Origin: Pseudovibrio japonicus
Lineage (GTDB): Bacteria; Pseudomonadota; Alphaproteobacteria; Rhizobiales; Stappiaceae
Assembly (NCBI RefSeq): GCF_014651595.1
Contig: NZ_BMXE01000002.1
Coordinates: 186,001-250,000, forward strand
Direction of reading: 5' to 3'
DNA length: 64,000 nt
Part shown: piece after piece, positions 1 through 64,000 of the stretch
Layout of the letters: the number at the start of each line of letters is the position of its first letter
How positions within the stretch are numbered: position 1 is the first letter of the stretch
The notes under the pieces: generated by a model
What the model was told of the DNA's origin: nothing
The model's input: the letters and a program-made list of their open reading frames with translations, nothing else
The model's database searches: none
Program-made: the position numbers and the translations under genes

Positions 1-46
1 GACGTGCGGCGTCTGCCGAGAATGACAGGTTTACGTGCGTTTCCAA

Positions 47-60
47 AAACCCTAGGGTTT
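47..60. repeat. Perfect 14-bp palindrome upstream of MAPEG gene
   Basis: AAACCCTAGGGTTT reads the same on both strands and sits about 45 bp before the first gene. It could be an operator half-pair or chance. No T-run follows, so it is not a typical terminator. Confidence 0.4.
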
Positions 61-106
61 GCCATAGGGAAAGAGGCCTCGCGCAATTCATTGGGGGATG
101 ACGTGC

Positions 107-673
107 ATGGACCATGCAGAGGTGAATAACTCACGGGCAGCCTTACTGGTGAAAGTCTATCCGTTTGGGCTGATTGCAATCAGCTTGCTTATCAACGTTT
201 TTGTCTTTGGTATCCAACCACTCGTCATCGCGCTTCCTGCACCGGAGATCATTGACGCTTTGATCGTTGCTGCAGTGCTGTTGATAGGTAACCACAGCTG
301 GTTGATGACGGTCACAGAGCTCACACGCGGGAGATATGGTCTGGCGACAACGCCGGAAGAGTGGGAAGCCAAGGGTGGCCGGCCACAGTCCATAGAACAG
401 GACGCTCAGGATGCGTTGGAGCGGCGCCACAATGCACATCGTAACACTACTGAAAATACGGTTTATTTCGTTCTGCTCGCCGCAGTGATAGCTGTTGTCT
501 CGCCCGTGGCGCTTATGGCGCAGGTTTGGATTGTTGGCTTTGCTGTTGCCCGTCTTGGCTACACCTACAGCTATCTGTCTGCCCAGACCGGGCTGCGAGG
601 CTTGTTCATGAGCCTGACCCTGCTTAGCCTTTATGGGATGGCGAGCTATCTTGCGGTGGCGATGTTTGTTTGA
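107..673 (+). CDS. MAPEG family membrane protein
   Basis: An integral membrane protein of about 188 residues. Four hydrophobic segments are visible, at about residues 12-32, 42-62, 118-148 and 160-185. The loop ERRHNAHRNTTEN (about 105-117) carries the Arg/Asn-rich signature of the MAPEG superfamily (membrane-associated eicosanoid and glutathione metabolism proteins). Bacterial members are often of unknown substrate, so no reaction is claimed. The ATG at 107 is preferred over the in-frame ATG at 98, because GGGGG at 93-97 then lies at normal ribosome-binding distance. The gene stands alone. A GC-rich hairpin at 725-754 separates it from the convergent fasciclin gene. Confidence 0.75.
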   Translation: MDHAEVNNSRAALLVKVYPFGLIAISLLINVFVFGIQPLVIALPAPEIIDALIVAAVLLIGNHSWLMTVTELTRGRYGLATTPEEWEAKGGRPQSIEQDAQDALERRHNAHRNTTENTVYFVLLAAVIAVVSPVALMAQVWIVGFAVARLGYTYSYLSAQTGLRGLFMSLTLLSLYGMASYLAVAMFV

Positions 674-724
674 GAACGGGCGAAATCAGCTGCAGCTCAT
701 TCGAAGATATCCAATACACCTTAA

Positions 725-754
725 GAGGGCGCGAAACCGATGTCGCGCGCCCTC
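725..754. terminator. GC-rich hairpin between convergent genes
   Basis: GAGGGCGCG at 725-733 pairs with CGCGCCCTC at 746-754. It lies between the ends of two convergent genes and could end transcription from either side. The T-tracts are weak. Confidence 0.5.
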
Positions 755-789
755 ACACAAAGTTCTTTAGGTGCAACTGCGTGCCTCAG

Positions 790-1278
790 TTAGTTTGAGG
801 GTAGCAATACCGTGTCGACCACGTGAATCACTCCATTATCGGCTGGAATGTCGGCACTGATCACGTTTGCATTGTCCACGGTCACGCCGGAGGAAGTTTT
901 GGCGATAGACAGTGTTTTGTCACCAGACCCTTTGATCGTTCTCACTTTAATCGCGCGACCCGGTAGGTCTGTGGACTCAAGCTTCCTTGGCAGCACATGA
1001 TAACTAAGAACTGCAATTAGCTGTTCCTTGTTCTCGGGCTTCAGGAGCATTTCGACTGTGCCATCTGGAAGAGCAGCGAAGGCTTCATCTGTTGGAGCGA
1101 AGACAGTGAGACTCTCTCCCTGTGCTAAGGCGCCATCCAGACCGGCAGCCTGAGCAGCTGCAATCAGGGTGTTAAACTGCCCTGCCTCTTGAGCCACATC
1201 TACAATAGTTCCTGCATTTGCATTCACAGAACCAGCAAGAACCAATGAACTTACAAGTGAAATCATAGATAAACGCAT
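790..1278 (-). CDS. Secreted fasciclin (FAS1) domain protein
   Basis: A 162-residue exported protein. Residues 1-22 form a typical signal peptide with a probable cut after NANA. The remainder is one FAS1 domain: it has the H1 motif LTVFAPTDEAFAALP (about 57-71), the YH motif LSYHVLP (about 91-97), and the closing element GVIHVVDTVLLP. FAS1 proteins act outside the cytoplasm in adhesion or surface association; the ligand is unknown. The length matches stand-alone bacterial single-domain members. A GAGGC/AGGAGG-type Shine-Dalgarno stands just upstream of the ATG. It reads away from the photolyase and is probably monocistronic. Confidence 0.88.
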   Translation of the reverse strand: MRLSMISLVSSLVLAGSVNANAGTIVDVAQEAGQFNTLIAAAQAAGLDGALAQGESLTVFAPTDEAFAALPDGTVEMLLKPENKEQLIAVLSYHVLPRKLESTDLPGRAIKVRTIKGSGDKTLSIAKTSSGVTVDNANVISADIPADNGVIHVVDTVLLPSN

Positions 1279-1399
1279 AAGAGCCTCCTCTTTCCACCCG
1301 CCTAGGCGATGGAATTACATAGATTCAATGCGTGACAACTTGCCACACACAAAGCCTTATACTCATCAGTGCTGAATGTGGATCACCTAGTTCTGAATT

Positions 1400-2815
1400 T
1401 TATTTGGTCTGCTCAAACGCACGCAGCGCTTGTTCTCTAGATTCTTTCAGGTCCACGAGTGGTAGAGGATAGGTTTGACCCAATGTGATGCCCACGTCTT
1501 GCAATATATGCTTGGGAGCTTCCCATGGTTTGAAGAGAAACTTGTCAGGCAGCCCCTTTAGCTCCGGGAGGTAGTCGCGGGTATAGTCGCCGTGAGCATC
1601 AAATTTTTCGCCCTGAAGGACGGGGTTGAAGATGCGAAAATACGGAGCAGCATCTGCACCACAGCCGGCGATCCATTGCCAGCTGGCGGCGTTGTTGGCC
1701 AGATCCGCATCGACGAGACAATCCCAGAACCACGCCTCCCCCAAGCGCCAGTCCAGCAGCAAGTTTTTGACGAGGAACGAGCCGACAATCATGCGCAGGC
1801 GGTTGTGCATGTAGCCGGTTTGCCAGAGTTCTCGCATGCCTGCATCCACGATCGGAATTCCGGTTTTCCCTTTTTGCCAGGCCTCCAGGCGTTGTTCCTC
1901 CTCAGCCCATGGGAAGCTGTCGAATTTGGAATTCAAGTTGACCTTGGGCAAGGTTGGATTGTGAAAGAGCAGCGAATAGGAGAATTCGCGCCAGCCCAAT
2001 TCACTGCAGAAATGATCGATATCGCCTGTCGCCTCCCGCATGGCCAGTGCCCACCAGATTTGGTTGGGCGAAATCTCGCCAAAGTGCAGATGAGGTGAAA
2101 GTCGAGAGGTGTGCGCCAGCGCCGGAAAATTGCGACCATCCTTGTAATTGGTGAGCCCGTTTTCCAAATACGCATAGAGCCGATCCTGTGCGGCTTGCTC
2201 TCCATGCTGCCAATGATCGCTTAACTGCACGGACCAAGGACGACGGTCCAGTAAGTTAAGATCGTCAACACTCAGCCTACCGTCTCTGCTCGTCCGATGC
2301 AGCTGCATGGGTTTGGGTACGGGCAATGGTTTACGCGGTTCTGGCGCCTGCAGGCAGCCTTTACGGTAGAAGGGCGTGAAGACCTTGTAAGGAGTTCCAT
2401 CCGGCTTAGTGACTTGCCACGGCTCCCACAAGAGCGAGCCGTTGAAACTTTTGGCTGTTACCCCGCTGCGCTCTAAATCGGATTTGAGAGAGGCGTCATG
2501 TTCGATACGCCATGGCTCATAGCATCTGTTCCAGAAAACGCCTGCGGCTCCGTTTTCCTGAACGAGTGCCTTGATGATCTCTGTGGGATCGCCTCGCCTG
2601 ATCTGCAACTGGCCTTGCAGGCTTTCATTGAGAGCTTTCAAGGAATGGTGCAGCCAGTTCTTCGAGGCTCCTCCAAGCTGACGGGCTCCGGGCTCGCCGT
2701 CATTCAGGATGTAGAGTGGAATAACTTTGCCCACCTCACAGGCCGCAGTTAGCGCAGGATTATCGCTCAAGCGCAAATCCTGACGGAACCAATGGATCAC
2801 GACGGGTGGAGTCAT
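1400..2815 (-). CDS. phrB: Deoxyribodipyrimidine photolyase / cryptochrome family
   Basis: Light-driven repair of UV pyrimidine dimers using FAD plus an antenna chromophore. The N-terminal alpha/beta domain starts with VIHWFRQDLRLSDNPAL. The FAD domain shows SRLSPHLHFGEISP, WREFSYSLLFHNP, and the conserved run from GIPIVDAGMRELWQTGYMHN through NNAASWQWIAGCGADAAPYF near the C-terminus, all typical of class I CPD photolyases. The reading frame is open to 2971, but the ATG at 2815 is the likely start. It follows GAGGAAAGG and begins with the family N-terminus, giving 471 residues, which is the usual length. A cryptochrome without repair activity cannot be excluded from sequence alone. Confidence 0.92.
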   Translation of the reverse strand: MTPPVVIHWFRQDLRLSDNPALTAACEVGKVIPLYILNDGEPGARQLGGASKNWLHHSLKALNESLQGQLQIRRGDPTEIIKALVQENGAAGVFWNRCYEPWRIEHDASLKSDLERSGVTAKSFNGSLLWEPWQVTKPDGTPYKVFTPFYRKGCLQAPEPRKPLPVPKPMQLHRTSRDGRLSVDDLNLLDRRPWSVQLSDHWQHGEQAAQDRLYAYLENGLTNYKDGRNFPALAHTSRLSPHLHFGEISPNQIWWALAMREATGDIDHFCSELGWREFSYSLLFHNPTLPKVNLNSKFDSFPWAEEEQRLEAWQKGKTGIPIVDAGMRELWQTGYMHNRLRMIVGSFLVKNLLLDWRLGEAWFWDCLVDADLANNAASWQWIAGCGADAAPYFRIFNPVLQGEKFDAHGDYTRDYLPELKGLPDKFLFKPWEAPKHILQDVGITLGQTYPLPLVDLKESREQALRAFEQTK

Positions 2816-3050
2816 CAACGACCTTTCCTCACAAGAACCAGTCCTGTCAGATGTAAAGCAACTTCCTTTCCCATCAATGTAATGAAGTTTCAATTCTGCA
2901 ATCGAACAGCCTGCAGTGGTTAGCAGGGGGTAACTGGTCATGTGACTTGAGATTGCTCCGCGCAGATGCACAAAGCCGTAGCCAGCAGAAGTAGCCTAGT
3001 AACTTTGAGAAGATAACGAAAAGGGGGAGACACTTACAAGGAGTTGATTT

Positions 3051-3126
3051 TGGTGGAGCCTAGGGGGATCGAACCCCTGACCTCTTCGCTGCCAGCGAAG
3101 CGCTCTCCCAGCTGAGCTAAGGCCCC
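3051..3126 (-). tRNA. tRNA-Ala (anticodon GGC), copy 1
   Basis: A 76-nt cloverleaf with encoded CCA at 3051-3053. The acceptor stem is GGGGCCT/AGGCTCC with the alanine-identity G3:U70 pair. The D arm is AGCTCAGCTGGGAGAGC. The anticodon stem-loop CTTCG-CTGGCAG-CGAAG gives anticodon GGC, and the T arm is AGGGGTTCGATCCCCCT. It is identical to the second copy 144 bp upstream in the transcriptional sense. Confidence 0.97.
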
Positions 3127-3187
3127 ATACCATTTCAGCGTTTCATGCGTTTTGGGAAAACGCTTGCTGTCATGTTGGAGGAAACGG

Positions 3188-3265
3188 CACCTTTAAGAGG
3201 TGTCAATTTCTCCGGAAGACTTGATCGTCACTTCTGCGGAAGTGCGAGACACTTCTAAAGAAGTG
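3188..3265. repeat. Three short hairpins in tRNA-Ala spacer
   Basis: The spacer between the two tRNA genes holds CACCT-ttaag-AGGTG (3188-3202), CACTTC-tgcg-GAAGTG (3229-3244) and CACTTC-taaa-GAAGTG (3250-3265). The last two have identical 6-bp stems and different loops. They may guide processing of a tandem tRNA transcript or end it. No strong T-run follows. Confidence 0.55.
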
Positions 3266-3269
3266 CCTT

Positions 3270-3345
3270 TGGTGGAGCCTAGGGGGATCGAACCCCTGAC
3301 CTCTTCGCTGCCAGCGAAGCGCTCTCCCAGCTGAGCTAAGGCCCC
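3270..3345 (-). tRNA. tRNA-Ala (anticodon GGC), copy 2
   Basis: Identical over all 76 nt to the copy at 3051-3126, including encoded CCA and the G3:U70 pair. The tandem arrangement suggests one transcript reading leftward through both. A duplicated minor-anticodon Ala gene probably reflects dosage. Confidence 0.97.
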
Positions 3346-3477
3346 TTATCAGGTCTTTAAGCACTTAAACTTCAAGGAAGTTTTTTGTGCTGATGGAGGC
3401 GGAACATAGATGGGCCGCCTCCACATTTCAAGAGAATACTCTCATATCAGCCCGCTGTTTCACAGGCTGTGGAAATT

Positions 3478-3855
3478 CTAGATTTCTTCGTCGTCGCGAC
3501 TTACGACGATACCTGGTACAGCAGCGTCTTCATCTTCTTCTTCATCAAGGAAGACATCGCCGTCATCAGTGTCGATATCACTTTCGATACCGTCGTCGTC
3601 AATATCCGGAATATCTTCGGTAATGACTTCAGCATCAGCTTCTTCGAGAGATACGGTTTCGATCTCTTCTTTTGCTGGCGCTTCTTCAGCTTCTTCTTTC
3701 TGAACAGCTTTTACTGCCTTAGCAGTTTTTGCCAGTTTGCCCGGGTCAAACATGTCGCCGCACTTAGGGCAAATGATTGGGTCACGGTTCAAATCATAGT
3801 ATTTAGCACCACAGGCCACGCACAGGCGCTTGGTTCCGAGTTCCGGTCTTGCCAC
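3478..3855 (-). CDS. FYDLN acid (TIGR02300) family protein
   Basis: A conserved alphaproteobacterial protein of unknown function, about 125 residues. The N-terminal part RPELGTKRLCVACGAKYYDLN carries the CxxC...YYDLN signature, and a second pair (CPKCG) completes a likely zinc ribbon. The C-terminal half is strongly acidic (runs of D and E from about residue 60), as in the family. The ATG at 3876 is in frame, but the GTG at 3855 is a better start. It follows AAGGTGAG and places the family's x-RPELGTKR at the N-terminus. It is divergent from aroA, a neighbourhood seen in many Rhizobiales. Confidence 0.85.
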   Translation of the reverse strand: MARPELGTKRLCVACGAKYYDLNRDPIICPKCGDMFDPGKLAKTAKAVKAVQKEEAEEAPAKEEIETVSLEEADAEVITEDIPDIDDDGIESDIDTDDGDVFLDEEEDEDAAVPGIVVSRDDEEI

Positions 3856-3997
3856 GGTTCTCACCTTTATTTGCATCTCGTTGACGGCCCCCTTAGCCTC
3901 AGGTTGGCCATCATGTCAAAGATAAATCTTCTGAATCTACCCGAAGTCGTACATTCACTGCTGAAATTTCGCAATAGTGCAATGCGCCCTAGGGTGA

Positions 3998-6048
<2,051 letters not shown>

Positions 6049-6129
6049 CAGCCTTTCGGAGCTCGCGTTTGTCGTTTCCAGCGACTGTTACGATACCAAA
6101 TTTGGACAAGTGTGACCGCTTTCGCCGGC

Positions 6130-6155
6130 CCACTTACTTGTAAGTGGTTGTTTTT
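6130..6155 (+). terminator. Hairpin with T-tract between cmk and rpsA
   Basis: CCACTTA at 6130-6136 pairs with TAAGTGG at 6141-6147 around a 4-base loop, followed by TTGTTTTT. It ends cmk transcription or partly attenuates read-through into rpsA. The spacer of about 195 bp leaves room for a separate rpsA promoter. Confidence 0.65.
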
Positions 6156-6244
6156 CAACGCGAGTTGGGAACCGGAAGCTCTTGTCCTTTAGTGTTCACA
6201 CAAACCCGCCGGCGAGCGCCATTCTTATGGCACCAGGAGATTTC

Positions 6245-7936
6245 ATGGAAAATCAGAACTTTGCTGCTGAAGATTTTGCAGCTCTGTTGGAAGAATCTTT
6301 TGCGACTTCCGACCTTTACGAAGGCACCGTTGTAAAAGGCACCGTTGTTGCTATCGAAAAAGACCTTGCTGTAATCGACGTAGGTCTGAAGGTTGAAGGT
6401 CGCGTTCCTTTGAAGGAATTCGGCGCTAAAGGCCGCGACGGTGACATGTCCGTTGGTGACGAAGTAGAAGTTTACCTTGAGCGTGTTGAAAACGCGATGG
6501 GTGAAGCTGTTCTGTCCCGCGACAAAGCACGCCGCGAAGAAAGCTGGGTTCGCCTGGAAGTTGCTTTCGAAGCTGGTGAAAAAGTTACCGGTCAGATCTT
6601 CAACCAGGTTAAAGGTGGCTTCACCGTTGATCTGGATGGCGCAGTAGCATTCCTGCCACGCTCTCAGGTTGACATCCGTCCAGTACGTGACGTGACTCCT
6701 CTGATGCACACTCCACAGCCTTTCCAGATCCTGAAGATGGACAAGCGCCGTGGTAACATCGTTGTGTCCCGTCGTACCGTTCTGGAAGAAACACGCGCAG
6801 AACAGCGTTCTGAACTGGTACTGAGCCTTGAAGAAGGTCAGACCGTTGAGGGTGTTGTTAAGAACATCACCGATTATGGTGCGTTCGTTGACCTTGGCGG
6901 CATCGATGGCCTCCTGCACGTTACCGACATTGCATGGCGTCGTATCAACCACCCAAGCGAAGTTCTGACAATCGGTCAGACCGTGAAGGTGCAGATCGTT
7001 CGTGTGAACCAGGAAACACACCGCATCAGCCTCGGCATGAAGCAGCTGGAAACCGATCCATGGGATGGCATCGAAGCCAAGTACCCACTGGATTCCAAGT
7101 TCTCCGGTCGTGTAACCAACATCACCGACTACGGCGCATTCGTAGAACTGGAGCCAGGCATCGAAGGCCTGATCCACGTCTCCGAAATGTCCTGGACCAA
7201 GAAGAACGTACACCCAGGCAAAATCGTTTCTACTTCCCAGGAAGTTGAAGTGGTTATCCTTGAAGTGGACGCTTCCAAACGCCGTATCTCCCTGGGCCTC
7301 AAGCAGACTCTGCAGAACCCATGGGATGCATTCGCACAGCAGTACCCAATTAACGCCACCGTAGAAGGTGAAGTTAAGAACAAGACTGAATTCGGTCTGT
7401 TCATCGGTCTTGAAGGCGATGTTGACGGCATGGTTCACCTGTCCGATCTGGACTGGAACCGTCCGGGCGAGCAGGTCATCGAAGAGTACAAGAAGGGCGA
7501 CGTTGTTAAAGCAGTCGTTCTTGACGTTGACGTCGACAAAGAGCGTATCTCTCTCGGCATCAAGCAGCTCGACGCTGATCCATTCGAAGCAGCTGGCGAC
7601 GTTCGCAAGGGCGCAATCGTTAAGTGTGAAGTGACTGAAATCAAAGACGGTGGTCTCGACGTTAAACTCGTAGACGGCGACCTCTCTGCATTCATCCGTC
7701 GCGCTGACCTGTCCCGTGAGCGTAATGAGCAGGATCCATCCCGCTTCAACGTTGGTGACGTGATCGAAGCTCGTGTTACCCAGTTCGACAAGAAGACCCG
7801 CCGCGTTGGTGTATCCATCAAGGCACTTGAAATCGCTGAAGAAAAAGAAGCGGTTGCACAGTACGGTTCTTCCGACGCTTCCTCTTCTCTCGGCGACATC
7901 CTCGCTGCAGCTATGAAGAAGCAGTCCGACGACTAA
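6245..7936 (+). CDS. rpsA: 30S ribosomal protein S1
   Basis: Binds mRNA on the 30S subunit and helps initiation on structured leaders. At 563 residues it has six S1/OB-fold repeats. Repeat cores visible include GTVVKGTVVAIEKDLAVIDVG, GVVKNITDYGAFVDLGGIDG, GRVTNITDYGAFVELEPGIE and GEVKNKTEFGLFIGLEGDVD. The start at 6245 follows CAGGAGATTTC. An in-frame upstream start at 6182 lacks this and adds a non-conserved extension. The codon choice is regular and skewed, as in highly expressed genes. It ends in a hairpin and then a strong intrinsic terminator. Confidence 0.97.
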   Translation: MENQNFAAEDFAALLEESFATSDLYEGTVVKGTVVAIEKDLAVIDVGLKVEGRVPLKEFGAKGRDGDMSVGDEVEVYLERVENAMGEAVLSRDKARREESWVRLEVAFEAGEKVTGQIFNQVKGGFTVDLDGAVAFLPRSQVDIRPVRDVTPLMHTPQPFQILKMDKRRGNIVVSRRTVLEETRAEQRSELVLSLEEGQTVEGVVKNITDYGAFVDLGGIDGLLHVTDIAWRRINHPSEVLTIGQTVKVQIVRVNQETHRISLGMKQLETDPWDGIEAKYPLDSKFSGRVTNITDYGAFVELEPGIEGLIHVSEMSWTKKNVHPGKIVSTSQEVEVVILEVDASKRRISLGLKQTLQNPWDAFAQQYPINATVEGEVKNKTEFGLFIGLEGDVDGMVHLSDLDWNRPGEQVIEEYKKGDVVKAVVLDVDVDKERISLGIKQLDADPFEAAGDVRKGAIVKCEVTEIKDGGLDVKLVDGDLSAFIRRADLSRERNEQDPSRFNVGDVIEARVTQFDKKTRRVGVSIKALEIAEEKEAVAQYGSSDASSSLGDILAAAMKKQSDD

Positions 7937-7938
7937 TA

Positions 7939-7990
7939 GAATCTAGCAATAGATTCCATGAGAAAGCCCGGTCATTGACCGGGCTTTTTT
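7939..7990 (+). terminator. rpsA terminator (double hairpin)
   Basis: A hairpin GAATCT-agcaat-AGATTC (7939-7956) directly follows the stop codon. Then AAAGCCCGGTC (7963-7973) pairs with GACCGGGCTTT (7977-7987) and runs into six Ts. The second is a textbook intrinsic terminator. Confidence 0.92.
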
Positions 7991-7991
7991 C

Positions 7992-8040
7992 TTGCGTTCA
8001 TAAGTGCGTTCATTTGCGTTCTTTCGCATTAATTTGCGTT
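7992..8040. repeat. Helically phased TGCGTT direct repeats
   Basis: TGCGTT begins at 7993, 8005, 8015 and 8035, with a variant (CGCATT) at 8025. The spacing is 12, 10, 10 and 10 bases. The flanking bases are T-rich (TTTGCGTTCT-like units). It lies just behind the rpsA terminator. Function unknown; this could be a protein-binding or replication-slippage tract. Confidence 0.6.
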
Positions 8041-8165
8041 ATTTTGTTTGAGGTCTCAGGCTTCCCGCTTGAAAACGCAATTAACGAGCTGGCGGGCTTC
8101 GCTTGCGCTATGGCAGCAGACTGTACCCGCTCAGGTGCCTCTTCCAGAAAGCGCCTGCAACGCCC

Positions 8166-9371
8166 CTAGCCGATAATTTTCTTCACGGAGCTCATCAGAA
8201 ATGCTCTCGGGCCTTTTGGCAGGGCGAGCACGAAGCGCTTTGCCAGTGGGCGCAGGTTCTGGAGCCAGATTTGTGCGTGGAGGTGCCCTTTGAAAGAGAG
8301 CGGGCTTACCACATCAAAGACGCTGGCGACTTCTGAGGTCCATGTCATCTTGTAGCGCGATGCTGGTTTGAGGAAGTCGATCCTATCGATCCCCAGAGCG
8401 AAACAGGCCTCAATGACATCCATCTGGTGCAGCTTGCCGGGGCTGGATTGTTCGTAGTCCGGGTTCCAATCGGCCATATAAGCAAAATAGCAGTGCTTGT
8501 AGAGGAAGCCCCACTCAGTTGAGATTGGTACATCGCCGTGTTTCAGCTCGAAGGCGATGAGTTCGCACCCGCTCCCCGTTTCTTTATTCAATGCTAGGAG
8601 GAACTGCTGCAAGCCATCTCCCTGTAAGGCGCGGGAAGAGTAGCCCATGGCCTCAACCCAGCTTTCACGGCCTTTCAGGCTGCTCAGGATTAGAGTCTCA
8701 AGCTCTGTGTCTGTTTGACGGATAATCCGATGGGACAGGCCTGCTGACTTGTGCAGGCGGTTGCGTTGGTTGCGAATGGTTTTGCGTGTGCGTGATGAGA
8801 TGGACTTCAGGTAGTCCTCAAAGCTGCCCCACTGGGTCAGATCAAGCCATGGGGCGCCATCAACCTCACCCACTTCCGTAAAATACTCGCTGGCATAGTC
8901 ATAGAGCGCGCCACCTTCCCGGATCTGACGCAGGTGAATAATATCCGCTCCTACGTTTTGGAGGTGTGGCTTTAGAAGCTCCAGAATGATGGAAGGGGTA
9001 TAGCCCGGATCGAGCAGCATCTCGGAGTATTGCTGAAATGGTTCTGCCAAACCCGTCAGTATCCTGAGTCCGTTTTGCTTCTCAATGCGCAAAGGCAGGG
9101 CTGCAATCATTCTCCGCTCGTCGAACACAGCGAAAATCCGGAGGTTTTGGGCTACTTTAGAATTTTCCAACGTAGCCATAGTCCATGCAAAACTTTGGAA
9201 GACCGCACTGCAGCGGGCGGAGTGCTCTAGCTGTTGCCACTGGTCTTTGTGTTCAGAAAGGTCTTCGCGTGTTTGCAACACGCATACAGAGAGATCTTCA
9301 AGGGCTTTCGTTGCCAGACGCTGCTGGACAGAGGCATGAGTGCTCGACGTCATCACATCTGTCTGCAACAA
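8166..9371 (-). CDS. CelD/BcsL-like GNAT-fold acetyltransferase (Acetyltransf_6)
   Basis: About 401 residues with the two-lobed layout of the CelD/FemAB-like acetyltransferase family (Acetyltransf_6). An N-terminal lobe (to about 190) carries FQSFAWTMA and AALPLRIEKQNGLRILTGL. A linker SRTRKTIRNQRNRL is typical of the family. The C-terminal lobe carries LIAFELKHGDVPISTEWGFLYKHCYFAYMADWNPDY and GIDRIDFLKPASRYKMTW. Members are implicated in cellulose or other polysaccharide and lipid acylation. No polysaccharide genes are adjacent, so the substrate is unknown. The start is uncertain: TTG at 9371 follows GGAGAAG, and ATG at 9353 is the alternative. Confidence 0.75.
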   Translation of the reverse strand: MLQTDVMTSSTHASVQQRLATKALEDLSVCVLQTREDLSEHKDQWQQLEHSARCSAVFQSFAWTMATLENSKVAQNLRIFAVFDERRMIAALPLRIEKQNGLRILTGLAEPFQQYSEMLLDPGYTPSIILELLKPHLQNVGADIIHLRQIREGGALYDYASEYFTEVGEVDGAPWLDLTQWGSFEDYLKSISSRTRKTIRNQRNRLHKSAGLSHRIIRQTDTELETLILSSLKGRESWVEAMGYSSRALQGDGLQQFLLALNKETGSGCELIAFELKHGDVPISTEWGFLYKHCYFAYMADWNPDYEQSSPGKLHQMDVIEACFALGIDRIDFLKPASRYKMTWTSEVASVFDVVSPLSFKGHLHAQIWLQNLRPLAKRFVLALPKGPRAFLMSSVKKIIG

Positions 9372-9647
9372 ACTTCTCCGTAATCAATGCATAAAACAAC
9401 TTTAATCAACTGGCAGAATAACGCAGCTCACCACTTGGCGGTGACTTTGTCCATTGTTACTTTTAACCACTTAAAAGAAAAGTGTTTTCTGAAGATTTAG
9501 GGTTTTGAGTTCTCCGTATCTCCCCACGGAGCGGGCGGAGCATAGGTTTTGGGCTGGCATGGACTGGATCTGGATGATGACAAATCGTCATTTGCTTTCT
9601 CGATGACCCGAATATGGAATGCACCTGAATAGTTTCAGGAGGATTTC

Positions 9648-10352
9648 ATGAGTGATTTGAAAGTTGCACTGATTGTTGCCGGTGGTAGTGGCATGGGCGC
9701 AGCAGCCGCGCGAAAGCTGGCAAAAGACGGGTACAAGGTTGCTATTCTATCCTCCTCTGGCAAAGGCGAGAAGCTGGCTGATGAACTTGGCGGAGTGGGA
9801 GTTACCGGGTCCAATCTTGAAACTGCGGATCTTCAGCGGCTGGTTGATGTGGCGATGGAGAAATGGGACCGCATTGATACGGTTATCAGCAGTGCCGGAC
9901 ATGGGCCAAAGGGGCCAATTCTGGAGCTGACCGATGAAGATTGGGTCCGGGGAATGGACTATTACCTTTTGAACGTAGTGCGCATTACTCGCATTGTGAC
10001 GCCGATCATGGAAGCGCAAGGAAAAGGCAGCTTCGTCAACATCTCTACCTATGCGGTGTTTGAACCTGAGGAGCTTTTCCCCACTTCCGGTGTGTTCCGT
10101 GCTGGCCTCGCCGCTTTTACCAAGCTGTTTGCGGACAAATATGCCGCTTCCAACATCCGCATGAACAACGTACTTCCCGGTTTCATTGACAGTTTGCCAG
10201 AGAAAGAAGAGCGTCGGGGTCGCATTCCGATGGAGCGCTACGGGACCTCAGAGGAAGTGGCCGATCTCATCGCCTTCCTTGCCGGAGATACCTCCAGCTA
10301 TATGACGGGCCAAAACATCCGCATTGACGGTGGGATTACCCGCTCAATTTAG
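9648..10352 (+). CDS. SDR family NAD(P)-dependent oxidoreductase
   Basis: A 234-residue short-chain dehydrogenase. The N-terminal Rossmann motif is unusual: VAGGSGMGAAAARKLAKDGY (about 11-30) stands for the common TGxxxGxG. SSAGHG (about 84-89) matches the NNAG motif. The catalytic Ser lies in FVNISTYAVFEPEELFPTSG. The usual YxxxK appears as FRAGLAAFTKLFADKYA, where the Tyr seems replaced (FRAGLAAFTK), so standard catalysis is doubtful. The C-terminal GQNIRIDGGITRS matches the family end. A strong AGGAGG precedes the ATG. Substrate not inferable. Confidence 0.85.
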   Translation: MSDLKVALIVAGGSGMGAAAARKLAKDGYKVAILSSSGKGEKLADELGGVGVTGSNLETADLQRLVDVAMEKWDRIDTVISSAGHGPKGPILELTDEDWVRGMDYYLLNVVRITRIVTPIMEAQGKGSFVNISTYAVFEPEELFPTSGVFRAGLAAFTKLFADKYAASNIRMNNVLPGFIDSLPEKEERRGRIPMERYGTSEEVADLIAFLAGDTSSYMTGQNIRIDGGITRSI

Positions 10353-10499
10353 GCTAGGCAGCTTTACGAGGGAGCCCTTCGCAATTTGCGCAGGGCACAC
10401 CGTGCGCGATTAATTCCGCAGATCTTAAAACGGGTAGATCAGCACGGCGGAAAAATGCCCTTTTTTAACGACAGCATCCCTGGATCGCGCGAGATCTCA

Positions 10500-10730
10500 A
10501 GTAAAATTCACAATTTCTGACGTTTACATATCTTCAATTTTAATTAATATAAATACTAATTCATTTTAATCAAAATAAACATAATAGATAAGCAATAGTA
10601 AATTGACGATAATTATTCAGATCAACTTTTGATAATCCCAATACTACCTAGGATCGAAATCTTTTTTTGCATTTTCTATTTCTGATTTCTATTTATCTTC
10701 AAGTAACGTCTGTATATTACATTACATGGC
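10500..10730. other. AT-rich intergenic stretch
   Basis: This is markedly richer in A and T than the coding DNA on either side, with many TTAAT, AATAA and TTTT tracts and no plausible ORF. It lies directly before a structured, terminator-ended region, so it could supply promoter or upstream-element sequence. A TATATT at 10713-10718 could be a -10 box, but I see no convincing -35. Confidence 0.5.
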
Positions 10731-11110
10731 GAGCGAGAGAGTTTCCCATTCTCTCAAGCTCTGCTGTGTAGATTGTCTTGGATCACTGTCGAGACCAATA
10801 ATAAAAATAAGGGTCCGGCAGCTTCAAGACTAAAGAATGCCCTAGCGGTCCGCCCGAAACCGCAGGGCTACTTGGAAACCCGTTTTACGCCGTCCTTGCA
10901 GCAATCGGCTTTGGGTTTCCAACAGCGCGCGATGAACTATGCCCCTAGTTCTCGCGTCAAGAATTAAGATCACTGAGTATGTCGGTTTTCAGAGCAATCG
11001 GCAAAACAGTGGCCCAATAAAGACGAAAAGTCCACCTGGCCCCATGGCCGAATAGATCCCGTTCCGTTCTCAGCTCCCCCCCACCTCCTGATGAACGGAA
11101 CGGTTTTTTT
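10731..11110 (+). ncRNA. Candidate structured small RNA
   Basis: No credible ORF, but many stable stems in order on the plus strand: GAGAG/CTCTC (about 10735-10754); GCCCT-a-GCGGT with ACCGC-AGGGC (about 10839-10867); GGAAACCC with GGGTTTCC (10874-10881 and 10913-10920), enclosing GCCG/CGGC; GAACT with AGTTC inside CGCG/CGCG (about 10927-10954). It ends in an intrinsic terminator at 11059-11110, whose loop holds CACCTCC. The layout is that of an independent sRNA about 250-380 nt long. It does not show tmRNA T-arm, RNase P or SRP signatures, so the family is unknown. The 5' end is not fixed. Confidence 0.55.
11059..11110 (+). terminator. Intrinsic terminator with anti-SD-like loop
   Basis: CCGTTCCGTTC (11059-11069) pairs perfectly with GAACGGAACGG (11093-11103), extended inward by TCAG/CTGA, and followed by seven Ts. 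The 14-base loop is CTCCCCCCCACCTC. CACCTCCT spanning the loop and stem equals the anti-Shine-Dalgarno tail of 16S rRNA. Confidence 0.85.
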
Positions 11111-11219
11111 ATGCCAAAATCACAAGCTTGTTGCGGGCTGGCGTTTATTTCGGGTATGACCTTTCCAAGAGTGGCACTCACCAAGCAATCACAGATTCCG
11201 ATAGGCAGCCCAAAAACTA

Positions 11220-11531
11220 ATGAAGAACTCTGCTAGTCAATGTCAAAACATGGCTCAGATCCGTACGGAAATTGACCGTCTGGACGCTGAGCTGATCTCG
11301 CTATTTGCAGAGCGCTGGACATACATCACACGCGCCGCCGAGATCAAAAAGCCAATTGGACTGGCTGCCCGTATCGAAAGCCGGGTTGAGGAAGTGGCGA
11401 GCAACGTCAAAGCCCATGCTGATGAGCACGGCCTGAATCCGCAGACCTACGAAATGATGTGGCGACATCTGATGGAAAGTGCAATTGCGCACGAAGAAGT
11501 CCTTATGGAAGCAGAGGAAAATGTGAAATAA
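11220..11531 (+). CDS. Chorismate mutase (AroQ class)
   Basis: Converts chorismate to prephenate on the phenylalanine/tyrosine branch. At 103 residues it is the size of a monofunctional AroQ-class enzyme. IRTEIDRLDAELISLFAERW (about 14-33) is helix 1 with the conserved Arg. RAAEIKKPIG and ARIESRVEEVASNVKAHADEHGL follow, and YEMMWRHLMESAIAHEE is the last helix. It could equally be a chorismate mutase-like isochorismate lyase; active-site Lys in AEIKK suits either. There is no clear Shine-Dalgarno at 11220; ATG at 11250 (MAQIRTEID) is a possible alternative start. The gene lies 110 bp after the candidate sRNA terminator. Confidence 0.85.
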   Translation: MKNSASQCQNMAQIRTEIDRLDAELISLFAERWTYITRAAEIKKPIGLAARIESRVEEVASNVKAHADEHGLNPQTYEMMWRHLMESAIAHEEVLMEAEENVK

Positions 11532-11750
11532 CATGGTATCGCCATTTTCTCTGGCATCTTAGTGGACTAGCATCGCAACCAGAATATTCTGAAAATTAGG
11601 CCTCAGCGCCCAAATTAACCATTTGGCAGTGACAAAGCTTGATTTTTGGTCGTCTTTTTACCGCCTGCAGAGAAAGAACACTTGGCTTATTCAAAAGCTT
11701 AGGTATTGTTTCCCTATAGTCGCTTAAATGAGTTTGACCGGGAAGACCCC

Positions 11751-12758
11751 ATGAGTCTAGACAGTGACGTTCTTATTGATCGCAGACGCCTGAGACGCAA
11801 AGTTTCGTTTTGGCGTGTCATTAGTTTTTTAGCACTTGCAGCTTTGTTGCTGTGGGGCGGTAGCAAAGTTACAGGCTTTGGTGACCTTGGTCGCTCAGAA
11901 CGACATATCGCCCGCATCGAGATCAGTGGAGTAATCACCTATGATCGCCAGCAACTAGAGATGCTGGAAAAGATTGCGGAGGATGACAACGTTGAGGGAG
12001 TCATCGTCTCGATTAACTCCCCTGGTGGTTCGACCTCCGGTGGTGAAGCACTCTACAATGCATTGCGCAAGATCGCAGAGGAAAAGCCGGTCACAGCCTC
12101 CATCACGACGCTTGGTGCCTCGGCTGCTTACCTTGCTGCGATCGCCAGTGACCATTTGGTTGTGCAATACACCTCGCTAACTGGCTCCATCGGCGTGCTC
12201 TTCCAATATGGAAATGCACAAGGGCTGCTAGAAAATATTGGCGTTGAGATAGACGCTATCAAAAGTAGTCCATTGAAAGCTGAACCAAACTTTTATGAGA
12301 CAGCCACTCCGCAGGTGAGAGAAACCCTACAAGAGGTGATTGACGATACCTACATGTGGTTCGTTGGGCTTGTTGCAGAACGCAGAAGCCTGTCGACAGA
12401 GCGTGCACGTGAGCTGGCAAATGGTCAGGTTTACACCGGAAATCAAGCGCTCGACCTTGACCTCGTTGACGAGATTGGGGGCGAGGAGGTCGCACATCAG
12501 TGGCTTATTTCCGAGAAAGGGCTTTCCGATGACCTTGAAATCATCGACTGGGAGCCAGAATCAAACGAACGGTCACTTCCGTTCCCTGTAAATTTATTAG
12601 GCTTTTTGGGTAGCGATAACCAGAATTTCATAGGCTCGCTCCTCAAAACAGCAAAAAGTGTCGTAGATTCAAGCCTACCGCTTGACGGTCTCGTGTCTGT
12701 TTGGCAGGCTCCTGATGCGGCAACAGTCTCAGCAGTAGGGGGGGCAAGGCATGATTAA
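11751..12758 (+). CDS. sppA: Signal peptide peptidase SppA
   Basis: A membrane-anchored serine protease of the S49 family that degrades cleaved signal peptides. At about 335 residues it is the short (36K) type. A single N-terminal transmembrane segment, [19 protein letters not shown], follows a basic stretch. [20 protein letters not shown] is the oxyanion-hole region. [12 protein letters not shown] contains the nucleophile Ser. The basic residue is expected in [11 protein letters not shown]. The start at 11751 follows GGAAG, and the upstream in-frame ATG at 11706 is not needed. The stop overlaps the ihfB start by eight bases. Confidence 0.93.
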
Positions 12759-13050
12759 GTCGGAATTAGTACAAACAATCGCGGAGCGTAATCCGCATCT
12801 CTATCAACGTGACGTAGAGAATATCGTAAACGCCATTCTTGATGAAGTTACCGAAGCGCTTATGCGCGGTGACCGCGTCGAATTGCGTGGCTTTGGTGCG
12901 TTCTCAGTGAAGAACCGCCCGGCACGCGTTGGACGCAATCCAAGAACTGGCCAGAAAGTTGAAGTTGGCGAAAAGTTCGTTCCGTTCTTCAAAACCGGCA
13001 AAGAAATGCGCGAGCGGCTGAACGACGGTACGGATCACGGCGAAGACTGA
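12751..13050 (+). CDS. ihfB: Integration host factor subunit beta
   Basis: A DNA-bending nucleoid protein acting as a heterodimer with IHF-alpha (not in this window). At 99 residues it has the HU/IHF fold. [22 protein letters not shown] is the beta-arm, with the Pro that intercalates, and [19 protein letters not shown] is the C-terminal signature. The N-terminus [17 protein letters not shown] is typical of IHF-beta rather than HU. Overlap with sppA points to coupled translation. The sppA-ihfB-lapA order is common in alphaproteobacteria. Confidence 0.95.
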
Positions 13051-13065
13051 TCCTGGAGTAATACA

Positions 13066-13416
13066 TTGGCTCGATTCCTTCGGAACCTGCTGCTTATCCC
13101 TATAGCAGCTTTACTTGTTGTACTTGCGGTTGCGAACCGGCATTCCACGCTGATTTCGCTTAACCCCTTTAACCCAGAGGACCCGATGTTGACCTTCAGC
13201 ATTCCGGTTTTCTGGCTGCTGTTCGGCGCTATTGGACTGGGCGTATTGCTCGGCGGTATAGCAACCTGGATGCGACAAGGACGGTTCCGAAAAGAGGCTC
13301 GTGTTCAACGACGGGAAGCCAACCAGCTCAAGCATGAAGCTGATACGCTGCGGAAAGTGGCTCAGGGGGATGTGGTGCCAAGCCTGCCCTCACCTGACCA
13401 CAAAAAGGCAGCCTAA
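13066..13416 (+). CDS. LapA-domain inner-membrane protein
   Basis: A 116-residue protein with two transmembrane segments, LLLIPIAALLVVLAVANRH (about 7-25) and IPVFWLLFGAIGLGVLLGG (about 46-64), then a basic, Arg/Lys-rich cytoplasmic coiled tail (about 70-100). This is the DUF1049/LapA (lipopolysaccharide assembly protein A-like) layout. In enterobacteria LapA helps adjust LPS synthesis; a similar role here is inferred only. It starts with TTG at 13066, after GGAG, 15 bp behind ihfB, so it is probably in the same transcript. Confidence 0.85.
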   Translation: MARFLRNLLLIPIAALLVVLAVANRHSTLISLNPFNPEDPMLTFSIPVFWLLFGAIGLGVLLGGIATWMRQGRFRKEARVQRREANQLKHEADTLRKVAQGDVVPSLPSPDHKKAA

Positions 13417-13459
13417 CCGCTTTACTAGTCTGCCCTGACGTTTATTTGGGGGATTGCGA

Positions 13460-14422
13460 ATGCGGGTCATCACAGCTCAGGAAATTGAGGGCGTGATGAA
13501 CTTTCGCGATCTTCTCGAGACGCTGCGACGTGCCTTTCGCGTTGGTGCGGTGTCCCCCTCTCCGCACACACACCAAATTGCACGTCCAACCGGGTATCAG
13601 GACGGCGCTCTTAGCATTTCTTCTGCATGGAATGACTTCGACGCTCAAGGTACGACCGAGCGTGGATTCATTGGCACGCGTATTGAGAGTTCCCTACCTA
13701 CTCTGGACGAGTACGAGCCTCCCACCGTCAGCGGCGTCTATCTTTTACAGTCAGGCAAAACCGGCTCGCCTCTTGCACTGCTGGATGGCAAAGCGCTTGT
13801 TACCTGGCGCACTGCGGCAACATCAGCTCTGGCGTCCTCCTACCTTTCCCGCGAAGATTCCTCCCGCTTGCTGATGGTCGGCGCGGGAAGCCTTGCTCCT
13901 TACCTGATTGAGGCTCATGCCTCTGTGCGGCCCATCAAACAGGTGTTGGTGTGGAACCGGAGCCCTGCTGCAGCGGAGGAGCTGGTGGAGCGTATGCAGG
14001 GTCATCCCTTTGACATCTCCATGACGACCGATCTGGGCGGCGCGGTCAGAGGGGCGGATATTGTGTGCTGTGCGACCAGCGCAAACACGCCGCTCATCAA
14101 GGGGGAATGGCTTCAGGAAGGTACCCATCTGGATCTGGTAGGCTCAATGCATGCTGATCAACGTGAGTGCGATGATGCGGTCATCTCGCAAGCGCGGCTG
14201 TTTCTGGACAGCTATGACAACACGCCCGCCACTGCAGGGGACCTCAAAGAGCCACTGACTGAGGGTGTTCTAAGCGTTCAGGACATCGCTTCTGATCTGG
14301 CTGAGCTGTGTCAGGGCGACCGTGCGGGCCGTCGCTTTTACGAGCAGATTACGCTTTTCAAATCAACGGGTACCGCCTTAGGAGACCTTGCTGTTGCTGG
14401 ACATATCTTTCTGCGGGTTTAG
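13460..14422 (+). CDS. Ornithine cyclodeaminase / mu-crystallin family protein
   Basis: About 320 residues. The family reduces imines or deaminates amino acids using NAD(P). MVGAGSLAPYLIEAHASVRP is the Rossmann dinucleotide site. TEGALSI-type segments appear as GYQDGALSISSAW, and the substrate-side Lys is in LLDGKALVTWRTAATSALAS. DIVCCATSANTPLIKGEWL closes the nucleotide domain. Substrate unknown: family members include ornithine cyclodeaminase, alanine dehydrogenase and ketimine reductase. ATG at 13460 is preferred over TTG at 13454 because GGGGGA lies six bases before it. It is 38 bp behind the lapA-like gene and convergent with the TRIC gene. Confidence 0.88.
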   Translation: MRVITAQEIEGVMNFRDLLETLRRAFRVGAVSPSPHTHQIARPTGYQDGALSISSAWNDFDAQGTTERGFIGTRIESSLPTLDEYEPPTVSGVYLLQSGKTGSPLALLDGKALVTWRTAATSALASSYLSREDSSRLLMVGAGSLAPYLIEAHASVRPIKQVLVWNRSPAAAEELVERMQGHPFDISMTTDLGGAVRGADIVCCATSANTPLIKGEWLQEGTHLDLVGSMHADQRECDDAVISQARLFLDSYDNTPATAGDLKEPLTEGVLSVQDIASDLAELCQGDRAGRRFYEQITLFKSTGTALGDLAVAGHIFLRV

Positions 14423-14428
14423 GACGCC

Positions 14429-15067
14429 TTAGTCGAGCTTATCTGCATTTTTCGTTTCTGGCGGTGCGTAGCTGGGCAGGTACCAGTCTCTCGCAATGGC
14501 TCCACCACGCAGGATCAGCGCCATTGCAAAGCCAAGCCCCGCAGCGAGGTTGCTATCACCCGTTGTCATAAGCGTTGCAGTGTACGTGATAGCGCCTGCA
14601 AAAGCTGCTGCCAGATAGATCTCTCGTTGCAGGAGTGCGGATGGCTGACCGGCGATCACATCACGCAGGATTCCGCCAAACGTGGCCGACGCAACGCCCA
14701 TGAGCACGGCAACAGCTACGTTGTCGCCCAGTGAGAGTGCCTTTGCAGCTCCCATGACCGAGTAGGCTGCAATTCCAATCGCGTCCAGCCATCGTAAAGG
14801 TCTGCCCCATGCCTCTACCTTATGCGCGAAGAACCACATGGCAATGGACACGACGAAACACACATAGAGATACGTCTCGTTTACGGTCCAGAACACAGGC
14901 ACATTGAGAAGCAGGTCTCGTAGCGTTCCGCCGCCGATGCCAGTCAACAGGCAAAAGAACAGGAACGCGATGAAATCCTGACGCAACCGTGCGGCGACAA
15001 GCCCACCCGTTGCGGCAAAAACAGCCACTCCCAAAAAGTCCAGATACTGCCAGATCTCAGAAGGCAT
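14429..15067 (-). CDS. TRIC / UPF0126 family membrane protein
   Basis: 212 residues with about seven hydrophobic helices, made of two homologous UPF0126 halves. Each half has the GGxxRD-type motif: GIGGGTLRDLLLNVPVFW in the first and TFGGILRDVIAGQPSALLQ in the second. Prokaryotic TRIC proteins are trimeric cation channels; one E. coli UPF0126 member has been linked to glycine uptake. Transport role inferred. It is convergent with the cyclodeaminase-family gene, with six bases between stops. Confidence 0.9.
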   Translation of the reverse strand: MPSEIWQYLDFLGVAVFAATGGLVAARLRQDFIAFLFFCLLTGIGGGTLRDLLLNVPVFWTVNETYLYVCFVVSIAMWFFAHKVEAWGRPLRWLDAIGIAAYSVMGAAKALSLGDNVAVAVLMGVASATFGGILRDVIAGQPSALLQREIYLAAAFAGAITYTATLMTTGDSNLAAGLGFAMALILRGGAIARDWYLPSYAPPETKNADKLD

Positions 15068-15280
15068 CTACGTCACATCCGCAAGTTCGTTGAATTCAAG
15101 TTTGGTGGTTTTAGCCAGCTAATTTTAAAAAGCAACAGGAGAACTACAGTACCGTAATTGCGATAATCAAATAGCCGTGAATCCTGTGAGGCATTGGGGA
15201 TAGGTTCTGTTTCCCATCAAAGAACATCAGCGGAGAACGCAGCATTGTGGGCTTTAGGCCGTCTGCTTTGCAACACTAAA

Positions 15281-15315
15281 CAAAAAACGGAGGCCTATCA
15301 CCGGCCTCCGTTTTG
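15281..15315 (-). terminator. grpE terminator
   Basis: AAAACGGAGGCC (15284-15295) pairs with GGCCTCCGTTTT (15303-15314) around seven bases. On the minus strand it runs into a T-tract (15287 down to 15282), 43 bp behind the grpE stop. Confidence 0.9.
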
Positions 15316-15357
15316 AATTTGTTTGTGAAGCCTTCACTACCATGAGGGCTTTGGTGC

Positions 15358-15996
15358 TTAGGCTTCTTTGTCGACTGTGGAGCCTGGCTCGGCGTTTTTA
15401 TCGGCGACTGGTGCGATTTTTGGGCCGCCTTTGGAGACGCCAACCATGGCTGGGCGCAGAACGCGCTCGCCGATGACGTAGCCAGCCTGAACAACCTGAA
15501 CAACGGTGTTGTTTGGAACTTCCGTGTTCGGCACTTCAAACATTGCCTGATGGAAGTGTGGGTTGAACTTTTCGCCTTCCGGAGAAAGGCGCTTCACACC
15601 GTGCTTTTCCAAGTGGTTGAGCATTTCGCGCTCTACCATCTCAACGCCTTCAACCAGCGCCTTCAGGTTATCGTCGTTCTCACGTGCGTCTTCCGGCAGT
15701 GCTTCAATCGCACGGCCCAGGTTGTCGTTTACAACCAGCATGTCGCGTGCGAAACCTGCAACTGCGTAAGCTTTTGCGTCTTTGACTTCTTTTTCCGTCC
15801 GACGGCGCAGGTTTTCCATTTCCGCCATGGTGCGCAGTGCGCGGTCTTTCAGGGCAGCGTTTTCTTCTCTCAGCGCCTCGATCGGATCTACTTCCGCAGC
15901 AGCTTCTGCCTGCTCTGCTTCATTTGCAGTTTCCTCAACCACAGCTTCCGGATTTACCTGCTCTTCTGCCTGCGGAGTTTTGTCTTGATCGCTCAT
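15358..15996 (-). CDS. grpE: Nucleotide exchange factor GrpE
   Basis: Releases ADP from DnaK in the Hsp70 cycle. 212 residues. It has an acidic, Glu/Ala-rich N-terminal tail to about residue 35, then a long coiled coil (about 38-95, including [20 protein letters not shown] and [17 protein letters not shown]). The conserved beta-domain follows, with [33 protein letters not shown] and [25 protein letters not shown] small inverted repeat, GCTCTT/AAGAGC, lies at 16020-16038 in the leader. I cannot identify a heat-shock promoter with confidence. Confidence 0.96.
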
Positions 15997-16107
15997 CGTT
16001 ATCCCGTCTCTTAAAACCTGCTCTTATTCCTGAAGAGCAAAGCAATGCAGGGCGACTAAAGGCACCCGTACAAAAATCTATTCGGTCCTTATTTAGTCAC
16101 TGTTTGC

Positions 16108-16146
16108 CAAAAACAAAAGACCTCCGGCCACTTCCATGACCGGAGA
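16108..16146 (-). terminator. trxA terminator
   Basis: CTCCGG (16122-16127) pairs with CCGGAG (16140-16145). On the minus strand the stem is followed by TCTTTTGTTTTTG, about 50 bp past the trxA stop. Confidence 0.8.
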
Positions 16147-16197
16147 TCCTCAGAATGACTGATTTTACTCAGCATTTCGTTGCAGATACACTCAAAA

Positions 16198-16518
16198 TTA
16201 AGAGTACTGCTTGATCCAATCAGCGATTTTACCCTTAGGCTGTGCACCTACGAGTGTTGCAGCTGGCTCACCGTCCTTGAACAGGATCATGGTTGGAATC
16301 GAACGAACACCGTAGTTCATTGCGCTCTGCTGGTTGCTGTCGATGTCGAGCTTGGCAACCTTAACCTGACCAGCCATTTCCTCGGAGATTTCTTCCAGAG
16401 AAGGTGCAATCATCTTACATGGGCCACACCAAGTTGCCCAGAAATCAACGAGAACAGGGGTAGAGCTCTGAAGTACTTCTGCTTCGAAGTTTCCGTCTTC
16501 AACATTCACAGTGGCCAT
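16198..16518 (-). CDS. trxA: Thioredoxin
   Basis: The main cytoplasmic dithiol reductant. 106 residues with [20 protein letters not shown] (active-site CGPC at about 32-35), [21 protein letters not shown] (the cis-Pro loop) and [13 protein letters not shown]. It ends with a well-formed terminator. Placement just downstream of addA on the same strand is typical for Rhizobiales, but a spacing of about 110 bp suggests its own promoter. Confidence 0.97.
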
Positions 16519-16631
16519 TTTTGCCTCTTTTCATAATCCAGTTTGAGTTGCTCCCTACTGAGCAAACTCTGTTGCCTTGAAAGTAAGAACGCAAATGCCG
16601 AGCGTCAAGCGAACGAATTCCCAACATTCGG

Positions 16632-19600
16632 CTAGAATTTAAAAGATTTCATCAGTTCCACTGGTATTTCTATCAGTTGAGGGCCTGATGTGTAGAGCAG
16701 CAATGCGCGCATATTATGCTCCGGATAAAGCTCAGAAAGCAGTTTTCTGTAAACGGCCAGCTGCGCAATATATGTTTCCGAGACCTCCTGAACGCTCCGT
16801 GGAACGAATGCATTTGTCTTGAAGTCAAGGATAATCACTTCTTTGTCATTGACGAGCAATCGGTCAATCAGACCCAAAATTTCGACTGGTTTACCGTCCT
16901 CTGCAGTGAGCATTCCCTGAATTGGCACTTCGGCTCTGCCTTGCGCGCTGAATAATTCCGCGAAATCGGGATTGTCTAGCGTCTTGAAGACATCATCCAG
17001 CAGGCGTTCTTTTCTGTCGTCGAAGCGGTCTGGCAGGGAGCTGGCAAGGAACCTTTCGGCAGACACTGTGCGTTGATCTTCTGGCAGATCGGGAAGGAAC
17101 TCCAGCAGGCGGTGCACAATGCGGCCACGGACCAGTGGCCAGTCTTCCGGCTGGCGGGCAGCTTCCAGTGCGTCTTTGGGGTCCTGCTGCTCGATGTTTT
17201 CCTTTGCTTCCATCTCCTCAAAAGCGGCGGATGGCTTCAAGCGGCGTATGCGTTCTGGGGCACTGACGTTTTTGGATACCCAGTCCGGCATACTAGCCTG
17301 TTGGCGGCTTTCTGCCTTTTCGGATTGCGGTAGAATCGGTTCGGGCTTTTCGATGCCGCCCTTGGTCCAGATCCAGGCGGTGACTTCCCCGTTGGCATCG
17401 AGCCGCTCGCGGGCTTCTTCAATCAAGCCGTTGCGCGTGAGTGTGTACCAGCATTCATCGTGTGGACCACGCTTTGGTGACCAACCGCAGACGACAAGGC
17501 GGTCTTTGGCGCGGGTGAGTGCCACGTAGAGCAGGCGGCGGTATTCTTCCTTCTGCTCCTCTGCCAGCAGATCCAGCGCTTCCTCGTGCCATGCGGTGCG
17601 CTGTGCTTTGTTGGGCAGCCAGACCAGAGCAGGAGCAGCTTGTGTGTCTTCTACCCGCTGTTTTTCGACCATAACCGGCGCGTGCAAGCTGGAGACAGGC
17701 GCGTTGCAGCCATCAGCGAGGATAACGTAAGGCGCTTCCAGGCCTTTGGAGCCGTGCACCGTCATGATGCGCACCATGCCTTTAGCGGCGTTGAGCTCGC
17801 GTTTGATCTCGGTTGGGGCTTCGGCCAGCCATGCGAGAAAGCCTTCCATGCCCGGTGTGCCGCTCTTTTCGTAGGTGAGCGTGAGTGAAAGGAACTCATC
17901 CAAAACGTCGTCCACCTCGGTCCCGAGGCGCTCACGGAACTTCTGGCGATAGCCGTCAGTGCCCATGATCTTGGCGTAGAACTCGAATGGTGGAACAAAG
18001 TCAGCGCGGTCACGCCAGACTTCCAGCTGCTTGCGCACTGTCTGCCACTTTTCGCTGTTCTCTGACTTTCTCAACAGTTCATGCCACAGGGTGCCCGGCC
18101 TCGGGACGCCCGGTGTTTCATGCGCGATCTCGAAGAGATCATCATCCAAGAGGCCAAAGAGCGGGCTTTTGAGGACGCAGGCCAGAGACAGGTCATCTTC
18201 CGGCAGCAGGATAAAGCGGCCCAGCGCGACAAGGTCTTTGACTGCGATGTGGTCTGTGAGGACGAGGCGGTCAGAACCGGCGGCAGGTACATCAAGGCGC
18301 TTTAGTTCGCGGTTGAGCGCTTCTACAAACGGGCCGCGTTTGCGGACGAGGACCAAAACATCACCCGGTCCGGCGATGTTGCGTTGGTCCCAATCTTTGA
18401 TCTGCTCTGCGATGCGAGTGGCGAGGCGCAGCATTGGGTTGCCGGTGCCGATGGCGTCAATTGGCTGTGTCCAGTCGTCCGGCTCCAGCGTTTCAACAGC
18501 TTCTTCCAGCGGCCAGATCTCAACACGCCCCGGATCATTGTGGCGGATGGCCTCGTGAACTGGCGCAACGTTGTCCTGTGACAGGCCTTTGAAGGCCTCT
18601 GGGGTGTCGAACACCTTATCAACTGCGCCCAAGACGTCCGGTGTAGAGCGGAACGACAGGTTGAGTTCGATGCCTTCGAAGTTTCTCTGCGCTTCCTCTG
18701 CTCGGCGGGCAAAGAATTTGCGCATTTCGGCAAAGTAGGCGGGAACAGCGCCCTGGAAGGAGTAGATGGACTGCTTTTCGTCCCCTACTGCGAAGATGGT
18801 GCGCGTTTTCTCTCGTGCGCCATCGCCAGCGAAGAATTCTTCTGCCAGTGCGCGGATAACTTCCCACTGGCGGGGGCTGGTGTCCTGTGCTTCATCCACG
18901 AGGATGTGGTCGAGGCCCTGATCCAACTTGTACTGCACCCATTGCGCGGCCTCGGCGCGAGACAACAGCTGCGCAGATTTTACCACCAGATCCTCGAAGT
19001 CGAGGTACCCGCGACGGAGTTTTTCCGTCTCGTAGTAGCGTAAAACAGCGTCAGACAGGGTCAAGATCGCTTTGGTGCCAGAAACCGTTATGACGGCATT
19101 TTGGTGTTGCAGAGCGTCAAGAACACGCTGCTGTTCAGCATACAGGCGCTCTACGACTTCTGGAAAGGCGCCCTGCACTTTTTTGGTGGCGAGCGATTTT
19201 CTCGGGCCGAGTGTACCGGTGAGGAATATCTTCAACCACGCGATGCGCCAGGCCTCGTCATTTTTGAGAGTAATTGCATGATCTAGAGCTGCTGCGCGGT
19301 CGTTATCGGTCTTGGAACCAACGCGCAATGCTTCGGCGAACGCTTTTACTTCGTCATCTGTGAGAGAACAACTCCGTCGCAACGAGCTTGCAAAGCCAGA
19401 TATATCTTCGCCCGGCATGACGGAGAAATCAGCGTATAGCGCGGAAATAGCGTTTTCCAGATCGCCATAGGGTGCAACCCAGCGGTAGAACGCATCACGG
19501 CGGCTGATAAGCTCCGAGAGGGCTTTTTCAACGCCTGAATCTGGTAAAAGTTCGATGAGCTGTGAGAGGGCGCTGCCAATTTCTGAGTCTGGCTCAACCT

Positions 19601-20102
19601 CTGCGCGGTGCAAGATGCTGGCGCGGGCTTCGTTAAGCAGCTCTTCGGCAAGACGGTCATCCAGAACGGAGAAATGTCCGGCAACGTTGGCTTCCAGCGG
19701 GAACTGGTGGAGCAACGCCTCGCAGAATGCATGGATGGTCTGGATCTTCAGGCCACCGGGTGTTTCCAATGCTTTTGCGAAGAGACGGCGGGCGTTTGCC
19801 AGCTGTTTTGGCGAGGTTGGGCGGCCTTCGATGTCCTCAATCTCGGCAGCAAGCTCCGCATCGCTTAACTGGGTCCACTTTGCCAGTGCGTCGAATACAC
19901 GGGTTGCCATCTCTGCTGCGGCTGCCTTGGTGAAGGTGAGGCAGAGGATCCGGGATGGGTCGGTGCCGGACAGGAGCAAGCGGACCACGCGGCGGGCAAG
20001 CACGAAGGTTTTGCCGGAGCCTGCGTTTGCGCTCACCCAAGCGGAGTTTTCCGGGTGGGCAGCGCGTTGCTGGCTATCGAGGGTTTTTACTGGAATATCC
20101 AT
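16632..20102 (-). CDS. addA: AddA helicase-nuclease subunit
   Basis: UvrD/SF1 helicase plus RecB-type nuclease subunit of AddAB, which resects double-strand ends for RecA. About 1156 residues. Walker A is SANAGSGKTFVLARR (about 24-38). Walker B is ILVDEAQDTSPRQWEVI. The helicase motif RTIFAVGDEKQSIYSFQGA follows, then ELNLSFRSTPDVLGAV, MTVHGSKGLEAPYVIL and YVALTRAKDRLVVCG. The C-terminal nuclease shows GLIDRLLVNDKEVIILDFKT. The ATG at 20102 overlaps the addB stop (TGATG), which marks tight coupling and favours this start over 20135. Confidence 0.96.
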   Translation of the reverse strand: MDIPVKTLDSQQRAAHPENSAWVSANAGSGKTFVLARRVVRLLLSGTDPSRILCLTFTKAAAAEMATRVFDALAKWTQLSDAELAAEIEDIEGRPTSPKQLANARRLFAKALETPGGLKIQTIHAFCEALLHQFPLEANVAGHFSVLDDRLAEELLNEARASILHRAEVEPDSEIGSALSQLIELLPDSGVEKALSELISRRDAFYRWVAPYGDLENAISALYADFSVMPGEDISGFASSLRRSCSLTDDEVKAFAEALRVGSKTDNDRAAALDHAITLKNDEAWRIAWLKIFLTGTLGPRKSLATKKVQGAFPEVVERLYAEQQRVLDALQHQNAVITVSGTKAILTLSDAVLRYYETEKLRRGYLDFEDLVVKSAQLLSRAEAAQWVQYKLDQGLDHILVDEAQDTSPRQWEVIRALAEEFFAGDGAREKTRTIFAVGDEKQSIYSFQGAVPAYFAEMRKFFARRAEEAQRNFEGIELNLSFRSTPDVLGAVDKVFDTPEAFKGLSQDNVAPVHEAIRHNDPGRVEIWPLEEAVETLEPDDWTQPIDAIGTGNPMLRLATRIAEQIKDWDQRNIAGPGDVLVLVRKRGPFVEALNRELKRLDVPAAGSDRLVLTDHIAVKDLVALGRFILLPEDDLSLACVLKSPLFGLLDDDLFEIAHETPGVPRPGTLWHELLRKSENSEKWQTVRKQLEVWRDRADFVPPFEFYAKIMGTDGYRQKFRERLGTEVDDVLDEFLSLTLTYEKSGTPGMEGFLAWLAEAPTEIKRELNAAKGMVRIMTVHGSKGLEAPYVILADGCNAPVSSLHAPVMVEKQRVEDTQAAPALVWLPNKAQRTAWHEEALDLLAEEQKEEYRRLLYVALTRAKDRLVVCGWSPKRGPHDECWYTLTRNGLIEEARERLDANGEVTAWIWTKGGIEKPEPILPQSEKAESRQQASMPDWVSKNVSAPERIRRLKPSAAFEEMEAKENIEQQDPKDALEAARQPEDWPLVRGRIVHRLLEFLPDLPEDQRTVSAERFLASSLPDRFDDRKERLLDDVFKTLDNPDFAELFSAQGRAEVPIQGMLTAEDGKPVEILGLIDRLLVNDKEVIILDFKTNAFVPRSVQEVSETYIAQLAVYRKLLSELYPEHNMRALLLYTSGPQLIEIPVELMKSFKF

Positions 20103-23100
20103 CAAGCATCCTCCCCTTCTTCTCCAAGGGACCATTCCTGCACGCGGGCGAGGTGATCATAGGAGGCTGCCCACTCCCTCTCCTTCAGCACGCGAGCTCT
20201 GGAAAGGTAGCCCTTCTTCGGGTTCTCATAGGCAGCGACCAACTGCTCCAAACGTTGCCATGCTTCTTCTGCCAGTTCGTCTGCTGTGCTTTCCTTTGGC
20301 ACGCGGCTTTCCAGCTTCACAGCATCACTGCCGCCTTTGAGCTGAATGTAGAGCATGTCGGAGATTGGCATGTCATGGGGCAGGTCGTCGAAGCCCTTGC
20401 GGCGGATCATAGCAACTTCCAGCGGGAGCTGAGGTGAGAGCAGCGCTTCCACCTGCTTGGAAGATGGTGGTTGTCCGGTTTTGTAGTCTACGACACGCAG
20501 TGTGTTATCTTTCATCTGGTCGATGCGGTCGGCACGGCCAGTGAGGGTAAAGTTGCGTTCCGGTCGTTGCATTTCGACTTTGCCGTACTCCTCAAGGAAG
20601 CGGTCGTAGATGTTGGGTGCCACCTCACCTTCGTAGGCCACAAACTCTTCAGCGATGCGTTCAAAGCGCGGCCACCACAATGCACGGATGGCCGGAAAGG
20701 CATCCAGGGGGCGGAACAGGCGTCCACCTTCTGTGAGCAGGGCACGCACAGCTTTCTCGTCAAACGCGCCATCCCAGTCATCCAGAAAGTTCGCCAGAGC
20801 GTCGTGGATGATGTTGCCTTTGTCTGCTGCTCCCGGTTCGCCGCCAATTGGGTCGACTTCATCCAGTTTCAGCACGTTCTTGGCGTAGATGAGGTATGGA
20901 TCGCGGATCAGGTTTTCGATGGCCGTGACGGAGAGCTGTACAGGGCGCGCTTCTACCGGAGGCTTGGGCTCCGGGCGTTTGGCTGGGCGCACCGGCGTTT
21001 CGGAGCGGTCCAATACATGCGCCATTTCCGTATAGCGTTTGCCTTTGGCTCGCATTTGCTTCTCAACATCCTGCCCCGCCAATGTGACGATGCGCTGAAG
21101 CCAGCGGGAGGCCACTGTTGGGGAGCCATCCACACGCTCTGAACGGGAGAGCACCACTTCCGTTGCGCCGAGGTTCCAGAGGAAGTCGTGGGCCGAGGTG
21201 CCGATTTTGCGCTCTGGCGGATCAAGACCGATTTGGCCTTTCATGGGGCGGTTGAGCCATGGGTCGTTGCGGGTGCGCTGGGGCCATGTGCCTTCGTTCA
21301 AGCCGCCTAATACGACGAGGTCATAGCGTTGCAGGCGGGCTTCCATGGGGCCAAGCAGGTGGATGCGTGGGTCAGCTGGTGTGCGGGAGCGGACGGCGCC
21401 GCCGGTGATGAGAGCGCCGAACACGCCCGGCCACTCATTGGCTGGCACGCAAAGGCCCGCAGCGTCGGCTTCCAGCAGGGCTGTCAGGGTTTCAGCCAGT
21501 GCCTTGCCGTTCTCACCTCGGAAGAGTTCCTCTGTTGAGCCGTTTTCGTCTGCTCCTAAGAGCAGGACCGCGTCCACGTGGGTTTTGATAATGTCTTCAA
21601 CCGGGATCTCATTTGGGTTTTGCAGCAGGGCTTCCAGTGGGCCAAGCGCTTGTTCCAAACGGTCCAGCAGGGTGTTGATGGCGTCCCAGTCCTCTTCCAC
21701 CAGTTTGCGCCAGCGGGCAACGGGTCTGTCTGCCTTCTCCATGGCCTGATCATGGGCCGCCGCTACTGCCTCTCGCAGGCCGCTCAAGCCCGGTCTTGGA
21801 TGCGGGCCGCGTAGAACGCCGCGTTCCAGGGCGCGGGCTGCGGAGCGGACTTCCTTTGCCTTCATGCCGAGGAATGCGAGTGGGTGTTTGAGGAGCGCCA
21901 GTAGGTTCACCGGATCAAGGCCCTGAAGCGCAAGCTTTGCGGTAAGGATGGCAAGCACCATGGGCGGTGTTTGCTCCAGCGGGCGGCCAGCGGTGTCATC
22001 GACAACGATGCCCCAACGGGTGAGCTCAGAGGCCACGCGGCGGGCGAGTGTTCTATCCGGCGAGATGAGCGCCGTTGTTTTGCCTGCTTCCACGGCTTCG
22101 CGCAGGAGCAAGGCAATGGAGAGGGCTTCTTCTGCTTCGTTTCGCGCTGTGATCAGCTGCGTGTCAGCAAAAGCGGTTTCGCGGTGTTCTGCCAGTTCGG
22201 AAGTAAAGAAGTTTTGCCACTCTTCGGTTGTTTCTGCGGGGCGGAGTGCTTCGTTGACGATCTCACAGCGCAGGCGCAGGGCTTCACTTTCTGGCGCGCC
22301 CAGTTGCGTGACGTGTTCGCGCTTTACATCCAGTGCAAGGAGCAGTTGGCGGAGGCTGTATTGTGGGTGACCAGGGACGCGTTGCGGTTCTGACGGGCTG
22401 CCGAGAGCCTCCCAGCTTTCCGCGTCCATGCCCATATCGAGAGCCGGAAGGACAAGAGCACCGTTTTCCAAACTCAGCACGGCTTTCATCAGCTCGGCGG
22501 TGGCCGGGAAGGAACCTGTTGCCCCTGCGACGATGACCGGACCGCGCGGCGGGGTTGTGCGCAGACGTGCTGCTTCGGCCCTTATGAGCGCGGAGCGGCG
22601 TTCCTTGGGGTCCATCATTTCGAGGGCTTTGAGATGTTCCGGCCACAGGTCGGTGGCAATCTTCAGGAACTCGAGGGTGATCTTCCAGTATTCAGCATGG
22701 TCTTCAGGCACGAGGCTGCTCAACTCGCCCCAACTGGCCTCTTCTGTCTGCACCTCATCCATGAGCGTGAGCAAGTTACCAGCAAGCCATGCGGCATCTG
22801 CGGAGGACGCAGGCACGCGGGCGGGGTCGTCTTCTTTGAGCTGGAGGATCTGGCGGCGAAGCTGGCCTTTCCATGCCCAGACGAGACGGGTCATGGCCAG
22901 CTTGCGCTCCATGGTCGACATAGCAGGCGGTAGCGCCTCCCCGTCCCCATGGCCTTTCAGGATATGCTCTTCTTCGTCCACATCGCCTAACGGCAGGATC
23001 TTGGGCAGCAGTGCGGCTTTGGAGCCTAGCGCTTTGCGTAGGACGTCCGGTAGGGTTCGGGCTGCACGGCGGGTGGGCACGTAGATGGTGACATCGGCCA

Positions 23101-23224
23101 GCACCATGGGATCATCATCTGCCTGAAAGCCGGGGATCAGCTGGCCTGAGAGCAAAGCCTCCACCGTTGCCTGCAAAAATGGCGTGGAGGGCGAAACACT
23201 GAAAATATTTGGGGTGGCTGCCAA
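20102..23224 (-). CDS. addB: AddB subunit of AddAB
   Basis: The partner subunit with a second nuclease domain. 1040 residues. The N-terminal helicase-like part lacks an intact Walker A, as in alphaproteobacterial AddB. Recognisable blocks include YVPTRRAARTLPDVLRKALG (about 50-70), VIVAGATGSFPATAELMKAV, RIHLLGPMEARLQRYDLVVL and GGLNEGTWPQRTRNDPWLNR. The C-terminal PD-(D/E)XK nuclease has LTGRADRIDQMKDNTLRVVD and YKTGQPPSSKQ. It is the first gene of the addBA unit. It follows the tsaE/murU cluster in the usual Rhizobiales order, but the HxlR/VOC pair interrupts that order here. Confidence 0.95.
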   Translation of the reverse strand: MAATPNIFSVSPSTPFLQATVEALLSGQLIPGFQADDDPMVLADVTIYVPTRRAARTLPDVLRKALGSKAALLPKILPLGDVDEEEHILKGHGDGEALPPAMSTMERKLAMTRLVWAWKGQLRRQILQLKEDDPARVPASSADAAWLAGNLLTLMDEVQTEEASWGELSSLVPEDHAEYWKITLEFLKIATDLWPEHLKALEMMDPKERRSALIRAEAARLRTTPPRGPVIVAGATGSFPATAELMKAVLSLENGALVLPALDMGMDAESWEALGSPSEPQRVPGHPQYSLRQLLLALDVKREHVTQLGAPESEALRLRCEIVNEALRPAETTEEWQNFFTSELAEHRETAFADTQLITARNEAEEALSIALLLREAVEAGKTTALISPDRTLARRVASELTRWGIVVDDTAGRPLEQTPPMVLAILTAKLALQGLDPVNLLALLKHPLAFLGMKAKEVRSAARALERGVLRGPHPRPGLSGLREAVAAAHDQAMEKADRPVARWRKLVEEDWDAINTLLDRLEQALGPLEALLQNPNEIPVEDIIKTHVDAVLLLGADENGSTEELFRGENGKALAETLTALLEADAAGLCVPANEWPGVFGALITGGAVRSRTPADPRIHLLGPMEARLQRYDLVVLGGLNEGTWPQRTRNDPWLNRPMKGQIGLDPPERKIGTSAHDFLWNLGATEVVLSRSERVDGSPTVASRWLQRIVTLAGQDVEKQMRAKGKRYTEMAHVLDRSETPVRPAKRPEPKPPVEARPVQLSVTAIENLIRDPYLIYAKNVLKLDEVDPIGGEPGAADKGNIIHDALANFLDDWDGAFDEKAVRALLTEGGRLFRPLDAFPAIRALWWPRFERIAEEFVAYEGEVAPNIYDRFLEEYGKVEMQRPERNFTLTGRADRIDQMKDNTLRVVDYKTGQPPSSKQVEALLSPQLPLEVAMIRRKGFDDLPHDMPISDMLYIQLKGGSDAVKLESRVPKESTADELAEEAWQRLEQLVAAYENPKKGYLSRARVLKEREWAASYDHLARVQEWSLGEEGEDA

Positions 23225-23363
23225 CGGAGCCTCCTGAAAAGAACCGAATGCTCCTTTTTAGTTCAGTTTTCGAAGGATCACACGGCAAAAAACACAGAGC
23301 GATTTTATATCCCCGCGTGATTGGCGATTGACCTTAACCGCTAAGCGACGCGGGCCGGTTTAC

Positions 23364-23900
23364 TCATGCTCGTAGAACAACTGCTCGGTTAATTTGGATA
23401 CCGGCGTTTGCAGCACAGTAGGTAGGGAATGGGACGCGCTCGGAGGTGTTGATGTCGCGCCTGATCCACTCGCGTTCTTCCAGCTTGTAGAGAGAGGCTG
23501 ACAGGGCGCGGTCTGTGATGGTCGCCAAATCTGATCTTATGACCGAGAAACGTTGAGGGGTTGCGGTAAGGGCGAGGATTGGGACGGTCCAGCTTTTGCG
23601 CAGCAGGGAGAATTCTTTTTCATCGGGGACAGCCGTGACGATCCTACTGGCAATTTCAGCGGCTTGGACACCGGTCGGGGTTAAGCGGAACTCGGGGCGT
23701 AGGGGATGGCCATGGCCTGGGTTTTTCTCCAACAGTGCGAGCTGAACCAGATGCTCAAGGCTTGCCGCGAATGATGTGCGGCTTGCGCCTGATGCTTCCA
23801 GCAACGGTGCCTGCCTGCCGGGGACCCCAGAATGTAATAGGGCCAGAATATTTAGAGACCAAGCCCGAGACGTGAGCTTGACAAGTGCTGCAATGTCCAT
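23364..23900 (-). CDS. Tandem winged-helix HxlR-like transcriptional regulator
   Basis: 178 residues that appear to hold two winged-helix units. The second (about 100-175) reads as an HxlR domain: SWTVPILALTATPQRFSVIR, then DLATITDRALSASLYKLEER, a wing and a C-terminal helix. The first (about 8-80) has the same order: RAWSLNILALLHSGVPGRQA, SGASRTSFAASLEHLVQLAL, a wing, LTPTGVQAAEIA. Duplicated HxlR units in one chain are less common than single-domain dimers. It is divergent from the VOC gene with only 40 bp between starts, so it probably controls that gene and itself. Ligand unknown. Confidence 0.75.
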   Translation of the reverse strand: MDIAALVKLTSRAWSLNILALLHSGVPGRQAPLLEASGASRTSFAASLEHLVQLALLEKNPGHGHPLRPEFRLTPTGVQAAEIASRIVTAVPDEKEFSLLRKSWTVPILALTATPQRFSVIRSDLATITDRALSASLYKLEEREWIRRDINTSERVPFPTYCAANAGIQINRAVVLRA

Positions 23901-23901
23901 A

Positions 23902-23915
23902 AAGTATAGTTACTT
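23902..23915. promoter_or_regulatory. Putative operator in HxlR-VOC divergent promoter
   Basis: AAGTA-TAGT-TACTT is a perfect 5-bp inverted repeat in the 40-bp gap between the divergent starts. HxlR/YodB-type regulators are known to bind short AGTA/TACT inverted repeats. Binding here is inference. Confidence 0.45.
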
Positions 23916-23940
23916 CATTTTTTTATTTAGGGGAAGTTTG

Positions 23941-24318
23941 ATGTCACTAGTTTCTTTGGAAAATACAATTACCATCGCCCTTTCAGTCCGTGACCGGCAC
24001 GCCAGTGCAGAGTGGTACAGCTCGATGCTGGGTTTTGAGCTGATCCGCCATATCGATGAGGCTGGCTGGAGCGAGATGCAGACGAAGACTGCTGGGGTTA
24101 CGCTGGGTTTGGGCGAGCAAGCAGAGCCCAAGCCGGGCAATTCCGTACCGGTCTTTGGCGTCTCCGATATCAACAGTGCACGGGAAGCTCTGGAAACGGC
24201 TGGCGTTAAGTTTGACGGACCAACGGAAACCATTGAAGGCATGGTCAGCCTTGCAACGCTCTACGATCCTGACGGCAATGCTTTGATGTTGGCGCAAAAC
24301 CTGATGGTGCAGGCCTGA
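23941..24318 (+). CDS. VOC (glyoxalase/bleomycin resistance) family protein
   Basis: 125 residues of the vicinal oxygen chelate fold, built of two beta-alpha-beta-beta-beta modules. The first includes ITIALSVRDRHASAEWYSSM and LGFELIRHI. The second includes VPVFGVSDINSAREALETAG and ATLYDPDGNALMLAQNL. A metal ligand Glu is expected near the end but is not obvious (ALMLAQ in place of the usual LxE), so it may be a binding protein rather than an enzyme. The start follows GGGGAAG. It is divergent from the HxlR-like regulator and probably its target. Confidence 0.8.
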   Translation: MSLVSLENTITIALSVRDRHASAEWYSSMLGFELIRHIDEAGWSEMQTKTAGVTLGLGEQAEPKPGNSVPVFGVSDINSAREALETAGVKFDGPTETIEGMVSLATLYDPDGNALMLAQNLMVQA

Positions 24319-24329
24319 CCCCAAAGAAA

Positions 24330-24350
24330 AGATGCCCGTATTGGGCATCT
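24330..24350 (+). terminator. Hairpin after VOC gene
   Basis: AGATGCCC-gtatt-GGGCATCT, 12 bp after the stop. The stem is perfect but the T-tract is short, so termination strength is uncertain. Confidence 0.6.
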
Positions 24351-24422
24351 TAGGTCGCTTTAAGCTCGGGAGGAGCTGAGTTGAGGTGGCCCGCCATGAA
24401 CGCGGGCCACTGCTATTCAAAT

Positions 24423-25157
24423 TTAGTTTGCGCTGTTTGCGATGGCGCGTTCGGCGTCGTGGAGGCCTTGGGGGGTTCCAACGTGCAGCCACAGGCCGTC
24501 GCCTTCAACACCATAGAGGCGGCCATTCTCGATTGCTTTGTCGAAAAGCAGATTGAGGGAGAATGGGCCGTCCGGAGTATCCTTGAACAGGCGTGGGTGG
24601 ATCATGGCTGTGCCGGAGTAGATGAAAGGTGCCACAGACCGCTCGTCGCGGCGTTCCAGCCTTCCGTCATTGTCCATCAGGAAGTCGCCTTTGCCGTCGT
24701 AGCCAACTGCATTCACGGTTGGTGCGAGCAGCATCAGCATGTCCATTTTGTCGTCATCCCAGCTCTCGACCAGCAGGTCCAGGTTTGGCTTTACGCCTTC
24801 CAGCCAGAAGCTGTCGGAGTTTTTCAGGATGAACGGGTCAGAACCGAGCATGGGTAAGGCTTTTTTGATGCCGCCGCCGGTGTCCAGCAGCTCTGCACGT
24901 TCGTCGGAGATTTTTACATTCAGGCCTTCAAACTTGAGGGCGTGGTTCTCTACAAGGTCGGCAAGGTAGTGCACGTTGACCACGCATGTTTCGAGGCCTG
25001 CCTCCTTCAAACGAGATGCTGCACGCGCAAGCATCGACTTGCCATCCACCTCAATGAGGGGCTTTGGAGTCGTCGCTGTTAGGGGCCGCATACGTTTGCC
25101 CATCCCTGCAGACAAAACCATTGCCGCTTTGGGATGGAAGGAGATTTGCTTAGGCAT
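24423..25157 (-). CDS. murU: MurU-like N-acetylmuramate-1-phosphate uridylyltransferase
   Basis: A 244-residue sugar-1-phosphate nucleotidyltransferase. The signature AMVLSAGMGKRMRPLTATTP (about 12-31) binds the nucleotide triphosphate, followed by KPLIEVDGKSML. ELLDTGGGIKKALPML and FILKNSDSFWLEG are further family blocks, and DGLWLHVGTP closes the fold. In Pseudomonas, MurU acts after AmgK to make UDP-MurNAc from recycled MurNAc, bypassing MurA. The neighbouring gene's C-terminal half is an AmgK-type kinase, which supports the same role here. It has the same strand as and lies 44 bp behind the TsaE-AmgK fusion. The family alone does not prove the substrate. Confidence 0.82.
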   Translation of the reverse strand: MPKQISFHPKAAMVLSAGMGKRMRPLTATTPKPLIEVDGKSMLARAASRLKEAGLETCVVNVHYLADLVENHALKFEGLNVKISDERAELLDTGGGIKKALPMLGSDPFILKNSDSFWLEGVKPNLDLLVESWDDDKMDMLMLLAPTVNAVGYDGKGDFLMDNDGRLERRDERSVAPFIYSGTAMIHPRLFKDTPDGPFSLNLLFDKAIENGRLYGVEGDGLWLHVGTPQGLHDAERAIANSAN

Positions 25158-25201
25158 CGAATGATCTCTGTCGTTTTGTTCTCTTGTAATCAGGAGTCCT
25201 T

Positions 25202-26701
25202 TTACCCGGTCTTATTTGACAGGAGTATTACATTGAACATGGGTTTGAGTTTTACCTCCCCTAACTGGGCAAAACATTGCCGCACGTAACTGCGGATGCG
25301 GGGAAGCATCTTCATGTATTTAGGTTTTCCGAGCTGTTTATCAAGGCGAACAAACGCCCCAAGAATCTTGGCATTGCGTTGCAACGCCAGTACAGCAACA
25401 AACTTCCGAAATGCCATTTCATCAAAGATGGGTTGATACTTTCTTGCCAGGTTGCAGTAGCGCTGCAGCAAGTGCTCTTGCAGGTCCTCCGGCATATCAA
25501 CCCGTGCGTCATAGATGAGCGAGGCAACGTCATAGGCCGCTGGTCCCATCATGGCATCTTGGTAGTCAATCAAACCCAGCTTATTGAGCCCGGACTCTTC
25601 TGGCAACCACATGATATTCGGGCTGTGGTAATCCCTAAGAAGCAGTGTTGGTTCGCTCTGGAGGACCGGCTCCAGAAGCTCCTTCCACGCTTCGACATAG
25701 TCCTGATGCTGCTGCTCGGTTACCGGTTTACCAGTGGCGTGCGGCAGGTACCACTGAAGGTAGAGCTCGGCTTCCGTGATCAGGACCTCAAAATCGCAGG
25801 GCTTCAGCTGATGGGTTTTGCCATCAGCCTGCAGCTCTGTCTTCCATTTGCAACTGTGCAGCCGAGCGATTTCATCAATGGCCAGCTCATAGCGTTCTTT
25901 CACCGCCTCACCGTTTTCGGTGATGATCTGGTCACCGAAATCCTCCAGAAGCGCCAGACCGTGGTCCGGATCAGCGGCGAGACGCTTGGGAACACGAAAC
26001 CCATGGTCAGACAAGGCGTTGCCGATAGCGAAGAAGGCGGTCACATCTTTGGCACGGTGGACAGTTTCTCCATAGGTCTTGCCGGAGGGCAGGAGCGGCG
26101 CTGGCCCAGCTGGCGGACTATCCATAAAGACGACTGTCTCACCGTTTTTGTGAAGGCGAAAATAGGTGCGCATGGAGGCATCGCCCTGCACATGCTCACG
26201 CTCTGCATCCATCCAGCCTGTCTTTTGCAGCAGTGCACGGCGCACGGCGAGACGTTGAAGACGGTTTGTCCAGCTTTCGGAGTTGGCGGTGAGGATGATT
26301 TCGCGGGTGTCCGGCTCGGTGCCTTCTGTCAGCTTCAGGTCCAGTGCTTCGGGCCAGTAGGATGGATCTCCCATCTCTGGCCATTCAATCAGCGCGACGC
26401 CGTTCTCCAGATACTCGTCGAGCCCCAGCTCCTCCAGCTCTTCGGGCTCCTCGATGCGGTAGAGGTCGAGATGGGCTACGGGCAGTCTGGGCAGGTCGTA
26501 GGTTTGAAGCAACGTAAAGGTTGGGCTGGGCACTTCCAGATGCGGGTTAGCTGCCAGATGGCGCAGCAGAGCCCTGCTCAAGGTGGACTTGCCTGTGCCC
26601 AGATCTCCGGAAAGGGCCAGCACGTCTCCTTCTGTCAGCAGTTCAGCTAAGTCTGCAGCAAAAAGCTCTGTTGCTCTCTGATCTTCGAGAAATACCTTCA
26701 T
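25202..26701 (-). CDS. TsaE-AmgK fusion (tRNA t6A ATPase plus sugar kinase)
   Basis: 499 residues in two parts. Residues 1 to about 145 are TsaE, the ATPase of the tRNA t6A37 complex: LALSGDLGTGKSTLSRALLR is Walker A, followed by VPSPTFTLLQTYD, HLDLYRIEEPEELEELG and ALIEWPE. Residues from about 165 are an AmgK-like aminoglycoside phosphotransferase fold: GDASMRTYFRLHKNGETVVF, LALLEDFGDQ, ARLHSCKW, the Brenner motif LLLRDYHSPNIMWLPEESG (catalytic Asp) and LGLIDYQDAMMGPAAYDVAS (metal-binding Asp). The kinase probably phosphorylates MurNAc at C1 and feeds the MurU-like enzyme. The gene is intact through the junction, so this is a true fusion. Confidence 0.88.
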   Translation of the reverse strand: MKVFLEDQRATELFAADLAELLTEGDVLALSGDLGTGKSTLSRALLRHLAANPHLEVPSPTFTLLQTYDLPRLPVAHLDLYRIEEPEELEELGLDEYLENGVALIEWPEMGDPSYWPEALDLKLTEGTEPDTREIILTANSESWTNRLQRLAVRRALLQKTGWMDAEREHVQGDASMRTYFRLHKNGETVVFMDSPPAGPAPLLPSGKTYGETVHRAKDVTAFFAIGNALSDHGFRVPKRLAADPDHGLALLEDFGDQIITENGEAVKERYELAIDEIARLHSCKWKTELQADGKTHQLKPCDFEVLITEAELYLQWYLPHATGKPVTEQQHQDYVEAWKELLEPVLQSEPTLLLRDYHSPNIMWLPEESGLNKLGLIDYQDAMMGPAAYDVASLIYDARVDMPEDLQEHLLQRYCNLARKYQPIFDEMAFRKFVAVLALQRNAKILGAFVRLDKQLGKPKYMKMLPRIRSYVRQCFAQLGEVKLKPMFNVILLSNKTG

Positions 26702-26933
26702 ACAGTTCGCCTAAAGAGCTGCTGCGTTTATTCACCTGCACGCAGACTGCTCTAACCTTTTATTTCCGCCAGTATCCTCAGTGCCAAAAGGGGAAGTTCC
26801 TTTTTGGAGATACATACTAAACCCAACAGGACGCACAAGGCGCCCGGAATTCTTCAAGCTTAAGCACTTGCCAAAACCAGCCGGGGAACTCAAGCCCCAG
26901 TGGCCTTTATCTTTCTGAAAACTAAAGGGGGAG

Positions 26934-29450
26934 TTATTCTGCCGCTTCCAACGAATGAATACGTGGCTCAAGCGGGAATGTACAATCTACCGTGGTGCCC
27001 TGCCCCTCAAGAGAGGAAATATCGACCCTGCCGCCATGAAGCTCGACAAAGCTCTTTACAATCGACAGGCCAAGGCCGACGCCCTTTCGATTACCCCCTG
27101 CTCCACGGCCTACAAAGCGGGAGAAGACCTGATCCAGCATTTCCTGAGGAATGCCGGCTCCATGGTCCTTGATGCGGAAGCGGATTTGGTTTTCGTCGCG
27201 CTGGCAGCTGATATCTACCAAGCCGCCCTTGTCAGAGTAGCTAATGGCGTTGGACAGCAGGTTGAAGAGAACCTGACGCAAACGGCGCTCATCGGCTTTC
27301 AACGAGCCTATATTATCCGGCATGTGAGTACGTAGGGTGATGTCGGACTCGACCAGCCGGTCCTTCAGGCCTTCCACGGCTTCAGACACTGTCTGCGCAA
27401 CATCAACTTCGGAAATCTCCAGTTCCATGATACCGGCGTCCACAGTCGCCAAGTCAAGGATATCGTTGATGATGTGCAGCAGCGCAGAGGAGGAGGACAG
27501 GATGTAGTCGGTGTATTCAGCCTGTTTCGGAGACAGGTCGCCGAACTTGGCATCGCCCAGCAGCTGTGCGAAGCCGATGATGGTGGTCAGCGGGGAGCGC
27601 AGCTCGTAGGAGACATGCTGGATGAAGGCGTTCTTGAGCTGGTCAGCTTCCTGAAGTGCATCATTGGTTGCCTGAAGAGCGCGCTCTACGTTGACTGTGT
27701 CTGTCACGTTCACGAAGGTCAGCAGTGTTCCGCCATCGGGAAGCGGTACGGTGACGTAGTCGATAACGGAGCCATCAACACGCTCCATACGCCCTGTGAT
27801 GCTGGTGCGATTGTCAGAAAGGCCAGTCACACCGCGTGCAAGTTCCTGCCAGCGCTCCGATTTGCCCAACAGCTCTTTGCAGCTGTCGAGCAACTCGTTG
27901 ATGTGAGGATCGCTCTCAAGCAACTCTTGAGAGAGGCCCCAGATCTCAGCAAACGCCGGATTGGACAGGCGCATACGTCCATTGGAGCCAAACACTGCAA
28001 CGGCTTCGGTCAGGTGATCCAGCGTTTCGCGCTGTACACGGGTGAGAGCATTGAAGCGGCTTTCCAGATCCAGCTGCTCGGTGACGTTCTCGTAGAAATA
28101 CGTCACGCCGCCTTGTGGGTGCGGGCTTGCGATGACGCGCAGGGTCCGGCCATCTGGCAAATGCCACCAGAAGGCCTGTGCATCCAAGGCCTGATAGCAT
28201 TCCAGATGTTTGGCCTTCCAACCACGGTAGTCGGCCTGTTCCGGCAGTTTGCGAGCTGCGCGAAGGGCATCGAGCAGCTCGCCTTCTTCCGGCTTGGTCT
28301 CCAGAAAGCTCTGATCGATATCCCAAAGGGACCGATAGGCTGCATTGTAGAACTGGAGATGGTGATCAGCACCAAACACGGCCACAGGTGTCTGAAGCTG
28401 ATCGAGTGTACGGGTATGGGACTCAAGTGTGCGGCGGAGCTGTCCCTGTACACGTTCAAGCTCAGAAATGTCCTGAGCAAGGCCTGCGTTGCCGTGCTCA
28501 GAATTCACGTCTGTAAGCTCAAAGACGCGCCGCTCGCCTGCTGCCACAACCGGCATTGGCGAATGGTAGACCCCATCGGTCTGGCGCATCATGTTGAGCT
28601 TGTTGCGCCCTTTGGCTTCAAGCAGCTCGATCTGCTCATCAACCACAGTGCGGGTGCTTTCGGCCTCGACAGCATCCACATAAGCGGAGTTAACCCAGAC
28701 AAGCTGGCCGTGATTGTCGCGCTGCCACGCAGGCCCCGGCAGAGCGTCCAATAGGCTATGAAGCGAGGAGATCTGCTCGCGCAGCTCTTTGTTTTGCTCA
28801 GCAAGGCGTGCGCTGAGCTGGCGGTCTCCGGTCAGGTCGCGCAGGCGCAGGACTGCCAAGCCGCCTGCGGTGTGACCGGATGCTTCCAGATAGATGCCCT
28901 CTGTGGTTGTTAAGGTTAACCGGAACACCTCGCCGTGGCCGCGCAAATGCTCAAGGAAGGCGCGCAGGGCCTCGGCGGATTTCATATCCAGCCATGTCTC
29001 GAACTCAACCAGCTGCGACAGGCCGCCCGGGAGTTCCAGATTTTCTGGCAAGTGTCCGGCAACACCGGGATGTTTGGCTTCGCCATCCCAGACCAAGAGG
29101 AGACTATCTTCGGTTTCCAGTAGGCTTTCGAGACGGTCAATCCGCGCCATCGCGTCGGCGCGGTCCTGTCTCAATTGCAAAATGGACAGGGCATCATTAC
29201 GGCGGATGCGCACGAGGACAACGGAAGCCGCGACCGCATACAAGGCAATGCCAGCGGTGGCTGCCACCCAGACAACCTTGAAGGCGTCGACCGAACTGCC
29301 TGAAAGAGCAGGTAGGATATCCATAGCCTGAGAAAAACCAGCGGCACCCAGAAGAGCAAACACAGCAACGCCCAGCAGGTTCAGGAACAGCCTAAACCTT
29401 CTACGCCACTGCACGCTTACGCGTGCGTGTTTATGCCAGAGTGCTGGCAT
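26934..29450 (-). CDS. divL: DivL-like PAS-domain histidine kinase homologue with Tyr in H-box
   Basis: About 838 residues. Two membrane segments lie near the N-terminus (FLNLLGVAVFALLGAAGFSQ and VVWVAATAGIALYAVAASVV). Several PAS-like modules follow, for example LDALPGPAWQRDNHGQLVWV, QTPVAVFGADHHLQFYNAAY and LTEAVAVFGSNGRMRLSNPA. Then come a dimerisation helix and a complete ATPase domain (FNLLSNAISYSDKGG, GAGIPQEMLDQVF, KGVGLGLSIVKSFVELHGG). The H-box reads HVSYELRSPLT: Tyr615 (codon 27606-27608) stands where kinases have the phospho-His. Caulobacter DivL has the same change and controls CckA rather than acting as an ordinary kinase. Start at 29450 (AAGGGG upstream); an in-frame TTG at 29528 is less likely. 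Confidence 0.88.
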   Translation of the reverse strand: MPALWHKHARVSVQWRRRFRLFLNLLGVAVFALLGAAGFSQAMDILPALSGSSVDAFKVVWVAATAGIALYAVAASVVLVRIRRNDALSILQLRQDRADAMARIDRLESLLETEDSLLLVWDGEAKHPGVAGHLPENLELPGGLSQLVEFETWLDMKSAEALRAFLEHLRGHGEVFRLTLTTTEGIYLEASGHTAGGLAVLRLRDLTGDRQLSARLAEQNKELREQISSLHSLLDALPGPAWQRDNHGQLVWVNSAYVDAVEAESTRTVVDEQIELLEAKGRNKLNMMRQTDGVYHSPMPVVAAGERRVFELTDVNSEHGNAGLAQDISELERVQGQLRRTLESHTRTLDQLQTPVAVFGADHHLQFYNAAYRSLWDIDQSFLETKPEEGELLDALRAARKLPEQADYRGWKAKHLECYQALDAQAFWWHLPDGRTLRVIASPHPQGGVTYFYENVTEQLDLESRFNALTRVQRETLDHLTEAVAVFGSNGRMRLSNPAFAEIWGLSQELLESDPHINELLDSCKELLGKSERWQELARGVTGLSDNRTSITGRMERVDGSVIDYVTVPLPDGGTLLTFVNVTDTVNVERALQATNDALQEADQLKNAFIQHVSYELRSPLTTIIGFAQLLGDAKFGDLSPKQAEYTDYILSSSSALLHIINDILDLATVDAGIMELEISEVDVAQTVSEAVEGLKDRLVESDITLRTHMPDNIGSLKADERRLRQVLFNLLSNAISYSDKGGLVDISCQRDENQIRFRIKDHGAGIPQEMLDQVFSRFVGRGAGGNRKGVGLGLSIVKSFVELHGGRVDISSLEGQGTTVDCTFPLEPRIHSLEAAE

Positions 29451-29719
29451 GTTGTGCCCCTTTCTTCGCCGCCTCGGTTTCGTTCCACACGCCGCATTGG
29501 TGTCACGAACCGCGAATAAGTCGCTCAACTGCCTAACTTAACGACTGATTCGAGTATCAACATAACCTGATTGAAATTTCGGAAGAAGAGGATCTTTACA
29601 AAAAGTAAACAAAATCTGTGGGCGAAATAATCATCCACTACAATTTATAGTAAGCCCAACAAGCCAAACCCCAATATATTGAAAGTGTGTTTGTCGGGCC
29701 TAGTAGAATTCATGGAGTT

Positions 29720-29746
29720 GTTAACGCTAAGTCCCTTAGCGTTAAC
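29720..29746. repeat. 11-bp inverted repeat between ahcY and divL
   Basis: GTTAACGCTAA, five bases (gtccc), then TTAGCGTTAAC, 22 bp behind the ahcY stop on the minus strand. There is no T-run on either strand. It may be a rho-independent-like stop without tail, an mRNA 3' stabiliser, or a protein site in the divL leader region. The rest of the 317-bp gap is A+T-rich with no ORF. Confidence 0.6.
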
Positions 29747-29767
29747 ATGAATTGCAAAAGCGCCGAT

Positions 29768-31168
29768 TCAGTACTTGTAGTGCTCGGACTTGAATGGGCC
29801 GGACTTTTCGAGGCCAAGATAGTCGGCCTGTTCGTCGGTCAGCTCAGACAGGGTTGCACCCAGCTTCTTAAGATGTAGGCGGGCAACTTTTTCATCCAAA
29901 TGCTTCGGCAGCACGTAGACTTCGTTTTTGTAGTTGTCGCCTTTGGTATGCAGCTCCATCTGCGCCAGAACCTGGTTGGTGAAGCTGGCGGACATCACGA
30001 AGGATGGGTGGCCGGTTGCGTTACCAAGGTTGACCAGACGACCTTCAGAGAGAAGGATCAAGCGTTTGCCATCGGGATACTCGATCAGATCGACCTGAGG
30101 CTTCACGTTGCGCCATTTGTAGTTCCGCAGTGCAGCAACCTGAATCTCATTATCGAAGTGGCCGATATTACAGATGATGGCCATGTCTTTCATGGCACGC
30201 ATGTGGTCGGCGGTGATGACGTCTTTGTTGCCTGTGGTGGTTACAAAGATGTCGCCTTCACCAATGGCCTGTTCCATGGTTTTGACTTCATAGCCGTCCA
30301 TCGCTGCCTGGAGCGCGCAGATCGGGTCGATCTCAGTCACAACCACACGGGCACCAGCGCCAGCCAGAGACTGTGCAGAGCCTTTGCCAACGTCACCGTA
30401 GCCAGCAACGACAGCGACCTTACCGGCCATCATCACGTCGGTGCCGCGGCGGATGCCGTCTACCAGTGATTCACGGCAGCCATAGCGGTTGTCGAACTTG
30501 GACTTGGTGACTGAGTCGTTCACGTTGATAGCAGGGAATGGCAGGTCGCCCTTCTTCTGCATCTCATAAAGGCGCATCACACCGGTGGTTGTCTCTTCAG
30601 AGACGCCCTTAATGTTGGCCTTTACTTTGGAGTAGAAGCCCGGATCTTTCGCAAGGCGACGCTTGATCGCTGCGAAGAGTGCGGTTTCTTCTTCGTTGGA
30701 AGGTTTATCGAGGACAGACGGGTCTGTCTCGGCCTTTGCGCCGAGGAGGACCATCAGGGTCGCGTCACCGCCATCATCAAGAATGAGGTTTGCGGTCCGA
30801 CCGTCGCCCCAGTCGAAGATTTTATCAGCGTAGCTCCAGTACTCGTCCAGCGTTTCACCTTTTTCGGCGAAGACCGGGATACCAGCTGCTGCGATTGCCG
30901 CGGCGGCCTGATCCTGCGTGGAGAAGATGTTACAGGAGGCCCAACGGACTTCCGCACCCAGCTCAACGAGGGTTTCGATCAGGACAGCAGTCTGGATTGT
31001 CATGTGCAGGGAGCCAGCGATGCGGGCGCCTTTCAAAGGCTTGCTAGCACCATACTCCTCACGACACGCCATCAGACCCGGCATTTCGGTTTCGGCGATT
31101 TCAATCTCGGTACGACCCCACTGTGCGAGTGAGATATCTTTGACATAGTAATCTTTTGACGCAGTCAT
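29768..31168 (-). CDS. ahcY: Adenosylhomocysteinase
   Basis: Hydrolyses S-adenosylhomocysteine to adenosine and homocysteine, keeping the methyl cycle running. About 466 residues. [20 protein letters not shown] marks the N-terminus. [20 protein letters not shown] is the NAD site. [20 protein letters not shown] and [19 protein letters not shown] are family blocks. [11 protein letters not shown] is the conserved C-terminus with the Lys/Tyr that reach the partner subunit. ATG at 31168 (AGGA upstream) is chosen. ATG at 31195 behind GGGAGGGG is an alternative that adds nine residues. A palindrome at 31284-31305 is a likely operator. Confidence 0.97.
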
Positions 31169-31283
31169 TAAATCATCCTGAATGCCTGGGCTCATGGTCC
31201 CCTCCCGCGTGAATGATGAGCGCTCGTTCGTGAACGGTCACTGGGAGCTGTTATACAGCACCGAAGAAGTAGAAAGCAATAAA

Positions 31284-31305
31284 GACATAAAGGTTTCTTT
31301 ATATC
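31284..31305. promoter_or_regulatory. Palindrome upstream of ahcY
   Basis: A near-perfect inverted repeat with core ATAAAG-GTTT-CTTTAT, extended by GAC/ATC ends, about 115 bp before the ahcY start. ArsR-type regulators of the methionine cycle (SahR/SamR) have been described with ATAAAG-type palindromic operators upstream of ahcY in proteobacteria. The assignment rests on memory of that motif. Confidence 0.5.
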
Positions 31306-31344
31306 ACAGCAGAACGTAAGCAGAGTACACTTTATCGGAGCAAA

Positions 31345-31797
31345 CTAGACGGGCTGAGCAAGATAAGGCTCTAGAATTTCTAGGATATTTTCAGGGAACA
31401 CCGTCACTGATGTGGCTTCGAGTTCTTCGCGGGTCCACCAGTGATGCTCTCGCATTACCTGAGTTTCCATCTCTGTGTGGTTGGAATAGTCGATTCTCGA
31501 GTGTGAAACCGTAACGAGGAAATAGTGCTCCTCGGCCTCCACCATCTCACCGGAAGGCACCTGGAAGGTTGCGCGCCTGAAATGGATTTTTTCGCGGATG
31601 GGTTCGGTGATTCCGGTTTCTTCCAGAAGTTCACGGCGGGCGGTTTCTTCAATGCTCTCGCCCCGTTCAACGCCACCGCCAACGGTGGCCCAGTAGTCCT
31701 GACCCTTCAACGCACCATTATCGAACTTGAAATTGAAGAGGAGGATTCTGTTTTGAGGGTCAATCACCAACAGGCGGGCTGCAGGACGTTTCTTCAT
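31345..31797 (-). CDS. NUDIX hydrolase
   Basis: 150 residues. The Nudix box runs from GGGVERGESIEETARRELLE through ETGI (about 40-63) and matches GX5EX7REUXEEXGU, binding Mg and cleaving nucleoside diphosphates linked to another group. The N-terminal strand RPAARLLVIDPQNRILLFNF precedes it, and EHHWWTREEL is a typical late element. Substrate unknown. It lies 25 bp behind ptsH and before ahcY on the same strand. Confidence 0.92.
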   Translation of the reverse strand: MKKRPAARLLVIDPQNRILLFNFKFDNGALKGQDYWATVGGGVERGESIEETARRELLEETGITEPIREKIHFRRATFQVPSGEMVEAEEHYFLVTVSHSRIDYSNHTEMETQVMREHHWWTREELEATSVTVFPENILEILEPYLAQPV

Positions 31798-31821
31798 CGG
31801 ACCCTCAAAACAATTGTTTAT

Positions 31822-32106
31822 CTAGTCTCTTTCGCCAAACCCGTCTTCAACCAGATGGGCGATTGCTGAGATCGCTTCTTCTTTCTGGTTGCCGGTAACG
31901 ACCACACGAATGGAGCAGCCGGGGCTGGCAGCAAGCATCATCAGGCCCATAATGGAGGTTCCGCCTACGGTTTGCCCATCCTTGGAGACTCGGACATCGG
32001 CGTCAAAAGTCTCAACAAGCTTGACGAGCTTTGCCGAGGCGCGCGCATGCAAACCACGGGTGTTCACGATGGTCAGGTCGCGAGCTAGCACTGTGCATTC
32101 ATCCAT
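31822..32106 (-). CDS. ptsH: HPr phosphocarrier protein
   Basis: 94 residues. VNTRGLHARASAKLVKLVE holds the phosphorylated His (GLHARAS, about residue 20). GTSIMGLMMLAASPG holds the Ser used by HPr kinase. In alphaproteobacteria this protein serves an incomplete, regulatory PTS without sugar permeases. The next upstream genes are an EIIA-Man and HprK, consistent with control by Ser phosphorylation. Six bases separate it from the EIIA gene, so the two are cotranscribed. Confidence 0.95.
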   Translation of the reverse strand: MDECTVLARDLTIVNTRGLHARASAKLVKLVETFDADVRVSKDGQTVGGTSIMGLMMLAASPGCSIRVVVTGNQKEEAISAIAHLVEDGFGERD

Positions 32107-32112
32107 TATTTG

Positions 32113-32517
32113 TTAGCCTTGCCCAGACAGGACCTGCGAAGCGACCGAGATGTACTTCTGTCCTGCACTGCGGGCTTCTTCAACCGCTTCTGCAAGCGAC
32201 TTTTCATTCCGAACGCTTGCAAGTTTAATGAGCATCGGCAGGTTTACACCAGCTACGACCTCGACGCTACCACCATCCATCACAGAAATAGCAAGATTTG
32301 AAGGCGTGCCGCCGAACATATCGGTAAGAAGGACAACGCCCGAGCCGTCATTGACCGCTTCAACAGATCGCAGGATGTCCTGACGACGTTGTTCCATATC
32401 ATCATCTGGGCCGATGCAGATGGTTGCTACCCGATCCTGTGGACCTACAACATGCTCAAGAGCCGATTTGAACTCTTCTGCCAACCGACCATGGGTGACA
32501 AGAACTAGACCAATCAT
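32113..32517 (-). CDS. PTS EIIA-mannose-type protein
   Basis: 134 residues of the EIIA-Man fold. GLVLVTHGRLAEEFKSALEH contains the phospho-His (THG, about residue 9), and VVLLTDMFGGTPSNLAISVM is the conserved core. No EIIB, EIIC or EIID is nearby, so it is probably a regulatory EIIA (often named ManX or PtsM in this clade) receiving phosphate from HPr. It sits between hprK and ptsH. Confidence 0.92.
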   Translation of the reverse strand: MIGLVLVTHGRLAEEFKSALEHVVGPQDRVATICIGPDDDMEQRRQDILRSVEAVNDGSGVVLLTDMFGGTPSNLAISVMDGGSVEVVAGVNLPMLIKLASVRNEKSLAEAVEEARSAGQKYISVASQVLSGQG

Positions 32518-32625
32518 ATATTTCCCGCGAACTAACAGAGTGCCTACTCTATGGTTATTCCAATACTACTTTGTTGAAGGACACGCTGCAGTGCAAGAAA
32601 AATCGGCATGTTCATGCACAGAGGG

Positions 32626-33120
32626 CTAATAGTTGTGCACTGGATTAGTAAAAATAAGTGCATTGGCGAGCCTGATCGCCGCCAAATGGTCTTCTTTTGG
32701 CACTTGTTGCCGAATTAATTTGACTGAGCAAAGTTCACAGGTCAGCGTCTGCTCGTCCGGCAACCGGTCGATTTCCTCTCGTGCCTCCAAATCCAGCACC
32801 ATATGGATAACCGCCGTATCGAGGTATGGAACGTCGATGATGCCGTAGCCTCTCAGCTCGGCCTTTCCCTTAATCGGACTGGGGCATGAACCCACCAAGC
32901 GGCCATTTTTCTCAGAAACGTAGACACGATCATCTGCGACGAGCGCTGCAAAATTGCCATTATGGTGCGCGCGTTCCATTAACTCCAGCGCCAACGCAGA
33001 TTTTCCAGCTTCAGAAGGTCCGCGGATCAGAATACCTTTCGTGCCAACCACCAGACAGGTCGCGTGTATCGCTTGCCCTTCTGCTGCCTGTACACTTTGT
33101 TTCTGATCCAGCGTCGTCAT
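32626..33120 (-). CDS. hprK: HPr kinase/phosphorylase, short alphaproteobacterial form
   Basis: 164 residues, about half the length of the Firmicutes enzyme because the N-terminal domain is absent. That is the norm for this clade. The catalytic core is present: P-loop ILIRGPSEAGKSALALELM (about 31-49), ALVADDRVYVSEK with the conserved Asp, and GYGIIDVPYL. It phosphorylates or dephosphorylates the regulatory Ser of HPr. The ATG overlaps the chvG stop (ATGA), tying it to the two-component system. Confidence 0.92.
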   Translation of the reverse strand: MTTLDQKQSVQAAEGQAIHATCLVVGTKGILIRGPSEAGKSALALELMERAHHNGNFAALVADDRVYVSEKNGRLVGSCPSPIKGKAELRGYGIIDVPYLDTAVIHMVLDLEAREEIDRLPDEQTLTCELCSVKLIRQQVPKEDHLAAIRLANALIFTNPVHNY

Positions 33121-34949
33121 GAGGTTGTTTTCGCCCTCAGTTTGATCACGAAGCGGGCGCCAAGCACTTTCGGCTCCTGCCCTTCTTCGTCGGTGGAGGT
33201 TCGATTTACTACCGAGATTTCGCCTCGGTGTGCCTCAACAATCTGGCGGCATATTGACAGACCCAGACCAGAGTTGTTTCCGAAACCTTCGTCTTCTGGC
33301 CTGTCCGTGTAGAACCGCTCGAAGACGCGCTCACGGAGTTCCTCTTTGATGCCGGGGCCACAATCCTCAACCCAGATGATAATCTGATCGCCTATGCGTT
33401 TACCCGTGATTGTAACATGAGTACCTTCCGGTGCAAATGAACGGGCATTATCGATGAGGTTATTGATAACCTGCCCCAGACGCTGATCATTGCCCTGCAT
33501 GTGGAAGTTATCGCCCGGTTTGGCAGGAACAAACTTCAGATCCACGTGCGCCACGTCATCTCGGGCACGTTCGTTGGCGATGGAGACAACAGCTTCCAGC
33601 AGGGTTGCCATATCAACTTCATGAGATTCGGCACGGGACATCTCCGCATCAATGCGCGATGCCTCAGAGATATCGGTGATGAGCCGGTCAAGGCGTCTTA
33701 CGTCATGCTGGATGACTTCCAGTAGGCGTTCACGGGACTGGTCGGTTCTGGCCAGCGGCAGCGTTTCCACTGCGCTTCGAAGCGACGTGAGAGGGTTTTT
33801 CAGCTCGTGGGCAACATCGGCGGCGAAGCTTTCAATCGCGTCCATGCGACCGTACAACGCCTTGGTCATGTTCCTCAGAGCGCGGGCCAGGTGACCGATT
33901 TCATCGTAGCGGTCTTCAAACTCAGGGATTTCCTCTCTTGTATTGATCGCAGACTGAACCTTTTGCGCAGCCTCGGACAGGCGGCGAACAGGGCCGGCGA
34001 TGGTTCCTGCGAGCAGGACAGAGAGGATCATCACCACAACAGCGGCGACGATGAAGATTTTTAGGATCGCGTTGCGTTCAGCTGCAACGATGTCGTCAAT
34101 ATCGCCGCCTTGCGTTGACAGCAGGAGCGCACCCAGAACACCGCGGAAGCGCTGGATTGGTACGGCAACGGCGACAACCATCTCGCCTTTCGCACCAACG
34201 CGCACCACAGATGCTGGCGAGCCCGCAAGCGCAGCCTCTACCTCAGGGTATTCGCGGCCTTCTGTACGGCCAACTTCTTTGTAGGGCGGGTATTCACCAC
34301 GGCGGATCCAGAGCTTCAGCTCCTCCCACATTTTCTGGAAGAAGCGGTCGTTGCTCTCGTCCGGTGGTGGCAGGTCGAAGCGAAAAATCTGGTTCTGGGC
34401 ATGGAGCTGGCGGGAATCCAGCATCAGCAAGCCTTCAGGATCGTAAATCCGGGCGCGTGTTTTGGTGGGCGATATCAGCCGCCGCAGAATGGGGCCGACA
34501 ATCTCAGGATTGATTGGAAAATCGAGGTCACCGAGCGTTGAGCGCGCACTGGTTGACTCTCCGGCTTCCAAACGCAGCAACTGCTCCGGATCGACCATGA
34601 GGGAGTCACCGTCGCTCGTGGTGGACGCCGCAATAGCACCTGCAATAATCTCACCCTGAACCAGCAAGGACTGCACACGTGCATCAATCAGGCCCGCCTG
34701 AAACTGGTTCAAGTAAAGAATTGAGATCACCATCGCCAGAAGACCGACGAGGTTGAGCACCAGAATACGGCGCGTCAGTGAAGAAAAGACATAGATGCCT
34801 GCAAGCGAGATCCACCGCGTGAAGACGCGTTGGCGCACCTGCCTGCGTCCCAACCATCGGAACGCACCTGTGTGTTGCGATTCAAGGCCATCAGAAGCTT
34901 TGTCAGCTTTGACGTCTTTCCGCTCTTGTTCTTCTTTATTTTTCGACAT
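33117..34949 (-). CDS. chvG: ChvG/ExoS sensor histidine kinase
   Basis: 610 residues. The N-terminal cytoplasmic tail is Lys/Glu-rich. TM1 is LVLNLVGLLAMVISILYLNQF. A large periplasmic sensor (about 85-280) follows, then TM2 (IFIVAAVVVMILSVLLAGTI) and HAMP. The H-box is VAHELKNPLTSLRSAVETL. The ATPase has LIDNARSFAPEGTH, VEDCGPGIKEEL and NNSGLGLSICRQIVEAH. ChvG responds to acid or envelope stress in Rhizobiales; ExoR, its usual periplasmic inhibitor, is not in this window. It is cotranscribed with hprK and follows chvI by 80 bp. Confidence 0.95.
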   Translation of the reverse strand: MSKNKEEQERKDVKADKASDGLESQHTGAFRWLGRRQVRQRVFTRWISLAGIYVFSSLTRRILVLNLVGLLAMVISILYLNQFQAGLIDARVQSLLVQGEIIAGAIAASTTSDGDSLMVDPEQLLRLEAGESTSARSTLGDLDFPINPEIVGPILRRLISPTKTRARIYDPEGLLMLDSRQLHAQNQIFRFDLPPPDESNDRFFQKMWEELKLWIRRGEYPPYKEVGRTEGREYPEVEAALAGSPASVVRVGAKGEMVVAVAVPIQRFRGVLGALLLSTQGGDIDDIVAAERNAILKIFIVAAVVVMILSVLLAGTIAGPVRRLSEAAQKVQSAINTREEIPEFEDRYDEIGHLARALRNMTKALYGRMDAIESFAADVAHELKNPLTSLRSAVETLPLARTDQSRERLLEVIQHDVRRLDRLITDISEASRIDAEMSRAESHEVDMATLLEAVVSIANERARDDVAHVDLKFVPAKPGDNFHMQGNDQRLGQVINNLIDNARSFAPEGTHVTITGKRIGDQIIIWVEDCGPGIKEELRERVFERFYTDRPEDEGFGNNSGLGLSICRQIVEAHRGEISVVNRTSTDEEGQEPKVLGARFVIKLRAKTTS

Positions 34950-35029
34950 TCGCTCTTATCGAACTCTCAGGAACAACTGTTCCGGAGCTTTTCCAACCTC
35001 AAAGACCCGACCCTCGGGCTGCGCAAGAC

Positions 35030-35728
35030 TTAGTTCTCGCGGAAGCGATAACCTACACCGTAGAGTGTTTCGATCATGTCAAAATCATCATCAACCACTT
35101 TGAATTTCTTACGAAGTCGCTTGATGTGACTGTCGATGGTGCGGTCATCAACATAAACCTGATCGTCGTAGGCAGCATCCATGAGCGCATTACGACTTTT
35201 TACAACACCCGGACGCTGAGCCAGAGCAAACAGGATCAGAAATTCAGTGACCGTCAGGGTGACTGGCTTTCCTAACCATGTGCAGGTGTGGCGTTCCTTA
35301 TCCATAACAAGATTGCCGCGTTCGAGCAGCTTGGAGGCTTCGGCAGCGGAGCTTGCGGCATCACGCGGTGCGGCACGGCGCAGCACTGCTTTTACCCGCT
35401 CGACCAGCAAGCGCTGGGAGAATGGCTTACGGATGAAGTCATCGGCGCCCATCTTGAGGCCGAACAGCTCATCGATCTCGTCGTCTTTCGAGGTCAGGAA
35501 GATCACAGGAAGATCCGACATCTGGCGGAAACGGCGCAACAGCTCCATTCCATCCATGCGCGGCATCTTGATATCAAATATCGCAAGGTCCGGTGCATCT
35601 GCCTGCAACCCTTCCAGGGCCACGGTTCCATCCGTATAGGTTTGCACCCGGTATCCCTCTGCTTCCAAAGCGATCGAGACGGATGTCAAAATGTTACGGT
35701 CGTCGTCGACCAGAGCAATAGTTGGCAT
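35030..35728 (-). CDS. chvI: ChvI response regulator (OmpR family)
   Basis: 232 residues. The receiver domain begins [20 protein letters not shown]. The phospho-acceptor Asp is in [20 protein letters not shown] (about residue 53). The winged-helix DNA-binding domain has [20 protein letters not shown] and [17 protein letters not shown]. It regulates envelope, exopolysaccharide and acid-response genes in relatives. It is first in the chvI-chvG-hprK-EIIA-ptsH unit and divergent from pckA. Confidence 0.96.
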
Positions 35729-36152
35729 ATCTGAGACCTTATTCCTCTCTTGCTCGTTTTGCTACTTAGTTCAGATTTGAGATTAACTTGCGCGATCCCT
35801 AGTTCTGAAATGAGGCAAAACCCTGTTGTCGCAAGGTATTTGGGAAATTTCCTTATTTGGCACTACTTTTGACAAAGTTCCGCCTGCCAAGTGCCATGTC
35901 TTCTTCATTAAGTGTAGCGTTAAACGGTTAAAAGTGAAAACCTAGTTTCTTTCGAGTTTATTTTTATAAGCAAAATAAATGTATGCCAGTAAATGGTCTT
36001 ATTTCAATCGGTTTAATAGTAAAATGTGGGCTTTCTGGTCTTGCTTTTCTAAGCCTGACTGGCCCATCCAAGGGGCGTTATCGCAAAATTCACTGGCATA
36101 GTGCCACTGAATAGCGCTAGGTAAATTGTGAGCCGATTAAGGACTACTGAAC
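35729..36152. other. chvI-pckA divergent intergenic region
   Basis: 424 bp without a gene. It is A+T-rich in the middle and must contain promoters for both directions. Visible elements: GGCACT...AGTGCC flanking a TTGACA (about 35860-35897), a compact palindrome TGGCA-tag-TGCCA at 36094-36106, and two TCGCAA words (near 35831 and 36081). None is a confident binding site. Confidence 0.4.
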
Positions 36153-37763
36153 ATGAAAGAGTTCGGACTACGGAATTCCGCGTTTGGGTGTGACACCTTC
36201 GGATTGAAGGGACTCAACAGTGTGTATTGGAACCTGACCGAAGCTGAACTTTATGAGCATGCTATCAGGAAGGGTGAAGCGCAGATCGCTGCTGGCGGTG
36301 CGCTTTGTGCAGAAACCGGTGCTCATACAGGCCGCTCTCCAAAAGACAAGTTTGTTGTTCGTGACGCCAAGACCGAGAATACGATCTGGTGGGACAACAG
36401 CGGCGCTATGAGCCCAGAGCACTTCAACGTTCTTTTGCAGGACATGCTGGCACATGCTGAAGGCATGGAGCTGTATGTACAGGACCTTTATGGAGGCGCC
36501 GACCCAGCGCGTCAGCTAAACGTTCGCGTTTATAACGAGCTGGCATGGCATAACCACTTTATCCGCAACATGCTTCTTCGCCCTTCCCGCGAAGACTTGA
36601 AGACCTTTGAAGCAGAGATGACCATCATCGACCTACCAAGCTTCAATGCTGATCCAGAGCGTCATGGTTGCCGGAGTGAAACGGTTATCGCTTGTGATCT
36701 GACCAACAAGATCGTTCTGATTGCTGGCACTGCGTATGCCGGTGAAATGAAGAAGTCCGTCTTCTCCATGCTGAACTACATGTTGCCAGAAGACGGTGTG
36801 ATGCCAATGCACTGCTCTGCCAATGTTGGTGACAACGACGATGCTGCTGTTTTCTTTGGCCTTTCCGGCACTGGCAAGACCACGCTTTCCGCTGATCCAG
36901 CCCGTACGCTGATTGGTGATGACGAGCATGGTTGGGGTCCGGACGGCATCTTCAACTTTGAAGGTGGCTGCTACGCGAAGACAATTCGTCTTTCCAAAGA
37001 AGCCGAGCCTGAGATTTTTGCGACAACACAGCGTTTTGGCACCATTCTTGAGAATGTTGTGTTGGACGAAGCTCGTATTCCTGACTTTGACGACGGCTCC
37101 AAAACGGAAAACACCCGTTGTTCCTATCCTATTCACTTCATTCCAAATGCAAGTGAGAGTGGCCGCGCGCCGCATCCCAAAAACATCATCATGCTGACAG
37201 CTGATGCGTTTGGTGTACTGCCTCCGATCGCCAAGCTCAGCGATGCACAGGCGATGTACCACTTCCTGTCCGGGTACACCGCGAAGGTTGCTGGTACAGA
37301 GCGTGGCGTAACAGAACCACAGGCGACCTTCTCCACCTGCTTTGGCGCGCCATTCATGCCACGCCATCCATCGGAATACGGCGGTCTGCTGAAAGACCTG
37401 ATCCGTGAGCATGGTGTGGATTGCTGGCTGGTGAACACAGGCTGGACCGGTGGTGCCTATGGTATTGGTCACCGTATGCCGATCAAAGAAACCCGTGCTC
37501 TGCTTCGCGCTGCATTGGACGGTTCTTTGAACAACGCCGAGTTCCGCAAGGATGAGAACTTCGGGTTCATGGTTCCTATTGCTGTGCCAGGTGTTGACAC
37601 CAGCATTCTTGATCCACGGAGCACCTGGAGCAATCCGGCTGAATATGACGCACAGGCTGCAAAGCTCGTGGACATGTTCGCTGCGAACTTCCAGATCTTC
37701 CTGGATCACGTTGATGATCCGGTCCTTAATGCAGGCCCGGTCATCAATCTTGCTGCTGAATAG
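36153..37763 (+). CDS. pckA: Phosphoenolpyruvate carboxykinase (ATP)
   Basis: Converts oxaloacetate to PEP with ATP, the first committed step of gluconeogenesis. 536 residues. [20 protein letters not shown] is the substrate-binding region. [16 protein letters not shown] is the ATP-type kinase-1a motif, and [20 protein letters not shown] is the metal/kinase-2 region. [20 protein letters not shown] follows. The N-terminus [20 protein letters not shown] is family-typical. It is divergent from chvI, as in Agrobacterium and Sinorhizobium, where ChvI influences pckA. Confidence 0.97.
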
Positions 37764-37785
37764 CAGCACTCAGTCCCCTGAAAAG

Positions 37786-37817
37786 AGCGCTGGAACGCAA
37801 GTTCCGGCGCTTTTTTG
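37786..37817 (+). terminator. pckA terminator
   Basis: AGCGCTGGAAC (37786-37796) pairs with GTTCCGGCGCT (37801-37811) around GCAA, followed by a T-run. It starts 23 bp behind the stop. Confidence 0.92.
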
Positions 37818-37962
37818 TTTTACTGAACGCTGTTCTATTGTTGCGCGCCCTTGAAGAAGCAGGCTAGGCTCCTCATTCTATTAGGGCGTATTCCGGTGCA
37901 AGACTTTCGCGTTCATTTGCATAGGACTACGCATAAAGACCCTGTTTATTTGCGAGTCTGCC

Positions 37963-39021
37963 ATGTCTGTTTCCACTGTGCCCCAAGAACTCTCCCAGAA
38001 CCTCGACGTGCTTGGTGTCGCCGAGCGTTGGCAATCGGAAGGTCGTAAGCTGGTACTGGCGACGGTTATCGAGACATGGGGCTCTGCGCCACGGCCCGTG
38101 GGCAGTTATCTGATCATCGACGAGAACGGCGATTTTGAAGGCTCGGTCTCCGGTGGCTGTGTGGAAGGGGCTGTAGTTGCGGAAGCCATGGACGTGCTCG
38201 AAGATGGCAAGGCGCGGAAGATCGAGTTTGGCGTTGCCGATGAGACTGCGTGGCGGGTTGGTCTTTCCTGCGGCGGGAAGATTGGCGTTTATCTGCAGCC
38301 TCTGAATGACGAGACGGATCGAAATCACATCAAGCTTCTGAACACCTCAAAAGCCACGCGGCAGCCTGCAGCACTGCTGACTAATATTGCCACCGGAGCC
38401 TCCTCTGTCATGCTGTACGCCGCAGATGCTCAGGATGCGATGCTTGAAGCGGCCTTTGAAAATGGTGTGCGCAGCGGCAAGTCCGGGGTGTTTCAGTCGA
38501 AAGACGGTGAAGAGTATTTTCTGAGCATGCAGGTGCCGGCGACGCGTATCGTGGTGGTTGGTGCCGTTCACATTTCGCAGGCGCTGGTTCCCATTGCCCA
38601 GACAGCTGGGTTCGACATCACCATCGTTGACCCGCGCACGGCGTTTGCCTCCCCAGAGCGGTTCCCTGATGTGCCGTTGCTTGCGGAATGGCCCGAGGAT
38701 GTGATGGGTCAGCTCAAGTTTGATCCGTTTACTGCAGTGGCCGTCGTCACGCATGACCCTAAGATTGATGATCTGCCGCTGATGGAGGCGTTGAGAGCAG
38801 GGTGTTTTTACGTTGGTGCTCTTGGCAGCCGCAAGACACATGCAAAACGGCGTGAGCGTTTGTTGTCCGCAGGTGTGACAGAAGAGGAGTTTGCGCGCAT
38901 CGAGGCCCCTATCGGGCTTGATATTGGCGCGGCAAACCCTGCTGAGATCGCGGTTGCCGTGCTGGCCCAGATTATCGTTGCACTGCGTGGTACCAAGGCT
39001 GAACAGAAGAAGGCGGTCTAA
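37963..39021 (+). CDS. XdhC family protein (molybdoenzyme maturation)
   Basis: 352 residues. The N-terminal XdhC/CoxI domain has ATVIETWGSAPRPVGSYLII, SVSGGCVEGAVVAEA and VGLSCGGKIGVYLQPL. The C-terminal Rossmann-like domain begins at about 195 (TRIVVVGAVHISQALVPIAQ) and ends VGALGSRKTHAKRRERL...IGLDIGAANPAEIAVAVLAQ. XdhC proteins bind and sulfurate the molybdenum cofactor for xanthine dehydrogenase-like enzymes. The downstream gene, separated by one base, is a molybdopterin-binding/MobA-like fusion. No molybdoenzyme subunits are in the window, so the client enzyme is unknown. Confidence 0.9.
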   Translation: MSVSTVPQELSQNLDVLGVAERWQSEGRKLVLATVIETWGSAPRPVGSYLIIDENGDFEGSVSGGCVEGAVVAEAMDVLEDGKARKIEFGVADETAWRVGLSCGGKIGVYLQPLNDETDRNHIKLLNTSKATRQPAALLTNIATGASSVMLYAADAQDAMLEAAFENGVRSGKSGVFQSKDGEEYFLSMQVPATRIVVVGAVHISQALVPIAQTAGFDITIVDPRTAFASPERFPDVPLLAEWPEDVMGQLKFDPFTAVAVVTHDPKIDDLPLMEALRAGCFYVGALGSRKTHAKRRERLLSAGVTEEEFARIEAPIGLDIGAANPAEIAVAVLAQIIVALRGTKAEQKKAV

Positions 39022-39022
39022 G

Positions 39023-40651
39023 GTGAAGTTTGGAAGCAAAGCGACTGAAGAGAGCGTTGGGTGTTACCTCGCCCATTCCATCAGGCACAATGGTCTTTCC
39101 CTCAGGAAGGGACATCAACTGAGCGAGGGCGACGTGAGCCAGCTGATTGCCGCTGGGTTCACCGAGGTCGTTGTTGCACAGGTTGAAGAGACTGATCTTC
39201 ATGAGGATGAAGCTGCTGCACTGCTTGCCGAGCGCGCCTGTGGGGATGCGGTATCTGTCTCCCCGCCGTTTACAGGACGGGCCAATCTTTTTGCCGCGAA
39301 GAGCGGTGTGTTGCAGGTGGATGCCGAGAAGGTGACACAAGCCAATCTGATTGATCCGGCGATTACGTTTGCGTGTTTGCCACCGTTTACGGAAGTCCGC
39401 GAAGGACGCATGCTTGCGACTGCGAAGATTATTCCGCTGGCCGTTGATCAGAAACTGGCCCAGATCGCGGCTGACAAGATTTCCGAGGCAATTTCTGTGG
39501 CGCCTTATTCCTCCAAATCAGTTGCTGTTGTTTCAACAACGCTGCCGCATTTGAAAGAAGCGACGGTTACGAAGACCCTGCGTGTGCTACGGGAGCGGCT
39601 GGAGATTGCCGACAGCACGATCTCAGCGGAGGTTCGTGTACCTCACGAGGAGGAGGCACTCACCGGAGCGCTCAGCGGGGATCAGCTTCGGAAAGCAGAC
39701 CTGATCGTTGTGTTTGGCGCCTCTGCGGTGGTTGATCAGGGCGATGTTATTCCAGCTGCCATAGCTGCGGCTGGCGGTGATGTTATTCATGTGGGTATGC
39801 CGGTTGATCCGGGGAACCTGCTGGTGCTTGGAGAGCTGGATGGAAAGCCAGTGATCGGAGCGCCGGGGTGCGCGCGCAGTCCGCAAGTGAACGGCTTTGA
39901 CTGGGTTCTGCAGCGCTTGCTTGCAGGGATTAAGGTTACAGGTACAGATATCATGTCCATGGGCGTTGGAGGGCTGCTGCAGGAGATTCATAGCCGTCCT
40001 CAGCCACGTAGTCATCCTCACCCGAAACAGGCCACCAAGACCGTTTGCAGCGGCGTGCTGCTGGCAGCGGGTAATTCCTCGCGAATGGGGGACCATAACA
40101 AGCTGCTGGCGCTTATCGACGGAAAGCCGGTGGTTCGGCACGTTGCTGAACAGGCGCTTGCCAGTGAGCTGAGCGAACTCATCGTGGTGACGGGGGCCAT
40201 GGCCTCCAAGGTGGAAAAGGCTCTCGCTGGGCTGCCTGTCCAGTTCCAACATAATCCGAAGTACGCGGAGGGTATTTCATCCTCGGTCAAACAGGGGATT
40301 GAGGCGGTCAGTGAGCAGTCGAGTGCGGCGCTTGTGCTTCTTGGGGACATGCCATTTATTTCTGCGCAGGACATCAACGCGCTGATTCAGCATCACAGCA
40401 TCGAACAGGATCAGCTGATTGGTGTTGCCACCACGCAGGGTAAACGGGGCAATCCGGTTCTCTGGAATCGGGCCTTTTTCGAGGATCTGCTTGGGTTGAG
40501 AGGCGATATTGGCGGCAAGCCGGTTATTCAGCAAAATCCTTCAGTGGTTTACACAGTGGAAGTTGGCGAATCTGCACGACGTGATTTGGATGATCCCGAA
40601 GCGCTCCGAAACGCAGGAGGCGTGCTCGGACAACACTCCCAAAAGCCATAA
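39023..40651 (+). CDS. Molybdopterin-binding / MobA-like nucleotidyltransferase fusion
   Basis: 542 residues in two parts. Residues 1 to about 335 resemble a MoeA/MoaB-type molybdopterin-binding fold: LSLRKGHQLSEGDVSQLIAA, LIVVFGASAVVDQGDVIPAA, GDVIHVGMPVDPGNLL and KPVIGAPGCARSPQVNGFDW. From about 350 it is a MocA/MobA-type NTP transferase: SGVLLAAGNSSRMGDHNKLL, HNPKYAEGISSSVKQGIE and LVLLGDMPFISAQDINAL. The whole matches the Rhizobiales molybdopterin-binding/glycosyltransferase type, probably attaching CMP (or GMP) to the cofactor. The frame is open from 38891, but GTG at 39023 fits: it follows AAGAAGG and starts two bases after the XdhC stop. Confidence 0.85.
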   Translation: MKFGSKATEESVGCYLAHSIRHNGLSLRKGHQLSEGDVSQLIAAGFTEVVVAQVEETDLHEDEAAALLAERACGDAVSVSPPFTGRANLFAAKSGVLQVDAEKVTQANLIDPAITFACLPPFTEVREGRMLATAKIIPLAVDQKLAQIAADKISEAISVAPYSSKSVAVVSTTLPHLKEATVTKTLRVLRERLEIADSTISAEVRVPHEEEALTGALSGDQLRKADLIVVFGASAVVDQGDVIPAAIAAAGGDVIHVGMPVDPGNLLVLGELDGKPVIGAPGCARSPQVNGFDWVLQRLLAGIKVTGTDIMSMGVGGLLQEIHSRPQPRSHPHPKQATKTVCSGVLLAAGNSSRMGDHNKLLALIDGKPVVRHVAEQALASELSELIVVTGAMASKVEKALAGLPVQFQHNPKYAEGISSSVKQGIEAVSEQSSAALVLLGDMPFISAQDINALIQHHSIEQDQLIGVATTQGKRGNPVLWNRAFFEDLLGLRGDIGGKPVIQQNPSVVYTVEVGESARRDLDDPEALRNAGGVLGQHSQKP

Positions 40652-40659
40652 TTTGTCAC

Positions 40660-40697
40660 GATTCATGAATCAATATGACTCTTGATCAGGGTGATTC
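40660..40697. promoter_or_regulatory. Cluster of four GANTC (CcrM) sites
   Basis: GATTC at 40660, GAATC at 40667, GACTC at 40677 and GATTC at 40693. The first two form the perfect palindrome GATTCATGAATC. GANTC is the CcrM methylation site of alphaproteobacteria, and GcrA acts at methylated sites. Four in 38 bp is far above the roughly one per 256 bp expected by chance. The 379-bp gap 40652-41030 otherwise holds only A+T-rich sequence. Confidence 0.6.
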
Positions 40698-41030
40698 CTC
40701 GGAATTCATCGGGTGGTTAATATTGGTGCATACACATGAGAATTGTTATCTGGTTGTTTTACTTGCGTAAATAAAAATCAGAATAATATTTCACCCAGAT
40801 TTTCTTGTGTAAGCATTTTTACACAGCTAAAAATATCTGGCTATTTGGAAAAGAGGGAGATAATCTTTTTCCCGTCCGGTGAATTTGTCTGCTTTAAATG
40901 CAGCAGAAAAAAATTCCGGTGATCCCATAATCAAAAATGGTTCCAGCGATCCAACGGCGAGCATGGCTCACACGCTCCTCCCGCGTGCATGTGGCTTTGA
41001 TCTATGGTTCCAAAGAACAAGGGTAGTTAA

Positions 41031-41246
41031 ATGAAAGCACCAGTGATGCCAAAAGCCGGGCAGTGCAAGTGGACTGAAGGCGACAGCGGAAGTTACACTT
41101 TCCCATGCAAAAACCGTGCTGAAAATGGCTCTTACTGCGAGTATCATCGCACGATTGTTTACGAGACACCTGAGCAGCGCAAAGCGCGTGCTGAGGAAAT
41201 GCGCGCAGCCAATGCCGCAGCTAACAAGAAACGGATTGCAGCCTAA
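41031..41246 (+). CDS. Small GcrA C-terminal-domain-like protein
   Basis: 71 residues. From residue 11 it reads QCKWTEGDSGSYTFPCKNRA, then ENGSYCEYHRTIVYETP. This lines up with the C-terminal domain of GcrA as I recall it: CKW-x2-GD-x-G, F-x-C, G-x-YC-x-YH, Y. The shared possible metal or structural residues are C12, W14, C26, C36 and H39. The rest is a charged Arg/Glu/Ala helix (47-71). The N-terminal helix-turn-helix of GcrA is missing. In GcrA this C-terminal part binds the housekeeping sigma factor, so this small protein may bind sigma without DNA contact. That function is inference. AAGGG lies before the ATG, and a terminator follows at 41323. Confidence 0.7.
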   Translation: MKAPVMPKAGQCKWTEGDSGSYTFPCKNRAENGSYCEYHRTIVYETPEQRKARAEEMRAANAAANKKRIAA

Positions 41247-41322
41247 CCAAGTGGGCTGTTTTCCGCTCCCTGCTGTTTGCTCATACGGGTGAATGGCAGA
41301 ACCTTCTGCTGTGCAGTTACAA

Positions 41323-41356
41323 AAAAGCCCCGGTCATGCCGAGGCTTTTGTTTTTT
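41323..41356 (+). terminator. Terminator behind the small GcrA-like gene
   Basis: AAAAGCC-c-CGG pairs with CCG-a-GGCTTTT (41323-41349) around TCATG, followed by GTTTTTT. Six As on the left also make it usable from the minus strand. Confidence 0.85.
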
Positions 41357-41594
41357 GGAAGAAGCTGCGGTGTCGAGCCTCTGAGTACTCGGCACCAGGC
41401 TTGGTCAGCCACCAAACCTCATGCCTGCTTTACAGCCTCAGGAGAGACTGAGAAGCTCTGCGCCGGCAAACCAATGCAGTGACCGCCCTCACCTAAGCTG
41501 ATGCCTCTTCTAGGCGTTGCCCGTTCCAGCGACCTATTGCAGGCTCCCAAGATAGGATCACCCATCGGGTTCGCAATCCTCACCATAAACGCAA
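41357..41594. other. Structured intergenic segment between two terminators
   Basis: 238 bp without a convincing ORF. It holds a 9-bp stem, GGTGTCGAG (41369-41377) with CTCGGCACC (41388-41396), one G-U pair. It also has CTCAG/CTGAG at 41437-41452 and GCCT-cttct-AGGC at 41503-41515. It is bounded by intrinsic terminators on both sides. It could encode a small RNA on either strand, or be a decayed element. Confidence 0.4.
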
Positions 41595-41621
41595 AAAAGC
41601 CTCGGCGGGGCCGAGGCTTTT
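41593..41621 (-). terminator. atp operon terminator
   Basis: AAAAGCCTCGG (41595-41605) pairs perfectly with CCGAGGCTTTT (41611-41621) around CGGGG. On the minus strand it runs into six Ts, about 80 bp behind atpC. It is bidirectional in form. Confidence 0.88.
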
Positions 41622-41650
41622 GTTGTTCTTTTGCTTCCCGCGTATCTTGA

Positions 41651-41677
41651 TCCGAAAACCGGAAACCAGTTTTCGGA
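41651..41677. repeat. Rhizobiales-type interspersed palindrome
   Basis: TCCGAAAAC, nine bases, GTTTTCGGA. This resembles the GATCCGAAAAC...GTTTTCGGA palindromes scattered through intergenic regions of many Rhizobiales genomes. It lies between atpC and its terminator, so it would fold in the mRNA 3' end. Confidence 0.6.
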
Positions 41678-41702
41678 GATGCGCTATAGCATGGAAGTGC
41701 AA

Positions 41703-42110
41703 TCAGGACGCTTTGATAGCTTCCTGCAGCTCTGTGAGCTGGGAAAGTACCAGTCGTGCTGCCTGACGTGCATCTTCACTCTTTGCATCGGCTACATCTT
41801 CACTCGCATCTTGAATCTGCTGTGCGATGTAATCTGCATCGATATCGGCCATAGGGATCGCCTGTTCCGCCAGAACAGTCATGCCAGACGTGGAAACGTC
41901 AGCAAAACCACCCCGCACGAAGTATTCGTGCTTGGAACCATCTTCGCTGAGCGCTTTTACAACACCCGGACGCATGGTTGACAAGAACGGCGAGTGACCA
42001 GCGCCAACACCAAACTCACCTTCTGAACCAGGTACGGTTACATCGGTAACCTTAGCTGAGAGCAGAAGGCGCTCTGGAGATACCAGCTCAAACTGAAATG
42101 CTTCAGCCAT
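41703..42110 (-). CDS. atpC: ATP synthase F1 epsilon subunit
   Basis: Inhibitory and coupling subunit of the F1 central stalk. 135 residues. FQFELVSPERLLLSAKVTDV starts the beta-sandwich. GSEGEFGVGAGHSPFLSTMR is the family signature, and the C-terminal helices (ADAKSEDARQAARLVLSQL) follow. Last gene of atpHAGDC. Operon transcription ends at the hairpin at 41593-41621. Confidence 0.95.
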   Translation of the reverse strand: MAEAFQFELVSPERLLLSAKVTDVTVPGSEGEFGVGAGHSPFLSTMRPGVVKALSEDGSKHEYFVRGGFADVSTSGMTVLAEQAIPMADIDADYIAQQIQDASEDVADAKSEDARQAARLVLSQLTELQEAIKAS

Positions 42111-42191
42111 TTAGCTCATCCTCTATCCGTTTCTATGAGTGACGCGGGTTACGCGTCACCTATAGAAGTCACCGGTTCAAAAGAACCGAGA

Positions 42192-43619
<1,428 letters not shown>

Positions 43620-43641
43620 TTAAATCCTCGTCTCAACTCGG

Positions 43642-44529
43642 TCAGAGCGCTTCCGCGCCCGCAATAATTTCAATCAGTTCCGTTGTGATCTGTGCCTGAC
43701 GCTGACGGTTGTACGTCGTTGTCAGTTTGTCGATCATTTCGCCGGCGTTGCGCGTTGCGTTGTCCATTGCGGCCATACGCGCGCCCTGCTCGGAGGCACC
43801 GTTTTCAAGGATTGCGCTAAAGATCTGAATACCGATGTTGCGCGGCAAGAGAGTCTCAAGGATCTCCTGTTCGCCCGGTTCGTATTCGTAAAGTGCATCC
43901 CCAGAGGAACCGTCTTCAGCATCGTCCGCAGCGTCAAATTGAGCTGGGATGAGCTGTTTTGCGGTCGGAACCTGACTGATTACCGATTGGAATTGCGCGT
44001 AGAACAGCGTGCAGACATCGAATTTTTCCTCATAGAACATTTCCATGACGAGGTCAGCGATGTGCTTGACGTCACCGTACCCGATCGATTTCAGACCGCG
44101 CAGTTCGATATTCTCTACAATGTGCTGGCTGTAGCCACGCTTGAGGGCATCATAGCCCTTCTTACCAACGGTGACGATCTTGACCGTCTTACCTTCGGCG
44201 AGAAGTTGATCAGCGTGATCACGTGCCAGACGTGCGATTGACGAGTTGAAACCACCACAGAGACCACGCTCTGCTGTGCAGACGAGGAGCAGATGTGTCT
44301 GATCCTGTCCGTTACCCGTCATCAGCTTCGGCGCATCATCTCGACCTTCGAACCCAGCTGCAAGATTGCTAAGTACGTTCCCCATGCGGTTAGCATAGGG
44401 ACGACTAGCTTCTGCAGCATCCTGGGCACGACGCAGTTTCGCCGCGGCCACCATTTTCATGGCCTTGGTGATTTTCTGCGTCGCCTTGACCGAAGCGATG
44501 CGGTTTTTTAGGTCCTTGAGGCTCGCCAT
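43642..44529 (-). CDS. atpG: ATP synthase F1 gamma subunit
   Basis: Rotating stalk subunit. 295 residues. It begins [20 protein letters not shown], with the long N-terminal helix. [20 protein letters not shown] is the conserved core, and the C-terminal helix [19 protein letters not shown] ends the coiled coil. There is a modest extra acidic stretch ([15 protein letters not shown]) near residue 195. Between atpA and atpD. Confidence 0.97.
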
Positions 44530-44562
44530 GGGCGCTCTCGTTCCTTATCCCGTTGCTTCGAA

Positions 44563-46091
<1,529 letters not shown>

Positions 46092-46092
<1 letters not shown>

Positions 46093-46652
46093 CAGCCGAC
46101 CTCTTTCATCGCGAACTTAAGAGAGTTAAGCTTGGTACGCAGTGATGTATCAATCATCCGGCTGCCGATCTTCACGACCAGACCACCTAGAATGGATGAA
46201 TCTACCTTCACTACAATCTTGACGTTCTTGCCCGTAGAAGCGTTGAGTGCTTCTTGAAGAGCAGCGACATGCTCAGCAGTCAGTTCCGTTGCAGAGGTTA
46301 CTAGAGCAGTAACTTCTCCACGTTTTGCAGCGAGCTGCGCACGGAAAGCCTGGATCATACCTGGAACGGCGAAGAGGCGCCTGTTTTGGGCAACCAACTT
46401 CACAAAATTTGCGGTCAGGCCGGAAATTCCGGCCTTTTCCAAAATAGCAGAGACCGCCTTTACTTGGACGTCTGCACTAAAAACGGGGCTCTTGATAAGA
46501 CGATCAAGATCAGCACTCTCGTTTAAGAGTGTTTCAAACTGGTCGAGACCCTTCTCCACTTCTGCCGTCGCACCCTGCTCTTCAGCAAGGTCCAACAGCG
46601 CAGAAGCATAACGCAAGGCCACGCCCGAAATGAGAGATACGTTGTCAGTCAC
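46092..46652 (-). CDS. atpH: ATP synthase F1 delta subunit
   Basis: Connects F1 to the peripheral stalk. About 186 residues. [16 protein letters not shown] and LINLVAQN-like [20 protein letters not shown] mark the family. The C-terminal [20 protein letters not shown] is the delta/OSCP signature. The start is uncertain: GTG at 46652 (protein [15 protein letters not shown]) fits the usual N-terminus, with GGAG farther upstream than normal. TTG at 46679 is the alternative. First of atpHAGDC. The F0 genes are elsewhere, as usual in this class. Confidence 0.92.
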
Positions 46653-46866
46653 TGGATCCGTGCTCTCCCGCGCATACAAGATTCTGGCGGCTGGCTCGCC
46701 GGAAATCCAAATCCTTGATAAGTCGCGTCTAATTCAATTTGAATGGCACAATCTGAGATAACTGTGCCGATAAAGCCGCGCTTCGCATAGCACACGCGTG
46801 AACGCCTTGCAACATGGCGTAGGTATTGTAACGCATACATTCCGCCGCCAAACTTTCTACCTAGCG

Positions 46867-49104
46867 CTACATGAAACTTTGGGGGTCAACATCAACTTGT
46901 ACTCTGATGCCACCAGTGGCCTTTGGCATGGCTGCCAACCAGTTTCTCAGAAAGCCTTGTAAATCAACAGTTCGGGGGGCAATTGCCAGCAAACGGAAGC
47001 GATATCTACCCCTCACAAGGGCCATTGCAGCCTCTGCCGGACCCAGTATGCGAACGCCTTCCGCACTAGGACTATTTACTGCCAAAGCTTTCGAAAATTT
47101 TTCGGTGAGAGATCTGTCAGGGCCCGAAATAATGAGTGCTGCGAGCCGCCCGAATGGCGGTAATCCGGCGTTTTCGCGAGACTCGATTTCTGCAGCGTAG
47201 AATTCCTCGGCATTTCCCGAGAGCAGTGCTCTTATGACAGGCTGCTCCGGGTTGTAGGTTTGCAGCAGACCTTTGCCTTTTCCGTGGATGCGGCCAGCAC
47301 GGCCTGTGACCTGGGCCAGAAGCTGGAAAGTGCGCTCTGCTGCCCTTGGATCGCCGTTTGCAAGGCCCAAATCAGCATCAACCACCCCGACAAGCGTCAT
47401 TAAGGGGAAGTTGTGCCCTTTTGCGACCAACTGCGTGCCAATGACAATGTCGACCTGCCCCTCTTCAACCAGCTTCATTTCGCGGTTTATACGCTCTGTT
47501 CCGCCAGGCATATCCGAGGAGAGTACAAGTACGCGGGCTTCGGGGAATAACGCGGAGACATCTTCGGCAATTCGCTCCACGCCGGGGCCGCAGGCGACAA
47601 GAGAATCGGCGTTGCTACACTCAGGACATTTATCGGGAATTGGCTGTGAATAGCCGCAGTGGTGACATACCAGTTTGCCCTTAAACCGGTGCTCGACAAG
47701 CCACGCTGAGCAGTTTTCACAATGGAACCGATGGCCGCAGGTTCTGCACAGGGTCAGAGGGGCATAGCCCCTACGGTTCAGGAACAGCAGAACCTGGTTT
47801 CCATTGGTCAGCGTTTGCTGAATTTCATTGATCAATGCGGGGGCCAGCCACTTGCCTCTTTCGGGACCGTCGCAGCGCATATCGATGCCTCGGATCGTCG
47901 GCATTTCCGCACCGGATGCACGCACCGGGAGGACGATTTTGGTGTATCGGCCCAGCTTTGCGTTTACCTGACTTTCCACAGATGGTGTTGCGCTGGCGAG
48001 GACCACGGGGAAGCCGGAGATATGCCCCCGAACAACGGCCATATCCCTCGCATTATAAGGAACGCGATCATCTTGCTTGTAGGCTGTATCGTGCTCTTCA
48101 TCCACGACCAGCAAACCGAGCCTGTGAAAAGGAAGGAAAAGTGCGGAACGTGCACCGACAACCACCTTCACCTCGCCGTTTGCGACACCGCGCCATGTTC
48201 TTGCGCGTCGTTTTGGGGGCACCTGGGAGTGCCATTCAGCTGGTCGGACGCCGAATCTCTGTTCGAAGCGGTCCAAAAACTGATTGGTGAGTGCGATTTC
48301 AGGGATCAATACAAGCGCCTGCTCATCGTTCTTAAGCGCTTCAGCGACGGCTTCGAAGTAGACTTCGGTTTTACCCGAGCCTGTCACCCCATCAATAAGG
48401 AAGGCCTTGAAGCCTTTTCCGATGGCCTCGGACAACTGATTCGCTGCACCTTGCTGAAGGTCGGTCAGCTTTCTGCCGGGGAGTGTGGGGTCCGGATCGG
48501 GCAATGGCGGGGTGGCCGGAAGCATCGCTTCTTCGAGCACGCCCTGCGTCTTAAGACCGTTGATTACCGAGGAACTGACACCAGCTGCGCCTGCCAAGCC
48601 GGCGCGCGTCCATGCCATGCCGTTTTCGACCAGCTCCATGACCTTAGAGCGGGCGGGCGTCATCCGGTCTGGCTGCATGCCATTTATATAGCGAACGCCT
48701 GACAGAAGAGCTTCGGGCTCCAGCGCCTCTTCTGAGCGCAGCACCATGCGCAAAACCATGCCCGGCGCGCCCAGCGTCCACGCGGCAACCCAGTCGATGT
48801 ATTTCCTAAGATCTTCAGCAATTGGAGGCGTGTCATACACGTGCAGGATGCTTTTCAGCTTCTTGGGGTTAACCTTGTTGTCCGGTTCTCCGTCCCACAC
48901 AGCACCGATCACCTCACGCGGGCCAAGTGGCACGCGCACGATAGAACCGGGGCGGACATCCATGTCAGCTGGCACCTTATAAGAATAGGCACCTGCGACA
49001 GCGACGGGGACCAGCACAGGCACAATTACCTCTGGTTCGCACAATTGTTGGCTGCCAAAAAACTCGTCTTGCTGACTCACGAAACTCGTTTCCTTGTTGG
49101 GCAT
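46867..49104 (-). CDS. priA: Primosomal protein N' (replication restart helicase)
   Basis: Reloads the replisome at stalled forks. 745 residues. Walker A is [20 protein letters not shown], and the DEEH box is [20 protein letters not shown]. The zinc-binding insert has [17 protein letters not shown] and [18 protein letters not shown]. Helicase motifs include [20 protein letters not shown] and [13 protein letters not shown]. The N-terminal DNA-binding domain (about 25-120) includes [20 protein letters not shown]. It is divergent from the transaldolase gene. Confidence 0.96.
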
Positions 49105-49281
49105 TTGCTGGTTTTGCCGCGTCTTCTTATCCTAAAACTCAAAGAGGCTTTTCGGGAATACGCTTTAACGGGTTTTACTCTTGTTGTTTCCATGCACTCT
49201 GCGCTAAACACATACCCAAATTCACCCCAAGGCCTCCAGTATATAAAGAGAGGCTGCTTTGAAATCAGGAGCCTTTCTGGC

Positions 49282-49935
49282 ATGAAATTCTTCGTTGATA
49301 CAGCTGACACCAACGACATTAAAGAGCTGGCTGCAACCGGTCTTCTCGATGGTGTTACCACCAACCCATCTCTTATCATGAAATCCGGTCGTCCAATGAA
49401 AGAAGTCATCGCAGAGATCTGCGAGCTTGTGGATGGTCCGGTTTCTGCTGAAGTTGTCGCGACTGACGCTGAAGGCATGCTGAAAGAAGCTGAAGAGCTG
49501 ATCGCAATTGCAGACAACATCTGCATCAAGCTGCCTTTGACACTGGAAGGCCTGAAGGCTTGCCGCACTCTGGCAAACAAAGGCGTTCAGACCAACGTGA
49601 CCCTTTGCTTCTCTGCAAACCAGGCTCTTCTGGCTGCAAAAGCTGGCGCGACCTTCATCTCTCCATTCATCGGTCGTCTGGACGACATCAACATTGAAGG
49701 TCTCGACCTGATTGCTGAAATCCGTCAGATCTATGACAACTACGGCTTCAACACCGAAATTCTTGCAGCTTCCATCCGTAGTGCAAACCACGTGAAAGAC
49801 TGTGCGCTTATCGGTGCTGATGTTGCTACCATTCCACCTTCTACGCTGAAGGGCCTCGTGAAGCATCCACTGACCGACAAGGGTCTGGAAGCATTCATGA
49901 AGGACTGGGCTGCAACCGGCCAGAGCATCGTTTAA
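49282..49935 (+). CDS. tal: Transaldolase / fructose-6-phosphate aldolase family
   Basis: 217 residues, the short TalC/FSA-type TIM barrel. [17 protein letters not shown] and [18 protein letters not shown] are N-terminal signatures. [15 protein letters not shown] contains the Schiff-base Lys, followed by [31 protein letters not shown] and [13 protein letters not shown]. It is most likely transaldolase of the pentose phosphate pathway; FSA activity cannot be told apart by eye. Even, high-expression-like codon use. AGGAG lies 11 bases before the ATG. A good terminator follows. Confidence 0.94.
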
Positions 49936-49968
49936 GCTCTTTCTGTCATACATAATGTGAAGGCACCA

Positions 49969-49998
49969 AGCGCAGGCCTTTCGGTCTGCGCTTTTTTT
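49969..49998 (+). terminator. Transaldolase terminator
   Basis: AGCGCAGgCC-tttc-GGtCTGCGCT followed by seven Ts, 34 bp past the stop. Confidence 0.93.
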
Positions 49999-50056
49999 GT
50001 TTTATCGTGCGGATGAATCCCACCAGATCCTGCATGGATGTTGAGCGCCAGATATT

Positions 50057-50545
50057 ATGCCTGAGAAGATTTTGATAAGCGCCTGCCTGCTGGGCGAACC
50101 TGTTCGATACAACGGCAGTGGCCTGAACCTGCAAAGCAGCCTTCTTGCTGAATGGCAGGGAGCGGGCATTCTGGTTCCGCTTTGCCCTGAAGTGGCAGCT
50201 GGGTTCCCTACCCCTCGCCCACCAGCGGAGATTGAGGAAGCCCACGTAGGCACGGACGTTCTTGAAGGCAAAGGCCGCATCTTTGAAAACACCGGCGGCG
50301 ATGTGACCGAGCAGTTTTGTCTTGGGGCAAGCATAGCTGTGAAGACTGCTGCCGAAGCAGGGTGCCGCTTCGCATTGCTGACTGATGGCAGCCCTTCTTG
50401 CGGTAGCACCTTCATCTACAGCGGTAATCATGACGGTAAGAACCGTCCCGGCATGGGCGTGGTGGCTGCAGATCTTCGCAAGAATGGCATTGAAGTCTTC
50501 GCACAACACCAAATCCAGCAACTTGCGGAGCGCTTGCGCGGCTAG
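50057..50545 (+). CDS. DUF523 family protein
   Basis: 162 residues. KILISACLLGEPVRYNGSG (about 4-22) is the DUF523 N-terminal Cys signature, with a second Cys in LVPLCPEVAAGFPTPRPPAE. LLTDGSPSCGSTFIYSG carries the conserved SPSCG. Function is unestablished; the invariant cysteines suggest metal or Fe-S chemistry. Stand-alone gene, 59 bp behind the transaldolase terminator. Confidence 0.88.
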   Translation: MPEKILISACLLGEPVRYNGSGLNLQSSLLAEWQGAGILVPLCPEVAAGFPTPRPPAEIEEAHVGTDVLEGKGRIFENTGGDVTEQFCLGASIAVKTAAEAGCRFALLTDGSPSCGSTFIYSGNHDGKNRPGMGVVAADLRKNGIEVFAQHQIQQLAERLRG

Positions 50546-50623
50546 GTTTAGGCTCTTAGTGAGAGTATTGAATGACGCAAGGGTCCACTCAGCTAGAACT
50601 TTCTCTACTTGCTGAAACCCTGC

Positions 50624-50878
50624 TCATTCACATTTATCTCTTACGACATTGAATATCTTCTCGAATTTATCCATGTCACTCACGCTAACCCTATGGTACT
50701 GAACGTTCCCTGAGTAGGAAAACTTGACGATTAAATGCCTATCTTCTTTATCGAAAAAAGTCGTATCACAAACGAAAGCAACAATATTGTCAGCGATTCT
50801 GTAAGAGTGCGCTATTTTCCTACCAACAAGGAAGGATCGATCAATTATGCTAGGCTCGTAACTTGCTAATTCAGTCAT
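50624..50878 (-). CDS. Hypothetical protein, 84 residues
   Basis: I do not recognise a family. The chain is soluble-looking with alternating hydrophobic residues and a charged C-terminus. It contains DNIVAFVCDTTFFDKEDRHL and IVKFSYSGNVQYHRVSVSDM, suggestive of beta strands. GGTGAG stands eight bases before the ATG, which supports translation. It lies in a patch of poorly conserved genes and is lower in G+C than its neighbours by eye. Same strand as the transglutaminase-like gene upstream. Confidence 0.55.
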   Translation of the reverse strand: MTELASYEPSIIDRSFLVGRKIAHSYRIADNIVAFVCDTTFFDKEDRHLIVKFSYSGNVQYHRVSVSDMDKFEKIFNVVRDKCE

Positions 50879-50956
50879 TCTAATTGCTCACCAGTATTGT
50901 TGAACATCTCATCAAATCTGTTTCTTAGACAAAATTCTGATACCAAATCATCGCGT

Positions 50957-51076
50957 TTACACCCAATCAGCAAACAAAACCGGGCACTTCATGTTTAGGT
51001 GTTTCTGAGCCTCCTCATACACCTTTCCGCTCTCCCCTAAGACCAGCCAAAGGTACGCATTCGTCAGCGAGTCCAT
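50957..51076 (-). CDS. Small ORF, 39 residues, behind transglutaminase-like gene
   Basis: Starts MDSLTNAYLWLVLGESGKVY and ends with LFADWV. Its ATG is eight bases after the TAG of the upstream gene, so translation could be coupled. The upstream AGAG is a weak ribosome-binding site. No family recognised. It could be a real small protein, or a remnant of a longer C-terminus lost by frameshift. Confidence 0.4.
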   Translation of the reverse strand: MDSLTNAYLWLVLGESGKVYEEAQKHLNMKCPVLFADWV

Positions 51077-51084
51077 TATGATCT

Positions 51085-51672
51085 CTATGCTGCGTTTGCT
51101 GCAATCCATTCCGTCATCAGGTGAAAGTACTTCTGCCGTAACTCCTGCTGATCTTTTGGGAGGCTGGCGACAAGGTCTGCTTTCAGGTCAATGATGTTTT
51201 CCGTGTTGGGATATTCCCGCTCAACAACCGAGGCAAGTTTGGTATGAGTAGTGCCGTCCCAACCATGGTTTACCTTAAAGCCGAAGGTTGAAAGAGCATC
51301 GTGCCACGTGGCATCCAGGTTCAACCATGCGCCCTGTTGCAACACCCGCACATAATGATGAAAGTCCGGAACCCGTTCGTGGGTTGCGATAACCTTGAGT
51401 TCTTCTGGGAAGCTTGCGTGGATTGGGCTACTTTCATTGAAGTACGTGAACATGGTGATAATCTCCGCCTCATACCCAGCGCTGCGGAGCAGGTCTCTCA
51501 GCAAGATATGTTTGCCCGAGCACGACCCGACCTTGCTTGTGTAGACAATCCTCGGATCACGGTTGCCTGTTGACCCGTATTGGATGTTACGCACGCGGTG
51601 ATAAATCTGCGGAAGCGTGGTTAAGCTGTTCTCTGAAATCACCCTTTGTAAAAATTCTTTGTATTGCGCCAC
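51085..51672 (-). CDS. Transglutaminase-like domain protein
   Basis: 195 residues with the papain-like transglutaminase triad. The Cys is in SKVGSCSGKHILLRDLLRSA (about 45-64), which matches the GxCxxxA-like helix. The His is in DFHHYVRVLQQ and the Asp in WLNLDATWHDAL. No signal peptide or membrane segment is seen, so it is probably cytoplasmic. Family members are proteases, amidases or crosslinkers; the substrate is unknown. It starts with GTG at 51672 behind GGAA. It is followed by the 39-residue ORF and the 84-residue hypothetical on the same strand, a possible small accessory operon. Confidence 0.72.
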   Translation of the reverse strand: MAQYKEFLQRVISENSLTTLPQIYHRVRNIQYGSTGNRDPRIVYTSKVGSCSGKHILLRDLLRSAGYEAEIITMFTYFNESSPIHASFPEELKVIATHERVPDFHHYVRVLQQGAWLNLDATWHDALSTFGFKVNHGWDGTTHTKLASVVEREYPNTENIIDLKADLVASLPKDQQELRQKYFHLMTEWIAANAA

Positions 51673-51928
51673 TTAGGTTCCACTGCTCGCTGTTCAAAAT
51701 AAGTGAGACCTAGTATTTCCCAAAAGTATCCATAAGCAAAGCCTGCCATTCTGCATTTTTCGCTTAGTGGTGTTTTCCTCCCCCTCTTCCCTCTTGGCAA
51801 GGTTCGCACCCATTCATTCGGGCAGAGTGGCGGCGCACAAACCTGTATCCACCGCGTCAAACAGTGTTGGCAGGAGAACTTTAACTCTCCTTGATCAGCT
51901 TCTGATGGTGACCTTGAAAGACCTCTTC

Positions 51929-52663
51929 ATGCGCAAATTAATCGTAGTCTCCGCTGCCCTTTTGACCTGTTTTTGGGCCGCCACGGCCTTTTCTGCACCG
52001 CCAACCAGCTTTTCTCAGGCCAAGCGCCTGTTGGAAAAGCACATTTATCCAACGGAAGAGTATCGGGAGAGCTTCTATTGTGGCTGTACCTATGACGCCG
52101 AGAAGCAGGTTGATGCGGACAGCTGCGGATACGAACCACGCAAGAACGCCAAGCGGGGGAAACGGATTGAGTGGGAACACGTTGTACCCGCTTCACGCTT
52201 TGGCAAAACACGGGCGTGCTGGACAGAAGGCGACGCTGCCTGCACCACGAAGTCAGGCAAATCCTACAAGGGGCGCCGGTGCTGCTCCAAGATTGATCCT
52301 GAGTTCAAGCAAATGGAAGCTGACCTTCATAATCTGGTGCCAGCCGTTGGTGAGCTGAACGGAGATCGCTCCAACTATCGCATGGCGGTGATTTCCGGTG
52401 AGGACCGGACTTATGGTGCCTGTGACTTTGAAATTGACAGCAGCCGGAAGGTTGTTGAGCCCATGGCCGATACGCGGGGGGATATTGCGCGGACCTACCT
52501 GTACATGCAGTCCACCTACGGCATGCCACTGACTGACGAAGAGGTCGAAATGTTCACCCAATGGATGGTGGATGATCCTGTCTCTGAGGAAGAGCAGCTG
52601 CGAGATGCGCGCATCCTGCAAGTTCAGGGAAACACCAACCCGCATGTTTCGGTAGGCTTCTAA
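51929..52663 (+). CDS. Exported endonuclease I (EndA/NucM family)
   Basis: About 244 residues. Residues 1-23 form a signal peptide (RKLIVVSAALLTCFWAATAF, then SA). IEWEHVVPASRFGKTRACW carries the catalytic His, and DLHNLVPAVGELNGDRSNY carries the metal-binding Asn. Paired cysteines (CGC, CC) suggest disulfides, fitting a periplasmic or secreted enzyme. It degrades DNA non-specifically, for nutrition or defence against incoming DNA. The frame is open from 51767, but ATG at 51929 gives the normal signal peptide. Confidence 0.9.
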   Translation: MRKLIVVSAALLTCFWAATAFSAPPTSFSQAKRLLEKHIYPTEEYRESFYCGCTYDAEKQVDADSCGYEPRKNAKRGKRIEWEHVVPASRFGKTRACWTEGDAACTTKSGKSYKGRRCCSKIDPEFKQMEADLHNLVPAVGELNGDRSNYRMAVISGEDRTYGACDFEIDSSRKVVEPMADTRGDIARTYLYMQSTYGMPLTDEEVEMFTQWMVDDPVSEEEQLRDARILQVQGNTNPHVSVGF

Positions 52664-52753
52664 GTTAGTACCACTGTCCCTTCCTACCGTCATAATTGCG
52701 GACCGACATACCTGCTGCACTCAGGTAGACTGCGATGACGGTGGGAGGGTCCT

Positions 52754-53839
52754 ATGGCAGTTGAAACTGAGAATCTGAAATTCCTCGTTGGTCCGAAGAC
52801 AGTCCTCGATCATTTGCCGGATAATCCGCTGGATGATTTGGAGGGCGAGATCATCGGGTTTATTGATGCTGCGGAGCGTTCGCTCGACATAGCAATTCAA
52901 GAAATAGACAATAAACGCATAGCCAACGCAATTATCAACGCAAAGCGACGCGGTGTGCGAGTGCGCGTGGTATCCGAGGCGGATTACCTGAGCGTTGATG
53001 AGCCTGCGGACGATCCGCACACCAGCGACCCTGACGTTGAGAATGAAGTGAACCGGCAACTTCATGCGGCCTTGCTACGCTCCAAGGTGTGGGTGCGGAC
53101 TGATTTTAACCCGCGGATATTCCACCAGAAATTCATCATCCGCGATGGCAATGCGGTTTTGACCGGCTCCACCAACTTCACTGAAACCGGCACTCATCGG
53201 AATTTGAACCACCTTCTGATTATCAAGAATGAGGAGGTTGCGGAGATCTTCGAGCGGGAATTCAGGGAGATTAAGCGCGGGAGATTTGGCCGATACAGCG
53301 TGGATGAGAACGAAGCTGAGAATACGCCCAAAGAGGTGGTGGTTGACGATATCCGCGTGAAAGTCTGCTTTGCTCCGGACCATGCGCCCGAGATGGAAGT
53401 CACTAAACAGATGACAAAAGCTAAGGAACGGGTCGATTTTGCGATCTTCACCTTCTCCAAAAGCTCCGGCATTGATGATGCCATGTTGTTGTTGATGGAC
53501 GCAGGACGTCGTGTTCGCGGAGCGCTGGATGCGCGGCAAGGCGGGCAGGACTGGGCGGCGACACGGCCTCTTGCAGAAGCGGGGGCCGACTTGCATTTCG
53601 TGCGCGGCTCAAGCCGAATTGGTAAGCTGCACCATAAGCTTATGGTGATCGATGACAGCGTCATGATTGTTGGGAGCTTCAACTATACGGGGCCTGCGAA
53701 CCGGTTTAATGACGAGAACATCGTCGTGCTGGGGGATTCGCTGGTGCCGACAGTGAACCAGAGGCGGTTTGCACTTGCGGCACGGCAGGAGATTGACCGG
53801 ATCATCAGTGATCATGGCGAGCCGATCGTTATCACCTAA
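52754..53839 (+). CDS. Phospholipase D-like (HKD) family protein
   Basis: 361 residues with two HKD motifs. FHQKFIIRDGNAVLTGSTNF (about 119-138) and LHHKLMVIDDSVMIVGSFNY (about 295-314) form one composite active site. No signal peptide or membrane helix is visible, so it is probably cytoplasmic. Family members include nucleases, phosphatidyltransferases and phospholipases. The short loops and lack of export suggest a nuclease-like or diesterase role, by inference. GGGAGGG precedes the ATG. Between an exported endonuclease and xerC. Confidence 0.85.
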   Translation: MAVETENLKFLVGPKTVLDHLPDNPLDDLEGEIIGFIDAAERSLDIAIQEIDNKRIANAIINAKRRGVRVRVVSEADYLSVDEPADDPHTSDPDVENEVNRQLHAALLRSKVWVRTDFNPRIFHQKFIIRDGNAVLTGSTNFTETGTHRNLNHLLIIKNEEVAEIFEREFREIKRGRFGRYSVDENEAENTPKEVVVDDIRVKVCFAPDHAPEMEVTKQMTKAKERVDFAIFTFSKSSGIDDAMLLLMDAGRRVRGALDARQGGQDWAATRPLAEAGADLHFVRGSSRIGKLHHKLMVIDDSVMIVGSFNYTGPANRFNDENIVVLGDSLVPTVNQRRFALAARQEIDRIISDHGEPIVIT

Positions 53840-53920
53840 ATCTGTTCATGCATTTTACTAAGGGGCGATTGTTTAGCTTTTGGTAACCATTCAGCTAGAT
53901 TTGCCCCCTACACTTTGCAA

Positions 53921-54880
53921 ATGGCAAATTCCCTTGATAGCGGCGAAGACTTACTCATCATCTGTAAACCAGATGTTGCCGCAGCAATTGAAGACTGGAT
54001 TGATCATCTTGGGTCCGAACGGCGCCTTGCTGAACGGACGCTGGAAGCCTATGAGCGCGACACGACTCAGTTCCTTCGTTTCCTGACCAGTTATGAAGGT
54101 GAGGCAGTTGCTCTACGGCACCTTGAGTCATTGAAACCAAAGGACTTTCGCGCATTTCTGGCAACCCGGCGGAGGGACGGTGCACAGACCCGGACACTTG
54201 CCCGAGGGCTTGCTGGCATCCGCTCTTTCCTGTCGTTTCTTGAGGAGCGCGGCGAGGTCAACGCAGCGGGCGCGGCGGCCGTGCGTACGCCGAGACTTCC
54301 CCGCACCCTGCCCAAGCCTATCCCCATTGAAGAGGCCAAGGCCATTGTCAGCACTGATCTGGCTTTTGAAGACACCCCCTGGGTCGAAGCCCGCAATGCT
54401 GCAGTCTTCACATTGCTCTACGGTTGCGGATTACGTATTTCCGAGGCGCTGTCGCTGACGCCAGCAATTGCACCGAAGAAGGGGGATAAGTCACTCAAGA
54501 TACGGGGAAAAGGCAACAAGGAGCGCATCGTTCCGGTGCTTCCCGTGGTTGTTGAAGCGATTGAGTCTTACAAGGACCAGTGCCCGTTCAATCTGTCTGC
54601 GAACTCCCCTCTTTTTCGAGGTGTTCGCGGTGGACCACTGAACCCGCGGATGATCCAGCTGGCGATGCAAAAGATCCGCAGTGCACTTGGTCTGCCAGAT
54701 ACAGCAACACCGCATGCTTTGCGACATTCCTTTGCGACGCATTTGCTCTCAGAAGGCGGAGATTTGCGCAGTATTCAGGAACTTTTGGGTCATGCAAGCC
54801 TCTCCACGACCCAGATCTATACTGAGGTGAACAGCGCTCAGTTGCTGGATGCCTATGACAAGGCGCACCGGCGACGTTGA
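53921..54880 (+). CDS. xerC: Tyrosine recombinase XerC/XerD
   Basis: About 319 residues. The N-terminal core-binding domain (about 20-110) has SERRLAERTLEAYERDTTQF. The catalytic domain holds LLYGCGLRISEALSLT (Arg), RGKGNKERIVP (Lys), PHALRHSFATHLLSEGGDLR (His, Arg), ELLGHASLSTT and IYTEV (the Tyr nucleophile). It resolves chromosome dimers at dif. Near priA, as for XerC in related genomes. No flanking direct repeats or integrase cargo, so I read it as a housekeeping Xer, not a mobile-element integrase. ATG at 53921; TTG at 53915 also possible. Confidence 0.9.
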   Translation: MANSLDSGEDLLIICKPDVAAAIEDWIDHLGSERRLAERTLEAYERDTTQFLRFLTSYEGEAVALRHLESLKPKDFRAFLATRRRDGAQTRTLARGLAGIRSFLSFLEERGEVNAAGAAAVRTPRLPRTLPKPIPIEEAKAIVSTDLAFEDTPWVEARNAAVFTLLYGCGLRISEALSLTPAIAPKKGDKSLKIRGKGNKERIVPVLPVVVEAIESYKDQCPFNLSANSPLFRGVRGGPLNPRMIQLAMQKIRSALGLPDTATPHALRHSFATHLLSEGGDLRSIQELLGHASLSTTQIYTEVNSAQLLDAYDKAHRRR

Positions 54881-54940
54881 GCTCCCTCGCCTCCCGGAGA
54901 CCAGCTTGATCTCACTTGTCAGATCCCCTAGGCTTGTAGT

Positions 54941-55030
54941 TGTGAAACGGGGTGCCCAACACGTGTGTTGTGGCTGAGATTATACCCGATGAACCTGCTC
55001 TGGATAATTCCAGCGAAGGGAGCACTCACA
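54941..55030 (+). promoter_or_regulatory. TPP riboswitch (THI element)
   Basis: The conserved core is present in order: GGGGTGCCC (54949-54957), GGCTGAGATTATACCC, GATGAACCTG, then GGATAATTCCAGCGAAGGGA. TGTGA (54941-54945) and TCACA (55026-55030) close stem P1. Downstream, GTGTCGGG (55033-55040) pairs with CCCGACAC (55071-55078), a likely expression-platform stem before the thiM ribosome-binding site. Confidence 0.96.
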
Positions 55031-55113
55031 CCGTGTCGGGGGGAAAGATTTTCTGGCGGTTTGCCAACATCCCGACACCTGCTCTCTTTCGCACAACAAG
55101 ACCGAGGATAAAT

Positions 55114-55926
55114 ATGGGTCGTGTCGAAAGCGCTTGCGCAACTCTTGCTGCCATTCGAGAAAACAGTCCGCTCGTCCATAACATGACGAATATCGTGGTG
55201 GCGAACACCACAGCCAACGCCCTGCTGGCTATTGGCGCCTCCCCTGCCATGGTGGATAGTCCAGAAGAAGCCCCTGAACTTGCTCGTGTTGCAGGTGCAT
55301 TAGTGGTCAACGTTGGCACCGTTACGCCTTTGCAGGCAGAAGCGATGAAGCTTGCAACTGCTGCTGCTCACAAGGCAGGGCGTCCTTGGGCGCTCGATCC
55401 GGTTGCAGTTGGTGCACTGACCTTCCGCACGAAACTTGCTAATGAATTGTTGGAGAATAAGCCAAGCGTTATTCGCGGCAATGCCTCCGAGATTATGGCA
55501 CTTGCGGGCCAAGGCAGCGGTGGGAAAGGCGTTGATAGCACTGATAGTTCCGAAGCTGCACTGGCAGGTGCCATAGAGCTGGCGAAGCGAACTGGTGCTG
55601 TGGTTGTGGTCTCTGGTCCGGTAGATTTTATCACGGATGGTACACGTACCGCTGAAGTTGCCAATGGCGATGCCATGATGCCTTATGTGACCGGACTTGG
55701 ATGTACGGCAACGGCTTTGATTGGCGCAACATTGGCTGTTTGTGATGACCCGTTTTATGCAGCAATCCACGCAATGGTTTATCTGGGTGTCGTTGGTGAG
55801 ATCACTGCGAAGACCACCGAAGGACCAGCCAGTTTGCAGCAGGATATTATCAATGGGCTCTATTATCTGAGCGGTGATCATATCAAAGAAACGGCTCGGG
55901 TTGAGATGCATGAAACCGTTGTTTGA
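55114..55926 (+). CDS. thiM: Hydroxyethylthiazole kinase
   Basis: Phosphorylates the thiazole alcohol for thiamine salvage. 270 residues of the ribokinase-like fold. SPLVHNMTNIVVANTTANAL (about 20-39), ALLAIGASPAMVDSPEEAPE, PWALDPVAVGAL and YVTGLGCTATALIGATLAV (catalytic Cys region) are all present. ATG at 55114 follows GAGGATA. The frame is open back to 54952, but that segment is the riboswitch. It overlaps thiE by 17 bases and is controlled by the TPP riboswitch. Confidence 0.95.
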   Translation: MGRVESACATLAAIRENSPLVHNMTNIVVANTTANALLAIGASPAMVDSPEEAPELARVAGALVVNVGTVTPLQAEAMKLATAAAHKAGRPWALDPVAVGALTFRTKLANELLENKPSVIRGNASEIMALAGQGSGGKGVDSTDSSEAALAGAIELAKRTGAVVVVSGPVDFITDGTRTAEVANGDAMMPYVTGLGCTATALIGATLAVCDDPFYAAIHAMVYLGVVGEITAKTTEGPASLQQDIINGLYYLSGDHIKETARVEMHETVV

Positions 55927-56554
55927 TCTTTCCGTTTATCTGGTGCTGGGGCCACAGGATTGCCCGGGCCAGAACCCCGTTGATATCGCTGTGGCGGCAG
56001 CGCAGAACGGCGCAACTGTTGTTCAGCTGCGAGATAAAACCGGCAGCACACGCGCTCAAATTGAGTTGGCGGGCCAATTGATGCAAGCGCTCACGCCACT
56101 CGATGTGCCTTTGATCGTCAATAATCGCGTGGATGTGGCACTCGCTGTTGATGCAGCTGGTGTTCATGTTGGGCAGGACGATATGGATGCCTTGAAAACA
56201 CGGCAGCTTATCGGCCCTGACAAACTACTTGGGCTTTCGGTGAGCACTCAGAACGAACTTGATGCTGCGCATATAGCTGCCTGTGATTACCTTGGTATCG
56301 GGGCGTGTTTCCCGACAAACAGCAAGGACGATGCGGCTGAAGTAGGTATGCAGAGTTTTACGGGTCTGACAGCTCAGTCCAGTTTACCAGTGGTTGGAAT
56401 CGGTGGGATTTCGCTTGCCAATGCGGATCAGGTAATCAAAGCTGGAGCAGATGGGGTTGCAGTAATTTCTGCAATCTGTGGGGCATCCAATCCATCGGCA
56501 GCGACACGCAGGCTTCGGGAAATCGTAAAAAGCGCAAAAGACCCAAGGCGATAG
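55910..56554 (+). CDS. thiE: Thiamine-phosphate synthase
   Basis: Joins thiazole phosphate with HMP pyrophosphate to make thiamine phosphate. 214 residues of TIM-barrel form. GATVVQLRDKTGSTRAQIEL, VPLIVNNRVDVALAVDAAGV, HVGQDDMDA, YLGIGACFPTNSKDDA, VVGIGGISLANADQVIKAGA and DGVAVISAI are family elements. ATG at 55910 lies inside the thiM end, so the two are coupled. No thiD or de novo thi genes are here, so the operon serves salvage. Confidence 0.94.
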   Translation: MKPLFDLSVYLVLGPQDCPGQNPVDIAVAAAQNGATVVQLRDKTGSTRAQIELAGQLMQALTPLDVPLIVNNRVDVALAVDAAGVHVGQDDMDALKTRQLIGPDKLLGLSVSTQNELDAAHIAACDYLGIGACFPTNSKDDAAEVGMQSFTGLTAQSSLPVVGIGGISLANADQVIKAGADGVAVISAICGASNPSAATRRLREIVKSAKDPRR

Positions 56555-56630
56555 GATAAACACGCATTTACTCCGCGCAGAGCCCATCTACATTGATATA
56601 TGAGAGAACCAGGCGGGGGAGCTCTTAGTC

Positions 56631-57062
56631 ATGAAGCTTAGACAAGCAACATTCATCTGCATGTTCGTTTACATGTTTGCCTTGGTCATTTCCGCAGCAC
56701 AGGCTCAATCTTACTGCGAGGTCCGAAAATCGGAAATGATGGAGTTGGGCGTTTGGGAGAACCCGCAGGCGCAATTGAAGGACCTGTCCAGACTCGAGAT
56801 TGAGGGAGAGTGCCTTGAAGGACGCTTGGCCGTACGCGCGCGTGCTTTCACCAGCTGCTCTCCACGGGATTGCAAATGGGGATGGGCAGACGGGCAGCGT
56901 AGCTTCTCTGGTGCTTTAACGTTTCGGTTCGGCGGCTTCTTCAAGTCCAAGCGAGTTGAAGTACGGCCAATGGGAGAGCGCATTCAGGCTTATGTTCGCA
57001 CGGAGAACCATGACCCAACGATCTCCGATATCACCCGAAGTTATCTTTTGGTTCGCGAATAG
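56631..57062 (+). CDS. Exported hypothetical protein, 143 residues
   Basis: Residues 1-25 are a clear signal peptide ending ISAAQAQ. The mature part has cysteines at about 28, 61, 75 and 80 (YCEVR, GECLEG, SCSPRDC), likely disulfides in the periplasm. A central stretch (DCKWGWADGQRSF, LTFRFGGFFKSKRVEVRPMG) looks beta-rich. No family recognised. It lies between thiE and the convergent lpd and shares the bidirectional terminator at 57064. Confidence 0.7.
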   Translation: MKLRQATFICMFVYMFALVISAAQAQSYCEVRKSEMMELGVWENPQAQLKDLSRLEIEGECLEGRLAVRARAFTSCSPRDCKWGWADGQRSFSGALTFRFGGFFKSKRVEVRPMGERIQAYVRTENHDPTISDITRSYLLVRE

Positions 57063-57063
57063 A

Positions 57064-57097
57064 AAAAAGCCGCCTCAGTTTCCTGAAGCGGCTTTTT
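57064..57097. terminator. Bidirectional terminator (hypothetical / lpd)
   Basis: AAAAAGCCGC (57064-57073) pairs with GCGGCTTTTT (57088-57097), with an inner CAG/CTG. T-tracts on both strands, between convergent genes. Confidence 0.92.
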
Positions 57098-57118
57098 CAT
57101 AATCCGAAGATTTTCAGA

Positions 57119-58522
57119 TTACATATGAATTGGCTTGGCGAACGTCGCCATCGCAGCTTCTTTTACCGCTTCGGACATGGTTGGGTGCGCATGACAGGTG
57201 CGACCCAGATCCTCAGAGGAACCACCAAATTCCATCAGAACACACGCTTCGTGGATCATCTCGCCAGCGCCGAAGCCAACGATGTGAACGCCGAGAACGC
57301 GGTCTGTTTCGGCATCAGCCAGAACTTTCACGAAACCCTCGGTGTGCAGCATTGCTTTTGCGCGACCGTTTGCGGAGAACGGGAACTTGCCGGACTTGTA
57401 CTTGATACCAGCAGCTTTCAGCTCTTCCTCAGTCTTACCAACGCTGGCAACCTCTGGGGATGTGTAAACAACACCCGGGATGACGTCATAGTTTACGTGA
57501 CCTGCCTGACCGGCGAGCATTTCTGCAAGGGCAACACCTTCGTCTTCGGCTTTGTGTGCAAGCATTGGGCCTGCGATCACATCGCCGATGGCAAAGATGC
57601 CGTCAACATTGGTTTTGTAATGGTTGTCTGTCTTCACGCGGCCACGGTCGTCCAGCTCAACGCCTGCTTCTGCAAGGCCCAGACCTTCGGTGTAAGGACG
57701 GCGACCGATTGCAACGAGAACCACGTCTGCATCAAGCGTTTCAGCTGCTGCTTCGCCTGCAGCAGGCTCGACGGTGACTTCCAGCGCACGGCCTTTTTTC
57801 TGTACGGCGGTGACCTTGGAGGACAGCTTGAACTTCAGGCCCTGCTTTTTCAGCATGCGCATGAATTGCTTAGAAACGTCCGCATCCATTGGGCCGAGGA
57901 TCTTGTCCATGAACTCAACAACGGTCACTTCAGAACCGAGACGCGCGTAAACGGAGCCAAGCTCAAGGCCGATCACGCCAGCACCAACAACGGTCAGACG
58001 GTTCGGCACTTTGTCCAGAGATAGCGCGCCGGTTGAGGACACGATGGTCTTTTCGTCAATCTCGATACCCGGCAGAGGCATCACGTCAGAACCGGTGGCG
58101 ATAACGATGTTTTTGGTTTCGACGATCGAGGTGGAACCGTCTTCGGCCATCACTTCTACCTGACCTTGAGCCAGCACACGGCCAACACCGGTGTGAACGT
58201 CGATCTTGTTCTTTTTGAACAAGTAATCGATGCCGGTCACATTGCCGTCGATTGTTTTGTCTTTGTGTGCCAGCATTGCCTTCCAATCCACTTTAGGCTT
58301 GGAAGTTTTAATGCCGAGGGTTTCGAAGTTGTGGTTGGCTTCCTCGAACATTTCGGAAGCATGCAGCAGAGCTTTGGATGGAATACAACCGATGTTCAGG
58401 CAGGTCCCACCATGGGTTTTGCGTTTCTCAACTACTGCGACTTTCATGCCGAGCTGAGCTGCTTTGATTGCACAAACATAGCCACCAGGGCCGGTTCCGA
58501 TGACGACGAGATCGTAGGACAT
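57119..58522 (-). CDS. lpdA: Dihydrolipoyl dehydrogenase (E3)
   Basis: Reoxidises lipoyl groups using FAD and NAD. 467 residues. FAD site [20 protein letters not shown]. Redox disulfide [20 protein letters not shown] (Cys41 and Cys46). NAD site [21 protein letters not shown]-terminal [15 protein letters not shown] holds the catalytic His/Glu. It lies behind odhB on the same strand and probably serves the 2-oxoglutarate dehydrogenase complex. Confidence 0.97.
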
Positions 58523-58596
58523 TTGCTAATCCCTGTAAGTAGTCGGGAGAAGGCAGCGACAGAGAACAGGTGCGCCAATCTCCAGCAAAAACAAAT

Positions 58597-58625
58597 GTGC
58601 CCGGCCAGTGCCGGGCACGTTTTTT
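58597..58625. terminator. Strong hairpin between odhB and lpdA
   Basis: GTGCCCGGC-cagt-GCCGGGCAC with GTTTTTTAT to the right. On the minus strand it lies just behind odhB and is followed by ATTTGTTTTTG. It may separate or attenuate transcription between odhB and lpdA. Confidence 0.8.
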
Positions 58626-58626
58626 A

Positions 58627-60138
58627 TTAGAGGTCCAGAACCAGACGCTGTGGATCTTCGAGGCTCTCTTTGACGCGAACCAGGAAGGTCACTGCTTCTT
58701 TGCCATCAACGATACGGTGATCGTAGGACAGAGCCAGGTACATCATCGGACGGATTTCCACCTGACCGTTGATTGCAACCGGACGCTCCTGAATTTTATG
58801 CATGCCGAGAATACCGGACTGCGGTGCGTTCAGGATTGGAGAGGACATCAGGGAACCGTAAACACCACCGTTGGAGATAGTGAAAGTGCCGCCCTGCATG
58901 TCTGCCATAGAAAGCTTGCCGTCGCGGCCCTTACGACCGAGGCTGCCGATTTCCTTTTCGATATCAGCAATGGACATCTGGTCTGCATCGCGAACCACAG
59001 GAACTACGAGGCCCTTCGGTGTGCCAACAGCAACGCCGATGTGTGCGTAGTTTTTGTAGATGATGTCAGTTCCATCAATCTCAGCGTTTACAGCCGGGAT
59101 TTCTTTCAGAGCGTGGGTCACTGCTTTGGTGAAGAAACCCATGAAGCCGAGCTTTACGCCGTGCTTCTTCTCGAAGATATCCTTGTACTGCTTGCGCAGG
59201 TCCATGATCGGCTTCATGTCCACTTCGTTGTAAGTGGTCAGCATAGCCGCGGTGTTCTGTGCATCTTTAAGGCGGCGCGCAATGGTCTGGCGCAGCTTGG
59301 TCATGCGAACACGTTCTTCACGAACTTCATCAGTCGGAGCTGATGGAGCACGAACAGCAGCAGGGGCCGGAGCGGCTGCAGGAGCTGCAGTTGCGCCGGC
59401 AGCAACAGCTGCAAGAACATCACCTTTAAGAACCTGACCGCGCTTGCCGGAACCAGCGACCTGATCCGCAGACAGGCCTTTTTCAGCCATCATCTTTGCC
59501 GCAGAAGGTGCTGCTGGCATGCTTGTGCCAGAAACGGCTGGTGCTGGAGCGGCAGCTGCCGGAGCAGCAGCAGCAACAGCTGCGCCGTCGCCTTTAGCGA
59601 TTTTGCAGAGCAAGTTGCCCGGCTCAACGGTTGCGCCAGTTGCCTGAGCGATCTCAACCACTGTGCCGGCAATCGGGCTTGGTACTTCCTGAGCTGCTTT
59701 GTCGGTTTCCAGCTCAACGAGAATATCGTCGGCCTTAACAACGTCGCCAACTTTCACGGACCATTCGCCAACTTCAGCTTCGGTCACGCTTTCGCCAGCG
59801 TGTGGTACCAGAACTTCAACCGTTTCAGCAGCGGCAGCAGGTGCTGCTTTTGCTGCGGCAGGAGCAGCTTCGGCGGCCGGAGCGGACGCAGCACCAGCTG
59901 CGCCTTCCAAGATGGAACCAAGAAGGGCGCCAACCTCAACGGTATCGCCTTCTTTTACATCAATGCTGTCGAGCTTACCGGCAACAGGAGCAGGCACTTC
60001 AACAGTTACCTTATCTGTTTCCAACTCAACCAGTGGCTCATCTGCATTCACCGCATCGCCCGGTTTCTTGAACCATTGAGCGATTGTTGCCTCGGTTACG
60101 GATTCACCCAGTGTGGGCACTCGAATTTCCGTCGCCAT
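58627..60138 (-). CDS. odhB: Dihydrolipoamide succinyltransferase (E2), two lipoyl domains
   Basis: Core of 2-oxoglutarate dehydrogenase. 503 residues. Two lipoyl domains: [19 protein letters not shown] (Lys about 43) and [19 protein letters not shown] (about 146). Ala/Pro-rich linkers separate them and continue to an E3-binding domain ([32 protein letters not shown]). The catalytic domain ends [19 protein letters not shown] (His/Asp). E. coli SucB has one lipoyl domain. The second here was probably gained by duplication: both keep the ETDK lipoylation site. Downstream of sucA. Confidence 0.96.
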
Positions 60139-60204
60139 TGTTTCTATCTCTTTTCGTTTCAGGGCCCCTGAAAGGCCTGTCGGACTTACCTGATTACGAT
60201 GTAC

Positions 60205-63174
60205 TTACTCGGCGAATGCATCGTCGAGGAAAGCTTGTAGCTGAGCCAAGTGCTTTGACATCAAGCCGGTTGCTGTTGCTGCAGCTGGCGGACGACCAAC
60301 GTAACGTGGGCGATGCACTTTTGCATTCACATGCTCCAGAACCCATTCAATGTACTGTTGAATGAAGAACCAGGAGCCCATGTTCTTTGGCTCTTCCTGA
60401 CACCAGACTACGTCTGCATTCGGGAAGCGCGCCATCTCTACACACAGTGACTTGGTCGGGAATGGGTAGAGCTGCTCAACGCGAAGGATGTAAACATCAT
60501 TGATGTTACGCTTCTCGCGCTCTTCGAGCAGATCGTAGTAGACCTTACCTGTACACAGCACCACGCGACGGATCTCGTCATCCTTCTTCAGCTCAACAGT
60601 TGAACCTGGGTTCGTTTGAGCATCATCATGAAGAAGACGGTGGAAGCTTGAATCTGCACCGAAGTCTTCCAGTGTGGAAACTGCACGCTTATGGCGCAGC
60701 AGAGACTTAGGCGTCATCAGAACAAGTGGCTTACGAATGTCACGCTTCAACTGACGGCGCAGGATGTGGAAGTAGTTTGCCGGTGTCGTACAGTTCGCCA
60801 CCTGCATGTTGTCTTCCGCAGCCATCTGCAAGAAACGCTCAAGGCGCGCTGAGGAGTGCTCAGGGCCCTGACCTTCATAGCCGTGAGGCAACAGGCAGAC
60901 CAGACCGGACATACGCAACCATTTGCGTTCGCCGGAGGAGATGAACTGATCAAACAGCACCTGCGCACCGTTTGCGAAGTCACCGAACTGTGCTTCCCAC
61001 ATGGTCAGCGCGTTTGGCTCGGTCAGAGAGTAGCCGTATTCGAAGCCCAACACTGCTTCTTCAGAAAGCATAGAGTTGATGACTTCGTAGCGGCCCTGCT
61101 TTTCACCGACATGGTTCAGCGGAATGTAGCGGTTCTCGTCTTCCTGATCGTACAGAACAGAGTGACGTTGCGAGAAGGTACCGCGCTCACAGTCCTGACC
61201 GGACAAGCGAACAGAATGACCTTCCTGCAGAAGGGAGCCGAATGCCAGCGCTTCACCCATTGCCCAATCGATACCTTCGCCGGTCTCGATCATTTTAGCG
61301 CGGTTGCCCATGAAGCGGCGGATGGTGCGGTGTGCGTTGAAGTCGTCAGGAACGGAGGACAGCTTCTCGCCCAGATCCTTCAGCTCATCATTTGGAATGC
61401 CGGTTGAACCACGGCGTGGCTCATCGGTGTCCTTTGCCACCTTCATCTTGGCCCAACGACCGTCCAGCCAGTCAGCCTTGTTTGGCTTGTAGACAGCGCC
61501 AGTTTCAAATTCGCGGTCAAGATGCGCACGCCAATCCGCTTTTGCCTTGTCCACTTCTTCTGCTGACATCAGGCCTTCCTTGACCAGTTTGTCTGCGTAG
61601 ATCTGAAGTGTTGTCGCGTGTTTGCGGATCTTGCGGTACATGATTGGCTGCGTGAACGCAGGCTCGTCGCCTTCGTTGTGACCAAAGCGACGGTAACAGA
61701 TCATGTCGATCACTACTGGGCGACCGAACTGCTGGCGGAACTCAATCGCGATCTTCGCAGCATAAGTCACGGCTTCTGGATCATCGCCATTTACGTGGAA
61801 GATCGGCGCTTCAATCATTTTCGCCACATCAGACGGATATGGAGAGGAGCGTGAGAAGCGTGGATTGGTTGTGAAGCCAATCTGGTTGTTGATGATGAAG
61901 TGGATCGAACCACCGGTCCGGTGACCGCGCAGTGCGGACATGCCGAAACATTCTGCGACAACACCCTGCCCTGCGAATGCAGCATCGCCGTGCAGCAGCA
62001 GAGGAAGAACGTTGGCGCGCTCAACTTCCGTAGTTTCTTTCCAGTCAGACAACTGGTCCTGCTTCGCGCGTACCTTACCCAGTACAACCGGGTTTACGAT
62101 CTCAAGGTGAGACGGGTTCGCGGTCAGTGACAGGTGAACGTTGTTGTCGTCAAAGGAGCGGTCGGAAGATGCACCAAGGTGGTACTTTACGTCACCTGAG
62201 CCTTCAACGTCGTCCGGTGCGTAAGAGCCGCCCTTGAACTCGTGGAAGATTGCGCGGTGTGGCTTGCCCATCACCTGAGACAGAACGTTCAGACGGCCAC
62301 GGTGTGCCATGCCCAGAACAATCTCTTGCACGCCAAGAGCACCACCACGTTTGATGATCTGCTCCAGCGCCGGGATCAGTGCTTCACCACCGTCCAGACC
62401 AAAACGCTTGGTACCAGTGTACTTTACATCAAGGAATTTTTCAAAACCCTCTGCCTCAACGAGCTTGTTGAGGATTGCCTTCTTACCTTCCGGAGTGAAC
62501 GCAACATGCTTGTCCGGACCTTCGATGCGCTCCTGAAGCCATGCTTTTGCAGCAGGATCAGAGATGTGCATGAACTCGACACCAAGGGTGGAGCAATAGG
62601 TCCGTTTCAGAATGTCCAGCATCTCACGGATGGTGGCAAATTCCATGCCCAGAACGTTGTCCAGGAAAATTCTGCGGTCCCAGTCCCCTTCAGAGAAGCC
62701 ATAGGTCGCGGGATGCAACTCTTCATGGTCACCAGGAACTGCGAGGCGGAGCGGGTCCAAATCGGCATGCAAGTGACCGCGCATACGGTAGGCGCGGATC
62801 ATCATGATAGCGCGGACACTATCACGGGTTGCCTGCAAAACCTGATCTTCGGTTAGCTCGACACCATTCTTCTTGGCAGCAGACTTAATCTTCTTGCTGA
62901 CCTCTTTTTCAGCAGGCCAGTCGCCATCAAGGGCAGAAACCAGTTCACCGTTTGCCGGAACCGGCCAGTCAGGGCGTTTCCAAGTCGCTCCACGAGCTTC
63001 CTTGATTACATCCTCTGGGTTGTCCTGAAGCGAAGAAAAGAATTCTTTCCACTCGGGATCGAGTGAATTCGGATTTTCCTGATATTGAGCATAGAGTTCC
63101 TCAATATAAGGAGCGTTGGCGCCGTATAGGAACGACGTCAGCGCGAATACATTGTTCGCGTCCTGCCGAGCCAT
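60205..63174 (-). CDS. sucA: 2-oxoglutarate dehydrogenase E1
   Basis: Thiamine-pyrophosphate-dependent decarboxylase of the TCA cycle. 989 residues. The N-terminal NNVFALTSFLYGANAPYIEE is the E2-binding end. VLGMAHRGRLNVLSQVMGKP, LLLHGDAAFAGQGVVAECFG and HFIINNQIGFTTNPRFSRSS mark the cofactor site. CLLPHGYEGQGPEHSSARLE is the conserved late block. Same strand as odhB with 66 bp between, and behind sucD with a large hairpin in the gap. Confidence 0.98.
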   Translation of the reverse strand: MARQDANNVFALTSFLYGANAPYIEELYAQYQENPNSLDPEWKEFFSSLQDNPEDVIKEARGATWKRPDWPVPANGELVSALDGDWPAEKEVSKKIKSAAKKNGVELTEDQVLQATRDSVRAIMMIRAYRMRGHLHADLDPLRLAVPGDHEELHPATYGFSEGDWDRRIFLDNVLGMEFATIREMLDILKRTYCSTLGVEFMHISDPAAKAWLQERIEGPDKHVAFTPEGKKAILNKLVEAEGFEKFLDVKYTGTKRFGLDGGEALIPALEQIIKRGGALGVQEIVLGMAHRGRLNVLSQVMGKPHRAIFHEFKGGSYAPDDVEGSGDVKYHLGASSDRSFDDNNVHLSLTANPSHLEIVNPVVLGKVRAKQDQLSDWKETTEVERANVLPLLLHGDAAFAGQGVVAECFGMSALRGHRTGGSIHFIINNQIGFTTNPRFSRSSPYPSDVAKMIEAPIFHVNGDDPEAVTYAAKIAIEFRQQFGRPVVIDMICYRRFGHNEGDEPAFTQPIMYRKIRKHATTLQIYADKLVKEGLMSAEEVDKAKADWRAHLDREFETGAVYKPNKADWLDGRWAKMKVAKDTDEPRRGSTGIPNDELKDLGEKLSSVPDDFNAHRTIRRFMGNRAKMIETGEGIDWAMGEALAFGSLLQEGHSVRLSGQDCERGTFSQRHSVLYDQEDENRYIPLNHVGEKQGRYEVINSMLSEEAVLGFEYGYSLTEPNALTMWEAQFGDFANGAQVLFDQFISSGERKWLRMSGLVCLLPHGYEGQGPEHSSARLERFLQMAAEDNMQVANCTTPANYFHILRRQLKRDIRKPLVLMTPKSLLRHKRAVSTLEDFGADSSFHRLLHDDAQTNPGSTVELKKDDEIRRVVLCTGKVYYDLLEEREKRNINDVYILRVEQLYPFPTKSLCVEMARFPNADVVWCQEEPKNMGSWFFIQQYIEWVLEHVNAKVHRPRYVGRPPAAATATGLMSKHLAQLQAFLDDAFAE

Positions 63175-63286
63175 CGTTTTTAAGCGGACTTTTGGTCCGC
63201 CCTACTTTCTTTGGGCGGGTGCTATACACCACATACCCTTGGGTCCCGCGACTGACAGCAAGTCTGGGGACTTACTGCCTCCTCAA

Positions 63287-63317
63287 GACTGTCGGTGAAA
63301 ATGATTCACCGACAGTC
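63287..63317. repeat. 13-bp perfect hairpin between sucD and sucA
   Basis: GACTGTCGGTGAA, five bases, TTCACCGACAGTC. It has no T-tail on either strand. A second stem, CCGCCC/GGGCGG, lies at 63197-63218. In an sucCDAB transcript these would be intercistronic stems, possibly for processing or stability. Confidence 0.75.
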
Positions 63318-63356
63318 GATCTAATATGCCTCCAAATAGTGTAGGAGGTGTAATTT

Positions 63357-64000
63357 TTATGCGCCCTGTTTCAATTCTTCGAGAAGCGCAACAAGTGTCT
63401 TGCCAAGCTTAGCAGGGGATGGGGATACACGGATACCTGCATCTTCCATTGCTGCAATCTTGTCTTCAGCTCCGCCTTTACCGCCGGAGATCACAGCACC
63501 TGCGTGACCCATGGTGCGGCCTGGAGGCGCTGTACGGCCTGCAATGAAGCCAACCATTGGCTTTTTGCGGCCTTTTGCAGCCTGCTCTTTAAGCCACTCA
63601 GAAGCTTCTTCTTCTGCAGAACCACCGATCTCACCGATCATGATGATGGATTCTGTTTCCGGATCGTCCAGGAACAGGTCCAGCATGTCGATGAATTCGG
63701 TACCTTTTACAGGGTCACCACCGATACCAACAGCAGTTGTCTGGCCAAGGCCTTCCTGAGTGGTCTGGAATACAGCTTCATAGGTCAGGGTACCGGAACG
63801 GGACACGATACCAACATTACCCTTTTTGAAGATGGAGCCCGGCATGATGCCGATCTTGCATTCTTCAGGGGTCAGAACGCCTGGGCAGTTAGGGCCAAGC
63901 AGACGGCTGTTGGAGTTTTCGAGGCGTGCTTTCACCTTCACCATGTCTGCGACCGGGATACCCTCGGTGATACAAACGATGAATGGGATTTCTGCGTCGA
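63357..64000 (-). CDS. sucD: Succinyl-CoA ligase alpha subunit (partial)
   Basis: The last about 214 residues of the CoA-binding subunit; the start lies beyond the right edge. Frame is open to 64000 ([17 protein letters not shown] precedes the internal Met at 63944). [57 protein letters not shown] and [17 protein letters not shown] are family blocks, and [19 protein letters not shown] carries the phospho-His. It makes succinyl-CoA/succinate with ATP or GTP. sucC is expected just outside. Confidence 0.97.

Follow-up and report, generated by a model that had tools for sequence, protein, structure and literature searches.

A stand-alone homologue of the GcrA sigma-interacting domain conserved throughout Stappiaceae: a possible DNA-independent regulator of transcription

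In alphaproteobacteria, CcrM methylation is known to be linked to sigma-70 by GcrA, which unites a methyl-DNA reader and a sigma-binding domain in one protein and whose N-terminal helix-turn-helix (HTH) binds methylated GANTC DNA. RbpA, the actinobacterial sigma-A/B cofactor, is built from a short sigma-interacting domain plus a basic stretch. According to two papers, these proteins belong together with GrgA and with Crl, the sigma-S cofactor of gammaproteobacteria, among the sigma activators that dock on region 2; the same sources delimit the sigma-interacting domain (SID) of GcrA as residues 108-173 and state that Crl works without DNA contact (PMC7403470, PMC6917491). Full-length relatives of GcrA were also known before: GcrB of Caulobacter crescentus (CC_1211) is a paralogue 44% identical to GcrA (PMC3885167), and full-length GcrA homologues have been described in phiCbK-like phages (PMC3556154). 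A homologue reduced to the SID is undescribed in the literature surveyed, which consisted chiefly of titles and the beginnings of abstracts with few subscription papers and is weak evidence of novelty. New here are a clade of such proteins, hereafter mini-GcrA, the pattern by which it differs from GcrA at 11 of 22 SID positions, and its invariant Ala-Ala end.

Mini-GcrA is a homologue of the GcrA SID that has no DNA-binding HTH. Its gene was found in Pseudovibrio japonicus, in the window (the whole stretch of 64,000 nucleotides that was analysed, from a genome of 4.96 Mb), as an ORF of 71 amino acids (41031..41246, plus strand) that starts with ATG and is preceded at 8-12 nt by a Shine-Dalgarno sequence, AAGGG (41019..41023, plus strand), kept in Pseudovibrio; the position given in a preliminary description of this DNA was exact. 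That description had also recognised the C-terminal domain of GcrA in the centre of the protein and noted the absence of an HTH, and it was right on both counts. The motifs C12-K-W-T-E-G17-D18, F24-P-C26 and G33-S-Y-C36-E-Y-H39 are present, the ORF begins 11 residues ahead of the first Cys, and a profile of 52 mini proteins aligned with one of 17 GcrA SIDs over 46 columns with 98.9% probability and an E-value of 3.3e-17 (hhalign). For the former profile, the window copy was combined with 51 of the 52 distinct sequences that 60 loci provide, replacing one Pseudovibrio row, and the latter comprised 17 of 28 distinct SIDs. The SID-like domain (residues 10-54; 41058..41192, plus strand) is further supported by searches of Pfam, NCBIfam and PDB and by Foldseek. 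GcrA is the sole family retrieved at E<=10 from Pfam (E=0.0022, model positions 109-152 of 155) and from NCBIfam (E=1.3e-5, positions 113-161 of 173); both scores lie below the curated whole-protein cut-offs (18.9 vs 26.9 bits for PF07750 and 25.5 vs 280 bits for NF050816), as expected since one of two domains is present. In PDB sequence searches, the GcrA SID 5yix_B came top (E=4.2e-5), with matches other than GcrA at E 0.75 or worse (0.94 for the runner-up in one search), and the three PDB chains returned by Foldseek at E<=10 are every one a GcrA SID, 5yix_B matching with a probability of 1.00, a TM-score of 0.71 by target length and an rmsd of 1.8. PHROGs matches were to family 12262 (3.1e-6, no described function) and family 14603 (0.04). 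A true GcrA is encoded elsewhere in the host genome (181 bits), and a search for its HTH across the window gave no significant match (best E=0.55, at 56.5 kb).

A survey for stand-alone homologues, which the preliminary description had proposed, found an unfused mini-GcrA in 87 of 87 Stappiaceae genomes, covering all seven genera of this GTDB family (worst best-E 2.2e-13). In genome G003 the copy is intact, with Ala-Ala at its end, and the TGA within the match is simply its stop codon. GcrA itself scores above the PF07750 cut-off in 86 of the same 87 genomes, the exception (G061) being a 680-contig assembly. In a sample of 297 genomes of the order, only 12 Stappiaceae reached at least 107.0 bits, the next best match having 40 bits, and no mini-GcrA was found in the 285 non-Stappiaceae genomes; in a sample of 385 genomes of the class, nothing exceeded 47 bits except the window's own copy, leaving the 384 others without a mini-GcrA. 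In each genome these searches scored only the top 20 or 15 first-look candidates and could therefore have overlooked a divergent copy. Within such sampled searches of order and class, mini-GcrA is lineage-specific to Stappiaceae, and in all 29 outside loci checked (L104-L132) the match is preceded by the GcrA HTH. When 84,980 species genomes were scanned by pattern, 60 mini-GcrA loci were obtained, from Pseudovibrio, Roseibium/Labrenzia, Stappia, Breoghania and Hongsoonwoonella, with four loci (L046, L054, L057 and L074) carrying only a broader taxon label.

The mini gene is under strong purifying selection, with a summed pN/pS of 0.053 among 8 Pseudovibrio, 0.174 among 19 Roseibium-type and 0.150 among 6 Stappia-type sequences; a chance match is excluded by such values of 0.05-0.17 together with the matches in every genome of the family. 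In all 60 loci the protein measures 67-71 residues, starts having been set by script at the nearest upstream ATG. The mini family is also a clade of its own, separate from Stappiaceae GcrA: in a SID tree of 121 rows, all 61 rows of mini proteins fall into a single group with a support of 100/100, on a long branch and apart from all 60 GcrA rows, this separation being the only feature used of a tree with 53 columns, long branches and a bootstrap that had not settled (0.962). One GcrA from outside the family (L120) is placed inside Stappiaceae GcrA.

These results, with the conserved locus described below, uphold the view of the preliminary description that the gene is no fragment; a relation to GcrA, copies that stand unfused and an evolution that is not neutral were the three points by which that description was to be judged, and all came out in its favour. 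Its suggestion of a truncated paralogue, in the sense of a recently clipped GcrA, is not supported, because the clade is separate and its signature residues occur family-wide. That mini-GcrA might be a truncated, decaying gcrA copy has next to no chance of being correct: partial gcrA-like ORFs do exist (a 119-aa piece beside gcrA at locus L175, SID-only frames in other families), but a decaying fragment is ruled out by presence in every genome, constant length, strong purifying selection, clade and synteny. A mobile or phage origin of the gene was rejected as well, on searches of phages, plasmids and viral contigs. Only 18 of 50,697 phage records match, all of them Caulobacter phages at E>=0.04, and among the 15 phage matches listed 14 are annotated as GcrA-like and one as hypothetical; no plasmid matched at E<=0.01, and 28 pattern matches among viral contigs included no relative.

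With GcrA of C. crescentus (PF07750, NF050816; SID in PDB entries 5yix, 7ye1 and 7ye2), mini-GcrA has in common the C..C..C..H core of the C-terminal SID and, around it, CKW, F..C, G..YC..H, a Tyr and an Arg, and its fold matches the GcrA SID alone. Unlike GcrA, it has neither HTH nor long linker, ends in Ala-Ala and is under half the size. GcrB is likewise longer, with a region N-terminal to its SID, and so are the GcrA homologues of phiCbK-like phages, whereas the mini family lacks such a region. Of the SID positions, 22 reach a conservation of 90% or more among the 60 GcrA rows; 11 of them are common to the 61 mini rows, namely C12, W14, G17, F24, C26, G33, Y35, C36, H39, Y44 and R50, which include the C/C/C/H core, and the other 11 are changed or no longer conserved. 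Four positions are conserved in both families with a different residue (GcrA/mini: L/P7, I/E16, P/S34 and A/V43), the second F of the GcrA F-x-F-C motif is deleted in the mini family, and E9, P15, D18, P19, G27 and Q45 are conserved in GcrA only, position 18 still being D in 70% of the mini rows. Residues conserved only in the mini family are G10, K13, G20, Y22, P25, E31, P47 and E48. Judged from these alignments, the mini family is read as having kept the SID scaffold and changed its contact surface, and with 11 of 22 positions altered, binding to the same sigma surface as GcrA cannot be assumed.

Other SIDs provide a comparison. The GcrA of phage CcrMagneto reads CRWPYGDP...CGC...YC..H...AYKP and thereby retains much that is typical of GcrA. 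In 91 genomes of the order the SID part has weaker, incomplete matches; ten frames from nine loci, seven from the order and two from Stappiaceae, were examined, some of which have another N-terminal region and some of which resemble pieces of gcrA. W-P and C-G are kept in all ten and G-D-P in six, and the W-x-E-G signature of the mini family is present in none.

The C-terminal tail of the window protein (41193..41243, plus strand) ends in R-I-A-A and belongs to a part of the family that is variable ahead of Ala-Ala. The two alanines close the protein in all 60 mini loci (53 of 53 distinct sequences, the window included) and in none of 60 GcrA ORFs; they also end 51 of 635 background ORFs of at least 200 aa from the same loci, a rough figure obtained with a simple ORF caller and counting orthologues repeatedly. 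Position -4 is basic in 50 of the 53 sequences, and from -5 to -13 no residue exceeds 51%. A terminal Ala-Ala is what mini-GcrA has in common with ClpXP substrates of the CtrA type, and CtrA is stabilised by changing its C-terminal alanines or removing its last three residues, as has been reported (PMC4433202). By analogy, this precedent and the invariance of the motif suggest that the Ala-Ala end is a ClpXP degron, which would make the mini protein a likely ClpXP substrate with a level set by proteolysis.

The order pckA-xdhC-mobA-mini is conserved: PckA, XdhC and a MobA-like protein, as assigned by Pfam, are each encoded ahead of the mini gene, on its strand, in 59 of 60 loci. In the window, xdhC occupies 37963..39021 and the ORF with the MobA-like NTP-transferase domain 38891..40651 as listed, its true start probably lying later (both on the plus strand). 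Downstream, atpC, for the epsilon subunit of ATP synthase (41703..42110, minus strand; Pfam and synteny), is convergent to the mini gene, as it is in 48 of the 60 loci. The median gap of 318 nt between the MobA-like match and the mini start argues that the mini gene is probably transcribed separately, from its own transcript. The terminator mentioned in the preliminary description stands in part: a perfect bidirectional terminator-like hairpin was flagged by the terminator scan at 41595..41621, between the mini gene and atpC, while the GC hairpin followed by a T tract just downstream of the ORF (about 41324..41352) is imperfect, was seen by eye only and was not flagged.

The mini gene is origin-proximal, but its position may simply follow that of the neighbouring pckA-xdhC-mobA block. 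Among 15 genomes taken, two of which (G012 and G044) gave no distance, dnaA measured by hand lies about 8 kb from the mini gene in four Stappia-type genomes and 95-204 kb away in seven others whose two genes share a contig; if contigs are assumed to be circular, the distance is 125 kb in G043 and about 470 kb in G016. At the Breoghania locus L072 (10242-14516), recF-dnaN-dnaA adjoin the mini gene on its other side. Seven Roseibium genomes (G034, G043, G044, G051, G053, G062 and G070) have a second DnaA-like match, 54-56% identical to the query and far from the first, and G062 has a third at 50% identity.

Upstream of the gene, a putative leader (5' UTR; 40841..41030, plus strand) is marked by its conservation in Pseudovibrio. 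Between -190 and -20, mean identity among 8 Pseudovibrio is 88.5%, compared with 69.5% farther upstream, 69.9% on the downstream side and 69.0% for four-fold sites of the gene; the corresponding region of 15 Roseibium, whose leader sequence differs from that of Pseudovibrio, shows 83.8% vs 52.6%, 58.7% and 58.1%, and among 8 Stappia identity exceeds the background only from -240 to -120. The groups compared were hand-chosen (8 or 11 Pseudovibrio, 12, 15 or 22 Roseibium, and 8 Stappia) and excluded the five more distant Pseudovibrio, L040-L044. The leader contains, some 55 nt ahead of the ATG, a hairpin (40971..40987, plus strand) whose CACGC/GCGTG stem carries an anti-Shine-Dalgarno-like loop, TCCTCCC. 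This hairpin is exact in five of eight close Pseudovibrio; the same loop on a different stem is exact in eight Roseibium-type loci, and 34 Roseibium-type loci have a GGATCC...GGATG hairpin frame with variable loops. Overall, 22 of 61 sequences contain TCCTCCC in the 120 nt before the ATG; it sits on hairpins in the two genera, and several Roseibium have it changed. Hairpin loops carrying an anti-Shine-Dalgarno sequence (CCUCCUCCC loops) are a feature of Cuckoo-type RNAs.

On the leader, RNAalifold predicted 60 pairs with a covariation term of only -0.26 and a two-sided change at three pairs, values by which a structured leader RNA is suggested at most. Apart from short weak matches, the leader sequence occurs nowhere else in the genome. 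No Rfam match exceeded its gathering score near the mini gene, in the window or in six loci, and the best matches at relaxed threshold lay far below it; a known Rfam leader was rejected, as the only Rfam matches in the window are two tRNAs. The window contains two tandem tRNA-Ala(GGC) genes on the minus strand (3051-3126 and 3270-3345).

A putative promoter, TTGTGT and TAAAAA separated by 17 nt (40805..40833, plus strand), was picked out by eye and not flagged by the consensus scan. It is overlapped by a palindrome, TGTGTAA-N6-TTACACA (40806-40825, plus strand), of which the genome has no second exact copy; upstream of the mini gene in several Stappia, another palindrome is present, CATGG-CTC-CCATG. 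Of 61 sequences, 15 have a GANTC in the 300 nt before the gene, at positions that scatter, and 6 have a complete TTAA-N6-8-TTAA. In four of these six, the Roseibium-type loci L062, L071, L082 and L086, a CtrA-type, TTAA-N7-TTAA-like site is located at -242 to -246, and 21 loci, without exception Roseibium-type, keep a TTAAC half site before TATGC; both lie a little upstream of the promoter region. Control of the mini gene by GcrA/CcrM or CtrA sites is possible but not supported, and the four CtrA-type sites at the same place, with the half sites, argue against rejecting CtrA flatly.

As for function, a sigma modulator is the best candidate among the options put forward in the preliminary description. 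Mini-GcrA may be a short-lived, DNA-independent regulator that docks on sigma and RNA polymerase with an altered binding surface, like Crl in principle, a reading by analogy that we consider about equally likely to hold or to fail. Its C/C/C/H core would hold the SID fold, probably with a metal, and the protein would dock on the RNA polymerase holoenzyme via sigma region 2 or an adjoining surface; once there, it would alter initiation globally while making no contact with any specific DNA site, in the manner of Crl with sigma-S. Since Crl acts without DNA contact, a SID without an HTH need not be an inhibitor. The mode proposed to be common with Crl is that of a small protein on sigma region 2 making no DNA contact, and with RbpA that of a short sigma-interacting domain and a basic stretch: the arginine-rich stretch after the SID may add a non-specific contact to nucleic acid or polymerase, as in RbpA. 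The surface of mini-GcrA, which would be retuned relative to GcrA, may favour a different face of sigma-70 or a different sigma factor. The level of the protein would be set by ClpXP proteolysis, with a contribution of the conserved mRNA leader in Pseudovibrio and Roseibium. Crl and RbpA are absent from the PDB sequence and fold matches of mini-GcrA, an absence from a match list that excludes neither kinship. Taken further, Stappiaceae could possess a second, DNA-free branch of GcrA beside GcrA itself, encoded near the origin, in which a small proteolysed protein kept the SID fold, re-evolved its contact surface and became a Crl-like global regulator; we hold this fuller picture tentatively, at somewhat short of an even chance. 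If true, the sigma-docking module works, or was re-used, without DNA reading, and Stappiaceae own a Crl-like global regulator made from a domain of a cell-cycle regulator. The prediction is specific and cheaply testable, with a single gene for 71 amino acids and cultivable marine hosts.

The preliminary description had also considered a competitor of GcrA, which would take the site of the GcrA SID on sigma-70 region 2 and thereby lower GcrA-dependent transcription from methylated promoters. The near-universal company of GcrA, the identity of the domain and the lack of a DNA-binding part all fit such a role, and the half of the GcrA-conserved positions that is retained, W14, F24, Y35, Y44 and R50 included, could suffice for sigma contact. 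The other half, however, weakens it: L7, I16, P34 and A43 have given way to other residues that are invariant across mini proteins, and an F has been lost, whereas W-P and C-G persist in every other SID frame examined, G-D-P in most of them, and the one phage GcrA examined has WPYGDP and AYKP. Should sigma be contacted through the changed residues, competition with GcrA is unlikely; we regard a plain competitor as less likely than a DNA-independent docking regulator and, taken by itself, as improbable but well worth keeping in mind.

The changed residues could also be read as a SID retargeted to another partner, such as an alternative sigma factor, some other site on RNA polymerase or a protein that initiates replication, with the same small metal-knuckle fold. 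G10, E16, G20, Y22, P25, S34, V43 and E48, changed or new and conserved only in the mini family, agree with this, and the origin-proximal block near dnaA would fit a partner in replication initiation. The sequence, however, indicates no partner, and proximity to dnaA may be passively inherited with the pckA-xdhC-mobA block and stretches to the distance seen in G016 if its contig is circular; we rate retargeting as rather doubtful. A small zinc-knuckle protein without a role in transcription, resembling GcrA only in its metal-binding scaffold, would account for shared residues that are largely the C/C/C/H ligands plus glycines and aromatics; yet neither Pfam nor NCBIfam offers another family, other PDB sequence matches are poor, and CKW-x-x-G...F..C...G.xYC..H....Y..R is a specific sequence that goes beyond metal ligands, which makes this explanation very improbable. 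The docking regulator is the reading that we prefer.

Several further gcrA-like genes were noted. At L172 (genome G174), a 111-aa frame starting from 1946 has a GcrA-type SID (RWPIGDP, FHFCG) and no HTH; it comes from another family of the order (f2) and could be an independent stand-alone SID of the GcrA type. In Pseudovibrio, L175 (G027:C22:121500-125500) carries, some 2 kb away from gcrA, a further copy shortened at its N-terminus, whose 119-aa frame is identical as printed to the C-terminal half of the neighbouring gene, and at G018:C3:340481-341065 the PF07750 match is in two pieces, so that gcrA there may be interrupted or carry an insert. A second full-length GcrA-like match (127-164 bits), possibly a counterpart of GcrB, is present in all 14 genomes of Stappia (genus g7) and in five others (together G004-G006, G059, G063 and G073-G086).
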